From: Acidobacteriota bacterium | GTDB lineage: Bacteria; Actinomycetota; Acidimicrobiia; Spongiisociales; UBA5794 | Length of the DNA: 53,357 bases | NCBI GenBank assembly: GCA_022562055.1 | Contig: JADFQA010000022.1 | Location: forward strand, 1 to 53,357 | Reading direction: 5' to 3' | Shown: positions 1-53,357 of the stretch, in pieces | Numbering within the stretch: the first letter of the stretch is position 1 | How the letters are laid out: each line of letters begins with the position of its first letter | Translations under genes and position numbers: made by a program | The notes under the pieces: generated by a model | What the model saw: only the letters and a program-made list of their open reading frames with translations | Told to the model about the DNA's origin: nothing | Database searches by the model: none

Positions 1-132
1 GACCAGCCGTAGCCCGTCCCGCTGTTCCGGGACCGCAGTAGCGGCGGCCTGTTGCGCCTGGTACCGACTTTCGGCGTCGTCGAGGTACGCGACGGTTTCT
101 GCACCCGTAAAGTACCGGGGTTTATCGGTCAC
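1..132 (-). CDS. Hypothetical protein of integrated element, N-terminal part
   Basis: The gene reads leftward and runs off the window edge; 44 codons from a GTG start at 132 are visible. A Shine-Dalgarno-like AGAAGG lies just upstream, and the start overlaps the end of the preceding small gene by 11 bases, which suggests coupled translation. The visible part opens with TDKPRYFTGAET, followed by an Ala/Gln-rich, probably helical stretch. I do not recognise a family. It is the third gene of a leftward cluster (HTH protein, small Cys protein, this gene) at the integrase end of an integrated element, so an element-maintenance or cargo role is possible but unproven. Coding status rests on the overlap, the ribosome binding site and an open frame to the window edge. 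Confidence 0.5.
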   Translation of the reverse strand, partial: MTDKPRYFTGAETVAYLDDAESRYQAQQAAATAVPEQRDGLRLV

Positions 133-271
133 TGGCGACCTTCTCTTCCCGGATTCGCCGCCACGCAACTTTTCGGCGGGCCACAATTGCGTCGCACGAC
201 GGGCAGCGACCCAACTCGCAGGTACAACGATGCGGCCGGGGTGTCTTCGGGCGGTTCGGTTTAGGACTCAT
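122..271 (-). CDS. Small Cys-rich (zinc-finger-like) protein, 49 aa
   Basis: An ATG at 271 overlaps the last codons of the HTH gene, and the frame runs 49 codons to a TAA at 122-124, overlapping the next gene. Residues 16-26 read CTCELGRCPSC: a CxC followed by a CxxC. This could bind one zinc ion, and a basic, Arg-rich helix follows (ARRKVAWRRIREEK). That layout fits a small nucleic-acid-binding zinc-ribbon protein of phages or conjugative elements, but I recognise no named family. The Shine-Dalgarno site is weak, so it is probably translated by coupling to the HTH gene upstream. The overlaps on both sides are the best evidence that it is real. Confidence 0.5.
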   Translation of the reverse strand: MSPKPNRPKTPRPHRCTCELGRCPSCDAIVARRKVAWRRIREEKVASDR

Positions 272-482
272 TGGTCGACGAGTCTTCGCCGCTCAAGAGG
301 ACCGCGAGACTTGCGCGCGGAATTCGAATGAGACGCCCGAGCCGGACGTGGCCGAGCTTGCCGGTCGAGACCAGCTCACGGATCAAGAACTCGGAAACCG
401 AGCAGAAGCGGGCTACGTCGCGGATGGAGAGGACGGGGGGGAGGTCGTCGATTGAGGACACGGATGATGTGCTTGGAGCCAT
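261..482 (-). CDS. Excisionase-type helix-turn-helix protein
   Basis: About 73 residues carrying one winged-helix/HTH_17-type DNA-binding domain: LSIRDVARFCSVSEFLIRE for the helix-turn-helix, then GKLGHVRLGRLIRIP as the wing. This is the usual layout of excisionase or recombination-directionality factors of tyrosine-integrase elements (family knowledge). I chose the ATG at 482 because AAGGAAG lies 8 bases upstream; a GTG at 491 would sit directly on that ribosome binding site. It is the first gene of a leftward cluster and is transcribed divergently from the 602/1021 pair that includes the integrase. It may control the direction of recombination, the divergent promoter region, or both (inference). 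Confidence 0.75.
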   Translation of the reverse strand: MAPSTSSVSSIDDLPPVLSIRDVARFCSVSEFLIRELVSTGKLGHVRLGRLIRIPRASLAVLLSGEDSSTNES

Positions 483-548
483 TTTTGACACTTCCTTGTG
501 AGGACGTGTCCCAAGATTGGGCGGCTCCTGGCCCGAGACGGGCGGCCG

Positions 549-573
549 ATGCCGAGTAGCAAAGACTCGGCAT
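549..573. promoter_or_regulatory. 9-bp inverted repeat between divergent element genes
   Basis: ATGCCGAGT (549-557) and ACTCGGCAT (565-573) are perfect inverted copies separated by 7 bases. The site lies between the leftward HTH gene and the rightward gene at 602, where an operator for the element's own regulator would be expected. As RNA it could also form a hairpin, but no T-run follows in either direction. The regulatory role is inferred. Confidence 0.4.
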
Positions 574-601
574 GTGATTACACCTCGCGAAGGGTACAGG
601 G

Positions 602-1024
602 GTGGCTGCTAAAGTCAACTTCATGGAAGTGAAGTGGTTTCTTGTCTTGTGCGCTGAGTGTGTGCGACGTTACGGTTTCGATCGGACCCCACCGACGTTC
701 CGTGCCGAAGTAGAGAACTGGGGTAACGCCCGGGTCGAGGTCCGTCGCCGGTCCCGCGACGGAAAGGACCGCACTAGTTGGGTCTCACTCAACGTCACCC
801 AAGACAGCCCCGATCACATGTTCTCGCCGGTAGTCAACTGCGATCACAACCACCGTTTCGAGGGGAGCGACCAGGAGGGGGACCTGGTGACCAGGATCGG
901 CACTGCGATCATCGAGGCTATCAAAGTAGGTGCTTCGGTGGCGGTGATCGCGCCGAACGGTAAAGGCGCGGCGTCCGAGCGGTCGGCAATCCGCCGGGAT
1001 CGAGAACGGAACACGATTCGATGA
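602..1024 (+). CDS. Hypothetical element protein upstream of integrase
   Basis: About 140 residues from a GTG at 602, with GAAGGG upstream; an in-frame ATG at 623 is the alternative start. The stop overlaps the integrase ATG by four bases, so the two are co-translated. The N-terminal part contains a CAEC pair (about residues 18-21), followed by a region rich in Arg and Trp and later a CDHNH segment (about residues 79-83). These could together bind a metal, but the spacing fits no family that I know. No signal peptide or membrane segment is visible. Immediately preceding the integrase, it may assist recombination or be an unrelated element gene. Confidence 0.65.
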   Translation: MAAKVNFMEVKWFLVLCAECVRRYGFDRTPPTFRAEVENWGNARVEVRRRSRDGKDRTSWVSLNVTQDSPDHMFSPVVNCDHNHRFEGSDQEGDLVTRIGTAIIEAIKVGASVAVIAPNGKGAASERSAIRRDRERNTIR

Positions 1025-2253
1025 GACGCCGAGGGACGATCACCTCGAAGGCGGGCCGGTACTACGCGGTGGTCGACTTGGGCCGCGACGAGCTGAGCGG
1101 CCGACGCCGCCGACGTTGGTCGTCGGGATTCACCACCGAAGAGGAAGCGGAGGTGCAGCTGGTCAAATTCTTGCATGCGCTCGATGAGGGCGATTCCGTT
1201 GCGACGACGAAACTGACGGTCGCCACGTACCTTCGGGAGCGTTGGCTACCCATCGTGGAACCGAACCTGGCGGCCACCACCCAAAAGCTGTACCCGGTCA
1301 TTGTCGATGCATACATCAACCCCCACATCGGCCACCTCCGGCTCGACCGGGTGGACGCCACCACGATAGATCTGCTGTACGTCAAGCTTCGCCGTGAGGG
1401 CTCCCGAACGGGTGGGCCGCTGGCGGCGAAGACGGTTCGCAACGTCCACGGGGTCATGTCGGCGGCCTTCTCGTTCGCGGTGAAGAAAGGACTCATCAAC
1501 CGTAATCCGGTGGCGTCGGCCGAGTCACCGGAGGCGGGGAGACCGGATACGGCGACACCGTGGACGGCGGATGAGCTGCGTACTTTTCTCAACTATGTGG
1601 AGGGGGACCAGCTAGAGGCGCTGTGGTCGCTGATCGCGTTCACGGGAATGAGACGGTCGGAGGCATTGGGCCTCAGCTGGGACGAGGTGGACTTCGAGCG
1701 TGGAACGGTGGCGGTGGTCTACACCGTGGTCGACGCCGCCGGAGGGCCGGTACGGAGGCGGGGCACCAAGACCAGACGATCCCGCCGCCCGATCTCCCTC
1801 GATGGGGACACCATGAAAAAGTTGCGGGAGCATCGCCGTCGACAACTCACCGAGCGGATCGCGTGGGGAGCGGGTTATCACGATCTGGGGCTTGTCTTTT
1901 GCCGAGAGGACGGAACCATCCGGCGGCCTCCACAGGTGTCGAGACGGTTCGAGAAGCTGCGAGCAGAGTCGGGAGTGAGACGTATCACCCTTCGTGACGT
2001 GCGCCATGTGTGGGCGACGCTGGCCCTCGAGTCCGGTGTACACCCAAAGGTGGTCCAGGAGCGCTTGGGGCATTCTTCGATAGCGATGACACTCGATACC
2101 TACAGCCATGTGATCGCCGGACTCGACCAGGATGCGGCCGAAACGGTGGCCGCGGTGGTGTGGTCTTCTACCCAATCTTCTACCCAATCTTCTACCCAAC
2201 TGGCCGATACTGGACGAGACGACACAGCACGGAGACGGGGAAAACCCTTATAG
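1021..2253 (+). CDS. int: Tyrosine recombinase, phage/ICE-type integrase
   Basis: A 410-residue site-specific recombinase that inserts and excises the element at the tRNA-Leu site next to it. Order: an N-terminal arm-binding domain (about 1-50), a SAM-like core-binding domain (about 65-165), then the catalytic domain. Visible active-site residues are Arg211 (TGMR), a beta-hairpin Lys250, Arg328, His351 (LGHSS) and nucleophile Tyr361 (DTYSHV). The His that normally begins the HxxR motif is Arg325 here (RDVR). The C-terminal tail holds three copies of SSTQ. The gene starts within the stop of the preceding gene and points toward the attachment site 47 bases downstream, the standard arrangement for tRNA-targeted elements. 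Confidence 0.93.
   Translation: MRRRGTITSKAGRYYAVVDLGRDELSGRRRRRWSSGFTTEEEAEVQLVKFLHALDEGDSVATTKLTVATYLRERWLPIVEPNLAATTQKLYPVIVDAYINPHIGHLRLDRVDATTIDLLYVKLRREGSRTGGPLAAKTVRNVHGVMSAAFSFAVKKGLINRNPVASAESPEAGRPDTATPWTADELRTFLNYVEGDQLEALWSLIAFTGMRRSEALGLSWDEVDFERGTVAVVYTVVDAAGGPVRRRGTKTRRSRRPISLDGDTMKKLREHRRRQLTERIAWGAGYHDLGLVFCREDGTIRRPPQVSRRFEKLRAESGVRRITLRDVRHVWATLALESGVHPKVVQERLGHSSIAMTLDTYSHVIAGLDQDAAETVAAVVWSSTQSSTQSSTQLADTGRDDTARRRGKPL
2164..2199 (+). repeat. Three tandem copies of a 12-bp unit in integrase tail
   Basis: TCTTCTACCCAA is repeated three times without a mismatch, giving the Ser-Ser-Thr-Gln repeats beyond the catalytic Tyr361. Being in frame with period 12, copy-number changes would lengthen or shorten the tail by four residues. 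It could also serve as arm-type integrase binding sites close to the attachment site, but that is only inference. Confidence 0.8.
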
Positions 2254-2299
2254 GACAAGGGTTTTCGATACTGGGCGGGATGAGCCGCGATAGGGTTTT

Positions 2300-2359
2300 T
2301 AGGTTGAGGGCCTAGTGGGAAGTATTCCCGTGGAGGTTCGAGTCCTCTTTCCGACACCA
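2300..2359 (+). other. Attachment site: 3' part of tRNA-Leu(GAG)
   Basis: The stretch reads as the 3' half of a class II tRNA: anticodon arm with loop TTGAGGG (anticodon GAG), a variable-arm hairpin (GGGA/TCCC), a T arm with GGTTCGAGTCC, an acceptor 3' strand TTCCGAC, then ACCA ending at 2359. The upstream bases do not form a D arm or a matching 5' acceptor strand, so this is a fragment, not a gene. It lies directly downstream of the integrase, which marks it as one end (attR type) of the integrated element. The restored complete tRNA-Leu should be at the other end, left of the window. Confidence 0.85.
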
Positions 2360-2391
2360 GCGGCTCTAGGTTTCACCCCTGGGTTGTCGTG

Positions 2392-2431
2392 CACTCATTG
2401 AGCGAACGCAGATGCGTTCGCTCAATGAGTG
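2392..2431. repeat. Perfect 19-bp inverted repeat with 2-base loop
   Basis: Arms at 2392-2410 and 2413-2431 are exact reverse complements of 19 bases, separated by GA. No T-run follows on either strand, so it is not a standard terminator. It sits 33 bases past the attachment site and interrupts the frame of a leftward gene fragment. A small hairpin or MITE-type element, or joined ends of a lost insertion sequence, would explain it (inference). Confidence 0.75.
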
Positions 2432-2538
2432 TCGAATTCAGAACCGGGAAACGATATCGGTGTGGAAGACCCGAGAGAGCTTGGCGAAGATGCTGGGACG
2501 ATGAATCCGATGTTGAGCGCGTTGGGCTGATTCGACAT
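2422..2538 (-). pseudogene. 5' fragment of a leftward gene cut by the hairpin
   Basis: From an ATG at 2538 the frame gives 38 residues starting MSNQPNALNIGFIVPASS, and its stop lies inside the 19-bp hairpin arm. The hydrophobic strand followed by a Pro/Ser turn (IGFIVP-S-S) resembles the first beta strand of periplasmic-binding-protein-like or Asp/Glu-racemase-like proteins, but it is too short to assign. I read it as the start of a gene truncated when the hairpin or the neighbouring element arrived. A chance open frame remains possible. Confidence 0.3.
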
Positions 2539-3128
2539 CGACTCTCGCGCCAACCACATCGATGACATGCGCCGAGGTGGAGCACACCGATCAATCTCTC
2601 CGGGGCTCGGCTTCAAGTACAGGTTCTGTCTCAATCCGGCCAGCCGTCGGTCACGTCACAGCACACACGGGCAACGCGGTGCGTTGTACCAGGTGAGCAG
2701 CGTGGGAGGGTGTTGCGTTTGACAAGATCAATGGACAAGATGAGTTCACCGCCACGTTCGGTTCTGGTTCGACTACAGCAGTCGGCGTCGCCGGGTCGTT
2801 TGGTTCGACTGATATTTGGCTGCCTTGGTCGAGATCCTGAGCGGTAGCACCCGGATGGTCGGATACGACCACTACGGAACAGGCCGGACGCGCATTCCAG
2901 CACACCTAATTGCCTTCGAAAATCAGGTGTAACTCCTTGGTGAAATCTTGATGCAGCACAGCACCGGGGATCGCCTGATCCTCGCAGCGGACTCGTCGAT
3001 GACCACTGTGGCCATCGAAGCGGCGCACAGGTGACCCCACTCTGTTTTGAGTTTGGCGCTGGTTTCGGGAGGTCTCGATTTTGCAGCGCGGGACAGGTTG
3101 AACGGTACGTTTCAGGTCTGCATACACC
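2539..3128. other. Non-coding or decayed sequence
   Basis: No frame here has a convincing start, ribosome binding site and coherent protein. Short coding-like stretches do occur, for example FDKINGQDEF on the plus strand near 2715-2745, ended by a stop near 2840. The overlapping minus-strand frames look like noise. It is best read as remains of genes too decayed to name. Confidence 0.5.
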
Positions 3129-3491
3129 GTTCAGCCGACGGTCGAGGCTTTCGTCCAGATGGCGGTTCCGGAGGAGACCGAGCTGCTCTCGTTGTGAAGT
3201 CGCTTTACTCAGTCGATGTGCGCTACCACCTAGCTGAAATCGCAGTCCAACTGTGGGCATTCACGGCGAACTCGATAGCCTGCTGACGAGTCCTCTCACG
3301 CAGCAGAAGAAATGGCGTCTCTTATCTCCGAAGCAGAACTGATAGTCATCCCAGAAACTGGTCATGTCCCGACACTGATACGTGCCAAAGCCGTGACCGA
3401 GGGAATTATGCAACTACTCCAGCAGATAGCGCACACCCACTCTACGACTTCAGGTGAGCGCTGCAACACCACGGATGAGGTGTATCCCTAG
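3129..3491 (+). pseudogene. Alpha/beta-hydrolase remnant, frameshifted
   Basis: Joining three or four frame segments gives a continuous alpha/beta-hydrolase C-terminal half. The segments are VQPTVEAFVQMAVPEETELL (from 3129), then SVDVRYHLAEIAV (about 3210-3248), then PTVGIHGELDSLLT (from 3247), then DESSHAAEEMASLI continuing to EAELIVIPETGHVPTL (from 3285). The conserved strand before the acid loop (PTVGIHGE) and the catalytic His in GHVPTL are both visible. At least three frameshifts and an internal stop make it non-functional. The N-terminal half with the nucleophile elbow is missing or unrecognisable. It probably fossilises a host gene next to the integration site. Confidence 0.65.
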
Positions 3492-3623
3492 AGATGGTTG
3501 ATGGATTGGATTTCGACGATGGTGAATACTGAGCATGTGATGTCGACCGAATAGCGCGTGGTTTGTGGGGTTGGTTGCGATCCTTGGGTCCGACGCGGGT
3601 TTGCGGAGGAGAGGATAAACCGG

Positions 3624-3788
3624 GTGCAGGACTGGGCTGAGGTTCACTGGCTTTTCTTCCGGGAGGGTTGGCCGAAGGCGAAGATCTGCGACGATTTGGG
3701 TATGTTTCGGAACGAGGTGTCGCGGCTGCTGGGTTGTTGGAGGTTCATAGGGTTCGAGTGGCGGGCAGCGGACTCGAAGCCGGATTGA
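3624..3788 (+). pseudogene. IS21-like transposase (IstA) N-terminal remnant
   Basis: A GTG at 3624, preceded by GGAGGAGAGG, opens a 54-codon frame starting VQDWAEVHWLFFREGWPKAK, followed by ICDDLGMFRNEVSRLL. This matches the N-terminal helix-turn-helix pattern of IS21-family IstA (xDWAEIRRLhrxEG...IaRxLGxsRNTVRraL, from family knowledge). After that the frame drifts and stops, while real IstA proteins run to about 400-500 residues; no IstB partner is present. It is a dead fragment showing that a transposon once lay here. Another HTH transposase family could start similarly. Confidence 0.5.
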
Positions 3789-3904
3789 ACCGGCCCGGGT
3801 CAGGTTGGCCGATACCCAAGGCCAACGTCAGGGCGATCGTCGGCGTTCAACCATGAGGTGAGAATTTGAGGGTGGAGTTGGTTGTGAATTGGACACGCAC
3901 GCGT

Positions 3905-3924
3905 CAGTTCCGCTAGCGGAACTG
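3905..3924. promoter_or_regulatory. 20-bp perfect palindrome, operator of the CDF gene
   Basis: CAGTTCCGCT (3905-3914) is followed directly by its exact reverse complement AGCGGAACTG (3915-3924). The site lies 7 bases before a -10 box and so covers the -35 region, an ideal place for a repressor. The shape is typical of TetR-family operators (family knowledge). No regulator gene remains nearby; it may lie elsewhere or have been lost in the decayed region. Confidence 0.6.
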
Positions 3925-3931
3925 TTCGCCC

Positions 3932-3937
3932 TATCAT
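3932..3937 (+). promoter_or_regulatory. -10 box for leaderless CDF transcript
   Basis: TATCAT ends 6 bases before the ATG at 3944, so transcription should start at or next to the A of the start codon. No Shine-Dalgarno site is present, which agrees with a leaderless mRNA. Confidence 0.55.
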
Positions 3938-3943
3938 TTTCGG

Positions 3944-4972
3944 ATGAGGGACAACCACCACGGCGATTACCATTTCGTTGACTACGACGGCGACTCGAGG
4001 CGGAGGCGCCTATTCAACCGCGCACGACACCTACTCGCGCACGATCATCACCATGCAGACGCTGCCTTGCTTGATACCGGTGCAGTTGGTATTCGTGCCA
4101 CAAAGATCTCGTTGGTAATCCTGGGCGCCACCGCGCTGATTCAGGCTGGCATAGTCGTGATAAGCGGGTCCGTTGCCCTCTTGTCCGACACGTTGCACAA
4201 CGTGACTGATGCGTTCACGGCAATTCCGTTGTGGATTGCGTTCTCCGTCGGTCGTCGAGCACCGACTCGTCGGTACACCTATGGGCTTAACCGTGCAGAG
4301 GATCTTGCCGGACTAGCGATCGTCGCAGCGATCGCTATCTCCGGTGCACTGGTGATACGGGAGTCCGTCTATCGGCTCTTTGAGCCGCGTATGCTCGATC
4401 ACATCCCCTGGGTGATTGCCGCGGGTTTTATCGGTGGATTCGGGAACGAACTTGTAGCCCGGTACCGTATCCGAGTCGGCACAGCGATTTCTTCTCAAGC
4501 GCTGATAGCCGACGGTCACCATGCGCGAACTGACGCACTCACGTCCCTCGCGGTCGTAGCCGCTGGAATCGGTGCAGCCGTCAACGCCCCATGGGTCGAC
4601 CCGGTTGCTGGACTCGTTGTTGCGGTGCCGATCCTGTGGTTGCTCGCCAAGTCGGGCCGGATCGTGGTGCGACGTCTGACTGATGGTGTAGAGCCGGAAA
4701 TTGTTGACGAAGCGTGCGAGGCGATTCTCGCTGTTGACGGCGTTGACGGTGTCGAGGATGTCCGGGTGCGTTGGCACGGTCACCAGATTCGCGTCACGGC
4801 CTCGGTCGCTGTCGATCCCGACCTGTCCGTGACACAGGGGCATGATATAGCTCACGAGGTTGAACATGCACTCCATCATCAGTTCACGGCCTCAATCGTC
4901 GCGACCATACACATTGAACCCCGCGACCAGGCTGATCGCCACGAGATCGTCTCCCACCACGCCCGCCCGTAG
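3944..4972 (+). CDS. Cation diffusion facilitator (CDF) metal exporter
   Basis: A 342-residue membrane antiporter predicted to export Zn2+ or a similar divalent metal in exchange for protons. A His-rich N terminus (DHHHAD) precedes six membrane helices (about residues 50-245). The paired metal-site motifs are visible as SDTLHNVTD in helix 2 and DGHHARTD in helix 5, both HxxxD type and typical of zinc-transporting members. A C-terminal cytoplasmic metal-sensing domain (about 245-330) follows, with more His residues. The gene stands alone in a decayed region, with its own palindromic operator and a leaderless start, suggesting metal-responsive repression (inference). Length is normal for the family. 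Confidence 0.92.
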   Translation: MRDNHHGDYHFVDYDGDSRRRRLFNRARHLLAHDHHHADAALLDTGAVGIRATKISLVILGATALIQAGIVVISGSVALLSDTLHNVTDAFTAIPLWIAFSVGRRAPTRRYTYGLNRAEDLAGLAIVAAIAISGALVIRESVYRLFEPRMLDHIPWVIAAGFIGGFGNELVARYRIRVGTAISSQALIADGHHARTDALTSLAVVAAGIGAAVNAPWVDPVAGLVVAVPILWLLAKSGRIVVRRLTDGVEPEIVDEACEAILAVDGVDGVEDVRVRWHGHQIRVTASVAVDPDLSVTQGHDIAHEVEHALHHQFTASIVATIHIEPRDQADRHEIVSHHARP

Positions 4973-5628
4973 CCGAATCGGCGTAGTCAGACTGCGGGGG
5001 TCGGGCTTGTGCGTTTTCCGCGGACCCACATCTCAACGCGATGTTGTGCGTCGCCAGCGACGGGTTCACGTGTTCGACAGGATCGATAGTCGGCGCTCTA
5101 TCCGTGCCGACGAACCGGACGGGCTGAGAGCGGGTTTCGTACCTTCGACCATGCAGATCGCGCCTGGATATCCAGAGCTGGAACGCGAACGCGACCTCAG
5201 ACTGTCTTGCACCACTATTGGGGGCTTTAGTCACCGGAGTGGCTGCAAACTCTGGAAGGCTTGCCGCCTTGTTGGCGCGGTAGTCGGCCGCCGATGCGCT
5301 TGAGGACAACTTGACTGACTAACAGGCGTCGTTGGCTGATGTCGTGCGCAATGGGGATGGCGCGTTGGTTGAGTTCGTGCTCGCGACCGCGACGTTCGGA
5401 CTCTATCCGTCTTTCCCGATAGGCATCACATGACTTCAGCCCTCCGCGGAGTCTGCAAGGCCCGCTTCGGTGTTCATGTGCGTCTGTCTGACCGCAGCAT
5501 CTAGGGAGAGCGCTACCCGTGCAAGATCAGGCGGCCCCATGGTCCGTTCGTCTAAACCGCGGGCGGGTGAGAGGTCAGTGAGGCGAAGACATGCCCACAT
5601 GGGCACTTCTTCTTGGTATGCTGTGGGT
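4973..5628. other. Gap without a recognised gene
   Basis: I see no frame with a credible start and protein pattern. The open frames on either strand overlap one another and lack ribosome binding sites or -10 boxes at the right distance. A plus-strand stretch near 5331-5430 (LADVVRNGDGALVEFVLATA) looks coding-like but has no start. A short hairpin, TGCCCA/TGGGCA, lies at 5592-5605. Decayed gene remains are likely. Confidence 0.5.
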
Positions 5629-5880
5629 ATGAGAGGCCGACCTACGGGGTCATCGTCTGGTGAAGCGTCGAGAGTTCGGACGCTGCATCCAAACGTTTCT
5701 GGCGAACGGTCTGGTTCGAACCTAGCTATGCCGAATGGGTCTGGGGATGTCAACTCCACGGCGCACCGTCCTCCACCGCAGCCGTTGATCTCGGCGCATG
5801 TGCGGCGGCCGTGGACGTTTGTCGGTCGGCGATTCATCGAAGGTATCCCTGGAACCAAGGTCACCCGTCCTGCCGCCTGA
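5629..5880 (+). CDS. Possible small basic protein, 83 aa (uncertain)
   Basis: The only reason to list this frame is its start. TATGCT at 5617-5622 lies exactly 6 bases before the ATG at 5629, the spacing seen at several convincing leaderless genes in this window. The product would be basic and rich in Ser, Gly, Pro and Arg, without a recognisable domain, and would end RPAA. A longer minus-strand frame (5436-5897) overlaps it and looks no better. It may be a genuine orphan gene or chance. Confidence 0.2.
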   Translation: MRGRPTGSSSGEASRVRTLHPNVSGERSGSNLAMPNGSGDVNSTAHRPPPQPLISAHVRRPWTFVGRRFIEGIPGTKVTRPAA

Positions 5881-5968
5881 GGACTTTGCGAATGCATGCG
5901 CGGCGAGGGGTCTTGTCGTTTAGGCGATGATGTTCGGGTCTGTATGAAACTACAGGGTGCTGGGTTGA

Positions 5969-8275
5969 CTACGACAGCGCGATCTCCAGGACGGTTTCCA
6001 GATCCGAGGTCGGGTGGAAGGTCATATCGTTGCGGACCTCCTCGGGGATATCATCGAGATCGTCAGCGTTTCCTTGGGGGATAATGATTTCGCGCAGGCC
6101 GGCTCGATGTGCGGCCAAAACCTTCTGCTTCAACCCGCCAATGGGCAAAACTCTCCCTTGCAACGTGACCTCACCCGTCATGGCGACGCGTGTCTTGACG
6201 GTACGGTCTGTGAGCAGGCTGACCAACGCGGTCGCCATCGTGATGCCCGCAGACGGTCCGTCCTTTGGGATGGCACCTGCCGGAACATGGATGTGGATTG
6301 CACCCTTGAGGTCGTCGGGGTTGATAGCAAGTTCGGTCGCGTGCCGCCGAATGTAGGAGACCGCTATCTCTGCGGATTCCTTCATCACGTCGCCTAACTG
6401 GCCTGTCAGCGTCAATCCTGGTTCGCCGGGGACGATGCTGGCCTCGACGAAAAGAACGTCCCCGCCGGCTCCCGTAACCGCAAGGCCTGTCGCAACTCCG
6501 GGGACCGCAGTGCGCTCATCGATCTCGTTGTGATGCACCGTTGGTTTGCCGAGAAGGTCTCGGAGGTCCTCCGGGTTCACCGCTATCGGACCAGTTGCCT
6601 CACCGGTCGCGATACGTGTTGCAATCTTGCGTACGAGTTTGCCGAGCTGTCGCTCGAGGTTGCGGACACCTGCTTCTCGTGTGTAGTCGTCGACCGCGCG
6701 AGCAATCGTTTCCGCCGGGAGTTCGATCTCGTCCTTCGTGAGCCCAGAGCGCTCGATGACGCGTGGAAGCAGGTGCTTCTCAGCGATTTCCACTTTCTCG
6801 GCCTGTGTGTATCCATCGAGGTGGATCACCTCTGTACGGTCGAGCAGCGGAGCGGGAATCGTCTCGAGAACGTTTGCGGTGGCGATGAACATAACATCTG
6901 AGAGATCTAGGTCGAACTCCAGGTAGTTGTCGCGGAACGTGTGGTTCTGCTCAGGGTCGAGTACCTCGAGCAAGGCAGAAGATGGGTCTCCGCGCCAGTC
7001 ATTTCCGACCTTGTCCATCTCATCGAGTAGAAACACCGGGTTCATCGAACCCGATTCGATCAGGGCACGGACAATCCTCCCCGGCCGGGCGCCAACATAT
7101 GTGCGTCGGTGGCCGCGGATCTCTGCCTCGTCGCGAAGTCCGCCAAGCGCAAGCCTGACGAACTTCCTACCGAGGGCGCGAGCGACCGATTCTCCGAGGG
7201 ACGTCTTGCCAACACCGGGAGGGCCAACGAGCAGCAGGATTGTCCCCATACGACGGAGCGTGGTGTCGGCGTCGAGGTTGCGGTCGTGACGGAGCTTGCG
7301 GATCGCAAGAAGTTCGATCACTCTGTCCTTAACATCTTCGATACCCGTGTGATCCTCGTCTAGTACCTCGCGGGCGGCGGTGAGATCGAGGTTGTCTTCG
7401 GTTGTTTCGCCCCACGGCAGCTCGAACGTGGTGTCAAGCCAAGTCCTGATCCATGAATGTTCCGGACTCTGCTCGCTGAGACGGTCAAGACGGTCGATTT
7501 CCCGACCGACGATGTCGGCCGCAGCTTCGGGGAGTTCGGCGTCTTCGAGCATCTTGCGGTACTCCCCGACCGTGGTTGTTTCATCCTCGCCAAGCTCGTT
7601 TCGGATCGCTTCCATCTGCTGGCGGAGGAGAAACTCCTTCTGGTTTTTGTCGATTCTCTCGGAGGCGTCTTCCCGAATGCGACGCCGCAGCGTGATCGAT
7701 GCGAGTACTTCGTTCATCCATGGCAAGGCGAGCTCAAGGCGTTTGTCGACGTCCACTTCTTCGAGGAGCTGCGCTTTTTGCTGCAGATCGAGGTCGGGTG
7801 AGTACACCAAGAGATCCACGAGACGACCAGGGTCGTCGGTGGAGAGAAGCCGATCAGCAATGCCGCGCACGCCGCGCTGTTCGAGAATTTCTTCGACGAC
7901 GGCGCGGAACTCGGCAGCTCGAGCGATGGTTTTCTTGCTGTGCGTTTTCGGCTCCGGAATGGTCTGCGCATCGACCCACAAGACGTCGTCCGAATCGGTT
8001 GCGCCTGCACCGATACGTGCGCGGGCGACGCCGCTCATAATCGCCGAGGTGCCGTCTCGGTCAGAGATCTCTTGCACTTCTGCAATGGTTCCGACGGACG
8101 CGTACTCACCGTCGATGAGCGGCACGAGCAGAAGTCGACCATCGGTTGCCTCTGTGGCGGCCAGTGCACGTTTCGCCGTGTCAGACTCGATGCTGACCGT
8201 GATGACCATGTGCGGGAACACGATCCCGCTGTGGAGCGGGAGAACTGGGAGGTTGGTGATGAGAACTTCAGACAC
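5969..8275 (-). CDS. lon: ATP-dependent protease Lon
   Basis: A 768-residue LonA protease that unfolds and degrades damaged and regulatory proteins in the cytoplasm. Order: N-terminal substrate domain (EVLITNLPVLPLHSG onward), coiled middle region, AAA+ module with Walker A GPPGVGKTS and Walker B VFLLDEMDK, then the C-terminal protease domain with catalytic Ser675 (GPSAG) and Lys718 in the GGLKQK segment. I chose the GTG at 8275 because GAAAGGG lies 6 bases upstream and the family's N-terminal strand begins right there; 36 further in-frame codons upstream do not look coding. It is transcribed alone, divergent from an MFS gene, with an inverted repeat in its leader region. Confidence 0.95.
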   Translation of the reverse strand: MSEVLITNLPVLPLHSGIVFPHMVITVSIESDTAKRALAATEATDGRLLLVPLIDGEYASVGTIAEVQEISDRDGTSAIMSGVARARIGAGATDSDDVLWVDAQTIPEPKTHSKKTIARAAEFRAVVEEILEQRGVRGIADRLLSTDDPGRLVDLLVYSPDLDLQQKAQLLEEVDVDKRLELALPWMNEVLASITLRRRIREDASERIDKNQKEFLLRQQMEAIRNELGEDETTTVGEYRKMLEDAELPEAAADIVGREIDRLDRLSEQSPEHSWIRTWLDTTFELPWGETTEDNLDLTAAREVLDEDHTGIEDVKDRVIELLAIRKLRHDRNLDADTTLRRMGTILLLVGPPGVGKTSLGESVARALGRKFVRLALGGLRDEAEIRGHRRTYVGARPGRIVRALIESGSMNPVFLLDEMDKVGNDWRGDPSSALLEVLDPEQNHTFRDNYLEFDLDLSDVMFIATANVLETIPAPLLDRTEVIHLDGYTQAEKVEIAEKHLLPRVIERSGLTKDEIELPAETIARAVDDYTREAGVRNLERQLGKLVRKIATRIATGEATGPIAVNPEDLRDLLGKPTVHHNEIDERTAVPGVATGLAVTGAGGDVLFVEASIVPGEPGLTLTGQLGDVMKESAEIAVSYIRRHATELAINPDDLKGAIHIHVPAGAIPKDGPSAGITMATALVSLLTDRTVKTRVAMTGEVTLQGRVLPIGGLKQKVLAAHRAGLREIIIPQGNADDLDDIPEEVRNDMTFHPTSDLETVLEIALS

Positions 8276-8300
8276 GTTGGACCCTTTCGGCCGGTGCGAA

Positions 8301-8320
8301 CATAACCGATTTTTGTTATG
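8301..8320. promoter_or_regulatory. Inverted repeat upstream of lon
   Basis: CATAAC (8301-8306) and GTTATG (8315-8320) are inverted copies separated by 8 bases, 26 bases upstream of the lon start. It could be an operator of a heat-shock regulator, but it does not match the HspR consensus as I know it, and I cannot place a confident lon promoter here. Confidence 0.3.
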
Positions 8321-8349
8321 GCTATTCCACCTGCGCAGAAAATCTATGT

Positions 8350-9507
8350 ATGTATCGCTCATATTATCAGCATCGGACGACATGGATGACGGTCGCGGGG
8401 GTCCCCGCGACGGTCCGGGTGCTCGGCGCTGCGGTGGCAGCTTCGGCGTTGTCGCAGCTCAGCTACAGGTGGGGTAGACGGCGCACATTCGTGCTCGGCA
8501 TGGTGTTTTTCACTTTCGGTGCGGCAGTCTCTGCGTTCGCTCTATGGACCGGAAGTTTCTTGCTGCTGCTGGTCGGCATGTTTGTGATCGGCCCCGCACG
8601 TGCGGTGAACCAGCTCGCCCGTTTTGCGGCTGGCGACATGCACGCCGACGACCGTCGGGTGTCCGCTGTCAGTCTCATCGTCTGGGCGGCCACGATCGGA
8701 TCCGTGATCGGGCCACGGTTGATTGGCAGGGCCGGAGCAATGGCGGAGTCGCTTGGCGCCAACGAACTCGCAGGTCCGTTCGTGATGGCAGCAGTCGGGT
8801 TCACCGTTGCCGCCGTCTACTACGCCACTACATTACGTCCCGACCCGATGGAACTGGCTATCGCGCAGAGCGGCGTTACAAGTTTCGTGGAGCGCCGCGC
8901 TTTGCGCGAGCTTATTGGCGTGCCCGCGATCCAGCTTGCGCTGGTGACGATGATGGCGTCGCAGTTTGTCATGGTGTTTGTGATGGTTATCGCTCCCGTC
9001 CACATGCGTGCGAACGGGCACAGTCTTGATGCGATTGGGTGGGTCATGATGGCGCACACTCTCGGAATGTTCGGCGTCGCCCCGATAACCGGTGCTGCGA
9101 TCCGCCGGTGGGGAACCCACCGGGTCATTGCGGGAGCGGCTGTGACCCTGGCATCGGCCACGCTTGTTGCGATGTCCGCGCCGACCGCGGATATGAAGAC
9201 CCTTGTCGTCGCATTGTTCCTACTCGGATTGGGGTGGAATCTGGGTTTTGTTGCGGGCAGCACCGTCATTCAAGAGGAACTCATGCTGCAGGATCGTGTG
9301 GGCATCCAGGGGATCGGCGACACGCTCACCGCGCTCGCGGCCGCGTCCGGAGCGTTTGCAACAGGGTTTGTTGCTGACTGGTGGGGATTTCGTGGCGTTT
9401 CTGCCATCGGGCTTGTGATGTCGGTCGTCCCGTTGATCGCACTCGCTCGGCACGCAAAACGTTCCATCGACCGCGTCGATCAACCGGATCGGTCTCGATC
9501 GGGTTGA
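8350..9507 (+). CDS. MFS transporter lacking the first membrane helix
   Basis: A major-facilitator protein of up to 385 residues and unknown substrate. The protein enters the family fold at the loop between helices 1 and 2 (TVAGVPATVRVLG), then shows helix 2, the signature RWGRRR after it, and the remaining helices to about residue 370. Relatives have 35-45 more N-terminal residues containing helix 1. Here that space is occupied by the divergent lon leader, and no upstream frame encodes a membrane helix. Start candidates are ATG 8350 and ATG 8386. Either the protein works with 11 helices or a rearrangement next to lon truncated the gene; I favour truncation. A hairpin overlaps its stop codon. 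Confidence 0.8.
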   Translation: MYRSYYQHRTTWMTVAGVPATVRVLGAAVAASALSQLSYRWGRRRTFVLGMVFFTFGAAVSAFALWTGSFLLLLVGMFVIGPARAVNQLARFAAGDMHADDRRVSAVSLIVWAATIGSVIGPRLIGRAGAMAESLGANELAGPFVMAAVGFTVAAVYYATTLRPDPMELAIAQSGVTSFVERRALRELIGVPAIQLALVTMMASQFVMVFVMVIAPVHMRANGHSLDAIGWVMMAHTLGMFGVAPITGAAIRRWGTHRVIAGAAVTLASATLVAMSAPTADMKTLVVALFLLGLGWNLGFVAGSTVIQEELMLQDRVGIQGIGDTLTALAAASGAFATGFVADWWGFRGVSAIGLVMSVVPLIALARHAKRSIDRVDQPDRSRSG

Positions 9508-9510
9508 TCG
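9477..9510 (+). terminator. Hairpin over the MFS stop codon
   Basis: CGATCAACC (9477-9485) pairs with GGTTGATCG (9502-9510), and the loop contains GATC repeats that can pair further. The MFS stop TGA lies in the right arm. No T-run follows, so termination would be weak; it could instead protect the mRNA end. Confidence 0.4.
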
Positions 9511-9560
9511 CTCCGCTCGTTGACTACGAAGAATCGAGTCGCAGCCGCACACTCTAGGCC

Positions 9561-9579
9561 TATACTGCGAACGGTTCGC
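9561..9579 (+). promoter_or_regulatory. -10 box and adjacent palindrome, nickel transporter gene
   Basis: TATACT (9561-9566) is a good -10 box. It is followed at once by GCGAAC-G-GTTCGC (9567-9579), a 13-bp inverted repeat over the expected transcription start. I see no good -35 box at 17 bases. A metal-responsive repressor bound here would block transcription of the transporter downstream (inference). Confidence 0.45.
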
Positions 9580-9588
9580 AACTAGCGA

Positions 9589-10377
9589 GTGGGTATCACG
9601 ATGGCCGGAATCGCATGGGCTTTATTGGGGGCGTCGTACCTCCTCGGTTTGAGACATGGGTTCGATTGGGACCACATCGCAGCGATCACGGACATCACGA
9701 GTTCGCAGGGCGACCGTAGGCGGGCATTGTGGTTTTCGCTTCTCTACGCACTCGGGCACGGGTTTGTCGTCGTTGTGCTTGGCGTGGTTCTCATTCTCTC
9801 CGGGTTTGTCATACCGCAATCGATGGAAACGATCGTCGAACGACTCGTTGGGGCGACGCTCGTTTTCCTGGGAGTCTGGGTGTTTGTTTCGTTGGCCCGG
9901 TACGGTGCCAACTTTCGTCTACGTAGTCGGTGGATGCTGATATTTCAGTTTGCGCGTCGGATGCGGCGCCGTACTCCTGCCTGGGTGCGGCGAACATTTC
10001 TACGCGAGCAACCAGTTGAAGGCACACAGGAGGTCGACCCGGTCGACGAGCCGTTCGTCGACTACGGCGTCAAAACATCGTTCGGCGTCGGCATGCTGCA
10101 CGGCATCGGCGCTGAGACACCAACTCAGGTCCTGATTTTCCTAGCGGCCGCGGACGCTGGTGGTCGAAGCATCGGGATCGCTACGCTACTTATGTTTGTC
10201 GCGGGCATCGTCACGATGAACACCTTCATTGCCATTGGAGCTACGTTTGGGTTCATCGGCGCCACACGCTCGAAGGTAATGTACGTCACGACGGTGGTTG
10301 TCGTCGGGGTTTTCAGCCTCGGCATTGGCAGCCTGTTTTTGTTCGGCGCTACTGATCTGCTACCAGTGCTGAATTAA
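9589..10377 (+). CDS. NicO/NiCoT-type nickel/cobalt transporter
   Basis: A 262-residue membrane protein predicted to move Ni2+ or Co2+ across the cytoplasmic membrane. The family's key metal motif, HX4DH, is seen early as RHGFDWDH in the first helices, followed by LYALGHG and GMLHGIGAETPTQ, the equivalents of the other conserved NiCoT/NicO motifs. Six to eight membrane segments are visible, with a charged loop (about residues 115-165) between the halves. The start is GTG 9589 or ATG 9601; neither has a strong ribosome binding site. The end overlaps the convergent Lrp-family gene by four bases. No nickel enzyme or cobalamin gene lies nearby to settle the metal. Confidence 0.85.
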   Translation: MGITMAGIAWALLGASYLLGLRHGFDWDHIAAITDITSSQGDRRRALWFSLLYALGHGFVVVVLGVVLILSGFVIPQSMETIVERLVGATLVFLGVWVFVSLARYGANFRLRSRWMLIFQFARRMRRRTPAWVRRTFLREQPVEGTQEVDPVDEPFVDYGVKTSFGVGMLHGIGAETPTQVLIFLAAADAGGRSIGIATLLMFVAGIVTMNTFIAIGATFGFIGATRSKVMYVTTVVVVGVFSLGIGSLFLFGATDLLPVLN

Positions 10378-10865
10378 CCCTCGGCGGCTGACAGCACGAG
10401 GCTCAAGGATCGGGGCGGGATCTCTTCCGACAGGGAGATCGCGGTCGTCGTTTTGCCGACACCCTCGCTACCAAGAATATCCTGGAGGAGCGCCATGAGG
10501 TGGTCGTTCGAGCGGGCCACAACCCGACACAGGATGTCGCCAGGTCCGGCTAGGACGTGAGTCTCGAGAACTTCGGGGATCTCGCGAAGTTTGTCGATGA
10601 GATCTTTGTATGTCCCAGACTGCATCTCTACTGTCACAAACGCAGTCAACACGTACCCAAGGGTGGCCAGGTCGATGTCGGGTCCGTAACCGGTGACAAC
10701 GCCATCCTGCTCAAGGCGGGCTATCCGCGCGGTTACGGTTCCTCGGGCGATTCCAAGCCTGCGCGAGATCTCGAGTGCGCCAATTCGCGGCTCACTCGCA
10801 AGCAGTCGGAGAATCGATGTGTCGATCTGATCGAGAGATCGGCACCCGTGTTGGCTAAGTTTCAT
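10374..10865 (-). CDS. Lrp/AsnC-family transcription regulator
   Basis: A 163-residue feast/famine regulator. The N-terminal AsnC-type helix-turn-helix (LDQIDTSILRLLASEPRIG, then ISRRLGIARGTVTARIARLE) binds DNA. The C-terminal RAM domain (about residues 70-150; GYVLTAFVTVEM, then HVLAGPGDILCRVVA) binds amino acids or related ligands and drives oligomerisation. The ATG at 10865 is preceded by AAAGAG. The gene is divergent from 4-hydroxyphenylpyruvate dioxygenase, with overlapping promoters and a palindrome between them. It probably controls that tyrosine-breakdown gene in response to tyrosine or an intermediate (inference from arrangement). Confidence 0.92.
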   Translation of the reverse strand: MKLSQHGCRSLDQIDTSILRLLASEPRIGALEISRRLGIARGTVTARIARLEQDGVVTGYGPDIDLATLGYVLTAFVTVEMQSGTYKDLIDKLREIPEVLETHVLAGPGDILCRVVARSNDHLMALLQDILGSEGVGKTTTAISLSEEIPPRSLSLVLSAAEG

Positions 10866-10890
10866 CAGTTTCGCTCTTTTGGGTGTGCGA

Positions 10891-10943
10891 ATTGTACAGC
10901 GTAGTCACGATCTGTTGTGAATGCATCGAGTGATATATATCAT
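10891..10943. promoter_or_regulatory. Back-to-back promoters and palindrome, lrp/hpd
   Basis: Rightward: TTGTGA (10915-10920), 17 bases, TATCAT (10938-10943), leading to the dioxygenase gene. Leftward: TTCACA (read on minus, 10921-10916), 19 bases, TACAAT (10896-10891), leading to the lrp gene. The two -35 boxes overlap. The 12-bp palindrome TGATATATATCA (10931-10942) covers the rightward -10 box and suits the AT-rich sites of Lrp-family proteins. A regulator bound there would affect both directions. Confidence 0.6.
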
Positions 10944-11009
10944 ATTCCTTACGAGTGCACGGTGCTGCTGCGACAACATAGCGAGCGGGGGACCACGAGA
11001 GGAGCTTCC

Positions 11010-12128
11010 ATGTCCGAAGACGTCATGCCTATTGAGGGTTACGACTACATCGAGTTCTATGTCGGCAACGCCCTGCAGGCAGCGCACTACTACGCGTCCG
11101 TGTTTGGTTTCGAGCTGTTCGCCTACAGGGGACCGGAGACTGGCCGGCGCGACAGCGTGTCGTTTGCCATGCAGCAAGACCGGCTGCGGTTCGTGCTGAC
11201 CGGCGCACTTTCGTTGGATACCGAGATCGCTCACCACCACGTGGTGCACGGTGACGGGGTGCATGACGTTGCATTTCGGGTGCCGGACGCTCGAGCTGCC
11301 TTTGCAACAGCGATTCGCCGTGGCGCCACAGCACACCTTGAGCCGGTGACAGAACAAGACGACCGCGGCGAGTTCACGACGGCCGCGATCAAAACGTACG
11401 GCGAAACAATCCATACCTTTGTCGACCGCTCAAGATACGCGAACGGCGACGCGTACGGCCGCTATTTTCGACCGGGGTATGAACCACGGACGTGGAACGT
11501 CCCGCGTGCTGCAACGAACCTCAAGTACATTGACCACGTTGTCTGCAACGTTGAGCTAGGTCAAATGGACACCTGGGCCCGCTACTACGCTGACGTGATG
11601 GGGTTTACCCAACTGGCGCACTTCAACGACGAGCAGATCGGAACGCAATACACCGCACTCATGTCGAAGGTGCTGTGGGACGGTGAGGGACGAATCAAGT
11701 TGCCCATCAACGAGCCTGCGCAAGGCAAGAAGCGCTCCCAGATTCAAGAGTACCTTGACTTCTACGACGGTCCCGGCGTCCAACACATGGCGTTGGCGAC
11801 GAACGATATCGTGTCAACCGTTACGGCGCTCGTACGCGCCGGTATGGAGTTCCTCACCGTGCCGATGACGTATTACGACGACCTAAGAACCCGTCTCGAC
11901 TGGTCGATCATCGACCGCGACATCGACCGCCTTGCCGAGCTGGGGATCCTCGTTGACCAGGATGAGGAAGGGTATCTCTTGCAGATATTTACCAAGCCTG
12001 TTGAGGATCGCCCGACGGTGTTTTTTGAGATCATCGAACGTCATGGATCGAAGGGATTCGGGGTTGGCAACTTCAAGGCGCTGTTCGAATCCATCGAACG
12101 TGATCAAGCCCGCCGAGGGACGCTGTAG
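11010..12128 (+). CDS. hpd: 4-hydroxyphenylpyruvate dioxygenase
   Basis: A 372-residue non-haem iron enzyme that converts 4-hydroxyphenylpyruvate to homogentisate in tyrosine breakdown. It shows two vicinal-oxygen-chelate domains (about 10-160 and 170-360). The iron ligands lie in YIDHVVCN (His about 176), VQHMAL (His about 258) and FFEIIER (Glu about 340), and the C-terminal GFGVGNFKALFESIE segment is the hallmark of true HPPDs rather than hydroxymandelate synthases. The ATG at 11010 has GAGAGGAG just upstream; a frame open further upstream crosses the promoter and is not used. Homogentisate dioxygenase and other pathway genes are not in the window. Probably controlled by the divergent Lrp-family protein. 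Confidence 0.96.
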   Translation: MSEDVMPIEGYDYIEFYVGNALQAAHYYASVFGFELFAYRGPETGRRDSVSFAMQQDRLRFVLTGALSLDTEIAHHHVVHGDGVHDVAFRVPDARAAFATAIRRGATAHLEPVTEQDDRGEFTTAAIKTYGETIHTFVDRSRYANGDAYGRYFRPGYEPRTWNVPRAATNLKYIDHVVCNVELGQMDTWARYYADVMGFTQLAHFNDEQIGTQYTALMSKVLWDGEGRIKLPINEPAQGKKRSQIQEYLDFYDGPGVQHMALATNDIVSTVTALVRAGMEFLTVPMTYYDDLRTRLDWSIIDRDIDRLAELGILVDQDEEGYLLQIFTKPVEDRPTVFFEIIERHGSKGFGVGNFKALFESIERDQARRGTL

Positions 12129-12161
12129 CGGTGCTGCAAGCAGCATGATGTTAAAGACCTA

Positions 12162-12191
12162 TTGACTACGGGGGGTGGTTGCCGATACACT
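12162..12191 (+). promoter_or_regulatory. Sigma-70-type promoter before the DivIVA-like gene
   Basis: TTGACT (12162-12167), 18-base spacer, TACACT (12186-12191). Transcription should start near 12198 and give a leader of about 55 bases. A short hairpin, GCTGC-AA-GCAGC (12132-12143), lies between the dioxygenase stop and this promoter. Confidence 0.65.
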
Positions 12192-12253
12192 ATGGGTGGG
12201 CGTAACAATGAGGTAGCGGGAGCGTTCTGTGTAAGCAGCGAAGGGCTGAGAGC

Positions 12254-12952
12254 ATGGACACTCTTTCCACAGCATTAGAAGACACCACGTTTCCGCTTTC
12301 GCGGCGAGGGTATGACACTTCCGCCGTTGACAAGTTTATGGACAACCTTAAGGAGCTCGTCGCCACCCTTGAGGGCCGACTGATGTTGTCAATCAGCAAG
12401 AGCGGCAGCCTTGAGAGTCAGATGCGTACGGTCGGTGACGCCGAACACGTTGCCGAGGCGGCCTTTCTGGCCGCGGCCGACGCAAAGAGAAGGCTGCTTG
12501 CTCAGGCAGAGCGCAAGGCCGCTGAAATCATCGCCGAAGCGAACGACGCAGCAGCGCGTCTCCTTGGGGAGCCCGAAAGAGCTGTTGAACAGGCCCGGAT
12601 CACGGCCGACGAGATGCTCAGCGACGCGGTGAAACGCATAGACGCAAGCGATGCTGAGGCGAGCAGCATTCTTGCAAGGGCAGAGTTGACGGCTCGTACC
12701 ATGCTCATGGACGCCGAACACAAGGCGCGTGACCTGGCTAGCAACGCGCAGCAGAGCACGACTCACGACATCGCCCATGCGACTCGCGAGTATGAGCGCA
12801 TTCAGGTCCTTTTGAGTTCGCTGAAGCAAGCCGTTGCAGAGTCGGTCGATTCGCTGTCAACCACGTATCCAAGCGGTGTCGACGGCCAGGGCCTTGCAGT
12901 GGATCTCAATGCTGCTGAGCAAACGGTACGCACGGTCAGCGAGATTCGTTAA
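12254..12952 (+). CDS. DivIVA-like coiled-coil protein
   Basis: A 232-residue cytoplasmic protein with the N-terminal DivIVA membrane-curvature motif (FPLSRRGYDTSAVDKFMDNL, residues 13-32), followed by a long Ala/Glu/Arg-rich coiled coil to about residue 200. DivIVA/Wag31-type proteins mark poles and septa and organise cell-wall growth; shorter and divergent paralogues like this one are common in actinobacteria. It is unlikely to be the main DivIVA, because the first lipid-binding residues are preceded by about 12 extra residues and it is not next to the ftsZ/sepF cluster. GAAGGG upstream supports the ATG at 12254. It is followed by an OmpA-like envelope protein. Confidence 0.78.
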   Translation: MDTLSTALEDTTFPLSRRGYDTSAVDKFMDNLKELVATLEGRLMLSISKSGSLESQMRTVGDAEHVAEAAFLAAADAKRRLLAQAERKAAEIIAEANDAAARLLGEPERAVEQARITADEMLSDAVKRIDASDAEASSILARAELTARTMLMDAEHKARDLASNAQQSTTHDIAHATREYERIQVLLSSLKQAVAESVDSLSTTYPSGVDGQGLAVDLNAAEQTVRTVSEIR

Positions 12953-12972
12953 CACGGTTGTAGAATCCGTGT
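12952..12972 (+). other. Hairpin between the DivIVA-like and OmpA-like genes
   Basis: ACACGG (12952-12957) and CCGTGT (12967-12972) are inverted copies around a 9-base loop, starting at the DivIVA stop codon. TAGAAT (12961-12966) in the loop could also be a -10 box for the next gene. Which role is real cannot be told from sequence. Confidence 0.35.
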
Positions 12973-12993
12973 CCCGGGTACCATCGGAGCGCA

Positions 12994-14154
12994 ATGTCGC
13001 GTCGCGTCAATAAACGATTACAAGAACTCAACACCCGTGGCTCGTCGCGACCTGGGCAGCCTGTCGTAGACGACACCCCGCTTGCATGGCTTCCCTTTAT
13101 CGCTGCATCGATGACAGGACTGCTCGTCCTTGTTTTGGTGGCTGCCTGGTTCGGAGGAAAATCCGTAGAGGACTCCATCGAGAGCACGCTAGCGGAACAG
13201 TTCCTCGAAGCCGGTCTCAAAAACATCTCCGTGACCGCCGATGGTCGCGCAGTTACGGTGTCCGGGGCGGTCGACAACGAGGCGGATGTGGCGGTGGTCG
13301 TTGAGATTGCAAAGCGACACCGTCTGAGCCGCACCGTGAGCTTCGAAGATATCCGGATTGTTGTCCCCGCCGGAGAGGGTGGGGACGTGTCCGTCGAGCC
13401 GGTGCCCTTCGTTGTGCAATGGGTTGGGTCAGAGGCGACCGTCACCGGCACGATGTCGGACGAATCGGCGTTGGCGTCCGTGCTGGTGACGGTCGATTCC
13501 GTGTTTGCAACCGTTGATTCATCAGACCTCGTCGTCCTCACCGGGGTTCCCAGTGAGAGTGAATGGTTGGGAGCAGCGCTGCGCATGCTGACGGAGATCG
13601 GCACTCGATTAGATGTCGGGTCTGTGACGGTGAATCGCGACGTCATTGCAGTGTCAGGTGAGTTCGAAGATCGTCAGACTCGGCGCGATGCACGCGACGT
13701 TGCTGAGTCGATCGTAGAAGATTCCGTCCTCGATTTCGTGTCCGGCCTCACCGTCAAGGAAGAGCCTCCACCGGTGAAGCAGCAGGTTGTCGAACTGCAA
13801 ACGACCCTCGACGACCTCATCGCAGGCAAGGTAGTGGAGTTTGAGTTGAATTCCGATGTGTTGACGGATGTCGGTATCGCGCTACTCGATGAAATTCTCG
13901 ATGCCCTTCGACAATTCCCACTCGTGCCGGTTGAAATCAGCGGTTACGCCGACTCTCAGGGTGAGGCTGAAGCCAACCTTGACCTCTCGCTTCGGAGAGC
14001 TCAATCGGTGCTTGACTATCTCGTTGCCGCAGGAGTCGATCCCAAGCTGTTTGAGGTTGTCGGCTACGGTGAGACTCAACCGATTGCTGACAATGCGACC
14101 GCAGAAGGCCGCAAGCGAAACCGGCGAATCGAATTCAAAGCCCTGGAGGTGTAG
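12994..14154 (+). CDS. OmpATb/ArfA-like membrane protein with BON and OmpA domains
   Basis: A 386-residue envelope protein. A short basic cytoplasmic tail is followed by one membrane helix (LPFIAASMTGLLVLVLVAAW, about residues 33-52). Next come two or three BON-like repeats (about 60-250, beta-alpha units such as ISVTADGRAVTVSGAVDNEA), a short Pro linker, and a C-terminal OmpA-like peptidoglycan-binding domain (about 270-385; ISGYADSQGEAEANLDLSLR, then VVGYGETQPIADN). This is the architecture of mycobacterial OmpATb (ArfA), which anchors to cell wall and is tied to ammonia release and acid tolerance (family knowledge). The next gene starts inside its stop codon and encodes a tiny membrane protein, as arfB does after arfA. 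GTG/ATG choice: ATG 12994, following CGGAGCGCA. Confidence 0.85.
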   Translation: MSRRVNKRLQELNTRGSSRPGQPVVDDTPLAWLPFIAASMTGLLVLVLVAAWFGGKSVEDSIESTLAEQFLEAGLKNISVTADGRAVTVSGAVDNEADVAVVVEIAKRHRLSRTVSFEDIRIVVPAGEGGDVSVEPVPFVVQWVGSEATVTGTMSDESALASVLVTVDSVFATVDSSDLVVLTGVPSESEWLGAALRMLTEIGTRLDVGSVTVNRDVIAVSGEFEDRQTRRDARDVAESIVEDSVLDFVSGLTVKEEPPPVKQQVVELQTTLDDLIAGKVVEFELNSDVLTDVGIALLDEILDALRQFPLVPVEISGYADSQGEAEANLDLSLRRAQSVLDYLVAAGVDPKLFEVVGYGETQPIADNATAEGRKRNRRIEFKALEV

Positions 14155-14282
14155 TGCTCGAGCTTGCATCTGAGATCTCAACTTGGATCGTGCTAGCCGC
14201 TGCGTTCGGCTTTGGCGTCGGATGGTTTGCGCGGGGCAGGCACCGCCGATCGACATCGCAAGTCCGTAGGCGCAGCCGCTAG
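14154..14282 (+). CDS. 42-aa single-pass membrane protein (ArfB-like position)
   Basis: A GTG at 14154 shares its G with the TAG stop of the OmpATb-like gene, and the frame runs 42 codons. A short acidic N terminus is followed by one membrane helix (WIVLAAAFGFGVGWFARGR, residues 11-29) and a very basic tail (RHRRSTSQVRRRSR). In Mycobacterium, arfA is followed by arfB, a small membrane protein of about 50 residues that ArfA needs to function (established). Size, topology and coupling match, but sequence similarity is too short to judge. It ends overlapping the convergent MFS gene. Confidence 0.65.
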   Translation: MLELASEISTWIVLAAAFGFGVGWFARGRHRRSTSQVRRRSR

Positions 14283-15565
14283 GCGCCACCCTTGTCGAAC
14301 GACATCCTTCCCAGGCGGGTGGGTAGCAACAACAGTCCAGCGACTACGACAGACACAGCCCCGACCGCGTACACCGTGGTCACTCCGATGCGATCCGCAA
14401 AGGTCGTTCCAATCATGGTGCCGAGTGGCAGGCTGGCGTACGCCACAGTGCGCGACGCCGCGGTGATACGCCCGAGATACGCTGGCGGCGAGAGTCTCTG
14501 ACGGGATGTCACGAACGCGATATTTACCATTCCGACGCCGGCAAGAGAGAATCCTGCAGGGATGAATCCAAAGAAACTGTCCATAAGGAGCATGATTGTG
14601 AACCCGCTACCCATGAGGATCATCCCGGCAATGAAGAACGTCCCCAGCGGAAGTTTCTTGACCGCTCTGCTGGCACCCAAGAGCAGGACGGTGCCTACCA
14701 AGGCCTGAGCTGAGATGAACATTCCGACGGCACCAAGATCTGAGAACAACGGAGACAGCAAGCCGGAAACCGTGAATTCAGGAGCTGCGTTGTCGCGGAC
14801 ATACACCACCAGCAGGGCTTCAAGCGGAGCGAAAACAAAGTTCACAAACGATGCAGCCAACGTTGCGACAACCAGGGGTCTGAGCTTGATGAGTTCTCTG
14901 ACGCCCGAGATCACGCTCTTGGCGAGGCGTTCGGTCGCGGTCTTTTCGATCCGGTGTGTCGGCCGCACGAACAGCAGGGACAGCGCGGAGACCACGAAGG
15001 TCGCGCCCTGGATTCCGAAAGCGAGAGGAAATCCACCCGAGGTCGCGATCAACGCGCCGCCGAGGGCTGGTCCGATGGCGAAGGCGAATGTCCTTGCCAA
15101 AGCAAGGTGTGAGTTGATCACCGCCAAATGCCGCGCCGGGATTACGGTTGGTAGCAGTGTCTGCAATCCGCTGTCGAAGAAAACGCTCATGGTGCCGACC
15201 GCGAACGCGGCCGCGAACACCGCTGACAGTCCGATCGTTCCCGACGAGGCGCCGAACGCAAGCCACCCGAAGATACCTGCTCTGACGAGATCGGCGCCGA
15301 TGAGGATCGGTCTGATCCGATAGCGATCAAGAATCGCACCTGCGACCAGACCGAAGAGCACTAGCGGAAGCGTCTCGAGTGCTGCCACCTTGCCTAGGTC
15401 GGTTACACGATCTGTAAGAGAGAGGACAAACAGCGGGAGAGTTATGTAGGCGACGTAGTCGCCGAGGAAAGACGCTGCCTGCCCAAGGATAATGGGGTTT
15501 GAGTTTCGCTTGCCGCGGACAGAACGTCGCAGGCCGTCCAGTTCTGGCCGATGAACAACACGCAT
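14279..15565 (-). CDS. MFS exporter (EntS/MFS_3-like)
   Basis: A 428-residue major-facilitator protein with 12 membrane helices, resembling the EntS/macrolide-exporter branch (LGQAASFLGDYVAYITLPLFV in helix 1; ILDRYRIRPILIGADLVRAG between helices 2 and 3). Substrate unknown; relatives export siderophores or drugs. I place the start at ATG 15565, because TACAAT lies 8 bases upstream with no Shine-Dalgarno site, matching the near-leaderless pattern of this genome. The longer frame up to 15691 overlaps the divergent gene and reads as non-coding. Its 3' end overlaps the small membrane protein gene by four bases. Confidence 0.88.
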   Translation of the reverse strand: MRVVHRPELDGLRRSVRGKRNSNPIILGQAASFLGDYVAYITLPLFVLSLTDRVTDLGKVAALETLPLVLFGLVAGAILDRYRIRPILIGADLVRAGIFGWLAFGASSGTIGLSAVFAAAFAVGTMSVFFDSGLQTLLPTVIPARHLAVINSHLALARTFAFAIGPALGGALIATSGGFPLAFGIQGATFVVSALSLLFVRPTHRIEKTATERLAKSVISGVRELIKLRPLVVATLAASFVNFVFAPLEALLVVYVRDNAAPEFTVSGLLSPLFSDLGAVGMFISAQALVGTVLLLGASRAVKKLPLGTFFIAGMILMGSGFTIMLLMDSFFGFIPAGFSLAGVGMVNIAFVTSRQRLSPPAYLGRITAASRTVAYASLPLGTMIGTTFADRIGVTTVYAVGAVSVVVAGLLLLPTRLGRMSFDKGGA

Positions 15566-15573
15566 CGAACGCA

Positions 15574-15579
15574 ATTGTA
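15574..15579 (-). promoter_or_regulatory. -10 box for near-leaderless MFS transcript
   Basis: Read on the minus strand this is TACAAT, 8 bases before the ATG at 15565. No ribosome binding site lies in those 8 bases. No clear -35 box. Confidence 0.5.
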
Positions 15580-15663
15580 GTCGAGCGTCGCGGTGAGTAG
15601 TGGTTTTGCGGTCTTGAAGCGGTTCTGAACACAACGATGCGCTGGTGAGGTAGCCTTGTGCCA

Positions 15664-15975
15664 ATGAACGACCGCTCGGACATCCCAACACTTATTCAAG
15701 AGTTCATTCAACTCGCAAAGGATTACCTTCGCCAACGGACGATCGAGCCTGCAAAACGGCTCGGCCGGTATTTCGCGTTCGCGCTTGGCGCGGGGATATC
15801 GTTCGCTGTGGCAGGGTTGTTCTTTTCGATCGCGATCCTTCGCGTCATCACGCGTTCGCTGCCCACCGGCCCGTACTGGTCCGCTTTGGCGTATGGCTTG
15901 ACAGTCCTTGTCGTGGTCGCCACGATCGGTATCGTTGTTTGGCGTACAAGGGTTTCGGAAGGGACGCGGGTGTAA
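15664..15975 (+). CDS. Small two-helix membrane protein (holin-superfamily-like)
   Basis: About 103 residues. An amphipathic, charged N-terminal helix (about 1-35; LIQEFIQLAKDYLRQ) precedes two membrane helices (FAFALGAGISFAVAGLFFSI and YGLTVLVVVATIGIVVW). This layout is that of the actinobacterial Phage_holin_3_6/YqjE-like membrane proteins, which are cellular and not lysis proteins as far as known. TAGCCT lies 7 bases before ATG 15664, suggesting a leaderless start; GTG 15658 is the alternative. It heads a run of small membrane-protein genes spaced 3 bases or overlapping. In other genomes such sets often travel together (inference); their role is unknown. Confidence 0.72.
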   Translation: MNDRSDIPTLIQEFIQLAKDYLRQRTIEPAKRLGRYFAFALGAGISFAVAGLFFSIAILRVITRSLPTGPYWSALAYGLTVLVVVATIGIVVWRTRVSEGTRV

Positions 15976-15978
15976 CAC

Positions 15979-16176
15979 ATGGCAATCTCTCGAGACGACA
16001 TTGAGGCAAAACTCCAACAGATCGAATCCGCGGTCGACGACACCAGGCAACAGGTCCAGACCAGGACATTCGCGGTCGTTGTTGGCGCCGTTGTCGTCAT
16101 CGGTCTCGTCTACCTGCTGGGGCGGCGGCGCGGTCGTCGGGCAAAAGGCGCTCGCATCGAGATTTTCCGTCTGTGA
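15979..16176 (+). CDS. Small single-pass membrane protein, 65 aa
   Basis: An N-terminal helix with an early acidic patch (SRDDIEAKLQQIESAVDDTR) is followed by one membrane helix (FAVVVGAVVVIGLVYLLG) and a highly basic tail (RRRGRRAKGARIEIFRL). Three bases separate it from the gene before, and it overlaps the gene after by four. The helix plus basic cytosolic end predicts an inner-membrane protein with the tail inside. I do not recognise a named family; its partners are probably the two flanking products. Confidence 0.7.
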   Translation: MAISRDDIEAKLQQIESAVDDTRQQVQTRTFAVVVGAVVVIGLVYLLGRRRGRRAKGARIEIFRL

Positions 16177-16406
16177 TACGAGGCTTCTTTTCCGTGTACC
16201 GAGGACTGCGGTGGGCGACGCGCGGGATACGTACCGGTAACCACGTCCTCACCGGCGTCGGCGCATTATTGGCGTGGTTTGCGTTCTCTCGGTCGCGAGC
16301 AACACATGCCAAGCCCATATATACCAAGGTGCTCGAGCCGGGCGAGTCGATCACCATGAAAGTGGTGCGCGGCAGGTCCGTCACCCAACACACAACGACC
16401 GGCTAG
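16173..16406 (+). CDS. Hypothetical membrane-associated protein, 77 aa
   Basis: GTG start inside the stop of the previous gene. The N-terminal half is basic and aromatic (GFFSVYRGLRWATRGIRTG) with one moderately hydrophobic segment (LTGVGALLAWFAFSR, about residues 26-40). The C-terminal half reads as a small beta domain (KVLEPGESITMKVVRG). This last motif, a Pro-Gly-Glu turn between strands, is often seen in proteins that cap a beta structure. It is the third member of the small membrane gene set. Function unknown. Confidence 0.65.
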   Translation: MIRGFFSVYRGLRWATRGIRTGNHVLTGVGALLAWFAFSRSRATHAKPIYTKVLEPGESITMKVVRGRSVTQHTTTG

Positions 16407-16434
16407 TCAGTGCCGAGGAAGACGAGGATGGCGG

Positions 16435-16533
16435 ATGTACCGAAATCGTGAACGGATGATCAAGATAGTGGTGTGGGTCGTTGTCGGCGCCATGGTGTTG
16501 TCTATCGCGGCAAGCCTTGCCTCCTTCGGATAA
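16435..16533 (+). CDS. 32-aa membrane miniprotein, Prli42-like
   Basis: An ATG at 16435, with GAGG about 10 bases upstream, opens 32 codons. A basic N terminus (YRNRERM) is followed by one membrane helix, IKIVVWVVVGAMVLSIAAS. The pattern of Lys, VVVW-type core, Ala-Met and a small-residue end resembles Prli42 of Firmicutes and the DUF4044-type miniproteins (pattern recall, not a search). Prli42 anchors the stressosome in Listeria; no such role can be claimed here. It overlaps the likely trmI start, so the two are probably co-translated. Genes this short are usually missed in annotation. Confidence 0.55.
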   Translation: MYRNRERMIKIVVWVVVGAMVLSIAASLASFG

Positions 16534-17365
16534 CGCCGCCCCGGCGGGCACATCCCCCTTTTCTTTTGGCGACGCATGCATGCTTTATGACCGTAAGGGA
16601 CGGCGCTACCTCATCGATCTCATCGAGGGTGCGTCGTTTCACTACCACAAGGGTGCTCTCGCTCACGCAGAAATAGTAGGTACGGCGCCCGGCACCACGC
16701 TTGCCTCAACACTCAACGCGCCTCTCACGGTTTTGCGACCGAGGCTGGCCGACTACGTCACCAAGATGGGTCGTGGCGCCGCAATCGTGTATCCGAAGGA
16801 CGTTGGGGCGATCTTGACGTGGGGCGACATCGGGCCCGGCATGACCGTGTTGGAGGCCGGTACCGGGTCGGGGTCTCTGACAATGGCGCTGGCGCGCGCT
16901 GTTGGGTCGGGCGGCCATGTCGTCTCGGTCGACCTACGTCAGGATCACCACGACAAAGCAAGAAAACTAATCCGCGGGTTCTTCAACGGGATTCCTCATT
17001 GGATCGATCTCATCGTTGGCGATGTTGGGGAAGTTCTGGCAAACACGACACCAGATCGCGTGGTTCTCGATGTGCCCGAACCCTGGCACCAGGTACCTGG
17101 CGTGGTCGAGCGCATGCGCCTTGGCGGCGTGTTCTGCTCGTACCTACCCACCATCCCACAGGTGGAGAAGCTGCGCGCTGCAATGGCAGAGACGCGCCGG
17201 TTCATTGAAGTGACATCGTTCGAAGTGCTTCACCGCGAGTGGGCTGTGTCAGGCCGCTCGGTCAGACCCGAGCACAGAATGGTTGGTCACACTGGGTTTA
17301 TCACTGTCGGTCGCACGTTTCGGCCTCTCACGAAGGTCTCGACAGGGTCCGACAAAGATACCTGA
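16517..17365 (+). CDS. trmI: tRNA (adenine-N1-)-methyltransferase TrmI (m1A58)
   Basis: About 282 residues; methylates A58 in the T loop of tRNAs, working as a tetramer. The N-terminal barrel domain shows FSFGDACMLYDRKGRRYLI and the FHYHKGALAHAEIVG segment. The Rossmann domain contains the SAM motif LEAGTGSGSLT (about residues 113-123), a VVSVDLRQDH acidic strand, and the LDVPEPWHQV motif typical of TrmI. The start is uncertain. The conserved PF..GD segment rules out the ATG at 16580, leaving TTG 16517 (inside the miniprotein gene) as the best choice and TTG 16481 as the longer one. In many actinobacteria trmI sits directly before arc, as here apart from an inserted ferredoxin gene. Confidence 0.9.
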   Translation: MPPSDNAAPAGTSPFSFGDACMLYDRKGRRYLIDLIEGASFHYHKGALAHAEIVGTAPGTTLASTLNAPLTVLRPRLADYVTKMGRGAAIVYPKDVGAILTWGDIGPGMTVLEAGTGSGSLTMALARAVGSGGHVVSVDLRQDHHDKARKLIRGFFNGIPHWIDLIVGDVGEVLANTTPDRVVLDVPEPWHQVPGVVERMRLGGVFCSYLPTIPQVEKLRAAMAETRRFIEVTSFEVLHREWAVSGRSVRPEHRMVGHTGFITVGRTFRPLTKVSTGSDKDT

Positions 17366-17407
17366 GGCTGATTGTCCGGCCGACGCGAGTCGCCGGATCC
17401 GAGAGGC

Positions 17408-17653
17408 CTACGGCTCGATGAAAATGCACTCACCCGGGCATTCTTCTGCGGACTCAACGACAAGGTCGGTTTGCGCATCGCTGAACTCGGCCAGCCCCTT
17501 GGCGCCTTCAGCGTTTCCTTCGGCTGCCGCGAAGATCGTGTCACCCTCACGCACATATGCGAGGCCGTCGTCGAGGAGTACGAACACGTCCGGAGCGATT
17601 TCCTCACACAAGCCGTCTCCGGTACAAAGATCCTGGTCGATCCAAACTTTCAC
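17408..17653 (-). CDS. Single-cluster ferredoxin
   Basis: An 81-residue soluble electron carrier. Cluster ligands are visible as C10 and C16 in LCTGDGLCEEIAPDVF, and C73 (with C77) in ECPGECIFIEP. With two or three usable Cys and an Asp in place of one, this fits the [3Fe-4S] or [4Fe-4S] single-cluster ferredoxins that serve P450s and other oxidoreductases in actinobacteria. No redox partner lies nearby. It is transcribed alone, divergent from arc and convergent with trmI. In many actinobacteria a ferredoxin sits beside the proteasome ATPase gene (recollection), so linkage may be conserved. Confidence 0.9.
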   Translation of the reverse strand: MKVWIDQDLCTGDGLCEEIAPDVFVLLDDGLAYVREGDTIFAAAEGNAEGAKGLAEFSDAQTDLVVESAEECPGECIFIEP

Positions 17654-17724
17654 CGATTCGTCTCCATTGTCGCTAACACTCCATATGGTACCTGCTATTT
17701 CGTTGCTGGCGGCCCTTCGCCGCG

Positions 17725-17753
17725 CTGACTTGTTTGTCGATCTTGCCTACACT
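17725..17753 (+). promoter_or_regulatory. Promoter of the proteasome gene cluster
   Basis: CTGACT (17725-17730), 17-base spacer, TACACT (17748-17753). Transcription would begin near 17760, about 38 bases before the arc ATG, whose ribosome binding site GAGGAGA is in the leader. Confidence 0.55.
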
Positions 17754-17797
17754 GCAAGGTAAGTGCCGATGTCGGCGCAGCCCGAGGAGACGACCGT

Positions 17798-19519
17798 ATG
17801 GAACACACCGAGAGGCAACGGAGCGAGTACGCCGCAACCATCCGTGTGCTGGAGGAAGAGATCGTCGTCCTCCGCCGTCGTCTTCAAGACGCCCCACATC
17901 GTGTTCGTGTTCTTGAAGAACGAGTCCTCAGGATCGGTGCCGACCTCAACGCGGCGGGCAGCCAGAACCAAAAGCTTGCGGCCGCGCTCGAAGAGACCCG
18001 CGAGCAACTTGCAATGCTGCGAGACGAGGTCGAGAAACTAACCGCCCCGCCAAACCCGTTCGGTGTGCTTCTTGCGGTAAACCCGGAGGGCACGGTCGAT
18101 GTGTTCACCGCAGGGCGCAAGATGCGCGTTAGCGTTGAACCATCGATCGAGGTAAAACAGCTTGAGGTTGGCCAGGAACTCATCTTGAACGAGGCCTTCA
18201 ACGTCGTTGACGTGCGCCCGTTTTCTCACATTGGCGAGATCGTCACGGTGAAGGAGATTCTGAGCGACAATCGCGTTGTGGTCATGGCTCACGGTGATGA
18301 GGAGCAGGTCGTCGACGTTGCCGGGTCGATCGACACCGCTCTCATACGCAGCGGCGACCACGTGCGAATGGACGGCAGAAGCGGATTGATTTTCGAACGA
18401 ATTCCGCGGCGAAACATCGAGGAGCTGGTTCTCGAAGAGGTTCCCGATATCACCTATGAGCAGATCGGAGGGCTCGGTGATCAGATCGAGATTATCCGCG
18501 ATGCAGTTGAACTCCCGTACCTGCACAAGGACAAGTTTCGGGAATACGACCTGCAGGCGCCGAAAGGCATCCTGCTCTACGGCCCTCCTGGATGTGGCAA
18601 AACGCTGATCGCCAAGGCGGTTGCCAACTCGTTGGCGAAAGCGGTTGCCGAAAAAGAAGGCCTCGACGGGTCTCTTTCGTACTTCCTCAATATCAAGGGA
18701 CCCGAGCTGCTGAACAAGTACGTTGGTGAGACAGAGCGCCAGATTCGGCTGATTTTTCAGCGAGCAAAGGAAAAGTCGGACGAAGGCGTCCCGGTCATCG
18801 TTTTCTTTGACGAAATGGATTCGCTGTTCCGCACTAGAGGCACCGGGATCTCGTCCGATGTGGAATCTACGATCGTCCCGCAGTTGCTTTCCGAACTTGA
18901 TGGCGTGGAAAGCCTCAAGAATGTCATCGTTATCGGCGCATCGAACCGAGAAGACCTCATCGACCCTGCGATCTTGCGTCCGGGCAGGCTCGATGTGAAG
19001 ATCAAGATATCGCGTCCCGATGAGGATGCTGCCAAGAAAATTTTCTCGATATACATCGATGAACAACTACCGTTTGACCGCGACGAGCTGGAGGAGTCCG
19101 GCGGCTCCAAAGCGGAACATATTGCCGCGATATCTACAAGCGTCGTTGAACAGATGTACTCAACCAGCGACGAGAACCGCTTCCTTGAGGTGAGGTACGC
19201 CAACGGCGACAAGGAGGTTCTGTATTTCAAGGACTTCGCAAGCGGGGCAATGATTGAGAACATTGTCCGACGTGCGAAAAAGGATGCCATCAAACGGGAG
19301 ATCGCGGGTGGCAGTCTCGGATTGAAGTATGACGACTTTGAAGCCGCGGTGAAACAGGAGTTCCGCGAGCACGAGGATCTGCCAAACACGACAAATCCCG
19401 ACGATTGGGCTCGAATCTCCGGGAAAAAAGGTGAGCGAATCGTGTACGTGCGCACGCTGATCGAGGGTGCCGGCGACAACAAGACGATCGAGGCTGTGCG
19501 GCCCGGACAGTATTTGTAG
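17798..19519 (+). CDS. arc: Proteasome-associated AAA+ ATPase ARC/Mpa
   Basis: A 573-residue hexameric ATPase that recognises pupylated proteins, unfolds them and feeds them to the 20S proteasome. The N-terminal coiled coil (about 1-85; [14 protein letters not shown], then [18 protein letters not shown]) binds Pup. Two OB folds follow (about 90-220), then the AAA+ domain with Walker A GPPGCGKT (about 262-269), Walker [11 protein letters not shown] (about 333-342) and the SRH with [15 protein letters not shown]. The last residues are GQYL, the C-terminal motif that docks into the PrcA pocket and opens the gate (established for Mpa). The ATG has GAGGAGA upstream. It leads the cluster arc-dop-pup-prcB-prcA-pafA. 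Confidence 0.98.
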
Positions 19520-19523
19520 CGAC

Positions 19524-21011
19524 ATGCGACCCGCGATCGTGATCGGTACTGAAACTGAATTCGGAATCGCGGGACGGGTCGATCCAGATTTCAATCCTGT
19601 GCTTGCCTCAACTCACGTCGTGAACGCTCAGGTTGGCAGTCGGCGACCGATCCGATGGTCATTCGAAGAAGAGTCGCCGGGACTCGATTTGCGTGGTTAC
19701 GGCACATCAGATTCTTATCCGTTCGATTTTGAAAGCGGCCTTGTCAGCACGGTGTTGACGTCCGGCGCACGTTTCTATGTCGATCATGCACATCCGGAAT
19801 TTTCATCACCCGAAACTACTAACCCTTATGACGCAGCTCTGTACGACAAAGCTGGCGAGCAGGTGGTTCATCTCGCCGCCAAGCAGGCGTCAAAGCTTTT
19901 CGGTGTCGAGGAGTATCGAATCCATAAGAACAACTCTGACGGTCACAGCAGCTCGTACGGTTGGCACGAGAACTACCTCGTCACGCGTGCCATTCCCTTT
20001 GACACAATTGTGGACCATCTGACGGGCTTTCTCGTGTCGCGTGCCATCATTGCGGGCGCCGGCAAGCTGGGCAGCGAACATGGGCGACCCCATGTGCAGT
20101 ACCAGATCAGTCAGCGGGCGGACTTCTTTGAGGAGCGCGTCGGCTTGGAAACAACGCTGAAGCGCCCCATTATCAATACCCGGGACGAGCCGCATGCTGA
20201 CCCCGCGAAGTATCGACGACTCCACCTAATTCTTGGTGACGCCACGCTATCAGAGGTACAGACCTTTCTGAAAGTCGGCACCGCAGCCCTGTTTTTGGCA
20301 TGTCTCGAAGATGACGCTCTCGGGGAACCGCTCGTCCTTGCTGATCCAGTCGCAGCGTTCCGGGCGATAAGCCGCGATCCCACTCTTGATTGCAAGGTGA
20401 CGCTTGCTGACGGGCGCGAAATGACAGCGCTCGAAATGCAGCGAACCTACCTCGGCTATCTGGATTCGTATGTCCGGTCTACGGACCTCCATGTTTCGTT
20501 CGCTGACGTAATCACTGAGTGGAGTGCGGTTCTCGACGATCTCTCCGTTGATCCGTTGCTCACCGCGGACCGTCTTGACTGGACCGCAAAACTTGCGTTA
20601 CTCAACCATTTCCGACACCGGCAAGGCCTATCATGGGACGATCCGAAGCTGGCGCTCGTTGCCTTGCAGTATCACGATGTCGATCCGTCTCGCGGCCTGT
20701 CTCACAAGCTTGTCGTGTCGGGGCGTCTGCGCCGGCTTTTCACCGATGAGCAGGTTCTGCGCGCATGTTCACAACCTCCTCGCGATACACGGGCGTACTT
20801 CAGAGGCGAGTGCATCCGTATGTATGGCGAGTCCATCGTGTCTGCAAACTGGGACTCTCTGGTGTTCGAAGTAGGGGCAGACACGCTACAGCGGGTGCCT
20901 ATGATGGAACCGCTCCGTGGAACTAAAGAGCTTGTTGGGACCATTCTCGAAGAGAGCGAATCCCCGGCCGACCTTATCAAAGCACTTGGAGGTGGCGATG
21001 ACGGATCGTGA
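19524..21011 (+). CDS. dop: Depupylase/deamidase Dop
   Basis: A 495-residue enzyme of the PafA/Dop carboxylate-amine ligase-like family that removes Pup from substrates. The nucleotide/metal motif GTETEFGI is at residues 8-15 and the catalytic Asp87 lies in RFYVDHAHPEFSSPE. The shared [11 protein letters not shown] motif follows in the middle. The ATG at 19524 starts 5 bases after the arc stop and matches the family N terminus. Because Pup in this genome ends in Glu, Dop is not needed to deamidate Pup, so depupylation should be its main task (inference). Its end overlaps pup by 14 bases. Confidence 0.97.
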   Translation: MRPAIVIGTETEFGIAGRVDPDFNPVLASTHVVNAQVGSRRPIRWSFEEESPGLDLRGYGTSDSYPFDFESGLVSTVLTSGARFYVDHAHPEFSSPETTNPYDAALYDKAGEQVVHLAAKQASKLFGVEEYRIHKNNSDGHSSSYGWHENYLVTRAIPFDTIVDHLTGFLVSRAIIAGAGKLGSEHGRPHVQYQISQRADFFEERVGLETTLKRPIINTRDEPHADPAKYRRLHLILGDATLSEVQTFLKVGTAALFLACLEDDALGEPLVLADPVAAFRAISRDPTLDCKVTLADGREMTALEMQRTYLGYLDSYVRSTDLHVSFADVITEWSAVLDDLSVDPLLTADRLDWTAKLALLNHFRHRQGLSWDDPKLALVALQYHDVDPSRGLSHKLVVSGRLRRLFTDEQVLRACSQPPRDTRAYFRGECIRMYGESIVSANWDSLVFEVGADTLQRVPMMEPLRGTKELVGTILEESESPADLIKALGGGDDGS

Positions 21012-21186
21012 ACAGTGGCAAAAAAAGCGGGCGGACAGAACTGAGGCCCAGGAGGACACCCAGCCGGCTTCTACCGGACAAGATGTGACCGATCAGATCG
21101 ACGATCTCCTTGAGGAGATCGACTCAGTTCTCGAGGAGAACGCCGAGGAATTCGTCAAGAACTACGTCCAGAAAGGCGGAGAGTGA
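20998..21186 (+). CDS. pup: Prokaryotic ubiquitin-like protein Pup
   Basis: A 62-residue disordered tag that PafA links to Lys side chains of target proteins. The C-terminal region carries the helix that pairs with the Arc coiled coil (IDDLLEEIDSVLEENAEEFV) and ends KGGE. The final residue is Glu, not the Gln found in mycobacteria and most others, so it can be ligated without prior deamidation. The ATG at 20998 has GGAGGTGG upstream and lies inside the end of dop; the pup stop overlaps the prcB start. These overlaps imply coupled translation of tag and protease. Confidence 0.97.
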   Translation: MTDREQWQKKRADRTEAQEDTQPASTGQDVTDQIDDLLEEIDSVLEENAEEFVKNYVQKGGE

Positions 21187-21986
21187 CACCGAACGACTCG
21201 GACCTCGCAAAGGGAGTGCCTGCGCTGGGCTCGCATCTTGACGCCAGCTTTCTCGCGCTCCTCGACAGGTACGGCATGACCCCTTCCTGGACGATGTCCG
21301 GGAGTCCCGACGTGTCGTCTGTACCAGAGGCTACAACGATTCTCGCTCTCAAATACGCTGGTGGCGTGGTGATGGCAGGTGATCGGCGTGCAACGGCGGG
21401 GAACGTCATTGCGCACACCAAGATGAAGAAGGTGTACGCTGCCGACGAATTTTCCGCGGTGGCGATTTCTGGGACCGCCGGCATGGCGATCGAACTCATC
21501 AAACTCTTCCAGACCGAGTTGGAGCACTACGAGAAGATCGAGGGCATGCGTCTTTCGCTCGAAGGCAAGGCGAATTATCTTGCCCGGATGGTGCGTGGGA
21601 ACCTGTCTCTGGCGTTTCAAGGCCTTGTCATCGTTCCTCTCTTCTGCGGGTTCGATGAACTGGCGGCCGAGGGTCGATTGTTCACGTTCGATGTCGTTGG
21701 CGGACGCTACGAAGAGGACGACTATGCCACTACCGGCTCTGGTGGGCACGAAGCGCGGGCGTTTATCAAAAGCGTGTACCGCGCGGACGCAACCGAGGAC
21801 GCTGCGGTACGGTGGGCGGTGGAGGCTCTTGTCGCCGCCGCCGAGGAGGATGCGGCAACCGGTGGACCTGATGTCCGCCGCGGTATCTTTCCGACCGTTG
21901 TTGTTGTTGACAAGGACGGCTTCCGCGCCGTTGACGATCAAACGTTGGCGCCGATCGCGGCTGAGATCTTGGATGGGCGCCCATGA
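21183..21986 (+). CDS. prcB: 20S proteasome beta subunit
   Basis: The 267-residue catalytic subunit of the actinobacterial 20S proteasome. A propeptide of about 50 residues is cleaved by the enzyme itself before Thr51 (EATTILALKYAGG), which becomes the N-terminal nucleophile. Other family marks are GVVMAGDRRATAGN, TGSGGHEAR and TGGPDVRRGIFPT. The GTG start overlaps the pup stop. PrcB rings stack between PrcA rings; substrates arrive through Arc. The normal Gly before the active Thr is Ala here, a mild change. Confidence 0.97.
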   Translation: MTPNDSDLAKGVPALGSHLDASFLALLDRYGMTPSWTMSGSPDVSSVPEATTILALKYAGGVVMAGDRRATAGNVIAHTKMKKVYAADEFSAVAISGTAGMAIELIKLFQTELEHYEKIEGMRLSLEGKANYLARMVRGNLSLAFQGLVIVPLFCGFDELAAEGRLFTFDVVGGRYEEDDYATTGSGGHEARAFIKSVYRADATEDAAVRWAVEALVAAAEEDAATGGPDVRRGIFPTVVVVDKDGFRAVDDQTLAPIAAEILDGRP

Positions 21987-22666
21987 GCATACCGATGTAT
22001 GTCCCGCCGGAACAACTGATAAACGACCGCGCAGACTTCGCCAAGAAGGGCATCGACCGGGGCCGCCCGATCGCCACTATTCAGTACGCCGACGGTATCT
22101 TGCTTTTCGGAGAAAACCCCTCGGCGACGCTCCACAAAATCAGCGAAATCTATGACCGGATTGCGTTCGCAGCCGTTGGTAGGTTTAACGAGTTCGAGGC
22201 GCTGAGGGTTGCAGGTGTGAGATACGCCGATGTTAAGGGGTATAACTATCACCGCGAAGACGTGACCGCCCGCGGTCTGGCGAATGGTTATGCCCAAACT
22301 CTCGGTCAGATTTTTACGCACGAGGTCAAACCGTACGAGGTGGCTCTGGTTGTTGCTGAAGTGGGTCTCGAAGCCTCAAGCGATGTCATGTATCGAGTTC
22401 AGTTCGACGGCACTCTGATTGATGTGGCCAATTTTACCGCAATGGGTGGTTCCGAAGATGCACTCGTTGCCGCGCTTGGGGAGACCTACGACAAGACAGC
22501 GGATCTCGGCGAGGCGGTCAAACGTACGGCAACCGCCATCACAGGTCTAGAGGAGCGGACCGTGGCTCCTGAACACTGGGAGGCCGCGATTTTGGACCGC
22601 ACGCTGAGCCGGCGCGTGTTTCGACGCCTCACGACCAAAGAGATCTGCGGTTTCATCGACGCGTAA
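21983..22666 (+). CDS. prcA: 20S proteasome alpha subunit
   Basis: A 227-residue outer-ring subunit that gates the proteasome and binds the GQYL tail of Arc. It starts MSIPMYVPPEQLINDRADFA, the alpha-type N-terminal helix, continues with KGIDRGRPIATIQYADGILL, and keeps the proteasome fold without a catalytic Thr. The ATG overlaps the prcB stop by four bases, so subunits are made in balanced amounts. The C terminus is shorter than in mycobacteria and lacks the long acidic extension. Confidence 0.97.
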   Translation: MSIPMYVPPEQLINDRADFAKKGIDRGRPIATIQYADGILLFGENPSATLHKISEIYDRIAFAAVGRFNEFEALRVAGVRYADVKGYNYHREDVTARGLANGYAQTLGQIFTHEVKPYEVALVVAEVGLEASSDVMYRVQFDGTLIDVANFTAMGGSEDALVAALGETYDKTADLGEAVKRTATAITGLEERTVAPEHWEAAILDRTLSRRVFRRLTTKEICGFIDA

Positions 22667-22705
22667 ACGGCACGCAAGCCGGTACGAGTGGGTACGCTTG
22701 ATAGC

Positions 22706-24061
22706 GTGAAGCGACGTATCTTTGGAATCGAAAACGAATACGGTGTCACGTGTACGTTGGCGGGCCAGCGAAGGCTTTCGCCCGACGAGGTTGCCCGTTA
22801 TCTATTCCGTAGGGTGGTGAGCTGGGGTCGTTCATCGAACGTGTTTCTCGAAAACGGCGCCCGGCTGTACCTCGACGTCGGTTCGCATCCCGAGTACGCA
22901 ACGCCAGAATGTGACTCGTTGCTCGATGTTGTGATCCATGACAGGGCTGGCGAGCGCATACTTGATCGGCTCGTCGAATCCGGCGAGCAGCGTCTTGAGG
23001 ACGAGGGGATTCGTGGAACGATCTATCTCTTCAAAAACAACACAGATTCAGCGGGAAACTCGTACGGTTGTCACGAGAACTACCTCGTTAGCCGTCACGA
23101 TGATTTCCAGAAGACAGTTGACGTTCTCATCCCTCACATGGTGAGCCGCCAGATATACATCGGGGCGGGAAAGCTGCTGATGACCACGAGAGGACCCAGG
23201 TTCTCTATCTCGCAGAGAGCCGAGCACATCTGGGAGGGTGTCTCGTCGGCCACCACGAGATCGCGACCCATCATCAACACGAGGGACGAGCCGCACGCTG
23301 ACGCTGAGCGGTACCGGCGGCTGCACGTCATTGCAGGCGACTCGAACATGTCCGAGTACGCCACCTACGTGAAGATGGGGGTGACGGCAGCGATCTTGCA
23401 AATGATCGAGGATGGTGTTGTGTTCAGGGATCTAACGCTGGAGAACCCGATTCGAGCGATTCGCGAAATTTCACACGACCCGACGTGCCGTCAACGTGTC
23501 AGACTGGCGAACGGCCGTGAGCTGTCTGCGCTCGACATGCAATGGGAATACCTCGAACGCGCCATGCGCCATGCTTCATCGAGCGGCTTCCCAGCGGAAA
23601 CGCAACGTGCGGTCGACATGTGGGAGACGCTGCTTACAGGTTTAGAGAAAGACCCCATGTCTCTCGACAGGGAGTGCGACTGGGTTGCAAAGTACAAACT
23701 CCTTGACCGGTATGCGGCTAAACACAACCTGCCGTTGTCGTCTGGCAAACTGGCCATGATCGATCTGGCCTACCACGACGTCAATCAAAAACGTGGTTTG
23801 TACTACCTTCTGCAACGCAGGCACATGGTCGAGAGAATTATTACGGACGAGGCCGTGGCGAAAGCGATGGTTACTCCGCCCCAGACAACGCGAGCAAAAC
23901 TCAGGGGCGAGTTCATAAGGGCCGCAAAGGCTGCAAAACGCGATTTCACCGTTGACTGGGTACACCTGAAACTCAACGACCAGGCGCAGCGGACGGTGCT
24001 GTGCAAGGATCCCTTTCGGGCCGTCGATGAGAGAGTCGAGAAACTGATCGCAGCGCTGTAA
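22706..24061 (+). CDS. pafA: Pup ligase PafA
   Basis: A 451-residue ligase that phosphorylates the C-terminal Glu of Pup and joins it to substrate Lys. Conserved residues are Glu9 (GIENEYG) and the catalytic base Asp57 ([13 protein letters not shown]), both at the mycobacterial positions, followed by [29 protein letters not shown] and the C-terminal [21 protein letters not shown] chose GTG 22706 because it aligns with the family start; GTG 22688 would add six residues. It lies 39 bases after prcA, probably in the same operon. Confidence 0.97.
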
Positions 24062-24119
24062 GGGGCGGGCTGTCGCGGCCTCGCGTTCCAGGGTGCTTCC
24101 GGGACCCCTCGGCGTTCGA

Positions 24120-24125
24120 TAGGCT
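24120..24125 (+). promoter_or_regulatory. -10 box for leaderless pafBC transcript
   Basis: TAGGCT ends 6 bases before the pafB ATG at 24132, so the mRNA probably begins at the start codon; no ribosome binding site is visible. PafBC-controlled genes in mycobacteria carry a RecA-NDp element near -26, but I could not identify one here with confidence. Confidence 0.45.
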
Positions 24126-24131
24126 CTGAGT

Positions 24132-25055
24132 ATGCAAAAAGTGGTCGAACGCATTCTCAACCTGTTGGCATTTCTGCTCACCTCTGATCGCCCGATAACC
24201 GCCGATGAAATACGCCATACCGTTGCGGGATACGACCGGGACAACGACGACGCGTTTCGGAGGATGTTCGAACGCGATAAGGACCTGTTGCGTACGTTGG
24301 GGGTCCCGCTGAAAATGCAAGCGACGGACGCTTGGGAGGTCGAGTCGGGGTATGTGGTTCCAAGCGACGAGTACGCAATGTTCGACATCGATCTCGACGA
24401 AGACGAACGGGTTGCGTTGATGTTGGCTCGTCAGGCAGTCCTCATGGGCGGGACGGCACAGGCGTTCGAGCCATTGCTGAAGCTGGGCGGTCTGCCGGCT
24501 CTTGCGTCAAGCGAGCCGTTTGCTGCTGATCTCGCTCTCGACAATGAGATTGTCGCCACGATATTCGAGGCTACCACTCAACGACTGTACGTGGACTTTC
24601 GATACCACCACTCGGACCGTAGGTTCGCGTCGTACGGCCTGGTACACAGGCGCGGCAACTGGTACACAGTCGGGTCAGAACTTGGAAGTGAGGCGTTAAA
24701 GGCTTTTCGCATCGACAGGATCGAGTCTGGGGTAGCGCTGACATCTGAGAAATTTGATCGGCCACTCGCCGTTAAGGTGTCCGACGCTATTCCGGGAGCT
24801 CCTTGGGAGGCGGGCGGAGATGATCTAGTAGCAACTGTGTGTTTTGATCCGGATCTCGCCTGGTGGGCAGAGCGGCAGCTCACCGACCGTGCAATCACTA
24901 CTCGCACCGAGAGCGGTGGTCTGCGTTGCGAGATCCCGGTCCATAACGTCGACGCGTTCTTTGCGTGGATGATTGACTTCCAAGACAAGGCTGTCATCGA
25001 AGGTCCGCCAGATCTTCGATCCCAATTTGTCGATCTGATCCGGGGTGTGCAATGA
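24132..25055 (+). CDS. pafB: WYL-domain transcription regulator PafB
   Basis: A 307-residue DNA-binding protein of the PafB/PafC pair, which activates LexA-independent DNA-damage genes in mycobacteria (established). It has an N-terminal winged helix (VERILNLLAFLLTSDRPITA), a central WYL domain (about 140-215; YVDFRYHHSDRR, YGLVHRRGNWYTVGSE, FRIDRIES) that senses a ligand, perhaps single-stranded DNA, and a WCX domain at the C terminus (ETESGGLRCEIPVHN-like strand). Its stop overlaps pafC by four bases, as expected for subunits of one heterodimer. Confidence 0.93.
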   Translation: MQKVVERILNLLAFLLTSDRPITADEIRHTVAGYDRDNDDAFRRMFERDKDLLRTLGVPLKMQATDAWEVESGYVVPSDEYAMFDIDLDEDERVALMLARQAVLMGGTAQAFEPLLKLGGLPALASSEPFAADLALDNEIVATIFEATTQRLYVDFRYHHSDRRFASYGLVHRRGNWYTVGSELGSEALKAFRIDRIESGVALTSEKFDRPLAVKVSDAIPGAPWEAGGDDLVATVCFDPDLAWWAERQLTDRAITTRTESGGLRCEIPVHNVDAFFAWMIDFQDKAVIEGPPDLRSQFVDLIRGVQ

Positions 25056-26011
25056 GCAGCGAGAAGACGGTACGCAGGCTCTTCCGCATCCTGTCGATGC
25101 TCCCTTGGGTGATTGCCAACCCAGGTTGCACCGTCGCCGCGGTGATCGAGAGGTTCGGCTACTCATCTGTTCGGCAACTCACCAGCGACCTGGATCTCGT
25201 GTTTGTGTGCGGGTTGCCCGGGTACGGGCCTGGTGACTTGATGGTGGCGTACATCGACGATGACGAAGTGGTCGTGGATTTCGCCGGCTACTTTTCACGG
25301 CCAATCCGCCTTACCCCACCGGAGGCGCTGCAAATGATCGGTGCCGGCCGCGCCGTGCTTTCCGCCGGCTCTGCCCCCGCTGCCCTTGAGTCAGCCGTGA
25401 GAAAGCTGGAAAACCTGGTATTTAGCGATGTAGATCAGATGCTGACAATCGATCTCTCCGAACCCCCACTTCTCGATGAGTTACGTGGAGCGATTGAAAC
25501 AAACAGCGTTGTCCGTATTCAATACACTGCCATTGGCACCGGAGAGAAGACGACCCGTGATATCGAACCCTGGCAGGTGTACTCAGCTTCAGGCAACTGG
25601 TACTTAACTGCGTGGTGCCGTCGTGCGGATGCCGAGCGAGTTTTTCGCGTCGACCGTATCCGCAGCGTTGCCGACGTTGCGGACACCGCCACCGCAGAAC
25701 CGAAAATCGGCAGCGAACCGGTCCGATACACTCCAAACGTTGGCGATTGCATTGCAACGATTCGTCTGACAGAACGTGGAAGGTGGGTCGCGCAGTACTA
25801 CCCGGTGGACGTTGTCGAGGACACCGGCGAGAGCGTGGTTGTGAATTTGTCGACACACGACCCGAGTGTTGCAGCAAAACTTCTGATCAGACTCGGAATC
25901 CATGCGGAACTTCTCGCGGGCGAACGCGTGGCCGCCGCGTACGGTGATCTGCGCCGAAGCATACTTTCGCGATACCCGGAATCCGCAGTTCTCGACGACA
26001 CAGTGGACTGA
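25052..26011 (+). CDS. pafC: WYL-domain transcription regulator PafC
   Basis: A 319-residue partner of PafB with the same order of domains: winged helix (VRRLFRILSMLPWVIANPG), WYL core (about 145-215; VVRIQYTAIGTGEKTTRDIE, WYLTAWCRRADAERVFRVDRI) and WCX extension. The literal WYL triplet is present here (NWYLTAWC), while PafB has WYT. In some genomes the two are fused; here they are separate but translationally coupled. Together they are expected to recruit RNA polymerase at damage-response promoters, including recA. Confidence 0.93.
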   Translation: MSSEKTVRRLFRILSMLPWVIANPGCTVAAVIERFGYSSVRQLTSDLDLVFVCGLPGYGPGDLMVAYIDDDEVVVDFAGYFSRPIRLTPPEALQMIGAGRAVLSAGSAPAALESAVRKLENLVFSDVDQMLTIDLSEPPLLDELRGAIETNSVVRIQYTAIGTGEKTTRDIEPWQVYSASGNWYLTAWCRRADAERVFRVDRIRSVADVADTATAEPKIGSEPVRYTPNVGDCIATIRLTERGRWVAQYYPVDVVEDTGESVVVNLSTHDPSVAAKLLIRLGIHAELLAGERVAAAYGDLRRSILSRYPESAVLDDTVD

Positions 26012-26159
26012 CCGGGGAGCGCTCGTCGCCATCACAGTTCTCGGCGGCAGGAAGTCGGGAACTAGCCAGATTGGACTACGCCGCAAATAGTCATTCAGCC
26101 TTTTTTCGCGGTGCCGATGGTGAAGGGGACAGTACGGGCACACTGCGAGGCTAAGACTG

Positions 26160-26456
26160 ATGACAACAATTCGTACGACCTGCAACCGCTGCGGCGATGT
26201 CGAACTTACGACTTCGGATATCGGCTTGGAGCTGACCGCTGAAAGGTCCACGGGCAGCTATCGCTTCGAGTGTCCGTTCTGCAGCTCTATCCAGCGGCGG
26301 CCTGCTAACCACCGAGTTGTGAGCATCCTTCTTGCGACCGGCGTGACGTTTGAATTCGTGACACCCGAAACCGAGACGATCACGGAGGACGAGATCGAAG
26401 AGTTCGTCAGATCGCTTGACGATGACGGATGGTTCTCGGAAATCGCCGCGTCGTAG
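26160..26456 (+). CDS. Zinc-ribbon hypothetical protein, 98 aa
   Basis: A small acidic protein with a CNRCGDVEL pair (residues 8-11) and an ECPFCSS pair (about 38-41). Their spacing suits one zinc ribbon of the kind seen in RNA-polymerase and transcript-binding proteins. The C-terminal third is a strongly acidic helix (TETITEDEIEEFVRSL). GAGG lies 12 bases upstream of the ATG. I do not recognise a named family. It has its own short transcript, closed by an intrinsic terminator. Its place between pafC and the Tat genes may be typical of this lineage. Confidence 0.75.
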   Translation: MTTIRTTCNRCGDVELTTSDIGLELTAERSTGSYRFECPFCSSIQRRPANHRVVSILLATGVTFEFVTPETETITEDEIEEFVRSLDDDGWFSEIAAS

Positions 26457-26482
26457 AGACTCGCAACCAAGACGTGAAGAGA

Positions 26483-26512
26483 ACCTCCGCAGGTGCGGGG
26501 GTCTTTTCGTTT
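26483..26512 (+). terminator. Intrinsic terminator
   Basis: An 8-bp stem, ACCTCCGC (26483-26490) with GCGGGGGT (26495-26502, one G-T pair), encloses a 4-base loop and is followed by CTTTTCGTTT. It lies 27 bases after the zinc-ribbon gene and is the best factor-independent terminator I see in the window. Confidence 0.85.
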
Positions 26513-26528
26513 GTGCGATAACGTTCCC

Positions 26529-26534
26529 TAGAGT
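26529..26534 (+). promoter_or_regulatory. -10 box for leaderless tat transcript
   Basis: TAGAGT ends 6 bases before the ATG at 26541, with no ribosome binding site between. It lies just after the terminator, so the tat-helY-lipid kinase run probably starts here. Confidence 0.5.
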
Positions 26535-26540
26535 TAATCC

Positions 26541-27038
26541 ATGTTTTCGTTCGGCGACATGCTCACTCTCGGGGTCCTAATCCTGGTGATCTTCGGGCCT
26601 GACAGGATGCCCGCACTCGCTCGCAAGGCCGGCACCATGCTTGCAAAGGCCCGTGATACGGTGCGGCTGCTTCGCGATGACCTCGGCGATGACTACAAAG
26701 AGGTCCTCGCCCCGATCGAAGACGTCCGCAAATCCCTACGCGAGGCCCGCGCCGAGATCCGAGGTATTGCCACCGATGTCGCGCACCAGGTGACGGGGGC
26801 CATTGATGATGTCACGACCGACGTGTCGTCGATCGCTGCGCAGGCACGTGATTCTGTGGACGAATCCCTTGCCGCGGCCCGTAACGCGATCTCGATCGAG
26901 AAGCCGGTGTCCGACGGTGGACCGACCGACCTGGTCGCCACAGGAGGAGTTCAAGATGTCGACGCAGATGGCGTCGAGGCGGGCTCACCCGATGATGTTT
27001 CGTCTGGAAATGCGGTAGATCAAGGGTCGAGCGACTAA
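26541..27038 (+). CDS. tatB: Twin-arginine translocase TatA/TatB-family subunit
   Basis: A 165-residue Tat component for exporting folded proteins. One short N-terminal membrane helix (MLTLGVLILVIFGPDRMP) is joined by the FGP hinge to an amphipathic helix (LARKAGTMLAKARDTVRLLRDDL), followed by a long charged, helical and then disordered tail. The length, the GPDRMP hinge and the tail favour TatB over TatA, which is usually 60-90 residues; the function may also be combined. The stop and the tatC start overlap in one base, so both belong to one operon. A separate TatA is presumably elsewhere. Confidence 0.85.
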   Translation: MFSFGDMLTLGVLILVIFGPDRMPALARKAGTMLAKARDTVRLLRDDLGDDYKEVLAPIEDVRKSLREARAEIRGIATDVAHQVTGAIDDVTTDVSSIAAQARDSVDESLAAARNAISIEKPVSDGGPTDLVATGGVQDVDADGVEAGSPDDVSSGNAVDQGSSD

Positions 27039-27745
27039 TGACGGACCGAATGACCCTCCTTAGTCACATTCGAGAACTTCGCGATCGCGTCATCAAGGCG
27101 CTGATGGCATTGTCGGTTGGTACCATCATCGGCTTCTTTTTCAATCAACGCGGCCGTGAGTTTCTTGAACAACCGTATGTGGACATCACCGACAACAAGC
27201 TCGGGTTTCTCTCCCCCGCCGACGGCTTTTCGCAGGCGATGAAGGTGTCCTTGTTCATCGGACTGGTAATCGCGGCTCCGTTCGTGATTTACCAAATCTG
27301 GCGGTTCGTCGCCCCCGCACTAAGTCGACGCGAAAAGAAGCTTGTCATCCCCCTGTCGCTCGTCATGGCTGGCCTGTTCTTCGCCGGTTTGTTGCTGGCC
27401 TATTGGACGCTGCCGTTGGCACTGCGAGTGCTTTTCAGTTTCGCTAGCGAGTCCGTAGAACCGACCATCACCGAGCCGGACTATCTATCTTTTGTCCTGC
27501 GTTACATGCTCGGTTTCGGTCTCGGGTTCCAGTTCCCGGTCGCGCTGTTTGCGGCAGCGACGTTTGGCCTTCTTACAAGTCAACGACTGCGGAAGTCGTG
27601 GAGAGGCGCAATGGTCACGATCGTTGTCGTCGCTGCACTCATCATGCCCGGTGGGGACCCGCTTCAGCTTCTCATGCTCGCAATACCGATGTACCTTCTG
27701 TACGAGGCGACCATCCTCGCCATCAAGCTCTTACTTCGTAAGTGA
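27038..27745 (+). CDS. tatC: Sec-independent translocase TatC
   Basis: A 235-residue, six-helix membrane protein that binds the twin-arginine signal peptide. The cytosolic N terminus (MTLLSHIRELRDRVIKA) carries the conserved helix with the Glu needed for signal recognition (HIRELR), and the first periplasmic loop, the PxD/A segment with F-x-x-P (GFLSPADGFSQAMKVS) and the FEIGVFxP-like region (YMLGFGLGFQFPVALF) are visible. It begins at the stop of the upstream Tat gene and its own stop overlaps the helY start. Confidence 0.95.
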   Translation: MTDRMTLLSHIRELRDRVIKALMALSVGTIIGFFFNQRGREFLEQPYVDITDNKLGFLSPADGFSQAMKVSLFIGLVIAAPFVIYQIWRFVAPALSRREKKLVIPLSLVMAGLFFAGLLLAYWTLPLALRVLFSFASESVEPTITEPDYLSFVLRYMLGFGLGFQFPVALFAAATFGLLTSQRLRKSWRGAMVTIVVVAALIMPGGDPLQLLMLAIPMYLLYEATILAIKLLLRK

Positions 27746-30297
27746 GCGGTACCGCATTTGCGAGTGAGTTCCTCGGCGGTCTGGGGTTCCCTCCAGACGC
27801 CTTTCAAATAGAAGCGGCCTCCGCGATCGACGCCGCCGAGAGCGTGGTTGTGACTGCGCCCACCGGGGCTGGGAAAACGGTGGTCGCTCATGCTGCGATC
27901 ACCCGGGCCTTGGGGCTACAGCGGCGGGCGTTCTACACCACGCCGATCAAGGCGCTTTCTAACCAGAAGTTCGCAGATCTAGTCGACATGTACGGCGCTA
28001 CCGACGTCGGTCTGCTCACAGGGGACAACGTCATCAACGCAGACGCTCGTGTAGTTGTCATGACAACAGAAGTGCTGCGCAACATGATCTATGCAGATTC
28101 CACCGCTCTCACGGGTCTTGGTGTTGTTATCTTGGACGAGGTCCATTACCTCGCCGATCCTGAGCGTGGCTCCGTTTGGGAGGAAGTCGTGATCCACCTG
28201 GACAAGGGTGTGCAGTTTGTGAACCTGTCCGCCACGATTGCCAACGCGCAAGAGTTCACCGGATGGATCCGGGCCCGACGCGGCCCGACGACCCTCATTC
28301 AGGAGATGGTTCGTCCGGTGCCGCTCGATGTTGTGTACATGATCAATGACAAGCACCGCAACCGAGGCCTTATCACCGAGCCGGTGTTCGCCAGCGGGGG
28401 GACACGTCCCAACTCGGCGATTGTCAAACTCCTCAAGCGAGGACGGGGGAGGGAACGCCGTTTTCGTACGCCTCGGCGGCGCGAGACGGTCGACGAGCTC
28501 AACGACCTTGGGCTTCTTCCAGCAATCATTTTTGTGTTCTCGCGAGCAGGGTGCGATCAGGCGGCCCGAGACATCGCCACCGCACGCATCACGCTGACAA
28601 ACGCTGAGCAGCGCGAACACATTCGCCGGCGGGCCGAGCAGCTCACATCGCATCTAAGTCCCTCAGATCTCGCAGTAGTCGGTTACGTCACATGGCTTGA
28701 GAATCTCGAAGCGGGTGTCGCCAGCCATCATGCAGGCATGATTCCTGCATTCAAGGAGACGGTTGAGGACCTGTTCGTCTCTGGCTACTTGCGGGTCGTG
28801 TTTGCAACGGAGACGCTGGCAATGGGTATCAACATGCCGGCGCGAAGCGTGGTGATCGAAAAGCTCTCGAAGTTCACCGGTCAGGGCCACGAGCTGCTCA
28901 AACCCGGCGACTTCACTCAACTCACTGGTCGCGCCGGGCGTCGTGGAATCGATACGCAAGGCACCGCGGTGGTGTTGCACACTGACCATGTGCCGTTCGA
29001 CAGAGTTGTGGCCATCGCTGGCGCCGGTTCTCACCCGTTGCGATCGTCGTTTCGCCCGTCCTACAACATGGTCGTCAACATGATCGCCAAATACGACCGA
29101 GATGAGGCCACGAGGTTGTTACAGGCATCGTTTGCGCAGTTCACAATCGAGACACACTCAGAGTCGATGCGTATGCGTGTTGCCAAGCTCGAACGGGATG
29201 TAGTTGCATGGACCCCGATGGTCGAATGCGACCAGGGCGACGTCCGCCAGTGGGCGGAGACCGCTGCGGAGACAGGCGACCTCAGGTCCCAACTGGACGA
29301 CTTCGTCACCCGGCTTGACATTGGAGACGTACTTGAGCGACCGGCTCCGGGAGGTGGCTTCCCGGACCGGTGGGCAGTGCTAGCACTAGGTTTCGGTGCC
29401 TCACCGCGAGTGACCTTGTTATCGGAAGACGGAACCGTCCGCCGAACGCAGTCGGCAGACCTGGGACGCGACATTGCTGTGGTCGGGGAAATCCGATTTC
29501 CGGAACCGTTCAGACCGACGGACACACGATTTCAACGCCGCGTCGGATCTGCACTACGAGGGTGGCGATCTGACGGTCGTGACCCTATTCGACCGGTTCC
29601 CACAGTCCCTGGACCCGACGTCGGTGTTGTCACCTGTGTTGATTTCGATAACCACCTATCAGCGCTGGCGAAACTGCGTCATGCCGAAAACGATCTTCGG
29701 AGACTCAACCGACGGATTCTCCGTGTTGACACGACCGTTCTCGACGCGTTTGAAGCGATGATGTCGCTCCTTGAGGATCGTCGCTTTATATCGGGATGGG
29801 CACTGCAAGAAAAAGGGCAGCGCCTACGGTTGTTATCCACCGAACTCGATCTTCTTCTCACAGAGGCTCTCGATAATGCGGTGTTCGACAACCTGACGAG
29901 CGCAGAGTTTGCGGCAATGGTTTCCGTTTTTGTGTATGAACCTCGTCGAGTCGACATCGGCGGGGGCCCGCCGTCGCGCCGCGTGCACCGGCGCGTTGAC
30001 GCGCTCTGGGACATTGTTGATTCCGTACAGATTGCGGAACGCAGCCACGATGTATCAGTCTCGCGCGACCCTGAGGTTGGGTTTGCCGAGCTGGTGTACG
30101 CGTGGGTCGAGGGATCTAGCCTTGCTGACCTGTTTGGTGACGAGGACATTGTCATTGGCGACTTCGTGCGGACATGCCGCCAGGTGATCGATTTGATTAG
30201 GCAGATTCGTGACGGCTACCCAACGTTGTCCAATACGGCGCGTGGCGCCATCTCTGCCATGGACCGAGGCGTCGTTGCGGCAGGCGGCCGCGCGTGA
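27742..30297 (+). CDS. helY: HelY/Ski2-like DEVH-box RNA helicase
   Basis: An 851-residue superfamily-2 helicase. RecA domain 1 holds Walker A APTGAGKTVVA (about residues 38-48) and the DEVH box (VVILDEVHYLAD). Domain 2 contains FVFSRAGCD, LAMGINMPARSVVIEKLSK and the QLTGRAGRRG motif VI. A long C-terminal region follows (about 480-851), including the DSHCT-type helical domain near the end. HelY proteins are thought to act in RNA processing or turnover. The GTG start overlaps the tatC stop, and the tat-helY-kinase order recurs in actinobacteria. Confidence 0.95.
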   Translation: MSGTAFASEFLGGLGFPPDAFQIEAASAIDAAESVVVTAPTGAGKTVVAHAAITRALGLQRRAFYTTPIKALSNQKFADLVDMYGATDVGLLTGDNVINADARVVVMTTEVLRNMIYADSTALTGLGVVILDEVHYLADPERGSVWEEVVIHLDKGVQFVNLSATIANAQEFTGWIRARRGPTTLIQEMVRPVPLDVVYMINDKHRNRGLITEPVFASGGTRPNSAIVKLLKRGRGRERRFRTPRRRETVDELNDLGLLPAIIFVFSRAGCDQAARDIATARITLTNAEQREHIRRRAEQLTSHLSPSDLAVVGYVTWLENLEAGVASHHAGMIPAFKETVEDLFVSGYLRVVFATETLAMGINMPARSVVIEKLSKFTGQGHELLKPGDFTQLTGRAGRRGIDTQGTAVVLHTDHVPFDRVVAIAGAGSHPLRSSFRPSYNMVVNMIAKYDRDEATRLLQASFAQFTIETHSESMRMRVAKLERDVVAWTPMVECDQGDVRQWAETAAETGDLRSQLDDFVTRLDIGDVLERPAPGGGFPDRWAVLALGFGASPRVTLLSEDGTVRRTQSADLGRDIAVVGEIRFPEPFRPTDTRFQRRVGSALRGWRSDGRDPIRPVPTVPGPDVGVVTCVDFDNHLSALAKLRHAENDLRRLNRRILRVDTTVLDAFEAMMSLLEDRRFISGWALQEKGQRLRLLSTELDLLLTEALDNAVFDNLTSAEFAAMVSVFVYEPRRVDIGGGPPSRRVHRRVDALWDIVDSVQIAERSHDVSVSRDPEVGFAELVYAWVEGSSLADLFGDEDIVIGDFVRTCRQVIDLIRQIRDGYPTLSNTARGAISAMDRGVVAAGGRA

Positions 30298-31175
30298 GGT
30301 GGGTGGTCATTCACAACATCCGCGCCGGTAAGCGATCTCGGAAGAGAGCATCTCTGGCGGGCGTGCTTGAGGACTGCGGTATCGACGCAGAGGTACACGA
30401 GACGACCAGCGCTGAGCAGTGCGCGGAGGTGATCGCTAGCGCACACAGTGGCGGGACCGAGCATTATGTTGCTGCTGGCGGTGATGGCACTCTACACGGT
30501 GTCGTGAACGCTCTCATGGCCCACGAGTGGCCCGAGCCACCAACCGTCGGAATCCTTCCCCTAGGGTCGGGGAGCGACTTTGCACGTTCGTTTGCTCTTC
30601 CTCGTAGGCTCGACCGCGCGATCGCTCACCTCACGGGTGACGGCCGCTACCTCTGCGACATCGGCCTCCTTGAGGGATCATTCGGTCTGCGGTACTTCGT
30701 CAACGTCGCCGATGTTGGTGTCGCGGGTGCAGCCGTATCCTGGTCAAATAGGTTGCCGCGAAAGTTGGGAAAGCTGCGCTACACCGTGGGATTCTGGCTT
30801 GCGCTCGCAGTGTTCTCTCCGCGAGATGTACGGGCCGTCACAAGCAGGACGACAATCGAAGCCAGTGCGGTCAACGTCGTAATCGCCAATGGACAATTCT
30901 TTGGCGGCGGCATGCACATTGCTCCACAAGCCGTGCTTATGGATGGCTTGCTTGATGTTGAGGTGTTCACAGGACGAAGATGGCAGGCGCTGTCTGTGAT
31001 GCCGAGGGTCATGAGGGGTACGCACCTTCGCCACGCCTCAGTAAGGGTAACGAGGTCTGCACGAATCGAAATTGGGTGTCGCGAACACTGGCCGATCGAA
31101 GCGGACGGCGAATTGATTGGCCATGGGCCCGTGGTCGCTAGTGTCGTACCTGGTGCGTTCTATCTCAAGATCTGA
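30294..31175 (+). CDS. Diacylglycerol/sphingosine kinase-family lipid kinase
   Basis: A 293-residue cytoplasmic or membrane-bound kinase. The N-terminal catalytic domain carries the phosphate-binding AAGGDGTLHGVVNALM motif (about residues 62-77) and LPLGSGSDFARSF; the C-terminal beta domain ends IEADGELIGHGPVVASVVPG. Substrate is probably a diacylglycerol or another lipid alcohol, with ATP as donor; related enzymes make phosphatidic acid or begin mannolipid turnover. The GTG start overlaps the helY stop by four bases. A new promoter follows at 31214. Confidence 0.9.
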   Translation: MRWVVIHNIRAGKRSRKRASLAGVLEDCGIDAEVHETTSAEQCAEVIASAHSGGTEHYVAAGGDGTLHGVVNALMAHEWPEPPTVGILPLGSGSDFARSFALPRRLDRAIAHLTGDGRYLCDIGLLEGSFGLRYFVNVADVGVAGAAVSWSNRLPRKLGKLRYTVGFWLALAVFSPRDVRAVTSRTTIEASAVNVVIANGQFFGGGMHIAPQAVLMDGLLDVEVFTGRRWQALSVMPRVMRGTHLRHASVRVTRSARIEIGCREHWPIEADGELIGHGPVVASVVPGAFYLKI

Positions 31176-31213
31176 GGCCGAGCGCCGCGAGATGTGAAGT
31201 CTGCGAAACGCGG

Positions 31214-31247
31214 TTCACATTTTCTTGCGGGCGAGATATACTCGCCC
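31214..31247 (+). promoter_or_regulatory. Promoter with a palindrome over its -10 box
   Basis: TTCACA (31214-31219), 17-base spacer, TATACT (31237-31242): one of the best promoters in the window. GGGCGAG (31229-31235) and CTCGCCC (31241-31247) are perfect inverted copies around ATATA, so a protein bound here would cover the -10 box. It drives the DUF4193 gene and probably the genes after it. Confidence 0.7.
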
Positions 31248-31282
31248 AGAATTTGTTTCAGCCACCGCATGAGGTGCTTTTG

Positions 31283-31678
31283 ATGTTATCTAGCGACGAT
31301 GTCGCTGACAGCGCAAAGAACAACAAGACATCCAGCGACGTTTCGTGGGAAGAAGACGCCGACAGAGTCGACGATGGGCGCGACGACTTTGAGGAAGAGG
31401 TCGACGAGGTCGAAGAAACTGAGGCAACGGGCGAACCGCTCGAAGAACTCGAGTCCGAGGAACGCAGCATGCTCACCGACGACGAAGCGTCGGAAAGCAT
31501 CGGCATTGACGAGGACGCAGCCTTGCGCGACATCATGATTGCAGAGCGCTCTATGGAGTCGTCCGATGTCGACGCCGCTGGCGATCAGGAGTTTGTGTGC
31601 CAATCTTGTTTTCTTGTGAAACCGTACGCTCAGTTGCGGAACAAGAGGAAGAAGATCTGCATCGACTGTGCGGGCTAA
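31283..31678 (+). CDS. DUF4193-family protein
   Basis: A 131-residue acidic protein. The first two thirds are very rich in Asp and Glu and probably disordered. The C terminus (about 103-131) holds a zinc-binding pair of CxxC motifs, EFVCQSCFLVKPYAQL and ICIDCAG, the recognisable mark of the actinobacterial DUF4193 family. Function is unknown; in other actinobacteria it lies near dut and sigma-factor genes (recollection). The ATG at 31283 is preceded by GAGGTG. Its own promoter carries a palindromic operator, so it seems to be regulated separately from the lipid kinase upstream. Confidence 0.88.
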   Translation: MLSSDDVADSAKNNKTSSDVSWEEDADRVDDGRDDFEEEVDEVEETEATGEPLEELESEERSMLTDDEASESIGIDEDAALRDIMIAERSMESSDVDAAGDQEFVCQSCFLVKPYAQLRNKRKKICIDCAG

Positions 31679-32501
31679 CGTTCCGTCCATAGGCCGTCAG
31701 GGTGTTCCCGAAAGCGGGATTGATTCGAGGGAGTCTGATCGGCCCGCCGACCCATTCAGGCCGGCCGACCCGCTCAGCAAGGACACTGTCGTTGTTTTGC
31801 CGACATACAACGAAGCGGAGAACATCGATACAGTCGTTGGCGCAGTACGGGCGTACGGGTACGCGGTGCTGATTGTCGACGATGCGTCGCCGGACGGCAC
31901 GGGGGAGATAGCCGATCGAATAGCGGACGGCGACAGCGGGGTCGAAGTGCTTCATCGTGCTTCGAAACAGGGACTCGGCGCCGCGTATGGCGCTGCATTC
32001 GCCCACGTTGTTGACCGATACGATGTCATCGTTCAGATGGATGCGGATCTGTCGCACGACCCGGTCGATATACCCCGGCTAACGGCAGCGATCCAAAATG
32101 GCGCAGATGTCGTCATTGGCTCTCGATACGTCGCTGGCGGAGGTATAGGCGATTGGTCGATGTTTCGGCGACTGCTGTCCTCTGGAGGAAACCGCTTTGC
32201 CCGGCTTATGGTTGGGGGCCAGGTTCAAGATATGACCAGTGGCTTTCGCGCCTTTCGATCGTCCGCACTTAACCGGCTCGACCCTGGAAGCTGCACCGCG
32301 GCGGGGTATGCGTTCCAGGTCGAGATGGCGGCCCGAGCGGAGAGTCTTTCGCTAGTTGTCCAGGAGATTCCGATTATCTTCCGTGACAGGGTGCGTGGCA
32401 CATCGAAAATGGATTGGAGGGTGGCCTCTGAGGCGGTTCGCCTGTTTAGCAAATGGGGTGTCCAACGACTGATGAGAAAGCTGAGATTTAATGGCAGGTG
32501 A
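31668..32501 (+). CDS. Polyprenol-phosphate mannosyltransferase-like glycosyltransferase
   Basis: A 277-residue GT2 enzyme of the dolichol-phosphate-mannose synthase type, predicted to move a sugar from a GDP- or UDP-sugar to polyprenyl phosphate. The GT-A fold is visible as VVVLPTYNEAENIDTVVGAV, LIVDDASPDGTGEIAD and the metal-binding QMDADLSHDP (DAD). The motif VIGSRYVAGGGIGDWS and the IPIIFRDRVRGTSKM end are typical of Ppm1-like enzymes. About 35 extra N-terminal residues are low in complexity (Pro/Asp-rich). The GTG start overlaps the DUF4193 end by 11 bases. The product would supply cell-wall or lipoglycan assembly. Confidence 0.9.
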   Translation: MRANVPSIGRQGVPESGIDSRESDRPADPFRPADPLSKDTVVVLPTYNEAENIDTVVGAVRAYGYAVLIVDDASPDGTGEIADRIADGDSGVEVLHRASKQGLGAAYGAAFAHVVDRYDVIVQMDADLSHDPVDIPRLTAAIQNGADVVIGSRYVAGGGIGDWSMFRRLLSSGGNRFARLMVGGQVQDMTSGFRAFRSSALNRLDPGSCTAAGYAFQVEMAARAESLSLVVQEIPIIFRDRVRGTSKMDWRVASEAVRLFSKWGVQRLMRKLRFNGR

Positions 32502-32991
32502 ACCGAAACCCGTGGTGCGTAACGCGACGCTCGACGACTTGGATGAGTTGATTGATCTCTTTGCCATGCTCGAGCGAGAACAGTCAGATCTGCGCCCCTT
32601 GTGGAGGTACGCCAACGGACTCGGCGAACCGGCGGCGACTTCGCTGGCGGCAATGATCGTCGACGGCGAACATGAGCTGTACGTTGCGGAGGTGTGTGGC
32701 GCCGTTGTTGGTTTTCTCGAGGCCCTTACCGAAGACCTTCTGCCACAAGCAGGTGGGGAGCGAGTCGGTGTGGTCCGCATGATTTTCACGCTTGAAGGTA
32801 TGCGGGGTGTCGGCATTGGACACGCACTGCTCGACCATGCTCTGGACGAGTTTCGACAGGCGGGGATACACCTGTTCGACGCGCTGGTCTCCCCAGGGCA
32901 TCGCAGTGCCAAGAATTTCTTTGAGGCGCATGGTTTCAAGGCGCGATTGATCGTGATGCACGGTCTCGACGAAGGGGCACTGACGACGTGA
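32491..32991 (+). CDS. GNAT-family acetyltransferase
   Basis: A 166-residue N-acetyltransferase. The order of motifs is normal: NATLDDLDELIDLFAML (motif C region), LYVAEVCGAVVGFLEAL (motif D), then VRMIFTLEGMRGVGIGHALLDHAL, whose R-G-V-G-I-G loop binds acetyl-CoA, and AKNFFEAHGFKARL (motif B). The acceptor cannot be told. The ATG lies in the end of the glycosyltransferase gene, and its stop overlaps the M20 peptidase start, so it is part of the same operon. Confidence 0.9.
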   Translation: MAGEPKPVVRNATLDDLDELIDLFAMLEREQSDLRPLWRYANGLGEPAATSLAAMIVDGEHELYVAEVCGAVVGFLEALTEDLLPQAGGERVGVVRMIFTLEGMRGVGIGHALLDHALDEFRQAGIHLFDALVSPGHRSAKNFFEAHGFKARLIVMHGLDEGALTT

Positions 32992-34385
32992 GGTACAGTG
33001 ATGAAAGCTCTGATGTCGTCAGACTCTTGCAGGAGCTGATACGTAATGCCTGTATCAACACCGGAGACTCTGATTCGGGGGACGAGTGGAAGTCGGTCGC
33101 AACGCTGGCCGAGTTCTTCGGTCGCTCAGGGACCGTCATCGAACCGTCGCCGGGGAGGCAGTCCGTTGTTTACCGGGTTCGCGGGCACAGCTCCGAGGCG
33201 CCGACGCTCATGTTGCTTCCGCATCTCGACGTTGTTCCGGTGAGTGAAGACGGCTGGTTGCACAATCCGTTTGACGCCGAGATTCGCGACGGTGTCGTGT
33301 GGGGTCGTGGGGCCGTCGACATGCTCAACGTCACGGCGGCAATGGCCGCGGTGTTCAGACCATACCTTGTGGGCGACATTCCGCCACTTGCGGGCGACCT
33401 CGTGTTTGCGGCGGTCGCAGACGAGGAATCTGGCGGCGTTTTCGGTGCTGAGAACCTTGTTGAGAACCACTGGGATCTCGTGTCGTGTGACTATCTGCTC
33501 ACCGAGGTAGCCGCACCGACACTTACAAAACTCGGGTCGTCCGTGCTGCCGGTTACCGCAGGGGAGAAAGGAACTGGGTGGCGGATCCTCTCAGTACGTG
33601 GCACCCCAAGCCACGCCAGTCAGCCGTTTGGTGCTGACAACGCCGTTGTTCCCCTCGCTGAGTCGGTCGTCTCACTAGCGTCTACACCGACTCCGGTTTC
33701 GATAAGCGAAGAATGGACAACGTTTGTCGATGCGCTTGATCTAGACGTTGACGTCGCAATGCGGCTGAAGCATCCCGATACTGTCGACGAAGCGATCGAC
33801 GATCTAGCTGAGACCGATCCGCTGCTTGCGAGGTGGGCACATGCCAGCACGCACATGACCGTTGCTCCAACAACGTTGACTGCCGGTACTAAGACGAACA
33901 CCATTGCAGATTTCGGGACGGCGTCCGTTGACATTCGCTTGCTGCCTGGCCAGTCTCAGGACGACGCCGACTCGCATCTTCGTAAGGCCATGGGTGAGAC
34001 GGTCGCTGCCCGTGTCGATATCGAACGGGCATCGATTGGAGAGGCCACCCTGTCAATGGCCTCGGGGCTGCTGTGGGAAGCGATCGGCGACGCCGCACAA
34101 GAGCACATCGGGTCTCGCGCTTTGGTGCCAATGACGAGTCCGGTCGCGACGGACGCGAGATTTTTCAGGCGTCGCGGAGTCACATCGTATGGAGTAGGTT
34201 GGTTCGACGACGAGGCAGCATTTTCCGAGCTGCTATCCATGTTCCACGGTCACAACGAGAGAGTCCGAGTGACATCCGTCAACCAAACAACCGCGTTTTT
34301 GAGTACAACGGTGGAGCGCTTCGGTGCCAGGACATCCGTCCTTCCGCGCCAGGACATCGCATCGAACAGACCTGAATCGACGTAG
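32988..34385 (+). CDS. M20-family metallopeptidase (ArgE/DapE type)
   Basis: A 465-residue zinc hydrolase that cleaves an amide or dipeptide bond. Metal ligands lie in LPHLDVVPV (His and Asp), GRGAVDM (bridging Asp), and VADEESGG (catalytic Glu pair). The inserted dimerisation domain spans about residues 190-330 (RGTPSHASQPFGADN marks its entry), and the C-terminal His segment is near the end. Length fits the long M20 group that includes carboxypeptidase-like members. Substrate unknown. It overlaps the GNAT stop by four bases and ends two bases before the phosphatase gene. Confidence 0.9.
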   Translation: MRYSDESSDVVRLLQELIRNACINTGDSDSGDEWKSVATLAEFFGRSGTVIEPSPGRQSVVYRVRGHSSEAPTLMLLPHLDVVPVSEDGWLHNPFDAEIRDGVVWGRGAVDMLNVTAAMAAVFRPYLVGDIPPLAGDLVFAAVADEESGGVFGAENLVENHWDLVSCDYLLTEVAAPTLTKLGSSVLPVTAGEKGTGWRILSVRGTPSHASQPFGADNAVVPLAESVVSLASTPTPVSISEEWTTFVDALDLDVDVAMRLKHPDTVDEAIDDLAETDPLLARWAHASTHMTVAPTTLTAGTKTNTIADFGTASVDIRLLPGQSQDDADSHLRKAMGETVAARVDIERASIGEATLSMASGLLWEAIGDAAQEHIGSRALVPMTSPVATDARFFRRRGVTSYGVGWFDDEAAFSELLSMFHGHNERVRVTSVNQTTAFLSTTVERFGARTSVLPRQDIASNRPEST

Positions 34386-34387
34386 GG

Positions 34388-35197
34388 GTGTCGCTAGCAG
34401 AGCCCGACGGGTACGACCAGGTACGGACGATTGTGTGTGACCTTGACGGCGTCCTGTACGTTGACAGCGAGCCGGTCCCCGGTGCTGGAGAGGCCCTTGA
34501 GCGTTTGCAATCGGACGGGTACGACCTGTTGTTTGTGACCAACAACGCAACAAGAACACCAGCCATGGTGGTTGCCAACATTGCGCAACGCACCGGGTTT
34601 GTCACCACAGCGGACCGTGTGGTCACTTCGCCACAAGCTGTAGCGCATTATCTCAAGGAGAATCAACTTGACGACTGTTTTGTGATCGGAGAGGACGGTC
34701 TGCGAGAGACGCTGCGCTATTCGGGACTGAGACTCGTGGAGGACTGGAGAGAGGCGAAGACGGTGGTCACCGGTCTCGACAGAAGTGTGACGTACCGACG
34801 TTTCGCAGACGCCACTCTCGCGATTCGTCACGGTGCGCAGTTTATATGCACGAATTTGGACCCGACATATCCGACACCTGCAGGGCTTCAGCCCGGCGGA
34901 GGTGCCATTGCTGCGTTAGTCGAAGTCGCGGCGGGTGTCACCCCGGTGTCTTGCGGAAAACCCGCGGCCCCGATTCGGGACCTCATCGCATCTCGCCTGG
35001 CGCCAGGGCAGGTTGTCGTGGTTGGTGATCGTATGGATACTGACATTGCAATGGCTACTGCGCAGGGTTGGTTTGGTGCATTGGTGCTCAGCGGTTCGAC
35101 GGATGCGAGTTCGGCCCCTGCGCCGACACCACGAATGCTCGTGCTCGACTCTATTGCTGACCTGCCCGGAGAACTTCGCCGCCGTTGCGCTATCTGA
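34388..35197 (+). CDS. HAD-superfamily phosphatase, NagD-like
   Basis: A 269-residue HAD class IIA phosphatase. Motif I CDLDGVLYVD (nucleophile Asp), motif II VTNNATRTP, the Lys in VSCGKPAAPI and motif IV VGDRMDTDIAMA are all present, with the alpha/beta cap between motifs II and III. Likely substrates are small sugar or nucleoside phosphates or glycerol phosphate. The GTG start follows the M20 stop by two bases. It is the last gene of a rightward operon and overlaps the convergent rhomboid gene by eight bases. Confidence 0.92.
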   Translation: MSLAEPDGYDQVRTIVCDLDGVLYVDSEPVPGAGEALERLQSDGYDLLFVTNNATRTPAMVVANIAQRTGFVTTADRVVTSPQAVAHYLKENQLDDCFVIGEDGLRETLRYSGLRLVEDWREAKTVVTGLDRSVTYRRFADATLAIRHGAQFICTNLDPTYPTPAGLQPGGGAIAALVEVAAGVTPVSCGKPAAPIRDLIASRLAPGQVVVVGDRMDTDIAMATAQGWFGALVLSGSTDASSAPAPTPRMLVLDSIADLPGELRRRCAI

Positions 35198-35939
35198 ACT
35201 GAGTGGGAAACCCGAGCGTGGCCCGGGGCCTGTGAATGAGCGCGAGGCGCCGTATCAGCACCGTGCGAAACATCAGTGTGACGAGGGCTCCGACGAGGAA
35301 CCCTGCAACGTGGGCCTCCCACGCCACGTTCGGTGACTGGTCGGCGAATTGGCTGACGAACCACAACCCGAGATAGATGAACGCCGGAATTGGCACAAAG
35401 AATACAATTACCAGCGATGTGATCTTGTTTTTTGGAAACAGTACCAAATACGCTCCGAGTACTCCGGCAACGGCGCCGGACGCTCCGACCAGCGGAATCA
35501 CGCTGTCTGGATTTGCTGCGACGAATCCCAACGTGGCCAACAGCCCGACGCCGAGATACCCGAACAGGAACCACTTCGGCCCGTACGCCTCCTCGACATT
35601 GTTGCCAAAAATCCATAGGAACCACATATTGAACAGCACGTGTAACCAGGAGCCGTGTAGAAACAGCGAGAAAAAGATCGACGCCAGAATCGCCTTGTCC
35701 GCAAAGAACCCCGGCTCAGAGACATCGCTGCACGTGTCGGAGTCGACTTCGGATTGCGAGACTGGTTCCCACGTCACGACCTCGCACGCAATCGCCGCGT
35801 TCTTGTAGAGGAACTCATCCTCCGCGTCGGTCGAATCATGGGGTTGCACAAACGCAAACACGGCGAGGTTCACAGCTATCAGGACCAGCGTGACGATGGG
35901 AAACGTCTTCGTTGGATTGATGTCTCTGATCGGGATCAT
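35190..35939 (-). CDS. Rhomboid-family intramembrane serine protease
   Basis: A 249-residue membrane protein with six helices. The catalytic Ser is in VGASGAVAGVLG and the His in NVAWEAHVAGFLVG; the structural HVLFNMWFLWIFGNNVEEAYG segment is typical. A long extracellular loop after helix 1 (about residues 33-85) contains two Cys that could form a disulphide. Rhomboids cut membrane proteins near their helix ends; the substrate here is unknown. The gene stands alone, divergent from a small acidic gene. Confidence 0.93.
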   Translation of the reverse strand: MIPIRDINPTKTFPIVTLVLIAVNLAVFAFVQPHDSTDAEDEFLYKNAAIACEVVTWEPVSQSEVDSDTCSDVSEPGFFADKAILASIFFSLFLHGSWLHVLFNMWFLWIFGNNVEEAYGPKWFLFGYLGVGLLATLGFVAANPDSVIPLVGASGAVAGVLGAYLVLFPKNKITSLVIVFFVPIPAFIYLGLWFVSQFADQSPNVAWEAHVAGFLVGALVTLMFRTVLIRRLALIHRPRATLGFPTQFR

Positions 35940-35967
35940 CCGTTAGACCTTTTGCGGTTCGATGGGC

Positions 35968-35973
35968 GATAAT
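35968..35973 (+). promoter_or_regulatory. -10 box for a leaderless small gene
   Basis: GATAAT ends 7 bases before the ATG at 35981, with no ribosome binding site. This decides the start codon: the earlier ATG at 35972 lies inside the -10 box itself. Confidence 0.5.
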
Positions 35974-35980
35974 GCACAAC

Positions 35981-36193
35981 ATGGATACTACGCACACACC
36001 AGCTAACAGCGCGCCGAACCGGACCGATGCGTTACAGGAGCTCGCCGATATCGATGCGGCAGAAGCTCCCGACGTCGCCGAAAGGCTCGCTGCAGAACTC
36101 ACCGAGAGACTTGAGGATTCATCGCCGGTCTCACAAGCAGGTGAGCAACTTGCCGCGAACTTCGATTTGACTGAGACCCCGACTGGCCCGTGA
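35981..36193 (+). CDS. Small acidic protein, 70 aa
   Basis: A short Thr/Asn-rich start is followed by a mostly helical, Glu/Ala/Leu-rich segment (DALQELADIDAAEAPDVAER, then LAAELTERLED) and a polar tail. It has no membrane helix, signal or Cys. The heptad-like pattern suggests a small coiled-coil or adaptor protein. I do not recognise a family. It is the only gene between rhomboid and NAD kinase, and its leaderless start matches others in this genome, which raises the chance that it is real. Confidence 0.6.
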   Translation: MDTTHTPANSAPNRTDALQELADIDAAEAPDVAERLAAELTERLEDSSPVSQAGEQLAANFDLTETPTGP

Positions 36194-36351
36194 ACTCGGA
36201 TCCGCAAACGTAGTCTTGAGCCAAATGTTTATGGATGTGGGTATGTGTCTCTGTGGTGCGATACCATCTCGTGTACCGGGAACTAGCGGCGACACAGACG
36301 TGCCGCCATCGTTGGCCAAGAAGAACTTCTCGTGATTTGGATCAAAGAATA

Positions 36352-37165
36352 ATGACATCGAATCTCATTCCCACGCGGGTCGCCTTCGTCGCATCCGAGG
36401 AAAACCATGCAGGCACTGAGCTTGCGAAGACGCTTGCTGGGTCAGCGTTTGCAGACTTTGGCTTCGAGGGCGTCTATGCACCCATTGGGTCTGCAATCGG
36501 CGATGTCGATGCAGTGGTCGGTGTTGGTGGCGACGGCACCGTGCTGCATGCTGCCGCGGTGGCGCGTGCGGCAGACATTCCAATCATCGGCATCAATCTG
36601 GGCCGCGTTGGCTACCTCGCTGAGGTTGAGGCAACCGATGCCGGGAAGGTTTTGCAACGTCTCGGTGCAGAGGGCCTTGAAGAGGTTGAGCACCCAACGA
36701 TTGAGGTCACTTTCGAAGATGGGACAGCGCTCACTGCTATCAACGACGTCGTTGTGGAAAAGGTAGTCAGCCAACGCATCGTGGAGCTCAAGGTTGCGAT
36801 CGACGGTGAGGCGCTGACACGGTACCGGGCCGACGGCATCATCGTTTCGACTCCACTCGGGTCGACCGCGTACTCACTGTCCGCCGGTGGACCCATTGTT
36901 CAGCCAACAGTTGAATGTATTGTGATGACTCCGATTGCTCCGCACAGCCTTTTGAACCGTTCCTTTGTCGTTCGTCTCGACGCAGTCGTCAGCATCCAGA
37001 CCGCATCTGATCGACCCGCTCAAGTACACGTGGACGGTCGTGGGACGCGCAAGCTTGCCCTTGGCGAGACCGTACATGTCACCCGCTCGAAGCGCCCGGT
37101 ACGGTTCTTGGTCACCGGTGGCGCCCCGTTTCCTCGCGCGGTACGAGATCAATTTGGGCTTCGTC

Positions 37166-37173
<8 letters not shown>
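36352..37173 (+). CDS. nadK: NAD kinase
   Basis: A 273-residue kinase that makes NADP from NAD with ATP or polyphosphate. The GGDGT motif is in VVGVGGDGTVLHAAAVARA (about residues 55-73), followed by INLGRVGYLAE, NDVVVEK, the substrate loop TRYRADGIIVSTPLGSTAYS and AGGPIVQP. The ATG at 36352 starts right at the family N terminus; the 39 in-frame codons upstream are not part of it. A leader of about 150 bases without a gene precedes it. It overlaps recN by eight bases, a pairing conserved in many bacteria. Confidence 0.95.
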
Positions 37174-41002
<3,829 letters not shown>

Positions 41003-41006
<4 letters not shown>

Positions 41007-41884
41007 ATCTCAAGACGATCGCTGACGACTACATCGGATCGATCGTGACCGAGGCTGGACAGTCTCCGCTTACCGCCGAGGCCTACCGGCGAGACATTTT
41101 CCACTACCTAGACTTTCTGTCCGGTAGGGAGCCGACGACCAAGTTGGTCGCCGACTATGTCGAAGGTTTGACTGACGTTGGGCTGCAAACGAGTTCGATC
41201 AAGCGTCGAGTATCCGCGTTGCGCGGCCTACACCGACACGCGGTCCGCGAGGGGTTGCGAACTGACGACCCGACCGTGAAGTTGGCAACGCCGAGACCTC
41301 GCAGGTCGCTTCCGAAGGCGCTGACAATCGACGAGGTGCGGCGCCTCCTTATCCCATCTCGAGACGACACGCCGCTGCAACGGCGGGACACCGCACTACT
41401 TGAGTTCCTCTACGCGACGGGGGCTCGGGTAAGCGAGGCGAGCATGTGCGACATGTTCGATGTCAACCTCATTGATCGCACCGTTGTCGTCACTGGCAAG
41501 GGAAACAAGCAGCGACTCTTGCCGCTCGGCACCTATGCCGTTACAGCGATCGATGCGTATGTTGAAGTACGCGTGAACGGGCGGACGGACGCGCTGAATA
41601 CGGGAGCGCTCTTTCTCAATGCCAGAGGTGGCCGCCTCACCCGGCAAGGGATGTGGGGAATACTCAAGCGAGCGGCTTGCGCAGCAGGAATCCCAAGCGA
41701 TCGAGTGTCCCCACATGTACTGCGGCACTCGGCAGCTACACACATGGTCGAAGGAGGCGCTGACCTGCGTACTGTCCAGACAATGCTCGGTCACGCTAGT
41801 ATTTCTACAACGCAGGTCTACACACGCGTAACGCCAGAGCACCTCTATGAGGTGTACGTCAGTGCACATCCGAGAGGGCGCTAG
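41003..41884 (+). CDS. xerD: Tyrosine recombinase XerD
   Basis: A 293-residue recombinase for resolving chromosome dimers at dif. The N-terminal core-binding domain (about 5-90) is followed by the catalytic domain with Arg142 (ATGARVSEA), Lys166 (TGKGNKQR), His238 and Arg241 (HVLRHSAAT), His264 (LGHASI) and nucleophile Tyr273 (QVYTRV). All six active-site residues are present, unlike the integrase at 1021. The position after pyrG and Nudix, before scpAB, is the usual one for actinobacterial xerD. GTG start overlaps the previous stop. Confidence 0.95.
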
Positions 41885-41926
41885 CGGGCGCAGTCAAGGG
41901 AACCGCCGTCAAAGTGGGAGCAACCA

Positions 41927-42271
41927 GTGAACATCGAAGCGATTGCGTCGGACCTTCACGACGAGCGTCGCAAACTCTTTCGGCAACTCGACGAACTCGG
42001 CGCTACCGAATCCGGTGACCTTACCGGCGATGTCGATTACGGCAACGCGTTTGCAGACGCCGCCGCCGCCACCGCCGAACGCAGCGAAGTGCTTGGCCTC
42101 GTCCAGAACATTACGAGGCTGTTGGGTGACATTGACCGCGCAATCTCGTCGATTTCCGACGGGACGTACGGGATTTGCGCCTCATGTGGAAACCAAATTG
42201 GTGCTGCCCGGATGGAGCATCGTCCGACGTCGCGGTTGTGTATTTCCTGTAAGTCGTCGCTCGCTTCCTAG
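41927..42271 (+). CDS. DksA/TraR-type zinc-finger protein
   Basis: A 114-residue protein. An N-terminal coiled-coil hairpin (about 1-75; DERRKLFRQLDELG) precedes a four-Cys zinc finger, YGICASCGNQIGAARMEHRP and LCISC. In proteobacteria DksA enters the RNA-polymerase secondary channel with ppGpp; actinobacterial relatives such as RbpA-unrelated TraR-like proteins have less-known roles. The acidic tip expected of DksA is replaced by GDVDYGNAFAD. GGGAG before the GTG supports the start. Confidence 0.9.
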   Translation: MNIEAIASDLHDERRKLFRQLDELGATESGDLTGDVDYGNAFADAAAATAERSEVLGLVQNITRLLGDIDRAISSISDGTYGICASCGNQIGAARMEHRPTSRLCISCKSSLAS

Positions 42272-42319
42272 TACTCGCGACCTGATGACGATCCATACCG
42301 CGGCAGTGGAACGCTAAAC

Positions 42320-42796
42320 GTGGCTTCACTTGCGCACGTTGTTCGACGCTTTTCTAGACACGTTCTCGCAAAACCGTTGACCGATGTGGATATCGAGTTC
42401 ATCAGGACGCTGATCAGCCCGGATGAGGAACCGTTGTTCTGGCGCCAACGCCTCGGTGATCAACAACACGCGGTTGTCACCGCACGCCGTATGTTGTCAA
42501 CGCATGCACACGGCAGGGCCGTGTTGCGTGCGGCGTTGTGGCACGACATCGGAAAAATTGATAGCGACCTCGGTGCAGTGACGCGTGCGTTCGCTACAGT
42601 CGCCCGGCTGCTCAGGCTCCCTCGCCCCATCCGTTGGCGCCTCTACGACGACCATGGGCCGATCGGAGCGCGCTATCTCGCAGCCATGGGTTGCGAATCG
42701 CTGGTGGTCGATTTCGCCAGGTTCCACCCCGATAGCGGACCCTCTGTTTACTCGAAGGCCATATGGGAATCTCTGCTTCGTGCTGACGATGACTGA
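42320..42796 (+). CDS. HD-domain hydrolase-like protein
   Basis: A 158-residue protein with a single HD fold: the first His in HAVVTARRML, the paired HD in RAALWHDIGKIDSDLG, the later HH/H-x-G in YDDHGPIGARYLAAMG and a final acidic region. Metal-dependent phosphohydrolases of this type act on nucleotides, but no signalling domain is attached. The GTG start has no good ribosome binding site. In actinobacteria such a gene often lies just before scpA, as here; a role is not established. Confidence 0.85.
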   Translation: MASLAHVVRRFSRHVLAKPLTDVDIEFIRTLISPDEEPLFWRQRLGDQQHAVVTARRMLSTHAHGRAVLRAALWHDIGKIDSDLGAVTRAFATVARLLRLPRPIRWRLYDDHGPIGARYLAAMGCESLVVDFARFHPDSGPSVYSKAIWESLLRADDD

Positions 42797-42842
42797 ACAG
42801 CGGGTGTTTTGACGATGCGGAGACGATGCATGACACAAGCAG

Positions 42843-42872
42843 TTGACTCGGATGCGCGGCAGAGGCGATAAC
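42843..42872 (+). promoter_or_regulatory. Promoter of the scpA operon
   Basis: TTGACT (42843-42848), 18-base spacer, GATAAC (42867-42872). Transcription would start near 42879, giving a leader of about 20 bases that contains GGAGA before the scpA GTG. It probably serves scpA, scpB, rluB, aroA and cmk. Confidence 0.6.
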
Positions 42873-42900
42873 ATGGGAGGGTCGATTTGTTGGAGACAGT

Positions 42901-43686
42901 GTGTCGTTTGAAGTGCAAACACGAGTGTTCGAGGGTCCGCTCGATTTACTCTTGCAACTCATCACTTCGCACCAGTTGGAGATCACAGATCTGTCGCTGT
43001 CCTCGATCGTTACGGAGTTTGTGGCGCATCTGGATGCCATCACGGATACCGACATGGAGTCGACTTCTGAGTTCTTGCTCATAGCGGCCACGCTGATTCA
43101 GCTCAAAGCTCGGCACCTTCTTCCCGATGGTCGTCCGCTCGATCTCGACGAAGAACTCGAGCTCGCGGGCGAGAGGGACAAGTTGCTCTCTCGGCTCCTC
43201 GCGTGTCTCACATTCAAAGATGTGGCCGCGGTGTTGTTGCACCGCCTCGAAGCAGTTGAGCGTTGGGTTGCGCGCGATGTCGGGCTCGACCCTGGGATCG
43301 AACCCGCACGGGCAAACGTGCGCTTGGGTGTCTCGCTTGATGAGTTCCACGCCATTGCCTCCCTCGCGTTTTCAGAAAGGCTTGTTGACCCTGATCTCGA
43401 CCACCTCGATTTCGACGTGCCCTCTGTCGACGAAGCAATTACCGATCTCCGAAGAAGGATCGCCAGCGAAGCAATCCTTGAGTTTGATGCCGTCGTTGAA
43501 CACTGTGAGCGGTCGATCGAGGTCGTTGCTTACTTTCTTGCCCTACTTGAACTGGTGCAGTGGGGGTTGGTACACGCCACCCAAGAAGTGACTGCATCAC
43601 CCATCACCTTTGAACGAAACACATCTACGATGCTCATCGGTGTCATCGATGTGTTTGGTGAAACGTCAGAATGGCAGACCAACTGA
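42901..43686 (+). CDS. scpA: Segregation and condensation protein ScpA
   Basis: A 261-residue kleisin that bridges the heads of the SMC dimer. The N-terminal kleisin helix region shows FEGPLDLLLQLITSHQLEIT and TEFLL/ATLIQLKARHLLP; the C-terminal winged helix (ALLELVQWGLVHATQE) binds the other SMC head. The GTG at 42901 is preceded by GGAGA. It overlaps scpB by 16 bases. Confidence 0.95.
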   Translation: MSFEVQTRVFEGPLDLLLQLITSHQLEITDLSLSSIVTEFVAHLDAITDTDMESTSEFLLIAATLIQLKARHLLPDGRPLDLDEELELAGERDKLLSRLLACLTFKDVAAVLLHRLEAVERWVARDVGLDPGIEPARANVRLGVSLDEFHAIASLAFSERLVDPDLDHLDFDVPSVDEAITDLRRRIASEAILEFDAVVEHCERSIEVVAYFLALLELVQWGLVHATQEVTASPITFERNTSTMLIGVIDVFGETSEWQTN

Positions 43687-44264
43687 TGGATGTGCTGTCG
43701 ACCATTGAGGCGATTCTGTTTGTCGCTGATGAGCCGGTCTCGGCCGCCGAACTCTCCGAGCTACTCGAGGTCCCGCGTACCGAAACTGACGAGGCGTTGG
43801 TCGCCCTCCGGGAGAGGCATGCCGCGGGCCCATCAGGACTCGTCGTACGCAACGTTGGAGGAGGGTGGCGGCTCTACACGGGGGAAGAGGCGAGACCGTA
43901 CCTCGAACGATTTGCCGCGACCGAGCGCGCCGCGCGACTTTCCAAGGCAGCGCTCGAAACACTTGCGATCGTCGCGTACCGGCAACCGGTGTCTCGCGGA
44001 CAGGTTGCCGAGGTTCGCGGAGTCGATTCCGACAGGGTGCTGCGGACACTCGAGCGCCGGGGGTTTATCTACGAATCTGGTCGAGATGACGGACCCGGGC
44101 AGGCTGTGCTGTACGAAACCACGGACCTGTTTCTTGAAAAGCTCGGGATTGTCGGTCTAGCTGAGCTACCACCGCTTGCCGATCACGTGCCGCCAGCAAG
44201 CGTCGTGGATGTTCTAGAGAGACCGTTTCGTCCGGAGGAATCATCGAACGGATCCATAAGTTGA
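43671..44264 (+). CDS. scpB: Segregation and condensation protein ScpB
   Basis: A 197-residue partner of ScpA, forming a dimer of tandem winged helices: STIEAILFVADEPVSAAELS (first) and LSKAALETLAIVAYRQPVSRGQVAEVRGVDSDRVL (second), the latter the most conserved stretch of the family. The ATG lies inside scpA. A Ser-rich tail ends in the region where the rluB reading begins, so the two are closely coupled. Confidence 0.95.
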   Translation: MADQLMDVLSTIEAILFVADEPVSAAELSELLEVPRTETDEALVALRERHAAGPSGLVVRNVGGGWRLYTGEEARPYLERFAATERAARLSKAALETLAIVAYRQPVSRGQVAEVRGVDSDRVLRTLERRGFIYESGRDDGPGQAVLYETTDLFLEKLGIVGLAELPPLADHVPPASVVDVLERPFRPEESSNGSIS

Positions 44265-44977
44265 TCGCTCACGCCGGGCTATGTTCCCGGCGTAGGGCGG
44301 AGCAGCTGATTTTCCAGGGTCGCGTCACGGTCGACGGACAGCCGGCCACGATCGGTCAACAAGTTGATCCGCAAAGTGTCCTAATTGTGGTGGACGGCGT
44401 TCCACTACCCGTGCGTCCTGACCTCGTGTATTACTTGTTGTACAAGCCGGTCGATGTCATTTCTACCGTGAGCGATCCCCAAGGGCGCACCGTTGTTGTG
44501 GACCTTGTGCCAACAACGACCCCGGTTCACCCTGTAGGCCGCCTCGATTCTGACTCCGAGGGACTGATCCTCCTCACCAACGATGGAGATCTCACCCATC
44601 GCTTGACACACCCGAGCTTTGGGGTCGAAAAGACGTATCAGGCAGTTGTCGATGGCGCGGTGACTTCAGCGAACATGGCCCGGCTTGTCCGCGACGGCGT
44701 TACCCTCGATGATGGCCCGGCAAGACCGGTTCGTGCGGTCGTCAAAGCAACATCGAAGGGAACGTCGCTTGTGGAGATCGTGCTTACCGAGGGGCGCAAC
44801 CGAGAGGTTCGACGGATCTTTGACGCCATCGGGCACCCAGTTGTGAGACTGGTCCGCACCGCCATCGGACCGATCCGGGATCCGAGCCTCAAACCAGGTA
44901 CCCAACGGTCGCTGAGCGCTGACGAAGTTCGTTCGCTCTACACCGCTTCGGCGGGCGGTACGGCGGTCCAAGCATGA
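44243..44977 (+). CDS. rluB: 23S rRNA pseudouridine synthase RluB-type
   Basis: About 244 residues. The S4 RNA-binding domain begins ERIHKLIAHAGLCSRRRAEQ, and the catalytic domain holds VGRLDSDSEGLILLTNDGD with the essential Asp. It modifies a uridine in 23S rRNA. The start is unusual. The conserved S4 residues ERIHKL lie upstream of the first ordinary start codon in the frame, TTG 44261. The ATC at 44243 sits exactly where homologues have Met (MERLQK in relatives) and follows GGAGGA at 44234-44239. I therefore give ATC as the likely start and TTG 44261 as the fallback; the fallback would cut the S4 domain. The stop overlaps aroA. Confidence 0.85.
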   Translation: MERIHKLIAHAGLCSRRRAEQLIFQGRVTVDGQPATIGQQVDPQSVLIVVDGVPLPVRPDLVYYLLYKPVDVISTVSDPQGRTVVVDLVPTTTPVHPVGRLDSDSEGLILLTNDGDLTHRLTHPSFGVEKTYQAVVDGAVTSANMARLVRDGVTLDDGPARPVRAVVKATSKGTSLVEIVLTEGRNREVRRIFDAIGHPVVRLVRTAIGPIRDPSLKPGTQRSLSADEVRSLYTASAGGTAVQA

Positions 44978-46260
44978 CGTCAGCGATCGATACGGTGACC
45001 ATTCGCCCAAGGCCGGGGGCCTTTTCCGCGACAGTCACGGTGCCGGGCGACAAGTCTCTGTCGCACAGGTCGTTGATCTTTGCTGGGTTTGCTAACGGTA
45101 CGAGCATCGTATCTGGGCTCGGTACCGGTGAAGACATCCAGTCGACCAAATCGATCCTGGCTGACCTAGGAGTTGTGTTTGACGGGGACTCGGTTATGTC
45201 CCCTGGTGTCCGAGAATGGACAGAACCAGCAAATGTTCTCGACTGTGGAAACTCAGGCACGACGATGCGCCTTATGGCAGGTGCGTTGAGTGCAGCGTCG
45301 TTTGAGTCGGTGCTTGTTGGAGACGAGTCATTGTCGAGTCGCCCGATGGAGAGACTGGTCGGCCCCCTCGGCGCTCTCGGGGGCAGGGTCGAAACGAGCA
45401 ACGGCACCGCACCCATGACCGTTGGTGGCGCCGACGTGACTCGTCGGCCTGCCGACGCTGTCCTGCCGGTGGCTTCAGCACAACTCCGGACCGCGTTCGC
45501 GCTTGCTGCAATCCAAGGAGACGCACCGTCAACGATCGCCTCGCCCGATGGGTTCCGTGATCACACGGAACGGTGGCTGGTCACTCTCGGCCTCGGTGAA
45601 CGAGTCGGCAAATCAGTGCTGCGCATCGTCCCTGGCGAGATCCCTCCCGGTGAATACGATGTACCAGGTGACCCTTCAAGCGCTGCCTTTCTCTGGGCGG
45701 TCGCTGCAATCCGCACCGGTTCATCGGTAACGACACCGGGAGTCTCGCTTAACCCTGGAAGGATCGGGTTTCTCCAAGTCCTCGAAATGATGGGGGCCAA
45801 GGTGGAAGCCGAGGTAACGGGCGCCATTTTGGGAGACCCGATTGGGACGGTAACTGTTACCGGTCAGACGTTGCACGGTGTTGATCTCAGCGGTCCGGTC
45901 ATCGCCGGCGCGCTAGACGAGTTACCGCTCGTTGGTGTGGTTGCGTGTTTTGCGGAAGGGATGACGACGGTCCGAGATGCGGCAGAGCTCCGAACGAAGG
46001 AGTCCGATCGGGTGAGCGCAACAGTCGCGATTATCGAGAACATGGGTGGCGGGGCGCAAGAGCATGCTGATGGGTTCGACGTTGTCGGCCTAGGCTTTCT
46101 TGAAGGTGGAGAAATAGACACCCGCAACGATCACCGCATTGCTATGGCAGGCGCGGTTGCTGCTTCGTGCGCAAGTGGGCCGTCGACGATTAACGATGCG
46201 GGCATTGCCGGGGTGTCGTGGCCAGACTTCTACGAAGTTCTCGAATCACTGTGGTCATAA
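44974..46260 (+). CDS. aroA: 3-phosphoshikimate 1-carboxyvinyltransferase (EPSP synthase)
   Basis: A 428-residue enzyme of the shikimate pathway that joins phosphoenolpyruvate to shikimate 3-phosphate. Visible motifs are GDKSLSHRSLIFAGFA, LDCGNSGTTMRLMAG, ELRTKESDRVSA and NDHRIAMA. The region at about residues 90-100 reads GNSGTTMRLMAG, where class I enzymes have GNAGTAMRPL; the changed loop recalls class II, glyphosate-tolerant EPSP synthases. Starts with ATG overlapping the rluB stop, and overlaps cmk at its end, an aroA-cmk order that is common. Confidence 0.96.
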   Translation: MTSAIDTVTIRPRPGAFSATVTVPGDKSLSHRSLIFAGFANGTSIVSGLGTGEDIQSTKSILADLGVVFDGDSVMSPGVREWTEPANVLDCGNSGTTMRLMAGALSAASFESVLVGDESLSSRPMERLVGPLGALGGRVETSNGTAPMTVGGADVTRRPADAVLPVASAQLRTAFALAAIQGDAPSTIASPDGFRDHTERWLVTLGLGERVGKSVLRIVPGEIPPGEYDVPGDPSSAAFLWAVAAIRTGSSVTTPGVSLNPGRIGFLQVLEMMGAKVEAEVTGAILGDPIGTVTVTGQTLHGVDLSGPVIAGALDELPLVGVVACFAEGMTTVRDAAELRTKESDRVSATVAIIENMGGGAQEHADGFDVVGLGFLEGGEIDTRNDHRIAMAGAVAASCASGPSTINDAGIAGVSWPDFYEVLESLWS

Positions 46261-46907
46261 CGATCGACGGGCCGTCCGGTGTCGGAAAGTCGTCGGTAAC
46301 ACGAGCCGTGGCTTCTGCGTGTGGCTACGAGGCACTCGATACGGGTGCGATGTATCGAGCAGCGACTCTCGCCGTGTTGCAAGCCGGTGTTGCTCCTGAA
46401 GACACCAACGCTGCTATCGACGTGATCGAACGATCACAAATTGTCTACGCCGATGGCGCGATTCTGTTGGGTGGCGCGGACGTGTCAGCCGAAGTGCGCG
46501 GCAGCGAGGTAACCAGTGCCGTGAGCGTCATCGCGGCCATCCCGCAGGTCCGGCTCATTCTTGTGGATCTGCAACGTGCCTGGGTCAGCGAAAGGGACGG
46601 CGAAGCCGTCGTCGAGGGCCGTGACATCGGCACGGTCGTGTTCCCCGACGCTGCAGTGAAGATCTTTCTTGTTGCGCGGCCCGAGGTGCGTGCGAGGCGC
46701 CGGGCTGGTGACGCTGAGGTCTCCGACCTTTCTACACATGCTATCGAGCACAGTTTGCGTCGCCGCGACCATCTGGACTCGACACGCAAGATCAGTCCGA
46801 TGCTGGCTGCCGACGGGGCGCTCACGATCGACACTTCCGAGTTGAGCCTGTCTGAAGTTACCGAGAAAGTTCTTGCAGCGGTCGCCGTCTCTGTCGACCC
46901 GGTGTAG
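46251..46907 (+). CDS. cmk: Cytidylate kinase
   Basis: A 218-residue nucleotide kinase that phosphorylates CMP and dCMP. The P-loop DGPSGVGKSS is at the N terminus, the NMP-binding ALDTGAMYRAAT follows, and EGRDIGTVVFPDAAVKIFL and the lid RRRRAGD are present. The GTG at 46251 starts at the usual point relative to the P-loop; GTG 46218 would add 11 residues inside aroA. It ends four bases before the convergent ispH. Confidence 0.95.
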   Translation: MVITIDGPSGVGKSSVTRAVASACGYEALDTGAMYRAATLAVLQAGVAPEDTNAAIDVIERSQIVYADGAILLGGADVSAEVRGSEVTSAVSVIAAIPQVRLILVDLQRAWVSERDGEAVVEGRDIGTVVFPDAAVKIFLVARPEVRARRRAGDAEVSDLSTHAIEHSLRRRDHLDSTRKISPMLAADGALTIDTSELSLSEVTEKVLAAVAVSVDPV

Positions 46908-46911
46908 CTGC

Positions 46912-47958
46912 CTACAGAGCGAGCAAGTCAAGCGATTCGGTTGCGGTGTGATCCCGGTCGGCCTGCATAGGTCCGGAGCGGTGTGGGCCTTGGGCGGCGA
47001 ATCCACCTTCAACGAGATATTGAAGAGAAATGATGAGCTGACGAAGCGCCGGCGGTAGAGGGAAATACTCGTCTTCGTTGGTAACGCTCAAAAGCTCTAC
47101 TCCGTCCTTGGGATCGATAGCGTCGATCACTTCACGGAGGCGTTGATCTGGTGCGGAGGCACCCGCCGTCACCCCGACAACCTTGTGGCCGACCAACCAT
47201 TCGGGATCAATCTCATCGAGGCCACTGACGCGATGGGCCTCCACACCTTGGAGCCGCGCAACTCGCACGAGGGCTTGGGTGTTTGATGAGTTCTCCGAGC
47301 CGACGACGAGGATAAGCGTCGCCTGTCTTGCGAGCGCAATCGTCGCTTCTTGCCGATTCGTGGTCGCGTAACAGAGGTCGCTTTTGCGGGCGGTGTGGAG
47401 ATCTGGGAAAGCAATTGTTGCCGCGCTCAGCACCGACTCCCATTCGAAAAAGCCCAGCGTCGTCTGGGCGACCAACGCTACCTTTTTCGGATCACGAGGT
47501 GTATACCCACCGAGGCCGCTATCGGGATCGATCAATCGAACGGAGTCGGGCGCCTCAGCGACTGCACCCATAGCTTCGTCGTGGCCGTGATGACCGACGT
47601 AGATGATGTCGAAATCGTCAGCGGCCATGCGTTTAATTTCGTGGTGCACCTTTGTAACGAGAGGACACACGGCGTCGACCATGATCGCCGATCGGCCTTC
47701 TGCGGCAGCCACCACGTCGGGTGCCGAACCGTGGGCTGAAAGCATTACAGGGCTCCCCGGCGGTGCGTCGACGATGTCATCAATGAACACCACACCAGCC
47801 CGTTCAAAGGCCGCGACAACGTCGGCGTTGTGGACAATTTCATGAAAGCAGTACACCGGCCCCTCGAACACTTGGACCATCCAGGTGAGGGCCTTTATCG
47901 CCATTTCAACTCCGGCGCAGAAACCCCGCGGCTCGGCAAGGATCACTTTGTCTGCCAT
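46912..47958 (-). CDS. ispH: 4-hydroxy-3-methylbut-2-enyl diphosphate reductase
   Basis: A 348-residue iron-sulfur enzyme, the last step of the MEP pathway to IPP and DMAPP. The three cluster Cys are C14 (RGFCAGV), C98 (VDAVCPLV) and C196 (KSDLCYATTNRQ); the substrate His residues lie in CFHEIVHN and VGHHGHDEAMG. A C-terminal tail of about 35 residues past the domain (HRSGPMQADRDHTA) is not conserved. It is transcribed alone against the surrounding genes, divergent from the DUF512 gene. Confidence 0.96.
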   Translation of the reverse strand: MADKVILAEPRGFCAGVEMAIKALTWMVQVFEGPVYCFHEIVHNADVVAAFERAGVVFIDDIVDAPPGSPVMLSAHGSAPDVVAAAEGRSAIMVDAVCPLVTKVHHEIKRMAADDFDIIYVGHHGHDEAMGAVAEAPDSVRLIDPDSGLGGYTPRDPKKVALVAQTTLGFFEWESVLSAATIAFPDLHTARKSDLCYATTNRQEATIALARQATLILVVGSENSSNTQALVRVARLQGVEAHRVSGLDEIDPEWLVGHKVVGVTAGASAPDQRLREVIDAIDPKDGVELLSVTNEDEYFPLPPALRQLIISLQYLVEGGFAAQGPHRSGPMQADRDHTATESLDLLAL

Positions 47959-48060
47959 GGCGGCATGCTACTCGGCCAAGACTGCACAAAAGGCAGCGTT
48001 TGGTGCGCCGTGGCCTGTCGACTCGGTGCCGCCCAATTCTGTCGATGGCCCGCGCAGGGG

Positions 48061-48066
48061 TATCCT
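48061..48066 (+). promoter_or_regulatory. -10 box before the DUF512 gene
   Basis: TATCCT ends 9 bases before the ATG at 48076. Transcription would start two or three bases before the start codon, another near-leaderless arrangement. No ribosome binding site is visible. Confidence 0.4.
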
Positions 48067-48075
48067 CTACGATAT

Positions 48076-49461
48076 ATGTCGTATCCGACGGTCCTCGAGA
48101 TCACCCCCGATTCTCCTGCCGCGCTCGCAGGTCTCGCCGTTGGCGATACCTTTGTCGCGGTGAATGGCGCGGCCCCTTCAGACATCATTGAGTACCAACA
48201 ACTCATCGACGAACCGGAGCTGTCAATCCAGACCGAACGGGACGGAATTGCCCGGTCTGTTGAGATCAGCAAGCGGACCGGCCAGCCGCTTGGGATTCGT
48301 CTTGATTCCTCGATCTTCGATCGAGTACAAACCTGCGACAACCATTGCGCATTCTGCTTCATCTATCAGCTACCGCCGGGGATGAGAAAGTCTCTGTACC
48401 TCAAAGACGACGATTATCGGCTGTCGTTTCTCTACGGAAACTTCACCACTCTCACTCGGTTCACCGAGCTCGATCTCGCCCGTGTTGTTGAGGAACGTTT
48501 AGGGCCGCTCTATGTGTCCATCCACACCACCGACCCGGCAGTGCGTACCGACATGCTTCGAAACCCACGCGGTGCGACCAGTCTGCGGTGGTTGCGGGCC
48601 TTGCTCGATGCGGGCACTGTGGTGCACGGGCAGATCGTTCTGTGTCCGACGGTTAACGGCGACGAGGTTCTTGAAAGAACCCTGTGCGAGATCGTAGGTC
48701 GTTACAGCGGTATTCAATCAGTTGGGATTGTGCCGCTGGGTATCTCGAAGTACAGCACTGAACCCGGTCTCATCCCTCATACACGTGATACCGCGCGGCG
48801 TGATCTTGAGATCGTGCATGCGTGGCAGGCCGTAGCACACGAGCGTCTGGGGCGACGCTTATTTTTTGCGTCGGACGAGCTGTACCTTCTTGCCGGGCTC
48901 GACATTCCATCGAGTGAAACCTACGAAGATTTTGCGCAGCACGAGAACGGCATCGGGATGGTGAGGGCCTTCTACGACGAGTTGGAACGTATCGAGAATG
49001 GCTCTGGTGGCGATGTCCCTGTGGTGACAGGGGAGTGGCGTTCCATACCTGCGGCACCGGCGCTTGGATATCGCGCGCCGCGCGGCACCCGTCGAGGAGA
49101 CGCCTCAACCGATAAGGGTGATGTTGTCGTACTCACTGGAAGTTACGGTCGAGCCGCGTTAGAGCCGATCGTTGGACGTCTGCAGGCGGTGGCTGGACGC
49201 AAGATTCGGCTGCTCGAAGTTGAAAATGATTTCTTCGCTGGCAACGTAGGAGTTGCCGGCCTCATGGTCGGGGAGGACCTCGTTCGCACTCTTCGCGAAG
49301 ATGCTGAACCTGCCGCTGTGTACCTGATCCCCGATGTTGCGGTCGTCGGAAATACCTTCCTCGACAACGTCACTCTCGACACCGTCGTTGCGGCCGCCAA
49401 AGCATCGGTGCTGGTTGTGGAGACTACGGTTGCGGGTCTCCTCGATGGGGCCGCCGCATGA
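48076..49461 (+). CDS. PDZ/radical-SAM DUF512 protein
   Basis: A 461-residue protein of unknown function. An N-terminal PDZ-like domain (VLEITPDSPAALAGLAVGDT, about residues 5-60) is followed by a radical-SAM core with the cluster motif CDNHCAFCF (about residues 93-101, CxxxCxxC) and LYVSIHTTDPAVR, then the C-terminal DUF512 domain (about 260-455; RLFFASDELYLLAG). The family is common in Clostridia and Actinobacteria and is usually annotated only by domain. Directly upstream of and overlapping der by four bases, which suggests a link to ribosome assembly or rRNA/tRNA modification (inference). The start is ATG 48076; upstream codons overlap ispH. Confidence 0.92.
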   Translation: MSYPTVLEITPDSPAALAGLAVGDTFVAVNGAAPSDIIEYQQLIDEPELSIQTERDGIARSVEISKRTGQPLGIRLDSSIFDRVQTCDNHCAFCFIYQLPPGMRKSLYLKDDDYRLSFLYGNFTTLTRFTELDLARVVEERLGPLYVSIHTTDPAVRTDMLRNPRGATSLRWLRALLDAGTVVHGQIVLCPTVNGDEVLERTLCEIVGRYSGIQSVGIVPLGISKYSTEPGLIPHTRDTARRDLEIVHAWQAVAHERLGRRLFFASDELYLLAGLDIPSSETYEDFAQHENGIGMVRAFYDELERIENGSGGDVPVVTGEWRSIPAAPALGYRAPRGTRRGDASTDKGDVVVLTGSYGRAALEPIVGRLQAVAGRKIRLLEVENDFFAGNVGVAGLMVGEDLVRTLREDAEPAAVYLIPDVAVVGNTFLDNVTLDTVVAAAKASVLVVETTVAGLLDGAAA

Positions 49462-50771
49462 GTCGCGTGCCCGTGGTTGCAATTATCGGACGTCCGAACG
49501 TCGGCAAGTCGACACTTGTAAACCGTATCGTCGGTCGCAAGGAGGCTGTCGTCGACGCGCAATCGGGTGTCACTAGGGATCGTCGGGAGTTCGACGCAGA
49601 ATGGTCGGGAGTCGAGTTTTGTCTGATCGACACTGGTGGTTGGGAGGCTCGACCCGACAAGGGCATCCCTGCCGGTATCAAGGTCCAGAGCGAGGTAGCG
49701 TTGAGCCTTGCGGACATGGCGATCTTTGTTGCAGACGCAACAACTGACATCAGCGACGACGACTTGGGGATCGCGAGACTTCTTCAGAAATCAGGGAAAC
49801 CATACATCTTGGTCGCCAACAAGGTCGACTCGCCAAAGCAGGAACATACCTATGACCACCTGTGGGGGCTGGGTCTCGGCCAGCCTTTTCCACTCTCTGC
49901 TCTGCACGGCCGCGGCACCGGTGACTTTCTCGACGCCGTACTTGCCGAGATGCCCGCAGTCGACGGCGACGATCCCGAAAGGGTGCCGCTGGCGTCGCTG
50001 GCCATCATGGGCCGGCCCAACGTCGGCAAGTCGACGCTGCTCAACAAACTCGCCGGCGAAGATCGAGCAATAGTTTCGGAGATCCCTGGCACCACCCGCG
50101 ACCCGGTAAACATTGTCGTCGATCTCGATGGTGAGCCGTTTGAGGTGATCGACACCGCGGGGATCAAGCGACGCACGAAGATCACCGACGATGTCGAGTT
50201 CTACTCAACGCTGCGTGCCCGTGAGGTGTTGTGGCAATCTGATGTTGCACTTCTCCTCATCGACGGGACCAGGGGAGCAAGCCACCAGGAGCAGCGCCTC
50301 GCCGAAGAGATCGTGAAGTCGGGCACCGGTCTCATCGTGCTCCTCAACAAGTGGGACGTCATTGACGAGAAACAGCGAGACTTTACTGAGGACTCCGTTG
50401 CGGACCGGCTCGCGTTCGTGTCGTGGGCACCCGTGCTGAGGCTATCTGCCAAGACCGGTTCGAGGATTCATCGTCTGCCAAAGGCCATCCGGATGGTATT
50501 GGAGAGCGCCAGATTCCGTGTGTCGACCGGCGAGATCAATCGCAAAATCCGCGAGTGGCAAGACATGCATTCACCGCCGGTGCGTAAAGGAAAGCGGCCA
50601 AGAATCATCTACTCCGTGCAGGCCGACGTGAGTCCGCCAACCTTCCTTCTCTACGTCCGCGGCGGCACCATTGGTGATGACTACTTGCGCTACATCGAGG
50701 GCAAGCTGAGAGCCACGTATGGGTTCGCAGGTACCCCAATCAGAGTTGTGGCCAAGCGCCGGGAACGCTGA
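49458..50771 (+). CDS. der: Ribosome-assembly GTPase Der (EngA)
   Basis: A 437-residue GTPase with two G domains and a C-terminal KH-like domain, acting in 50S subunit assembly. Domain 1 has GRPNVGKSTLVNRI, DTGGW and NKVD; domain 2 has GRPNVGKSTLLNKL, DTAGIKRRTKI and NKWD; the KH domain begins about residue 350 (ISTGEINRKIREWQDMHSPP-like). Length is typical. The ATG overlaps the DUF512 stop. Confidence 0.97.
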   Translation: MSRVPVVAIIGRPNVGKSTLVNRIVGRKEAVVDAQSGVTRDRREFDAEWSGVEFCLIDTGGWEARPDKGIPAGIKVQSEVALSLADMAIFVADATTDISDDDLGIARLLQKSGKPYILVANKVDSPKQEHTYDHLWGLGLGQPFPLSALHGRGTGDFLDAVLAEMPAVDGDDPERVPLASLAIMGRPNVGKSTLLNKLAGEDRAIVSEIPGTTRDPVNIVVDLDGEPFEVIDTAGIKRRTKITDDVEFYSTLRAREVLWQSDVALLLIDGTRGASHQEQRLAEEIVKSGTGLIVLLNKWDVIDEKQRDFTEDSVADRLAFVSWAPVLRLSAKTGSRIHRLPKAIRMVLESARFRVSTGEINRKIREWQDMHSPPVRKGKRPRIIYSVQADVSPPTFLLYVRGGTIGDDYLRYIEGKLRATYGFAGTPIRVVAKRRER

Positions 50772-50932
50772 TGGTCGCTGAGGAACAAGCCAACGATGAG
50801 GAGAACGGGCACGTCGACCCGGCAGACGAACCGTGGCCGATCGGGTTTCTCATGTTCACCGGCCTCGTGGCGCTCTACCTCGTGTTACGTTTTGTTGATC
50901 TAGGCATCAAGGCGTTGCGCGCAATCTTCTAG
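50771..50932 (+). CDS. Small single-pass membrane protein, 53 aa
   Basis: The ATG shares one base with the der stop (TGATG). An acidic N terminus (EEQANDEENGHVDPADEP) leads into one membrane helix (IGFLMFTGLVALYLVLRFVD) and a short amphipathic end (LGIKALRAIF). The positive end lies after the helix, so the tail should be cytosolic. I recognise no family; coupling to der suggests that it belongs to the operon. Confidence 0.65.
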   Translation: MVAEEQANDEENGHVDPADEPWPIGFLMFTGLVALYLVLRFVDLGIKALRAIF

Positions 50933-50946
50933 GTACCGTGTCTGAA

Positions 50947-51903
50947 CTAGGCGCATGCCGGCACAGGCCTGATCCTCGGCCACCGCTCAACACCGTCGGG
51001 GCTTACGACATAGAGGTAGTCACCATCATCCGCCGGGCTTGTAAACAGTTCCCTAAAACCTCGTGTGTAGCCGAGCGTAACGGCGTCGACAGGGAGGACG
51101 ACGTCTGGATCGAACGTGAGATAGTCGGTCGCGTCGAGTTCGGTTCCGAAGTACTCGAAGTCGCCGGTGAGTCCAAGACGAAGCCGCGCAGCGCTCGACA
51201 CGAATCTTGAATTGCTAAAAATCCCGGAGACGTCATTCACATACGCAGTGCCCTCGAAATATCCGCCGATGGCGACGAAATGGGCTTGCCCCCAGTTGCA
51301 GTGCCCGCCGGAAACAAACTCTTCAACCTCCGATCGCGGCGCCGGATCCCCCTGGGTGCCTGCCCACGGTGCGGTTTCTTCAACCTTGGCGAGACACGTG
51401 GGTCGAATATGTAAGGTTGCCGTCACGTCGAAAGGGTCCGAGAGGTTCAGCTCCGCAGCGCAGCTCAGCCTGTCGACTTTCGATGGCCACACGTAGCTCC
51501 ACCGCAGCGTATACGCATCCGGCGACAGCGAGACGGTGGTGGTCTCGGGGGAGAAGGAGCGTCCGGCGCGCGTCACCAACCCGTCGGCGTAAACAGTGGC
51601 TCCGCCGGGGTCGACGATCCGTACACAAACAGTGACATCCGTGGCGGAGAGGATTTCATCAAAAGTGCGCCCGATTGTGAGAGTGATGACGTCGTTCGAG
51701 TCTCGGGCGGGCTCGATTGTGGGGCACTCGGTCGCAACAGCGACGCTGTCCGACCTAGTTTCACGGCTACTTTGCTCGGAGCTGGCCGCGTCTTGCTCAG
51801 TTGCGCCGGTACACGCAGAGGCGGTGAGTGCGATCGCAACGCTCAGCGATGCAAGCCGCTTGCTGCGTGCGAAAGTTGCGGTGCGTGTGGCGGTCTGATT
51901 CAC
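50947..51903 (-). CDS. Putative secreted lipoprotein
   Basis: A 318-residue protein. A basic start and hydrophobic stretch (LASLSVAIALTASACTG) form a lipoprotein signal with lipobox ASAC, so Cys33 would be lipidated. The mature part is Ser/Thr/Asp-rich at first, then beta-rich (VITLTIGRTFDEILSATDVT, FDVTATLHIRPTCLAKVEET) with four or more Cys that may form disulphides. I do not recognise the fold. I chose GTG 51903 because TATCAT lies 6 bases upstream on this strand; the longer frame up to 52131 runs antisense through tRNA-Pro and is spurious. It converges with the der operon. Confidence 0.8.
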   Translation of the reverse strand: MNQTATRTATFARSKRLASLSVAIALTASACTGATEQDAASSEQSSRETRSDSVAVATECPTIEPARDSNDVITLTIGRTFDEILSATDVTVCVRIVDPGGATVYADGLVTRAGRSFSPETTTVSLSPDAYTLRWSYVWPSKVDRLSCAAELNLSDPFDVTATLHIRPTCLAKVEETAPWAGTQGDPAPRSEVEEFVSGGHCNWGQAHFVAIGGYFEGTAYVNDVSGIFSNSRFVSSAARLRLGLTGDFEYFGTELDATDYLTFDPDVVLPVDAVTLGYTRGFRELFTSPADDGDYLYVVSPDGVERWPRIRPVPACA

Positions 51904-51909
51904 CACCCG

Positions 51910-51915
51910 ATGATA
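51910..51915 (-). promoter_or_regulatory. -10 box for leaderless lipoprotein transcript
   Basis: On the minus strand this reads TATCAT, 6 bases before the GTG at 51903. It decides between the two adjacent GTG codons. Confidence 0.5.
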
Positions 51916-51975
51916 CCGGCCAACCGAGTTTGTGGCCCGAGCAGACCGCCACCGTTCGCCGCTGTGGTGGTGGGC

Positions 51976-51981
51976 TACAAT
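51976..51981 (+). promoter_or_regulatory. -10 box of tRNA-Pro
   Basis: TACAAT lies 9 bases before the first base of the mature tRNA. No clear -35 box is seen at 16-18 bases. Confidence 0.5.
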
Positions 51982-51990
51982 CGGATCTTG

Positions 51991-52064
51991 CGGGCTGTGG
52001 CGCAGTTTGGTAGCGCACTTGGCTGGGGGCCAAGGGGTCGCCGGTTCAAATCCGGCCAGCCCGA
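51991..52064 (+). tRNA. tRNA-Pro (GGG)
   Basis: All four arms fold. The acceptor stem is CGGGCTG with CAGCCCG, the anticodon arm CTTGG-CTGGGGG-CCAAG gives anticodon GGG, and the T arm GCCGG-TTCAAAT-CCGGC is intact. The discriminator is A at 52064 and CCA is not encoded. It reads CCC (and CCU) codons. The following block of unusual genes makes its 3' end a candidate integration site. Confidence 0.97.
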
Positions 52065-52417
52065 CCGCAAAACCCCAATGATTCCAGGCTTTTCGGGGGT
52101 GGATGTTTGCTAGCCGAGTCGCTGGAGGCAACGAGTAGGCAACGAAACTTTCGAGAAATGTGCCGTTATTGCCCTTTTTGCGCCCTCTGATTTGTCTTCG
52201 TTCGCATACTGTGATCGTGTGTGCTTAGGCTGTGGTGCAACGTGTAGGCAAGCCTGGGACCGGAACCCATGTGACACGGATGCGGGACTGCCTGCGATAG
52301 CTTCAGATGCGTCGAAATAGGCAGGTGCCGCGGACACCACGCGGATACTGCATGGTAACCGTGGCCTTGAGTGGGGGACTCTTGCCTGCTTGTCGTTACA
52401 AGCCTGCGTGACTTGGA
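52065..52417. other. Gap after tRNA-Pro without a recognised gene
   Basis: The 353 bases hold no frame I would accept. GAGTAGGCAACGAAAC near 52130-52145 resembles the flank of a mobile element but matches nothing I can name. No second copy of the tRNA 3' end is seen in the window, so an attachment-site role is unproved. Confidence 0.45.
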
Positions 52418-52729
52418 CTAGCGATAGGCCCTCTCGTTCAGCTCGTCGTGGCGTCCTGCATCCAAGACGTGGATACATCTAGTATCGCGGTCAAGCATGT
52501 AAATGAAGCGCCAGTTATTGGTCGAGATTTTGTACTTGTAGACCTCGCCGTACTCTCTCCAAGCACGCGTACGGAGTCGCACTCGCTTGCGCGACTTCGC
52601 CTCATTGAATGGGTCGGCCTTAATCACCGCGATGGCCCGTTCGAAGTCTTGTCCTCGCCGTCCGTCCCTCTGGAGAAACCGAGTGACAGACGGTACTTGA
52701 ATGTGGGACCAACCGGTTTCGCTGACCAC
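52418..52729 (-). CDS. RelE/HigB-like toxin
   Basis: A 103-residue basic protein. The core reads VYKYKISTNNWRFIYMLDRD, then CIHVLDAGRHDEL: beta strands with the R-x-x-Y pattern and a final strand with HVLDAGRHDELNE, as in RelE/ParE-type toxins that cut mRNA on the ribosome or inhibit gyrase. Family members end with a similar strand and a short basic tail. The GTG at 52729 has AAGGA about 7 bases upstream. The gene follows the 132-residue protein by 10 bases, so that protein, not a classical small antitoxin, is its nearest partner. Confidence 0.7.
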   Translation of the reverse strand: MVSETGWSHIQVPSVTRFLQRDGRRGQDFERAIAVIKADPFNEAKSRKRVRLRTRAWREYGEVYKYKISTNNWRFIYMLDRDTRCIHVLDAGRHDELNERAYR

Positions 52730-52739
52730 CTATAGATCC

Positions 52740-53138
52740 TTAGCTCTGGTGGCGCTCGATCCGACCGAGAATGTCTATGACGGCGCTGGGCTCGGCGTGC
52801 TCGAACGCGAGCGTTTCCTCCCACTCATGCAGCAAGAAATCGATGTCGTCGGTTTCGGCGAGATCACGTATGAAGAGGGCGAGGTTGGCTTCATCGTCTA
52901 CCAGGGCCTTGAACAGAGACGACAGCGTAGGGTTCCGCGGTGTCGTCAAGACTTGATCGGTTATGACCTGAGTGGAGAGTACAGAGAGGAGGAGAGGAAA
53001 AGAATCGTCACTAGCGCGTGCCTCACTGACGATACGTGTGGCTATAGGACCAGCAGTCGTCGAGTAGACCACGCGGCTGAGGTAGTTCAAAAAGTGTGCG
53101 GTGTCAGCGTACTCGTTCGGATGGTCGAGGACTGTCAT
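52740..53138 (-). CDS. Unknown acidic protein, 132 aa, upstream of RelE-like gene
   Basis: A mostly helical, acidic protein (NYLSRVVYSTTAGPIATRIV, SLFKALVDDEANLALFIRDL, WEETLAFEHAEPSAVIDILG) without membrane segments or Cys. I do not recognise a family. It is too long and lacks the DNA-binding start usual for RelB-type antitoxins, but its acidity and position would allow it to neutralise the basic protein downstream (inference). The ATG overlaps the stop of the DUF3467-like gene by four bases, so three genes share one transcript. Confidence 0.6.
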   Translation of the reverse strand: MTVLDHPNEYADTAHFLNYLSRVVYSTTAGPIATRIVSEARASDDSFPLLLSVLSTQVITDQVLTTPRNPTLSSLFKALVDDEANLALFIRDLAETDDIDFLLHEWEETLAFEHAEPSAVIDILGRIERHQS

Positions 53139-53357
53139 GCTGTCTCCGATGTGGGTTCTGCATCGCCCTCAGCACCCACCGCCTGTTCCTTTAGCGAAAC
53201 AGAGAAATTGAGCTGGGCGAACATGTCTTGGATGCGGGTAGCTAGCCCCACCGAGACTACGACGCGCGCAACGACCTCGGCTTCCGTCTCCTCGCGATTA
53301 CTAGGCGACCCCACGGTTGCCTGGACGAAATCAAAAATGACCTCGTCTCGCAATTGC
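53135..53357 (-). CDS. DUF3467-like protein, C-terminal part
   Basis: At least 72 residues are visible, and the frame is open to the window edge, so the 5' end is missing. The segment DEVIFDFVQATVG followed by EVVARVVVSVGLATRIQDMF matches the pattern of DUF3467 proteins, beta strands around an FDF/arginine-rich VVxSxxxAxR core (family recollection). The function of DUF3467 is unknown. The C-terminal tail is acidic (AEGDAEPTSETA). It overlaps the 132-residue gene by four bases. Confidence 0.5.
   Translation of the reverse strand, partial: QLRDEVIFDFVQATVGSPSNREETEAEVVARVVVSVGLATRIQDMFAQLNFSVSLKEQAVGAEGDAEPTSETA

Follow-up and report, generated by a model that had tools for sequence, protein, structure and literature searches.

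A putative RelE-type toxin-antitoxin module with a DUF3467 gene at the end of an integrative element in tRNA-Pro

What could be the function of three small genes that are packed beside a tRNA gene, the last of which resembles RelE toxins and has no recognisable antitoxin? This question was raised by the window, a stretch of 53,357 bp that makes up one whole contig (C22) of an Acidimicrobiia draft genome (G000; 2.9 Mb, 83 contigs, 97% complete). The initial annotation placed three coupled minus-strand genes after an intact tRNA-Pro, and this layout was confirmed by ARAGORN and the ORF coordinates (Table 1). On the minus strand, the DUF3467-like gene comes first, the gene of the acidic 132-aa protein (the partner) second, and the toxin gene last. 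The truncation of the first gene is due to the assembly, because the window is a whole contig. The gene overlaps, which had also been claimed, hold for one junction. The DUF3467-like gene and the partner gene are coupled by a stop/start ATGA overlap at 53135-53138; whereas the partner and toxin genes are adjacent without overlap. The GTG start of the toxin lies 10 bases past the partner stop, and a Shine-Dalgarno-like AAGGA is located at that stop. A plus-strand frame (52701-53357, 219 codons) also overlaps the triad. It was discarded, since the minus-strand frames are kept as protein in a second genome (G026, Acidimicrobiia, same family but another genus) and were thus taken as the genes. The sole other tRNA in the window is tRNA-Leu(GAG) at 2274-2359.

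Table 1. Features at the tRNA-Pro end of the window (positions of the whole stretch).
Feature	Position	Strand	Basis
tRNA-Pro(GGG), intact, integration target	51991..52066	+	ARAGORN
attL core, 47 bp	52019..52065	+	Identical to tRNA-Pro 3' fragment on C28 (attR, C28:2290-2336)
34-bp sequence, tandem GGAGGCAACGA-GTAGGCAACGA units	52126..52159	+	97% identical to copy at C28 integrase gene end
RelE-fold toxin, 103 aa, GTG start	52418..52729	-	AF2 model, PDB fold searches, weak PF15781/TIGR02385, G026 relative
Acidic 132-aa protein, putative antitoxin	52740..53138	-	ORF, G026 conservation, charge; AF2 low confidence
DUF3467-like, C-terminal 73 residues, 5' end beyond contig	53135..53357	-	PF11950 E=0.017; G026 homologue 39% identical

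Judged from its sequence, the tRNA-Pro end of C22 belongs to a tyrosine-recombinase integrative element, the other end of which lies on a separate contig, C28. The tRNA copy on C28 sits about 165 bp past a tyrosine integrase of 396 aa (L023 934-2124; PF00589, E = 8.9e-20). Past this copy, C28 2290-3462 is collinear with G002 L028 6606-5433 (76%), and onward to 8508 (71%). G002 is a genome of the same genus, and its L028 segment runs directly downstream of tRNA-Pro; on the upstream side, the tRNA-Pro and Der of G002 match the window. G002 therefore represents the empty site, since the sequence beyond attR continues as it does in G002 directly after tRNA-Pro. The 47-bp duplication and this collinearity place attL on C22 and attR on C28. 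The repeat, the integrase, and the empty site together bear out the association with an island that had been suspected. Tandem GTAGGCAACGA-like units occur in a 34-bp sequence just inside both element ends; the two copies are probably arm-type integrase sites. A direct junction between the end of C22 and the start of C28 was rejected, because C28 opens with other sequence and has no DUF3467 start. An assembly chimera would be possible in principle in a draft genome, but both element flanks match the same single G002 locus.

Most of the examined relatives have their tRNA-Pro gene downstream of Der. In G009 (L034:5290-6134), a second tRNA-Pro 3' end is found about 725 bp after the tRNA-Pro that follows Der, which makes this gene a repeated insertion site. 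The insert between the two copies contains a rifampin ADP-ribosyltransferase-like gene (PF12120, E = 4e-40). The contigs of G001, G007, and G017 (L027, L032, and L036) stop 20-89 bases after tRNA-Pro, and the window contig stops 1.3 kb after it. Such breaks suggest variable inserts at this site within populations.

Structure prediction and fold searches sustained the RelE-like call for the last gene. The AlphaFold2 (AF2) model of the toxin, built on a two-sequence alignment, has a RelE-like topology (pLDDT 78, pTM 0.72). Its top Foldseek matches were YoeB, RelE, HigB, YafQ, HP0892, and their kin. VIA-align superposed the model on E. coli RelE (2kc8) with Z 10.8 over 83 residues and an rmsd of 2.2 Å. 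The three best PDB sequence matches of a two-toxin profile were also RelE (E = 0.024). The RelE fold can be regarded as a solid assignment of the model. The matches to PF15781 (16.5 bits) and TIGR02385 (16 bits) agree with it, and fall below the curated cut-offs of 28 and 27.9, respectively. Therefore, the toxin is a divergent RelE/ParE relative by fold, outside the curated sequence families. The catalytic residues of E. coli RelE are K52, K54, R61, R81, and Y87. The first three align with K65, K67 (R in the G026 relative), and R74 of the toxin. The R81 position is a histidine in both the window (H94) and G026 proteins, and the Y87 position is R100 in the window toxin and Tyr in the G026 toxin. 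These residue matches might favour an mRNase over a gyrase poison. The toxin is basic, with a pI of 10.2 and a net charge of +8.

The toxin had been described as lacking a recognisable antitoxin, and this description still applies. In the frame listing of the 352 bases between tRNA-Pro and the toxin, no separate antitoxin gene was recognised. Pfam and NCBIfam gave no credible family for the 132-aa partner, HigA, MqsA, and HicB included. The partner is acidic (pI 4.4, net charge -14), opposite in sign to the toxin. Its AF2 model is all helices at low confidence (pLDDT 46), and a fold search with this model was dropped because the model was too poor. The conserved portion of the partner is the C-terminal ~35 residues. 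The window and G026 proteins share 50% identity over 34 residues there, including DI-FLLHEWEET-AFEH--P. The position, charge, and conservation of the partner suggest that it might be the antitoxin, of an undescribed family, which is the natural reading.

The toxin-partner pair recurs at a second tRNA. On contig C152 of G026, a toxin with 44% identity to the window toxin lies 327 bp past tRNA-Ala(GGC), and the spacing is similar to that in the window (352 bp). C152 ends inside the partner gene, with the partner C-terminus present. Another G026 contig, C133, contains an exact 46-bp duplicate of the tRNA-Ala 3' end, an integrase that is both truncated and frameshifted, and a full-length DUF3467 gene (PF11950, 27.4 bits against a cut-off of 25). 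This DUF3467 gene has an ATGA overlap with the start of the next gene, where the contig ends. In the simplest reading, these pieces would form one small element (tRNA-Ala, toxin, partner, DUF3467, integrase remnant, and attR) with a break in the partner gene. ORF X of G026 was tried as the N-terminus of the middle protein; its similarity was not significant (126 of 500 shuffles scored as well), and only its position suggests this role. With a gap in the middle gene and such an N-terminal piece, the second triad is one that we infer across the two contigs. The expectation that the gene order would be conserved in other genomes thus holds for the toxin-partner pair; the triad there is split over C152 and C133.

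The pair was found in two of the 395 sampled genomes of the class, namely the window genome and G026. The phylum sample gave one more toxin match, which was marginal and within a 542-codon frame. No relatives of the toxin were found in the plasmids, phages, and viral contigs searched, or of the partner in the plasmids and viral contigs searched; a wider scan of genome contigs returned only G026 itself. Since the pair is so rare by sequence, the conservation evidence consists of one relative and looser analogues. The damaged G026 integrase would fit a decaying remnant, in which an inactive module persists because the element has become fixed. This explanation is very improbable, because in both genomes the frames of the toxin and of the partner C-terminus have stayed open, with a conservation of 44-50% identity, and the lysine/arginine positions known from RelE are kept.

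The RelE fold, the opposite charges, the antitoxin-before-toxin order, the tight coupling, the G026 pair, and the element evidence make it reasonably probable that the locus is a mobile type II-like toxin-antitoxin (TA) module, with an undescribed antitoxin family and DUF3467 as the third component. The module would lie within the tyrosine-recombinase element in tRNA-Pro, next to its attL end. Its last gene may encode a putative RelE-type ribosome-dependent mRNase. The middle gene may encode an acidic helical antitoxin that would bind the basic toxin, probably via its conserved C-terminal helices. By analogy with the TAC chaperones, the DUF3467 protein might stabilise or regulate the antitoxin, and may also sense a trigger. 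A cell that lost the element would be exposed to the freed toxin, and in this way the module would maintain the element in the population. In this scheme, toxicity, neutralisation, addiction, and the DUF3467 role are all predicted properties, and an obligate role of DUF3467 may be the weakest part. The location at attL agrees with the view that mobile elements are retained with the help of TA modules.

The proposed module shares features with several known systems. The TAC systems (M. tuberculosis HigBA-SecB, E. coli HigBAC and CmdTAC; PMC5105189, PMC11618068, PMC11980606) likewise consist of a toxin, an antitoxin, and a small third protein, and the TAC HigB toxin belongs to the RelE/ParE superfamily, as does the window toxin. 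However, the TAC third gene is SecB-like; whereas the third component of the window is DUF3467, with no detectable SecB sequence similarity. The TAC antitoxins are HigA, MqsA, or HicB, but the partner matches none of these models. The gene order also differs, with DUF3467 first and the toxin last in the window. The chaperone-addiction tails of the TAC antitoxins have no sequence common among systems (PMC5105189). By analogy, the window module perhaps works like TAC, yet it is not TAC by sequence. In the paaR2-paaA2-parE2 system of E. coli O157:H7 (PMC8630535), there are likewise an extra first gene, an antitoxin, a RelE/ParE-superfamily toxin, and a mobile element. PaaR2 is a CI-like DNA-binding regulator; in contrast, Pfam gives no DNA-binding domain for DUF3467, and the first gene and its G026 homologue match PF11950 only. 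The relBE and yefM-yoeB systems share the toxin fold and the RelE K/K/R residues with the window toxin. They are two-gene systems, whereas the window has a third gene, no known antitoxin family, and a toxin below the curated cut-offs.

The third protein can sense phage in CmdTAC (PMC11618068) and in HigBAC as described in PMC11980606. By the same logic, the triad might serve phage defence by abortive infection: DUF3467 would act as the sensor, and the toxin would become free once DUF3467 is released from the antitoxin. The mobile island location and the DUF3467 copies beside a DNA methylase and HEPN/MNT pairs (described below) are consistent with such a role. It is nevertheless quite unlikely, since PADLOC gave no match, and no defence genes were seen beside the triad in the assembled part of the element, the rest of which falls in the assembly gap.

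The call of a DUF3467-like first gene was in line with the PF11950 match of the window fragment, at 15.6 bits against the cut-off of 25 for a gene cut by the contig end; the G026 homologue is above this cut-off. The window and G026 copies belong to the same family (PF11950) as the standalone DUF3467 genes, but are divergent, operon-borne, and without the canonical N-x3-YE-x2-FG tail. The DUF3467 family was found in 74 of 396 genomes of the phylum sample, and the first 30 loci read were standalone genes beside ordinary genes. Standalone copies adjoin rpsL-rpsG-fusA in Bacteroides finegoldii, and lie two genes away from rpoC in Parabacteroides. Since in most genomes DUF3467 stands alone, its presence in the triad could be incidental. 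The locus would then be a two-gene RelE-type TA pair of the 132-aa antitoxin and the toxin, with DUF3467 unrelated and merely upstream in the operon. A viral-contig DUF3467 gene without a recognisable toxin beside it also fits this explanation. We regard it as a minor but serious alternative, against which three arguments can be raised. The DUF3467 gene is ATGA-coupled ahead of the pair in the window and, as pieced together, in G026. The phylogenetic tree places both copies in one clade (100/99). Finally, TA-like pairs also follow other DUF3467 genes of sporadic occurrence.

Above-threshold copies of this sporadic kind are patchy, being found in 2 of 60 relatives, 2 of 35 genomes in the family of G597, and 2 of 16 in that of G557. 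In G597 (L084:1992-2870), the gene after DUF3467 encodes a PBECR2/DUF4258-type nuclease (E = 1.4e-4) and overlaps a DUF2283 gene (2e-5); by sequence, this might be a second TA-like type headed by DUF3467. One gene run in G557 (L074:1054-2253) contains DUF3467, a 68-aa orphan, an MNT nucleotidyltransferase, and a HepT-like RNase (1.6e-24). In G605, DUF3467 is flanked by an IS element and by a DNA methylase that has a restriction domain; it lies near a HEPN/MNT pair in G645, and before two small unassigned genes in G636. It is conceivable, although doubtful, that DUF3467 was captured repeatedly as the third component (chaperone, guard, or sensor) of unrelated TA pairs, namely RelE with the acidic protein (window), PBECR2/DUF4258-DUF2283 (G597), and MNT-HepT (G557). 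This would be a new tripartite class parallel to TAC. Single-sequence DUF3467 scans of viral contigs matched one contig, which has no recognisable toxin beside the gene, and several divergent copies have no TA neighbours. The DUF3467-before-TA pattern is therefore a lead rather than a test.

Comparison of the DUF3467 profile with the E. coli SecB sequence gave a probability of 0.6%, with no sequence similarity signal. No solved DUF3467 structure was found in the structure searches, and of the 5.4 million papers searched, a single one mentions DUF3467. The proposed module would therefore offer a first functional lead for this family, and would add a RelE-fold toxin with a new antitoxin family. 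If DUF3467 is a general TA third component, it would be a second accessory class beside SecB, and the role of the standalone copies would become testable.

The window genome has a second DUF3467 gene on contig C26 (L024:6845-7699), which heads a coupled operon with two orphans (75 and 86 aa). A RelE identity of the 86-aa third gene was unsupported by any sequence search. In the phylogenetic tree, the C26, G557, and viral-contig copies group together (99/93), and several other copies are on very long branches with unsure placement. A CcdA-like/PIN-domain pair is located about 1.5 kb from the C26 operon.
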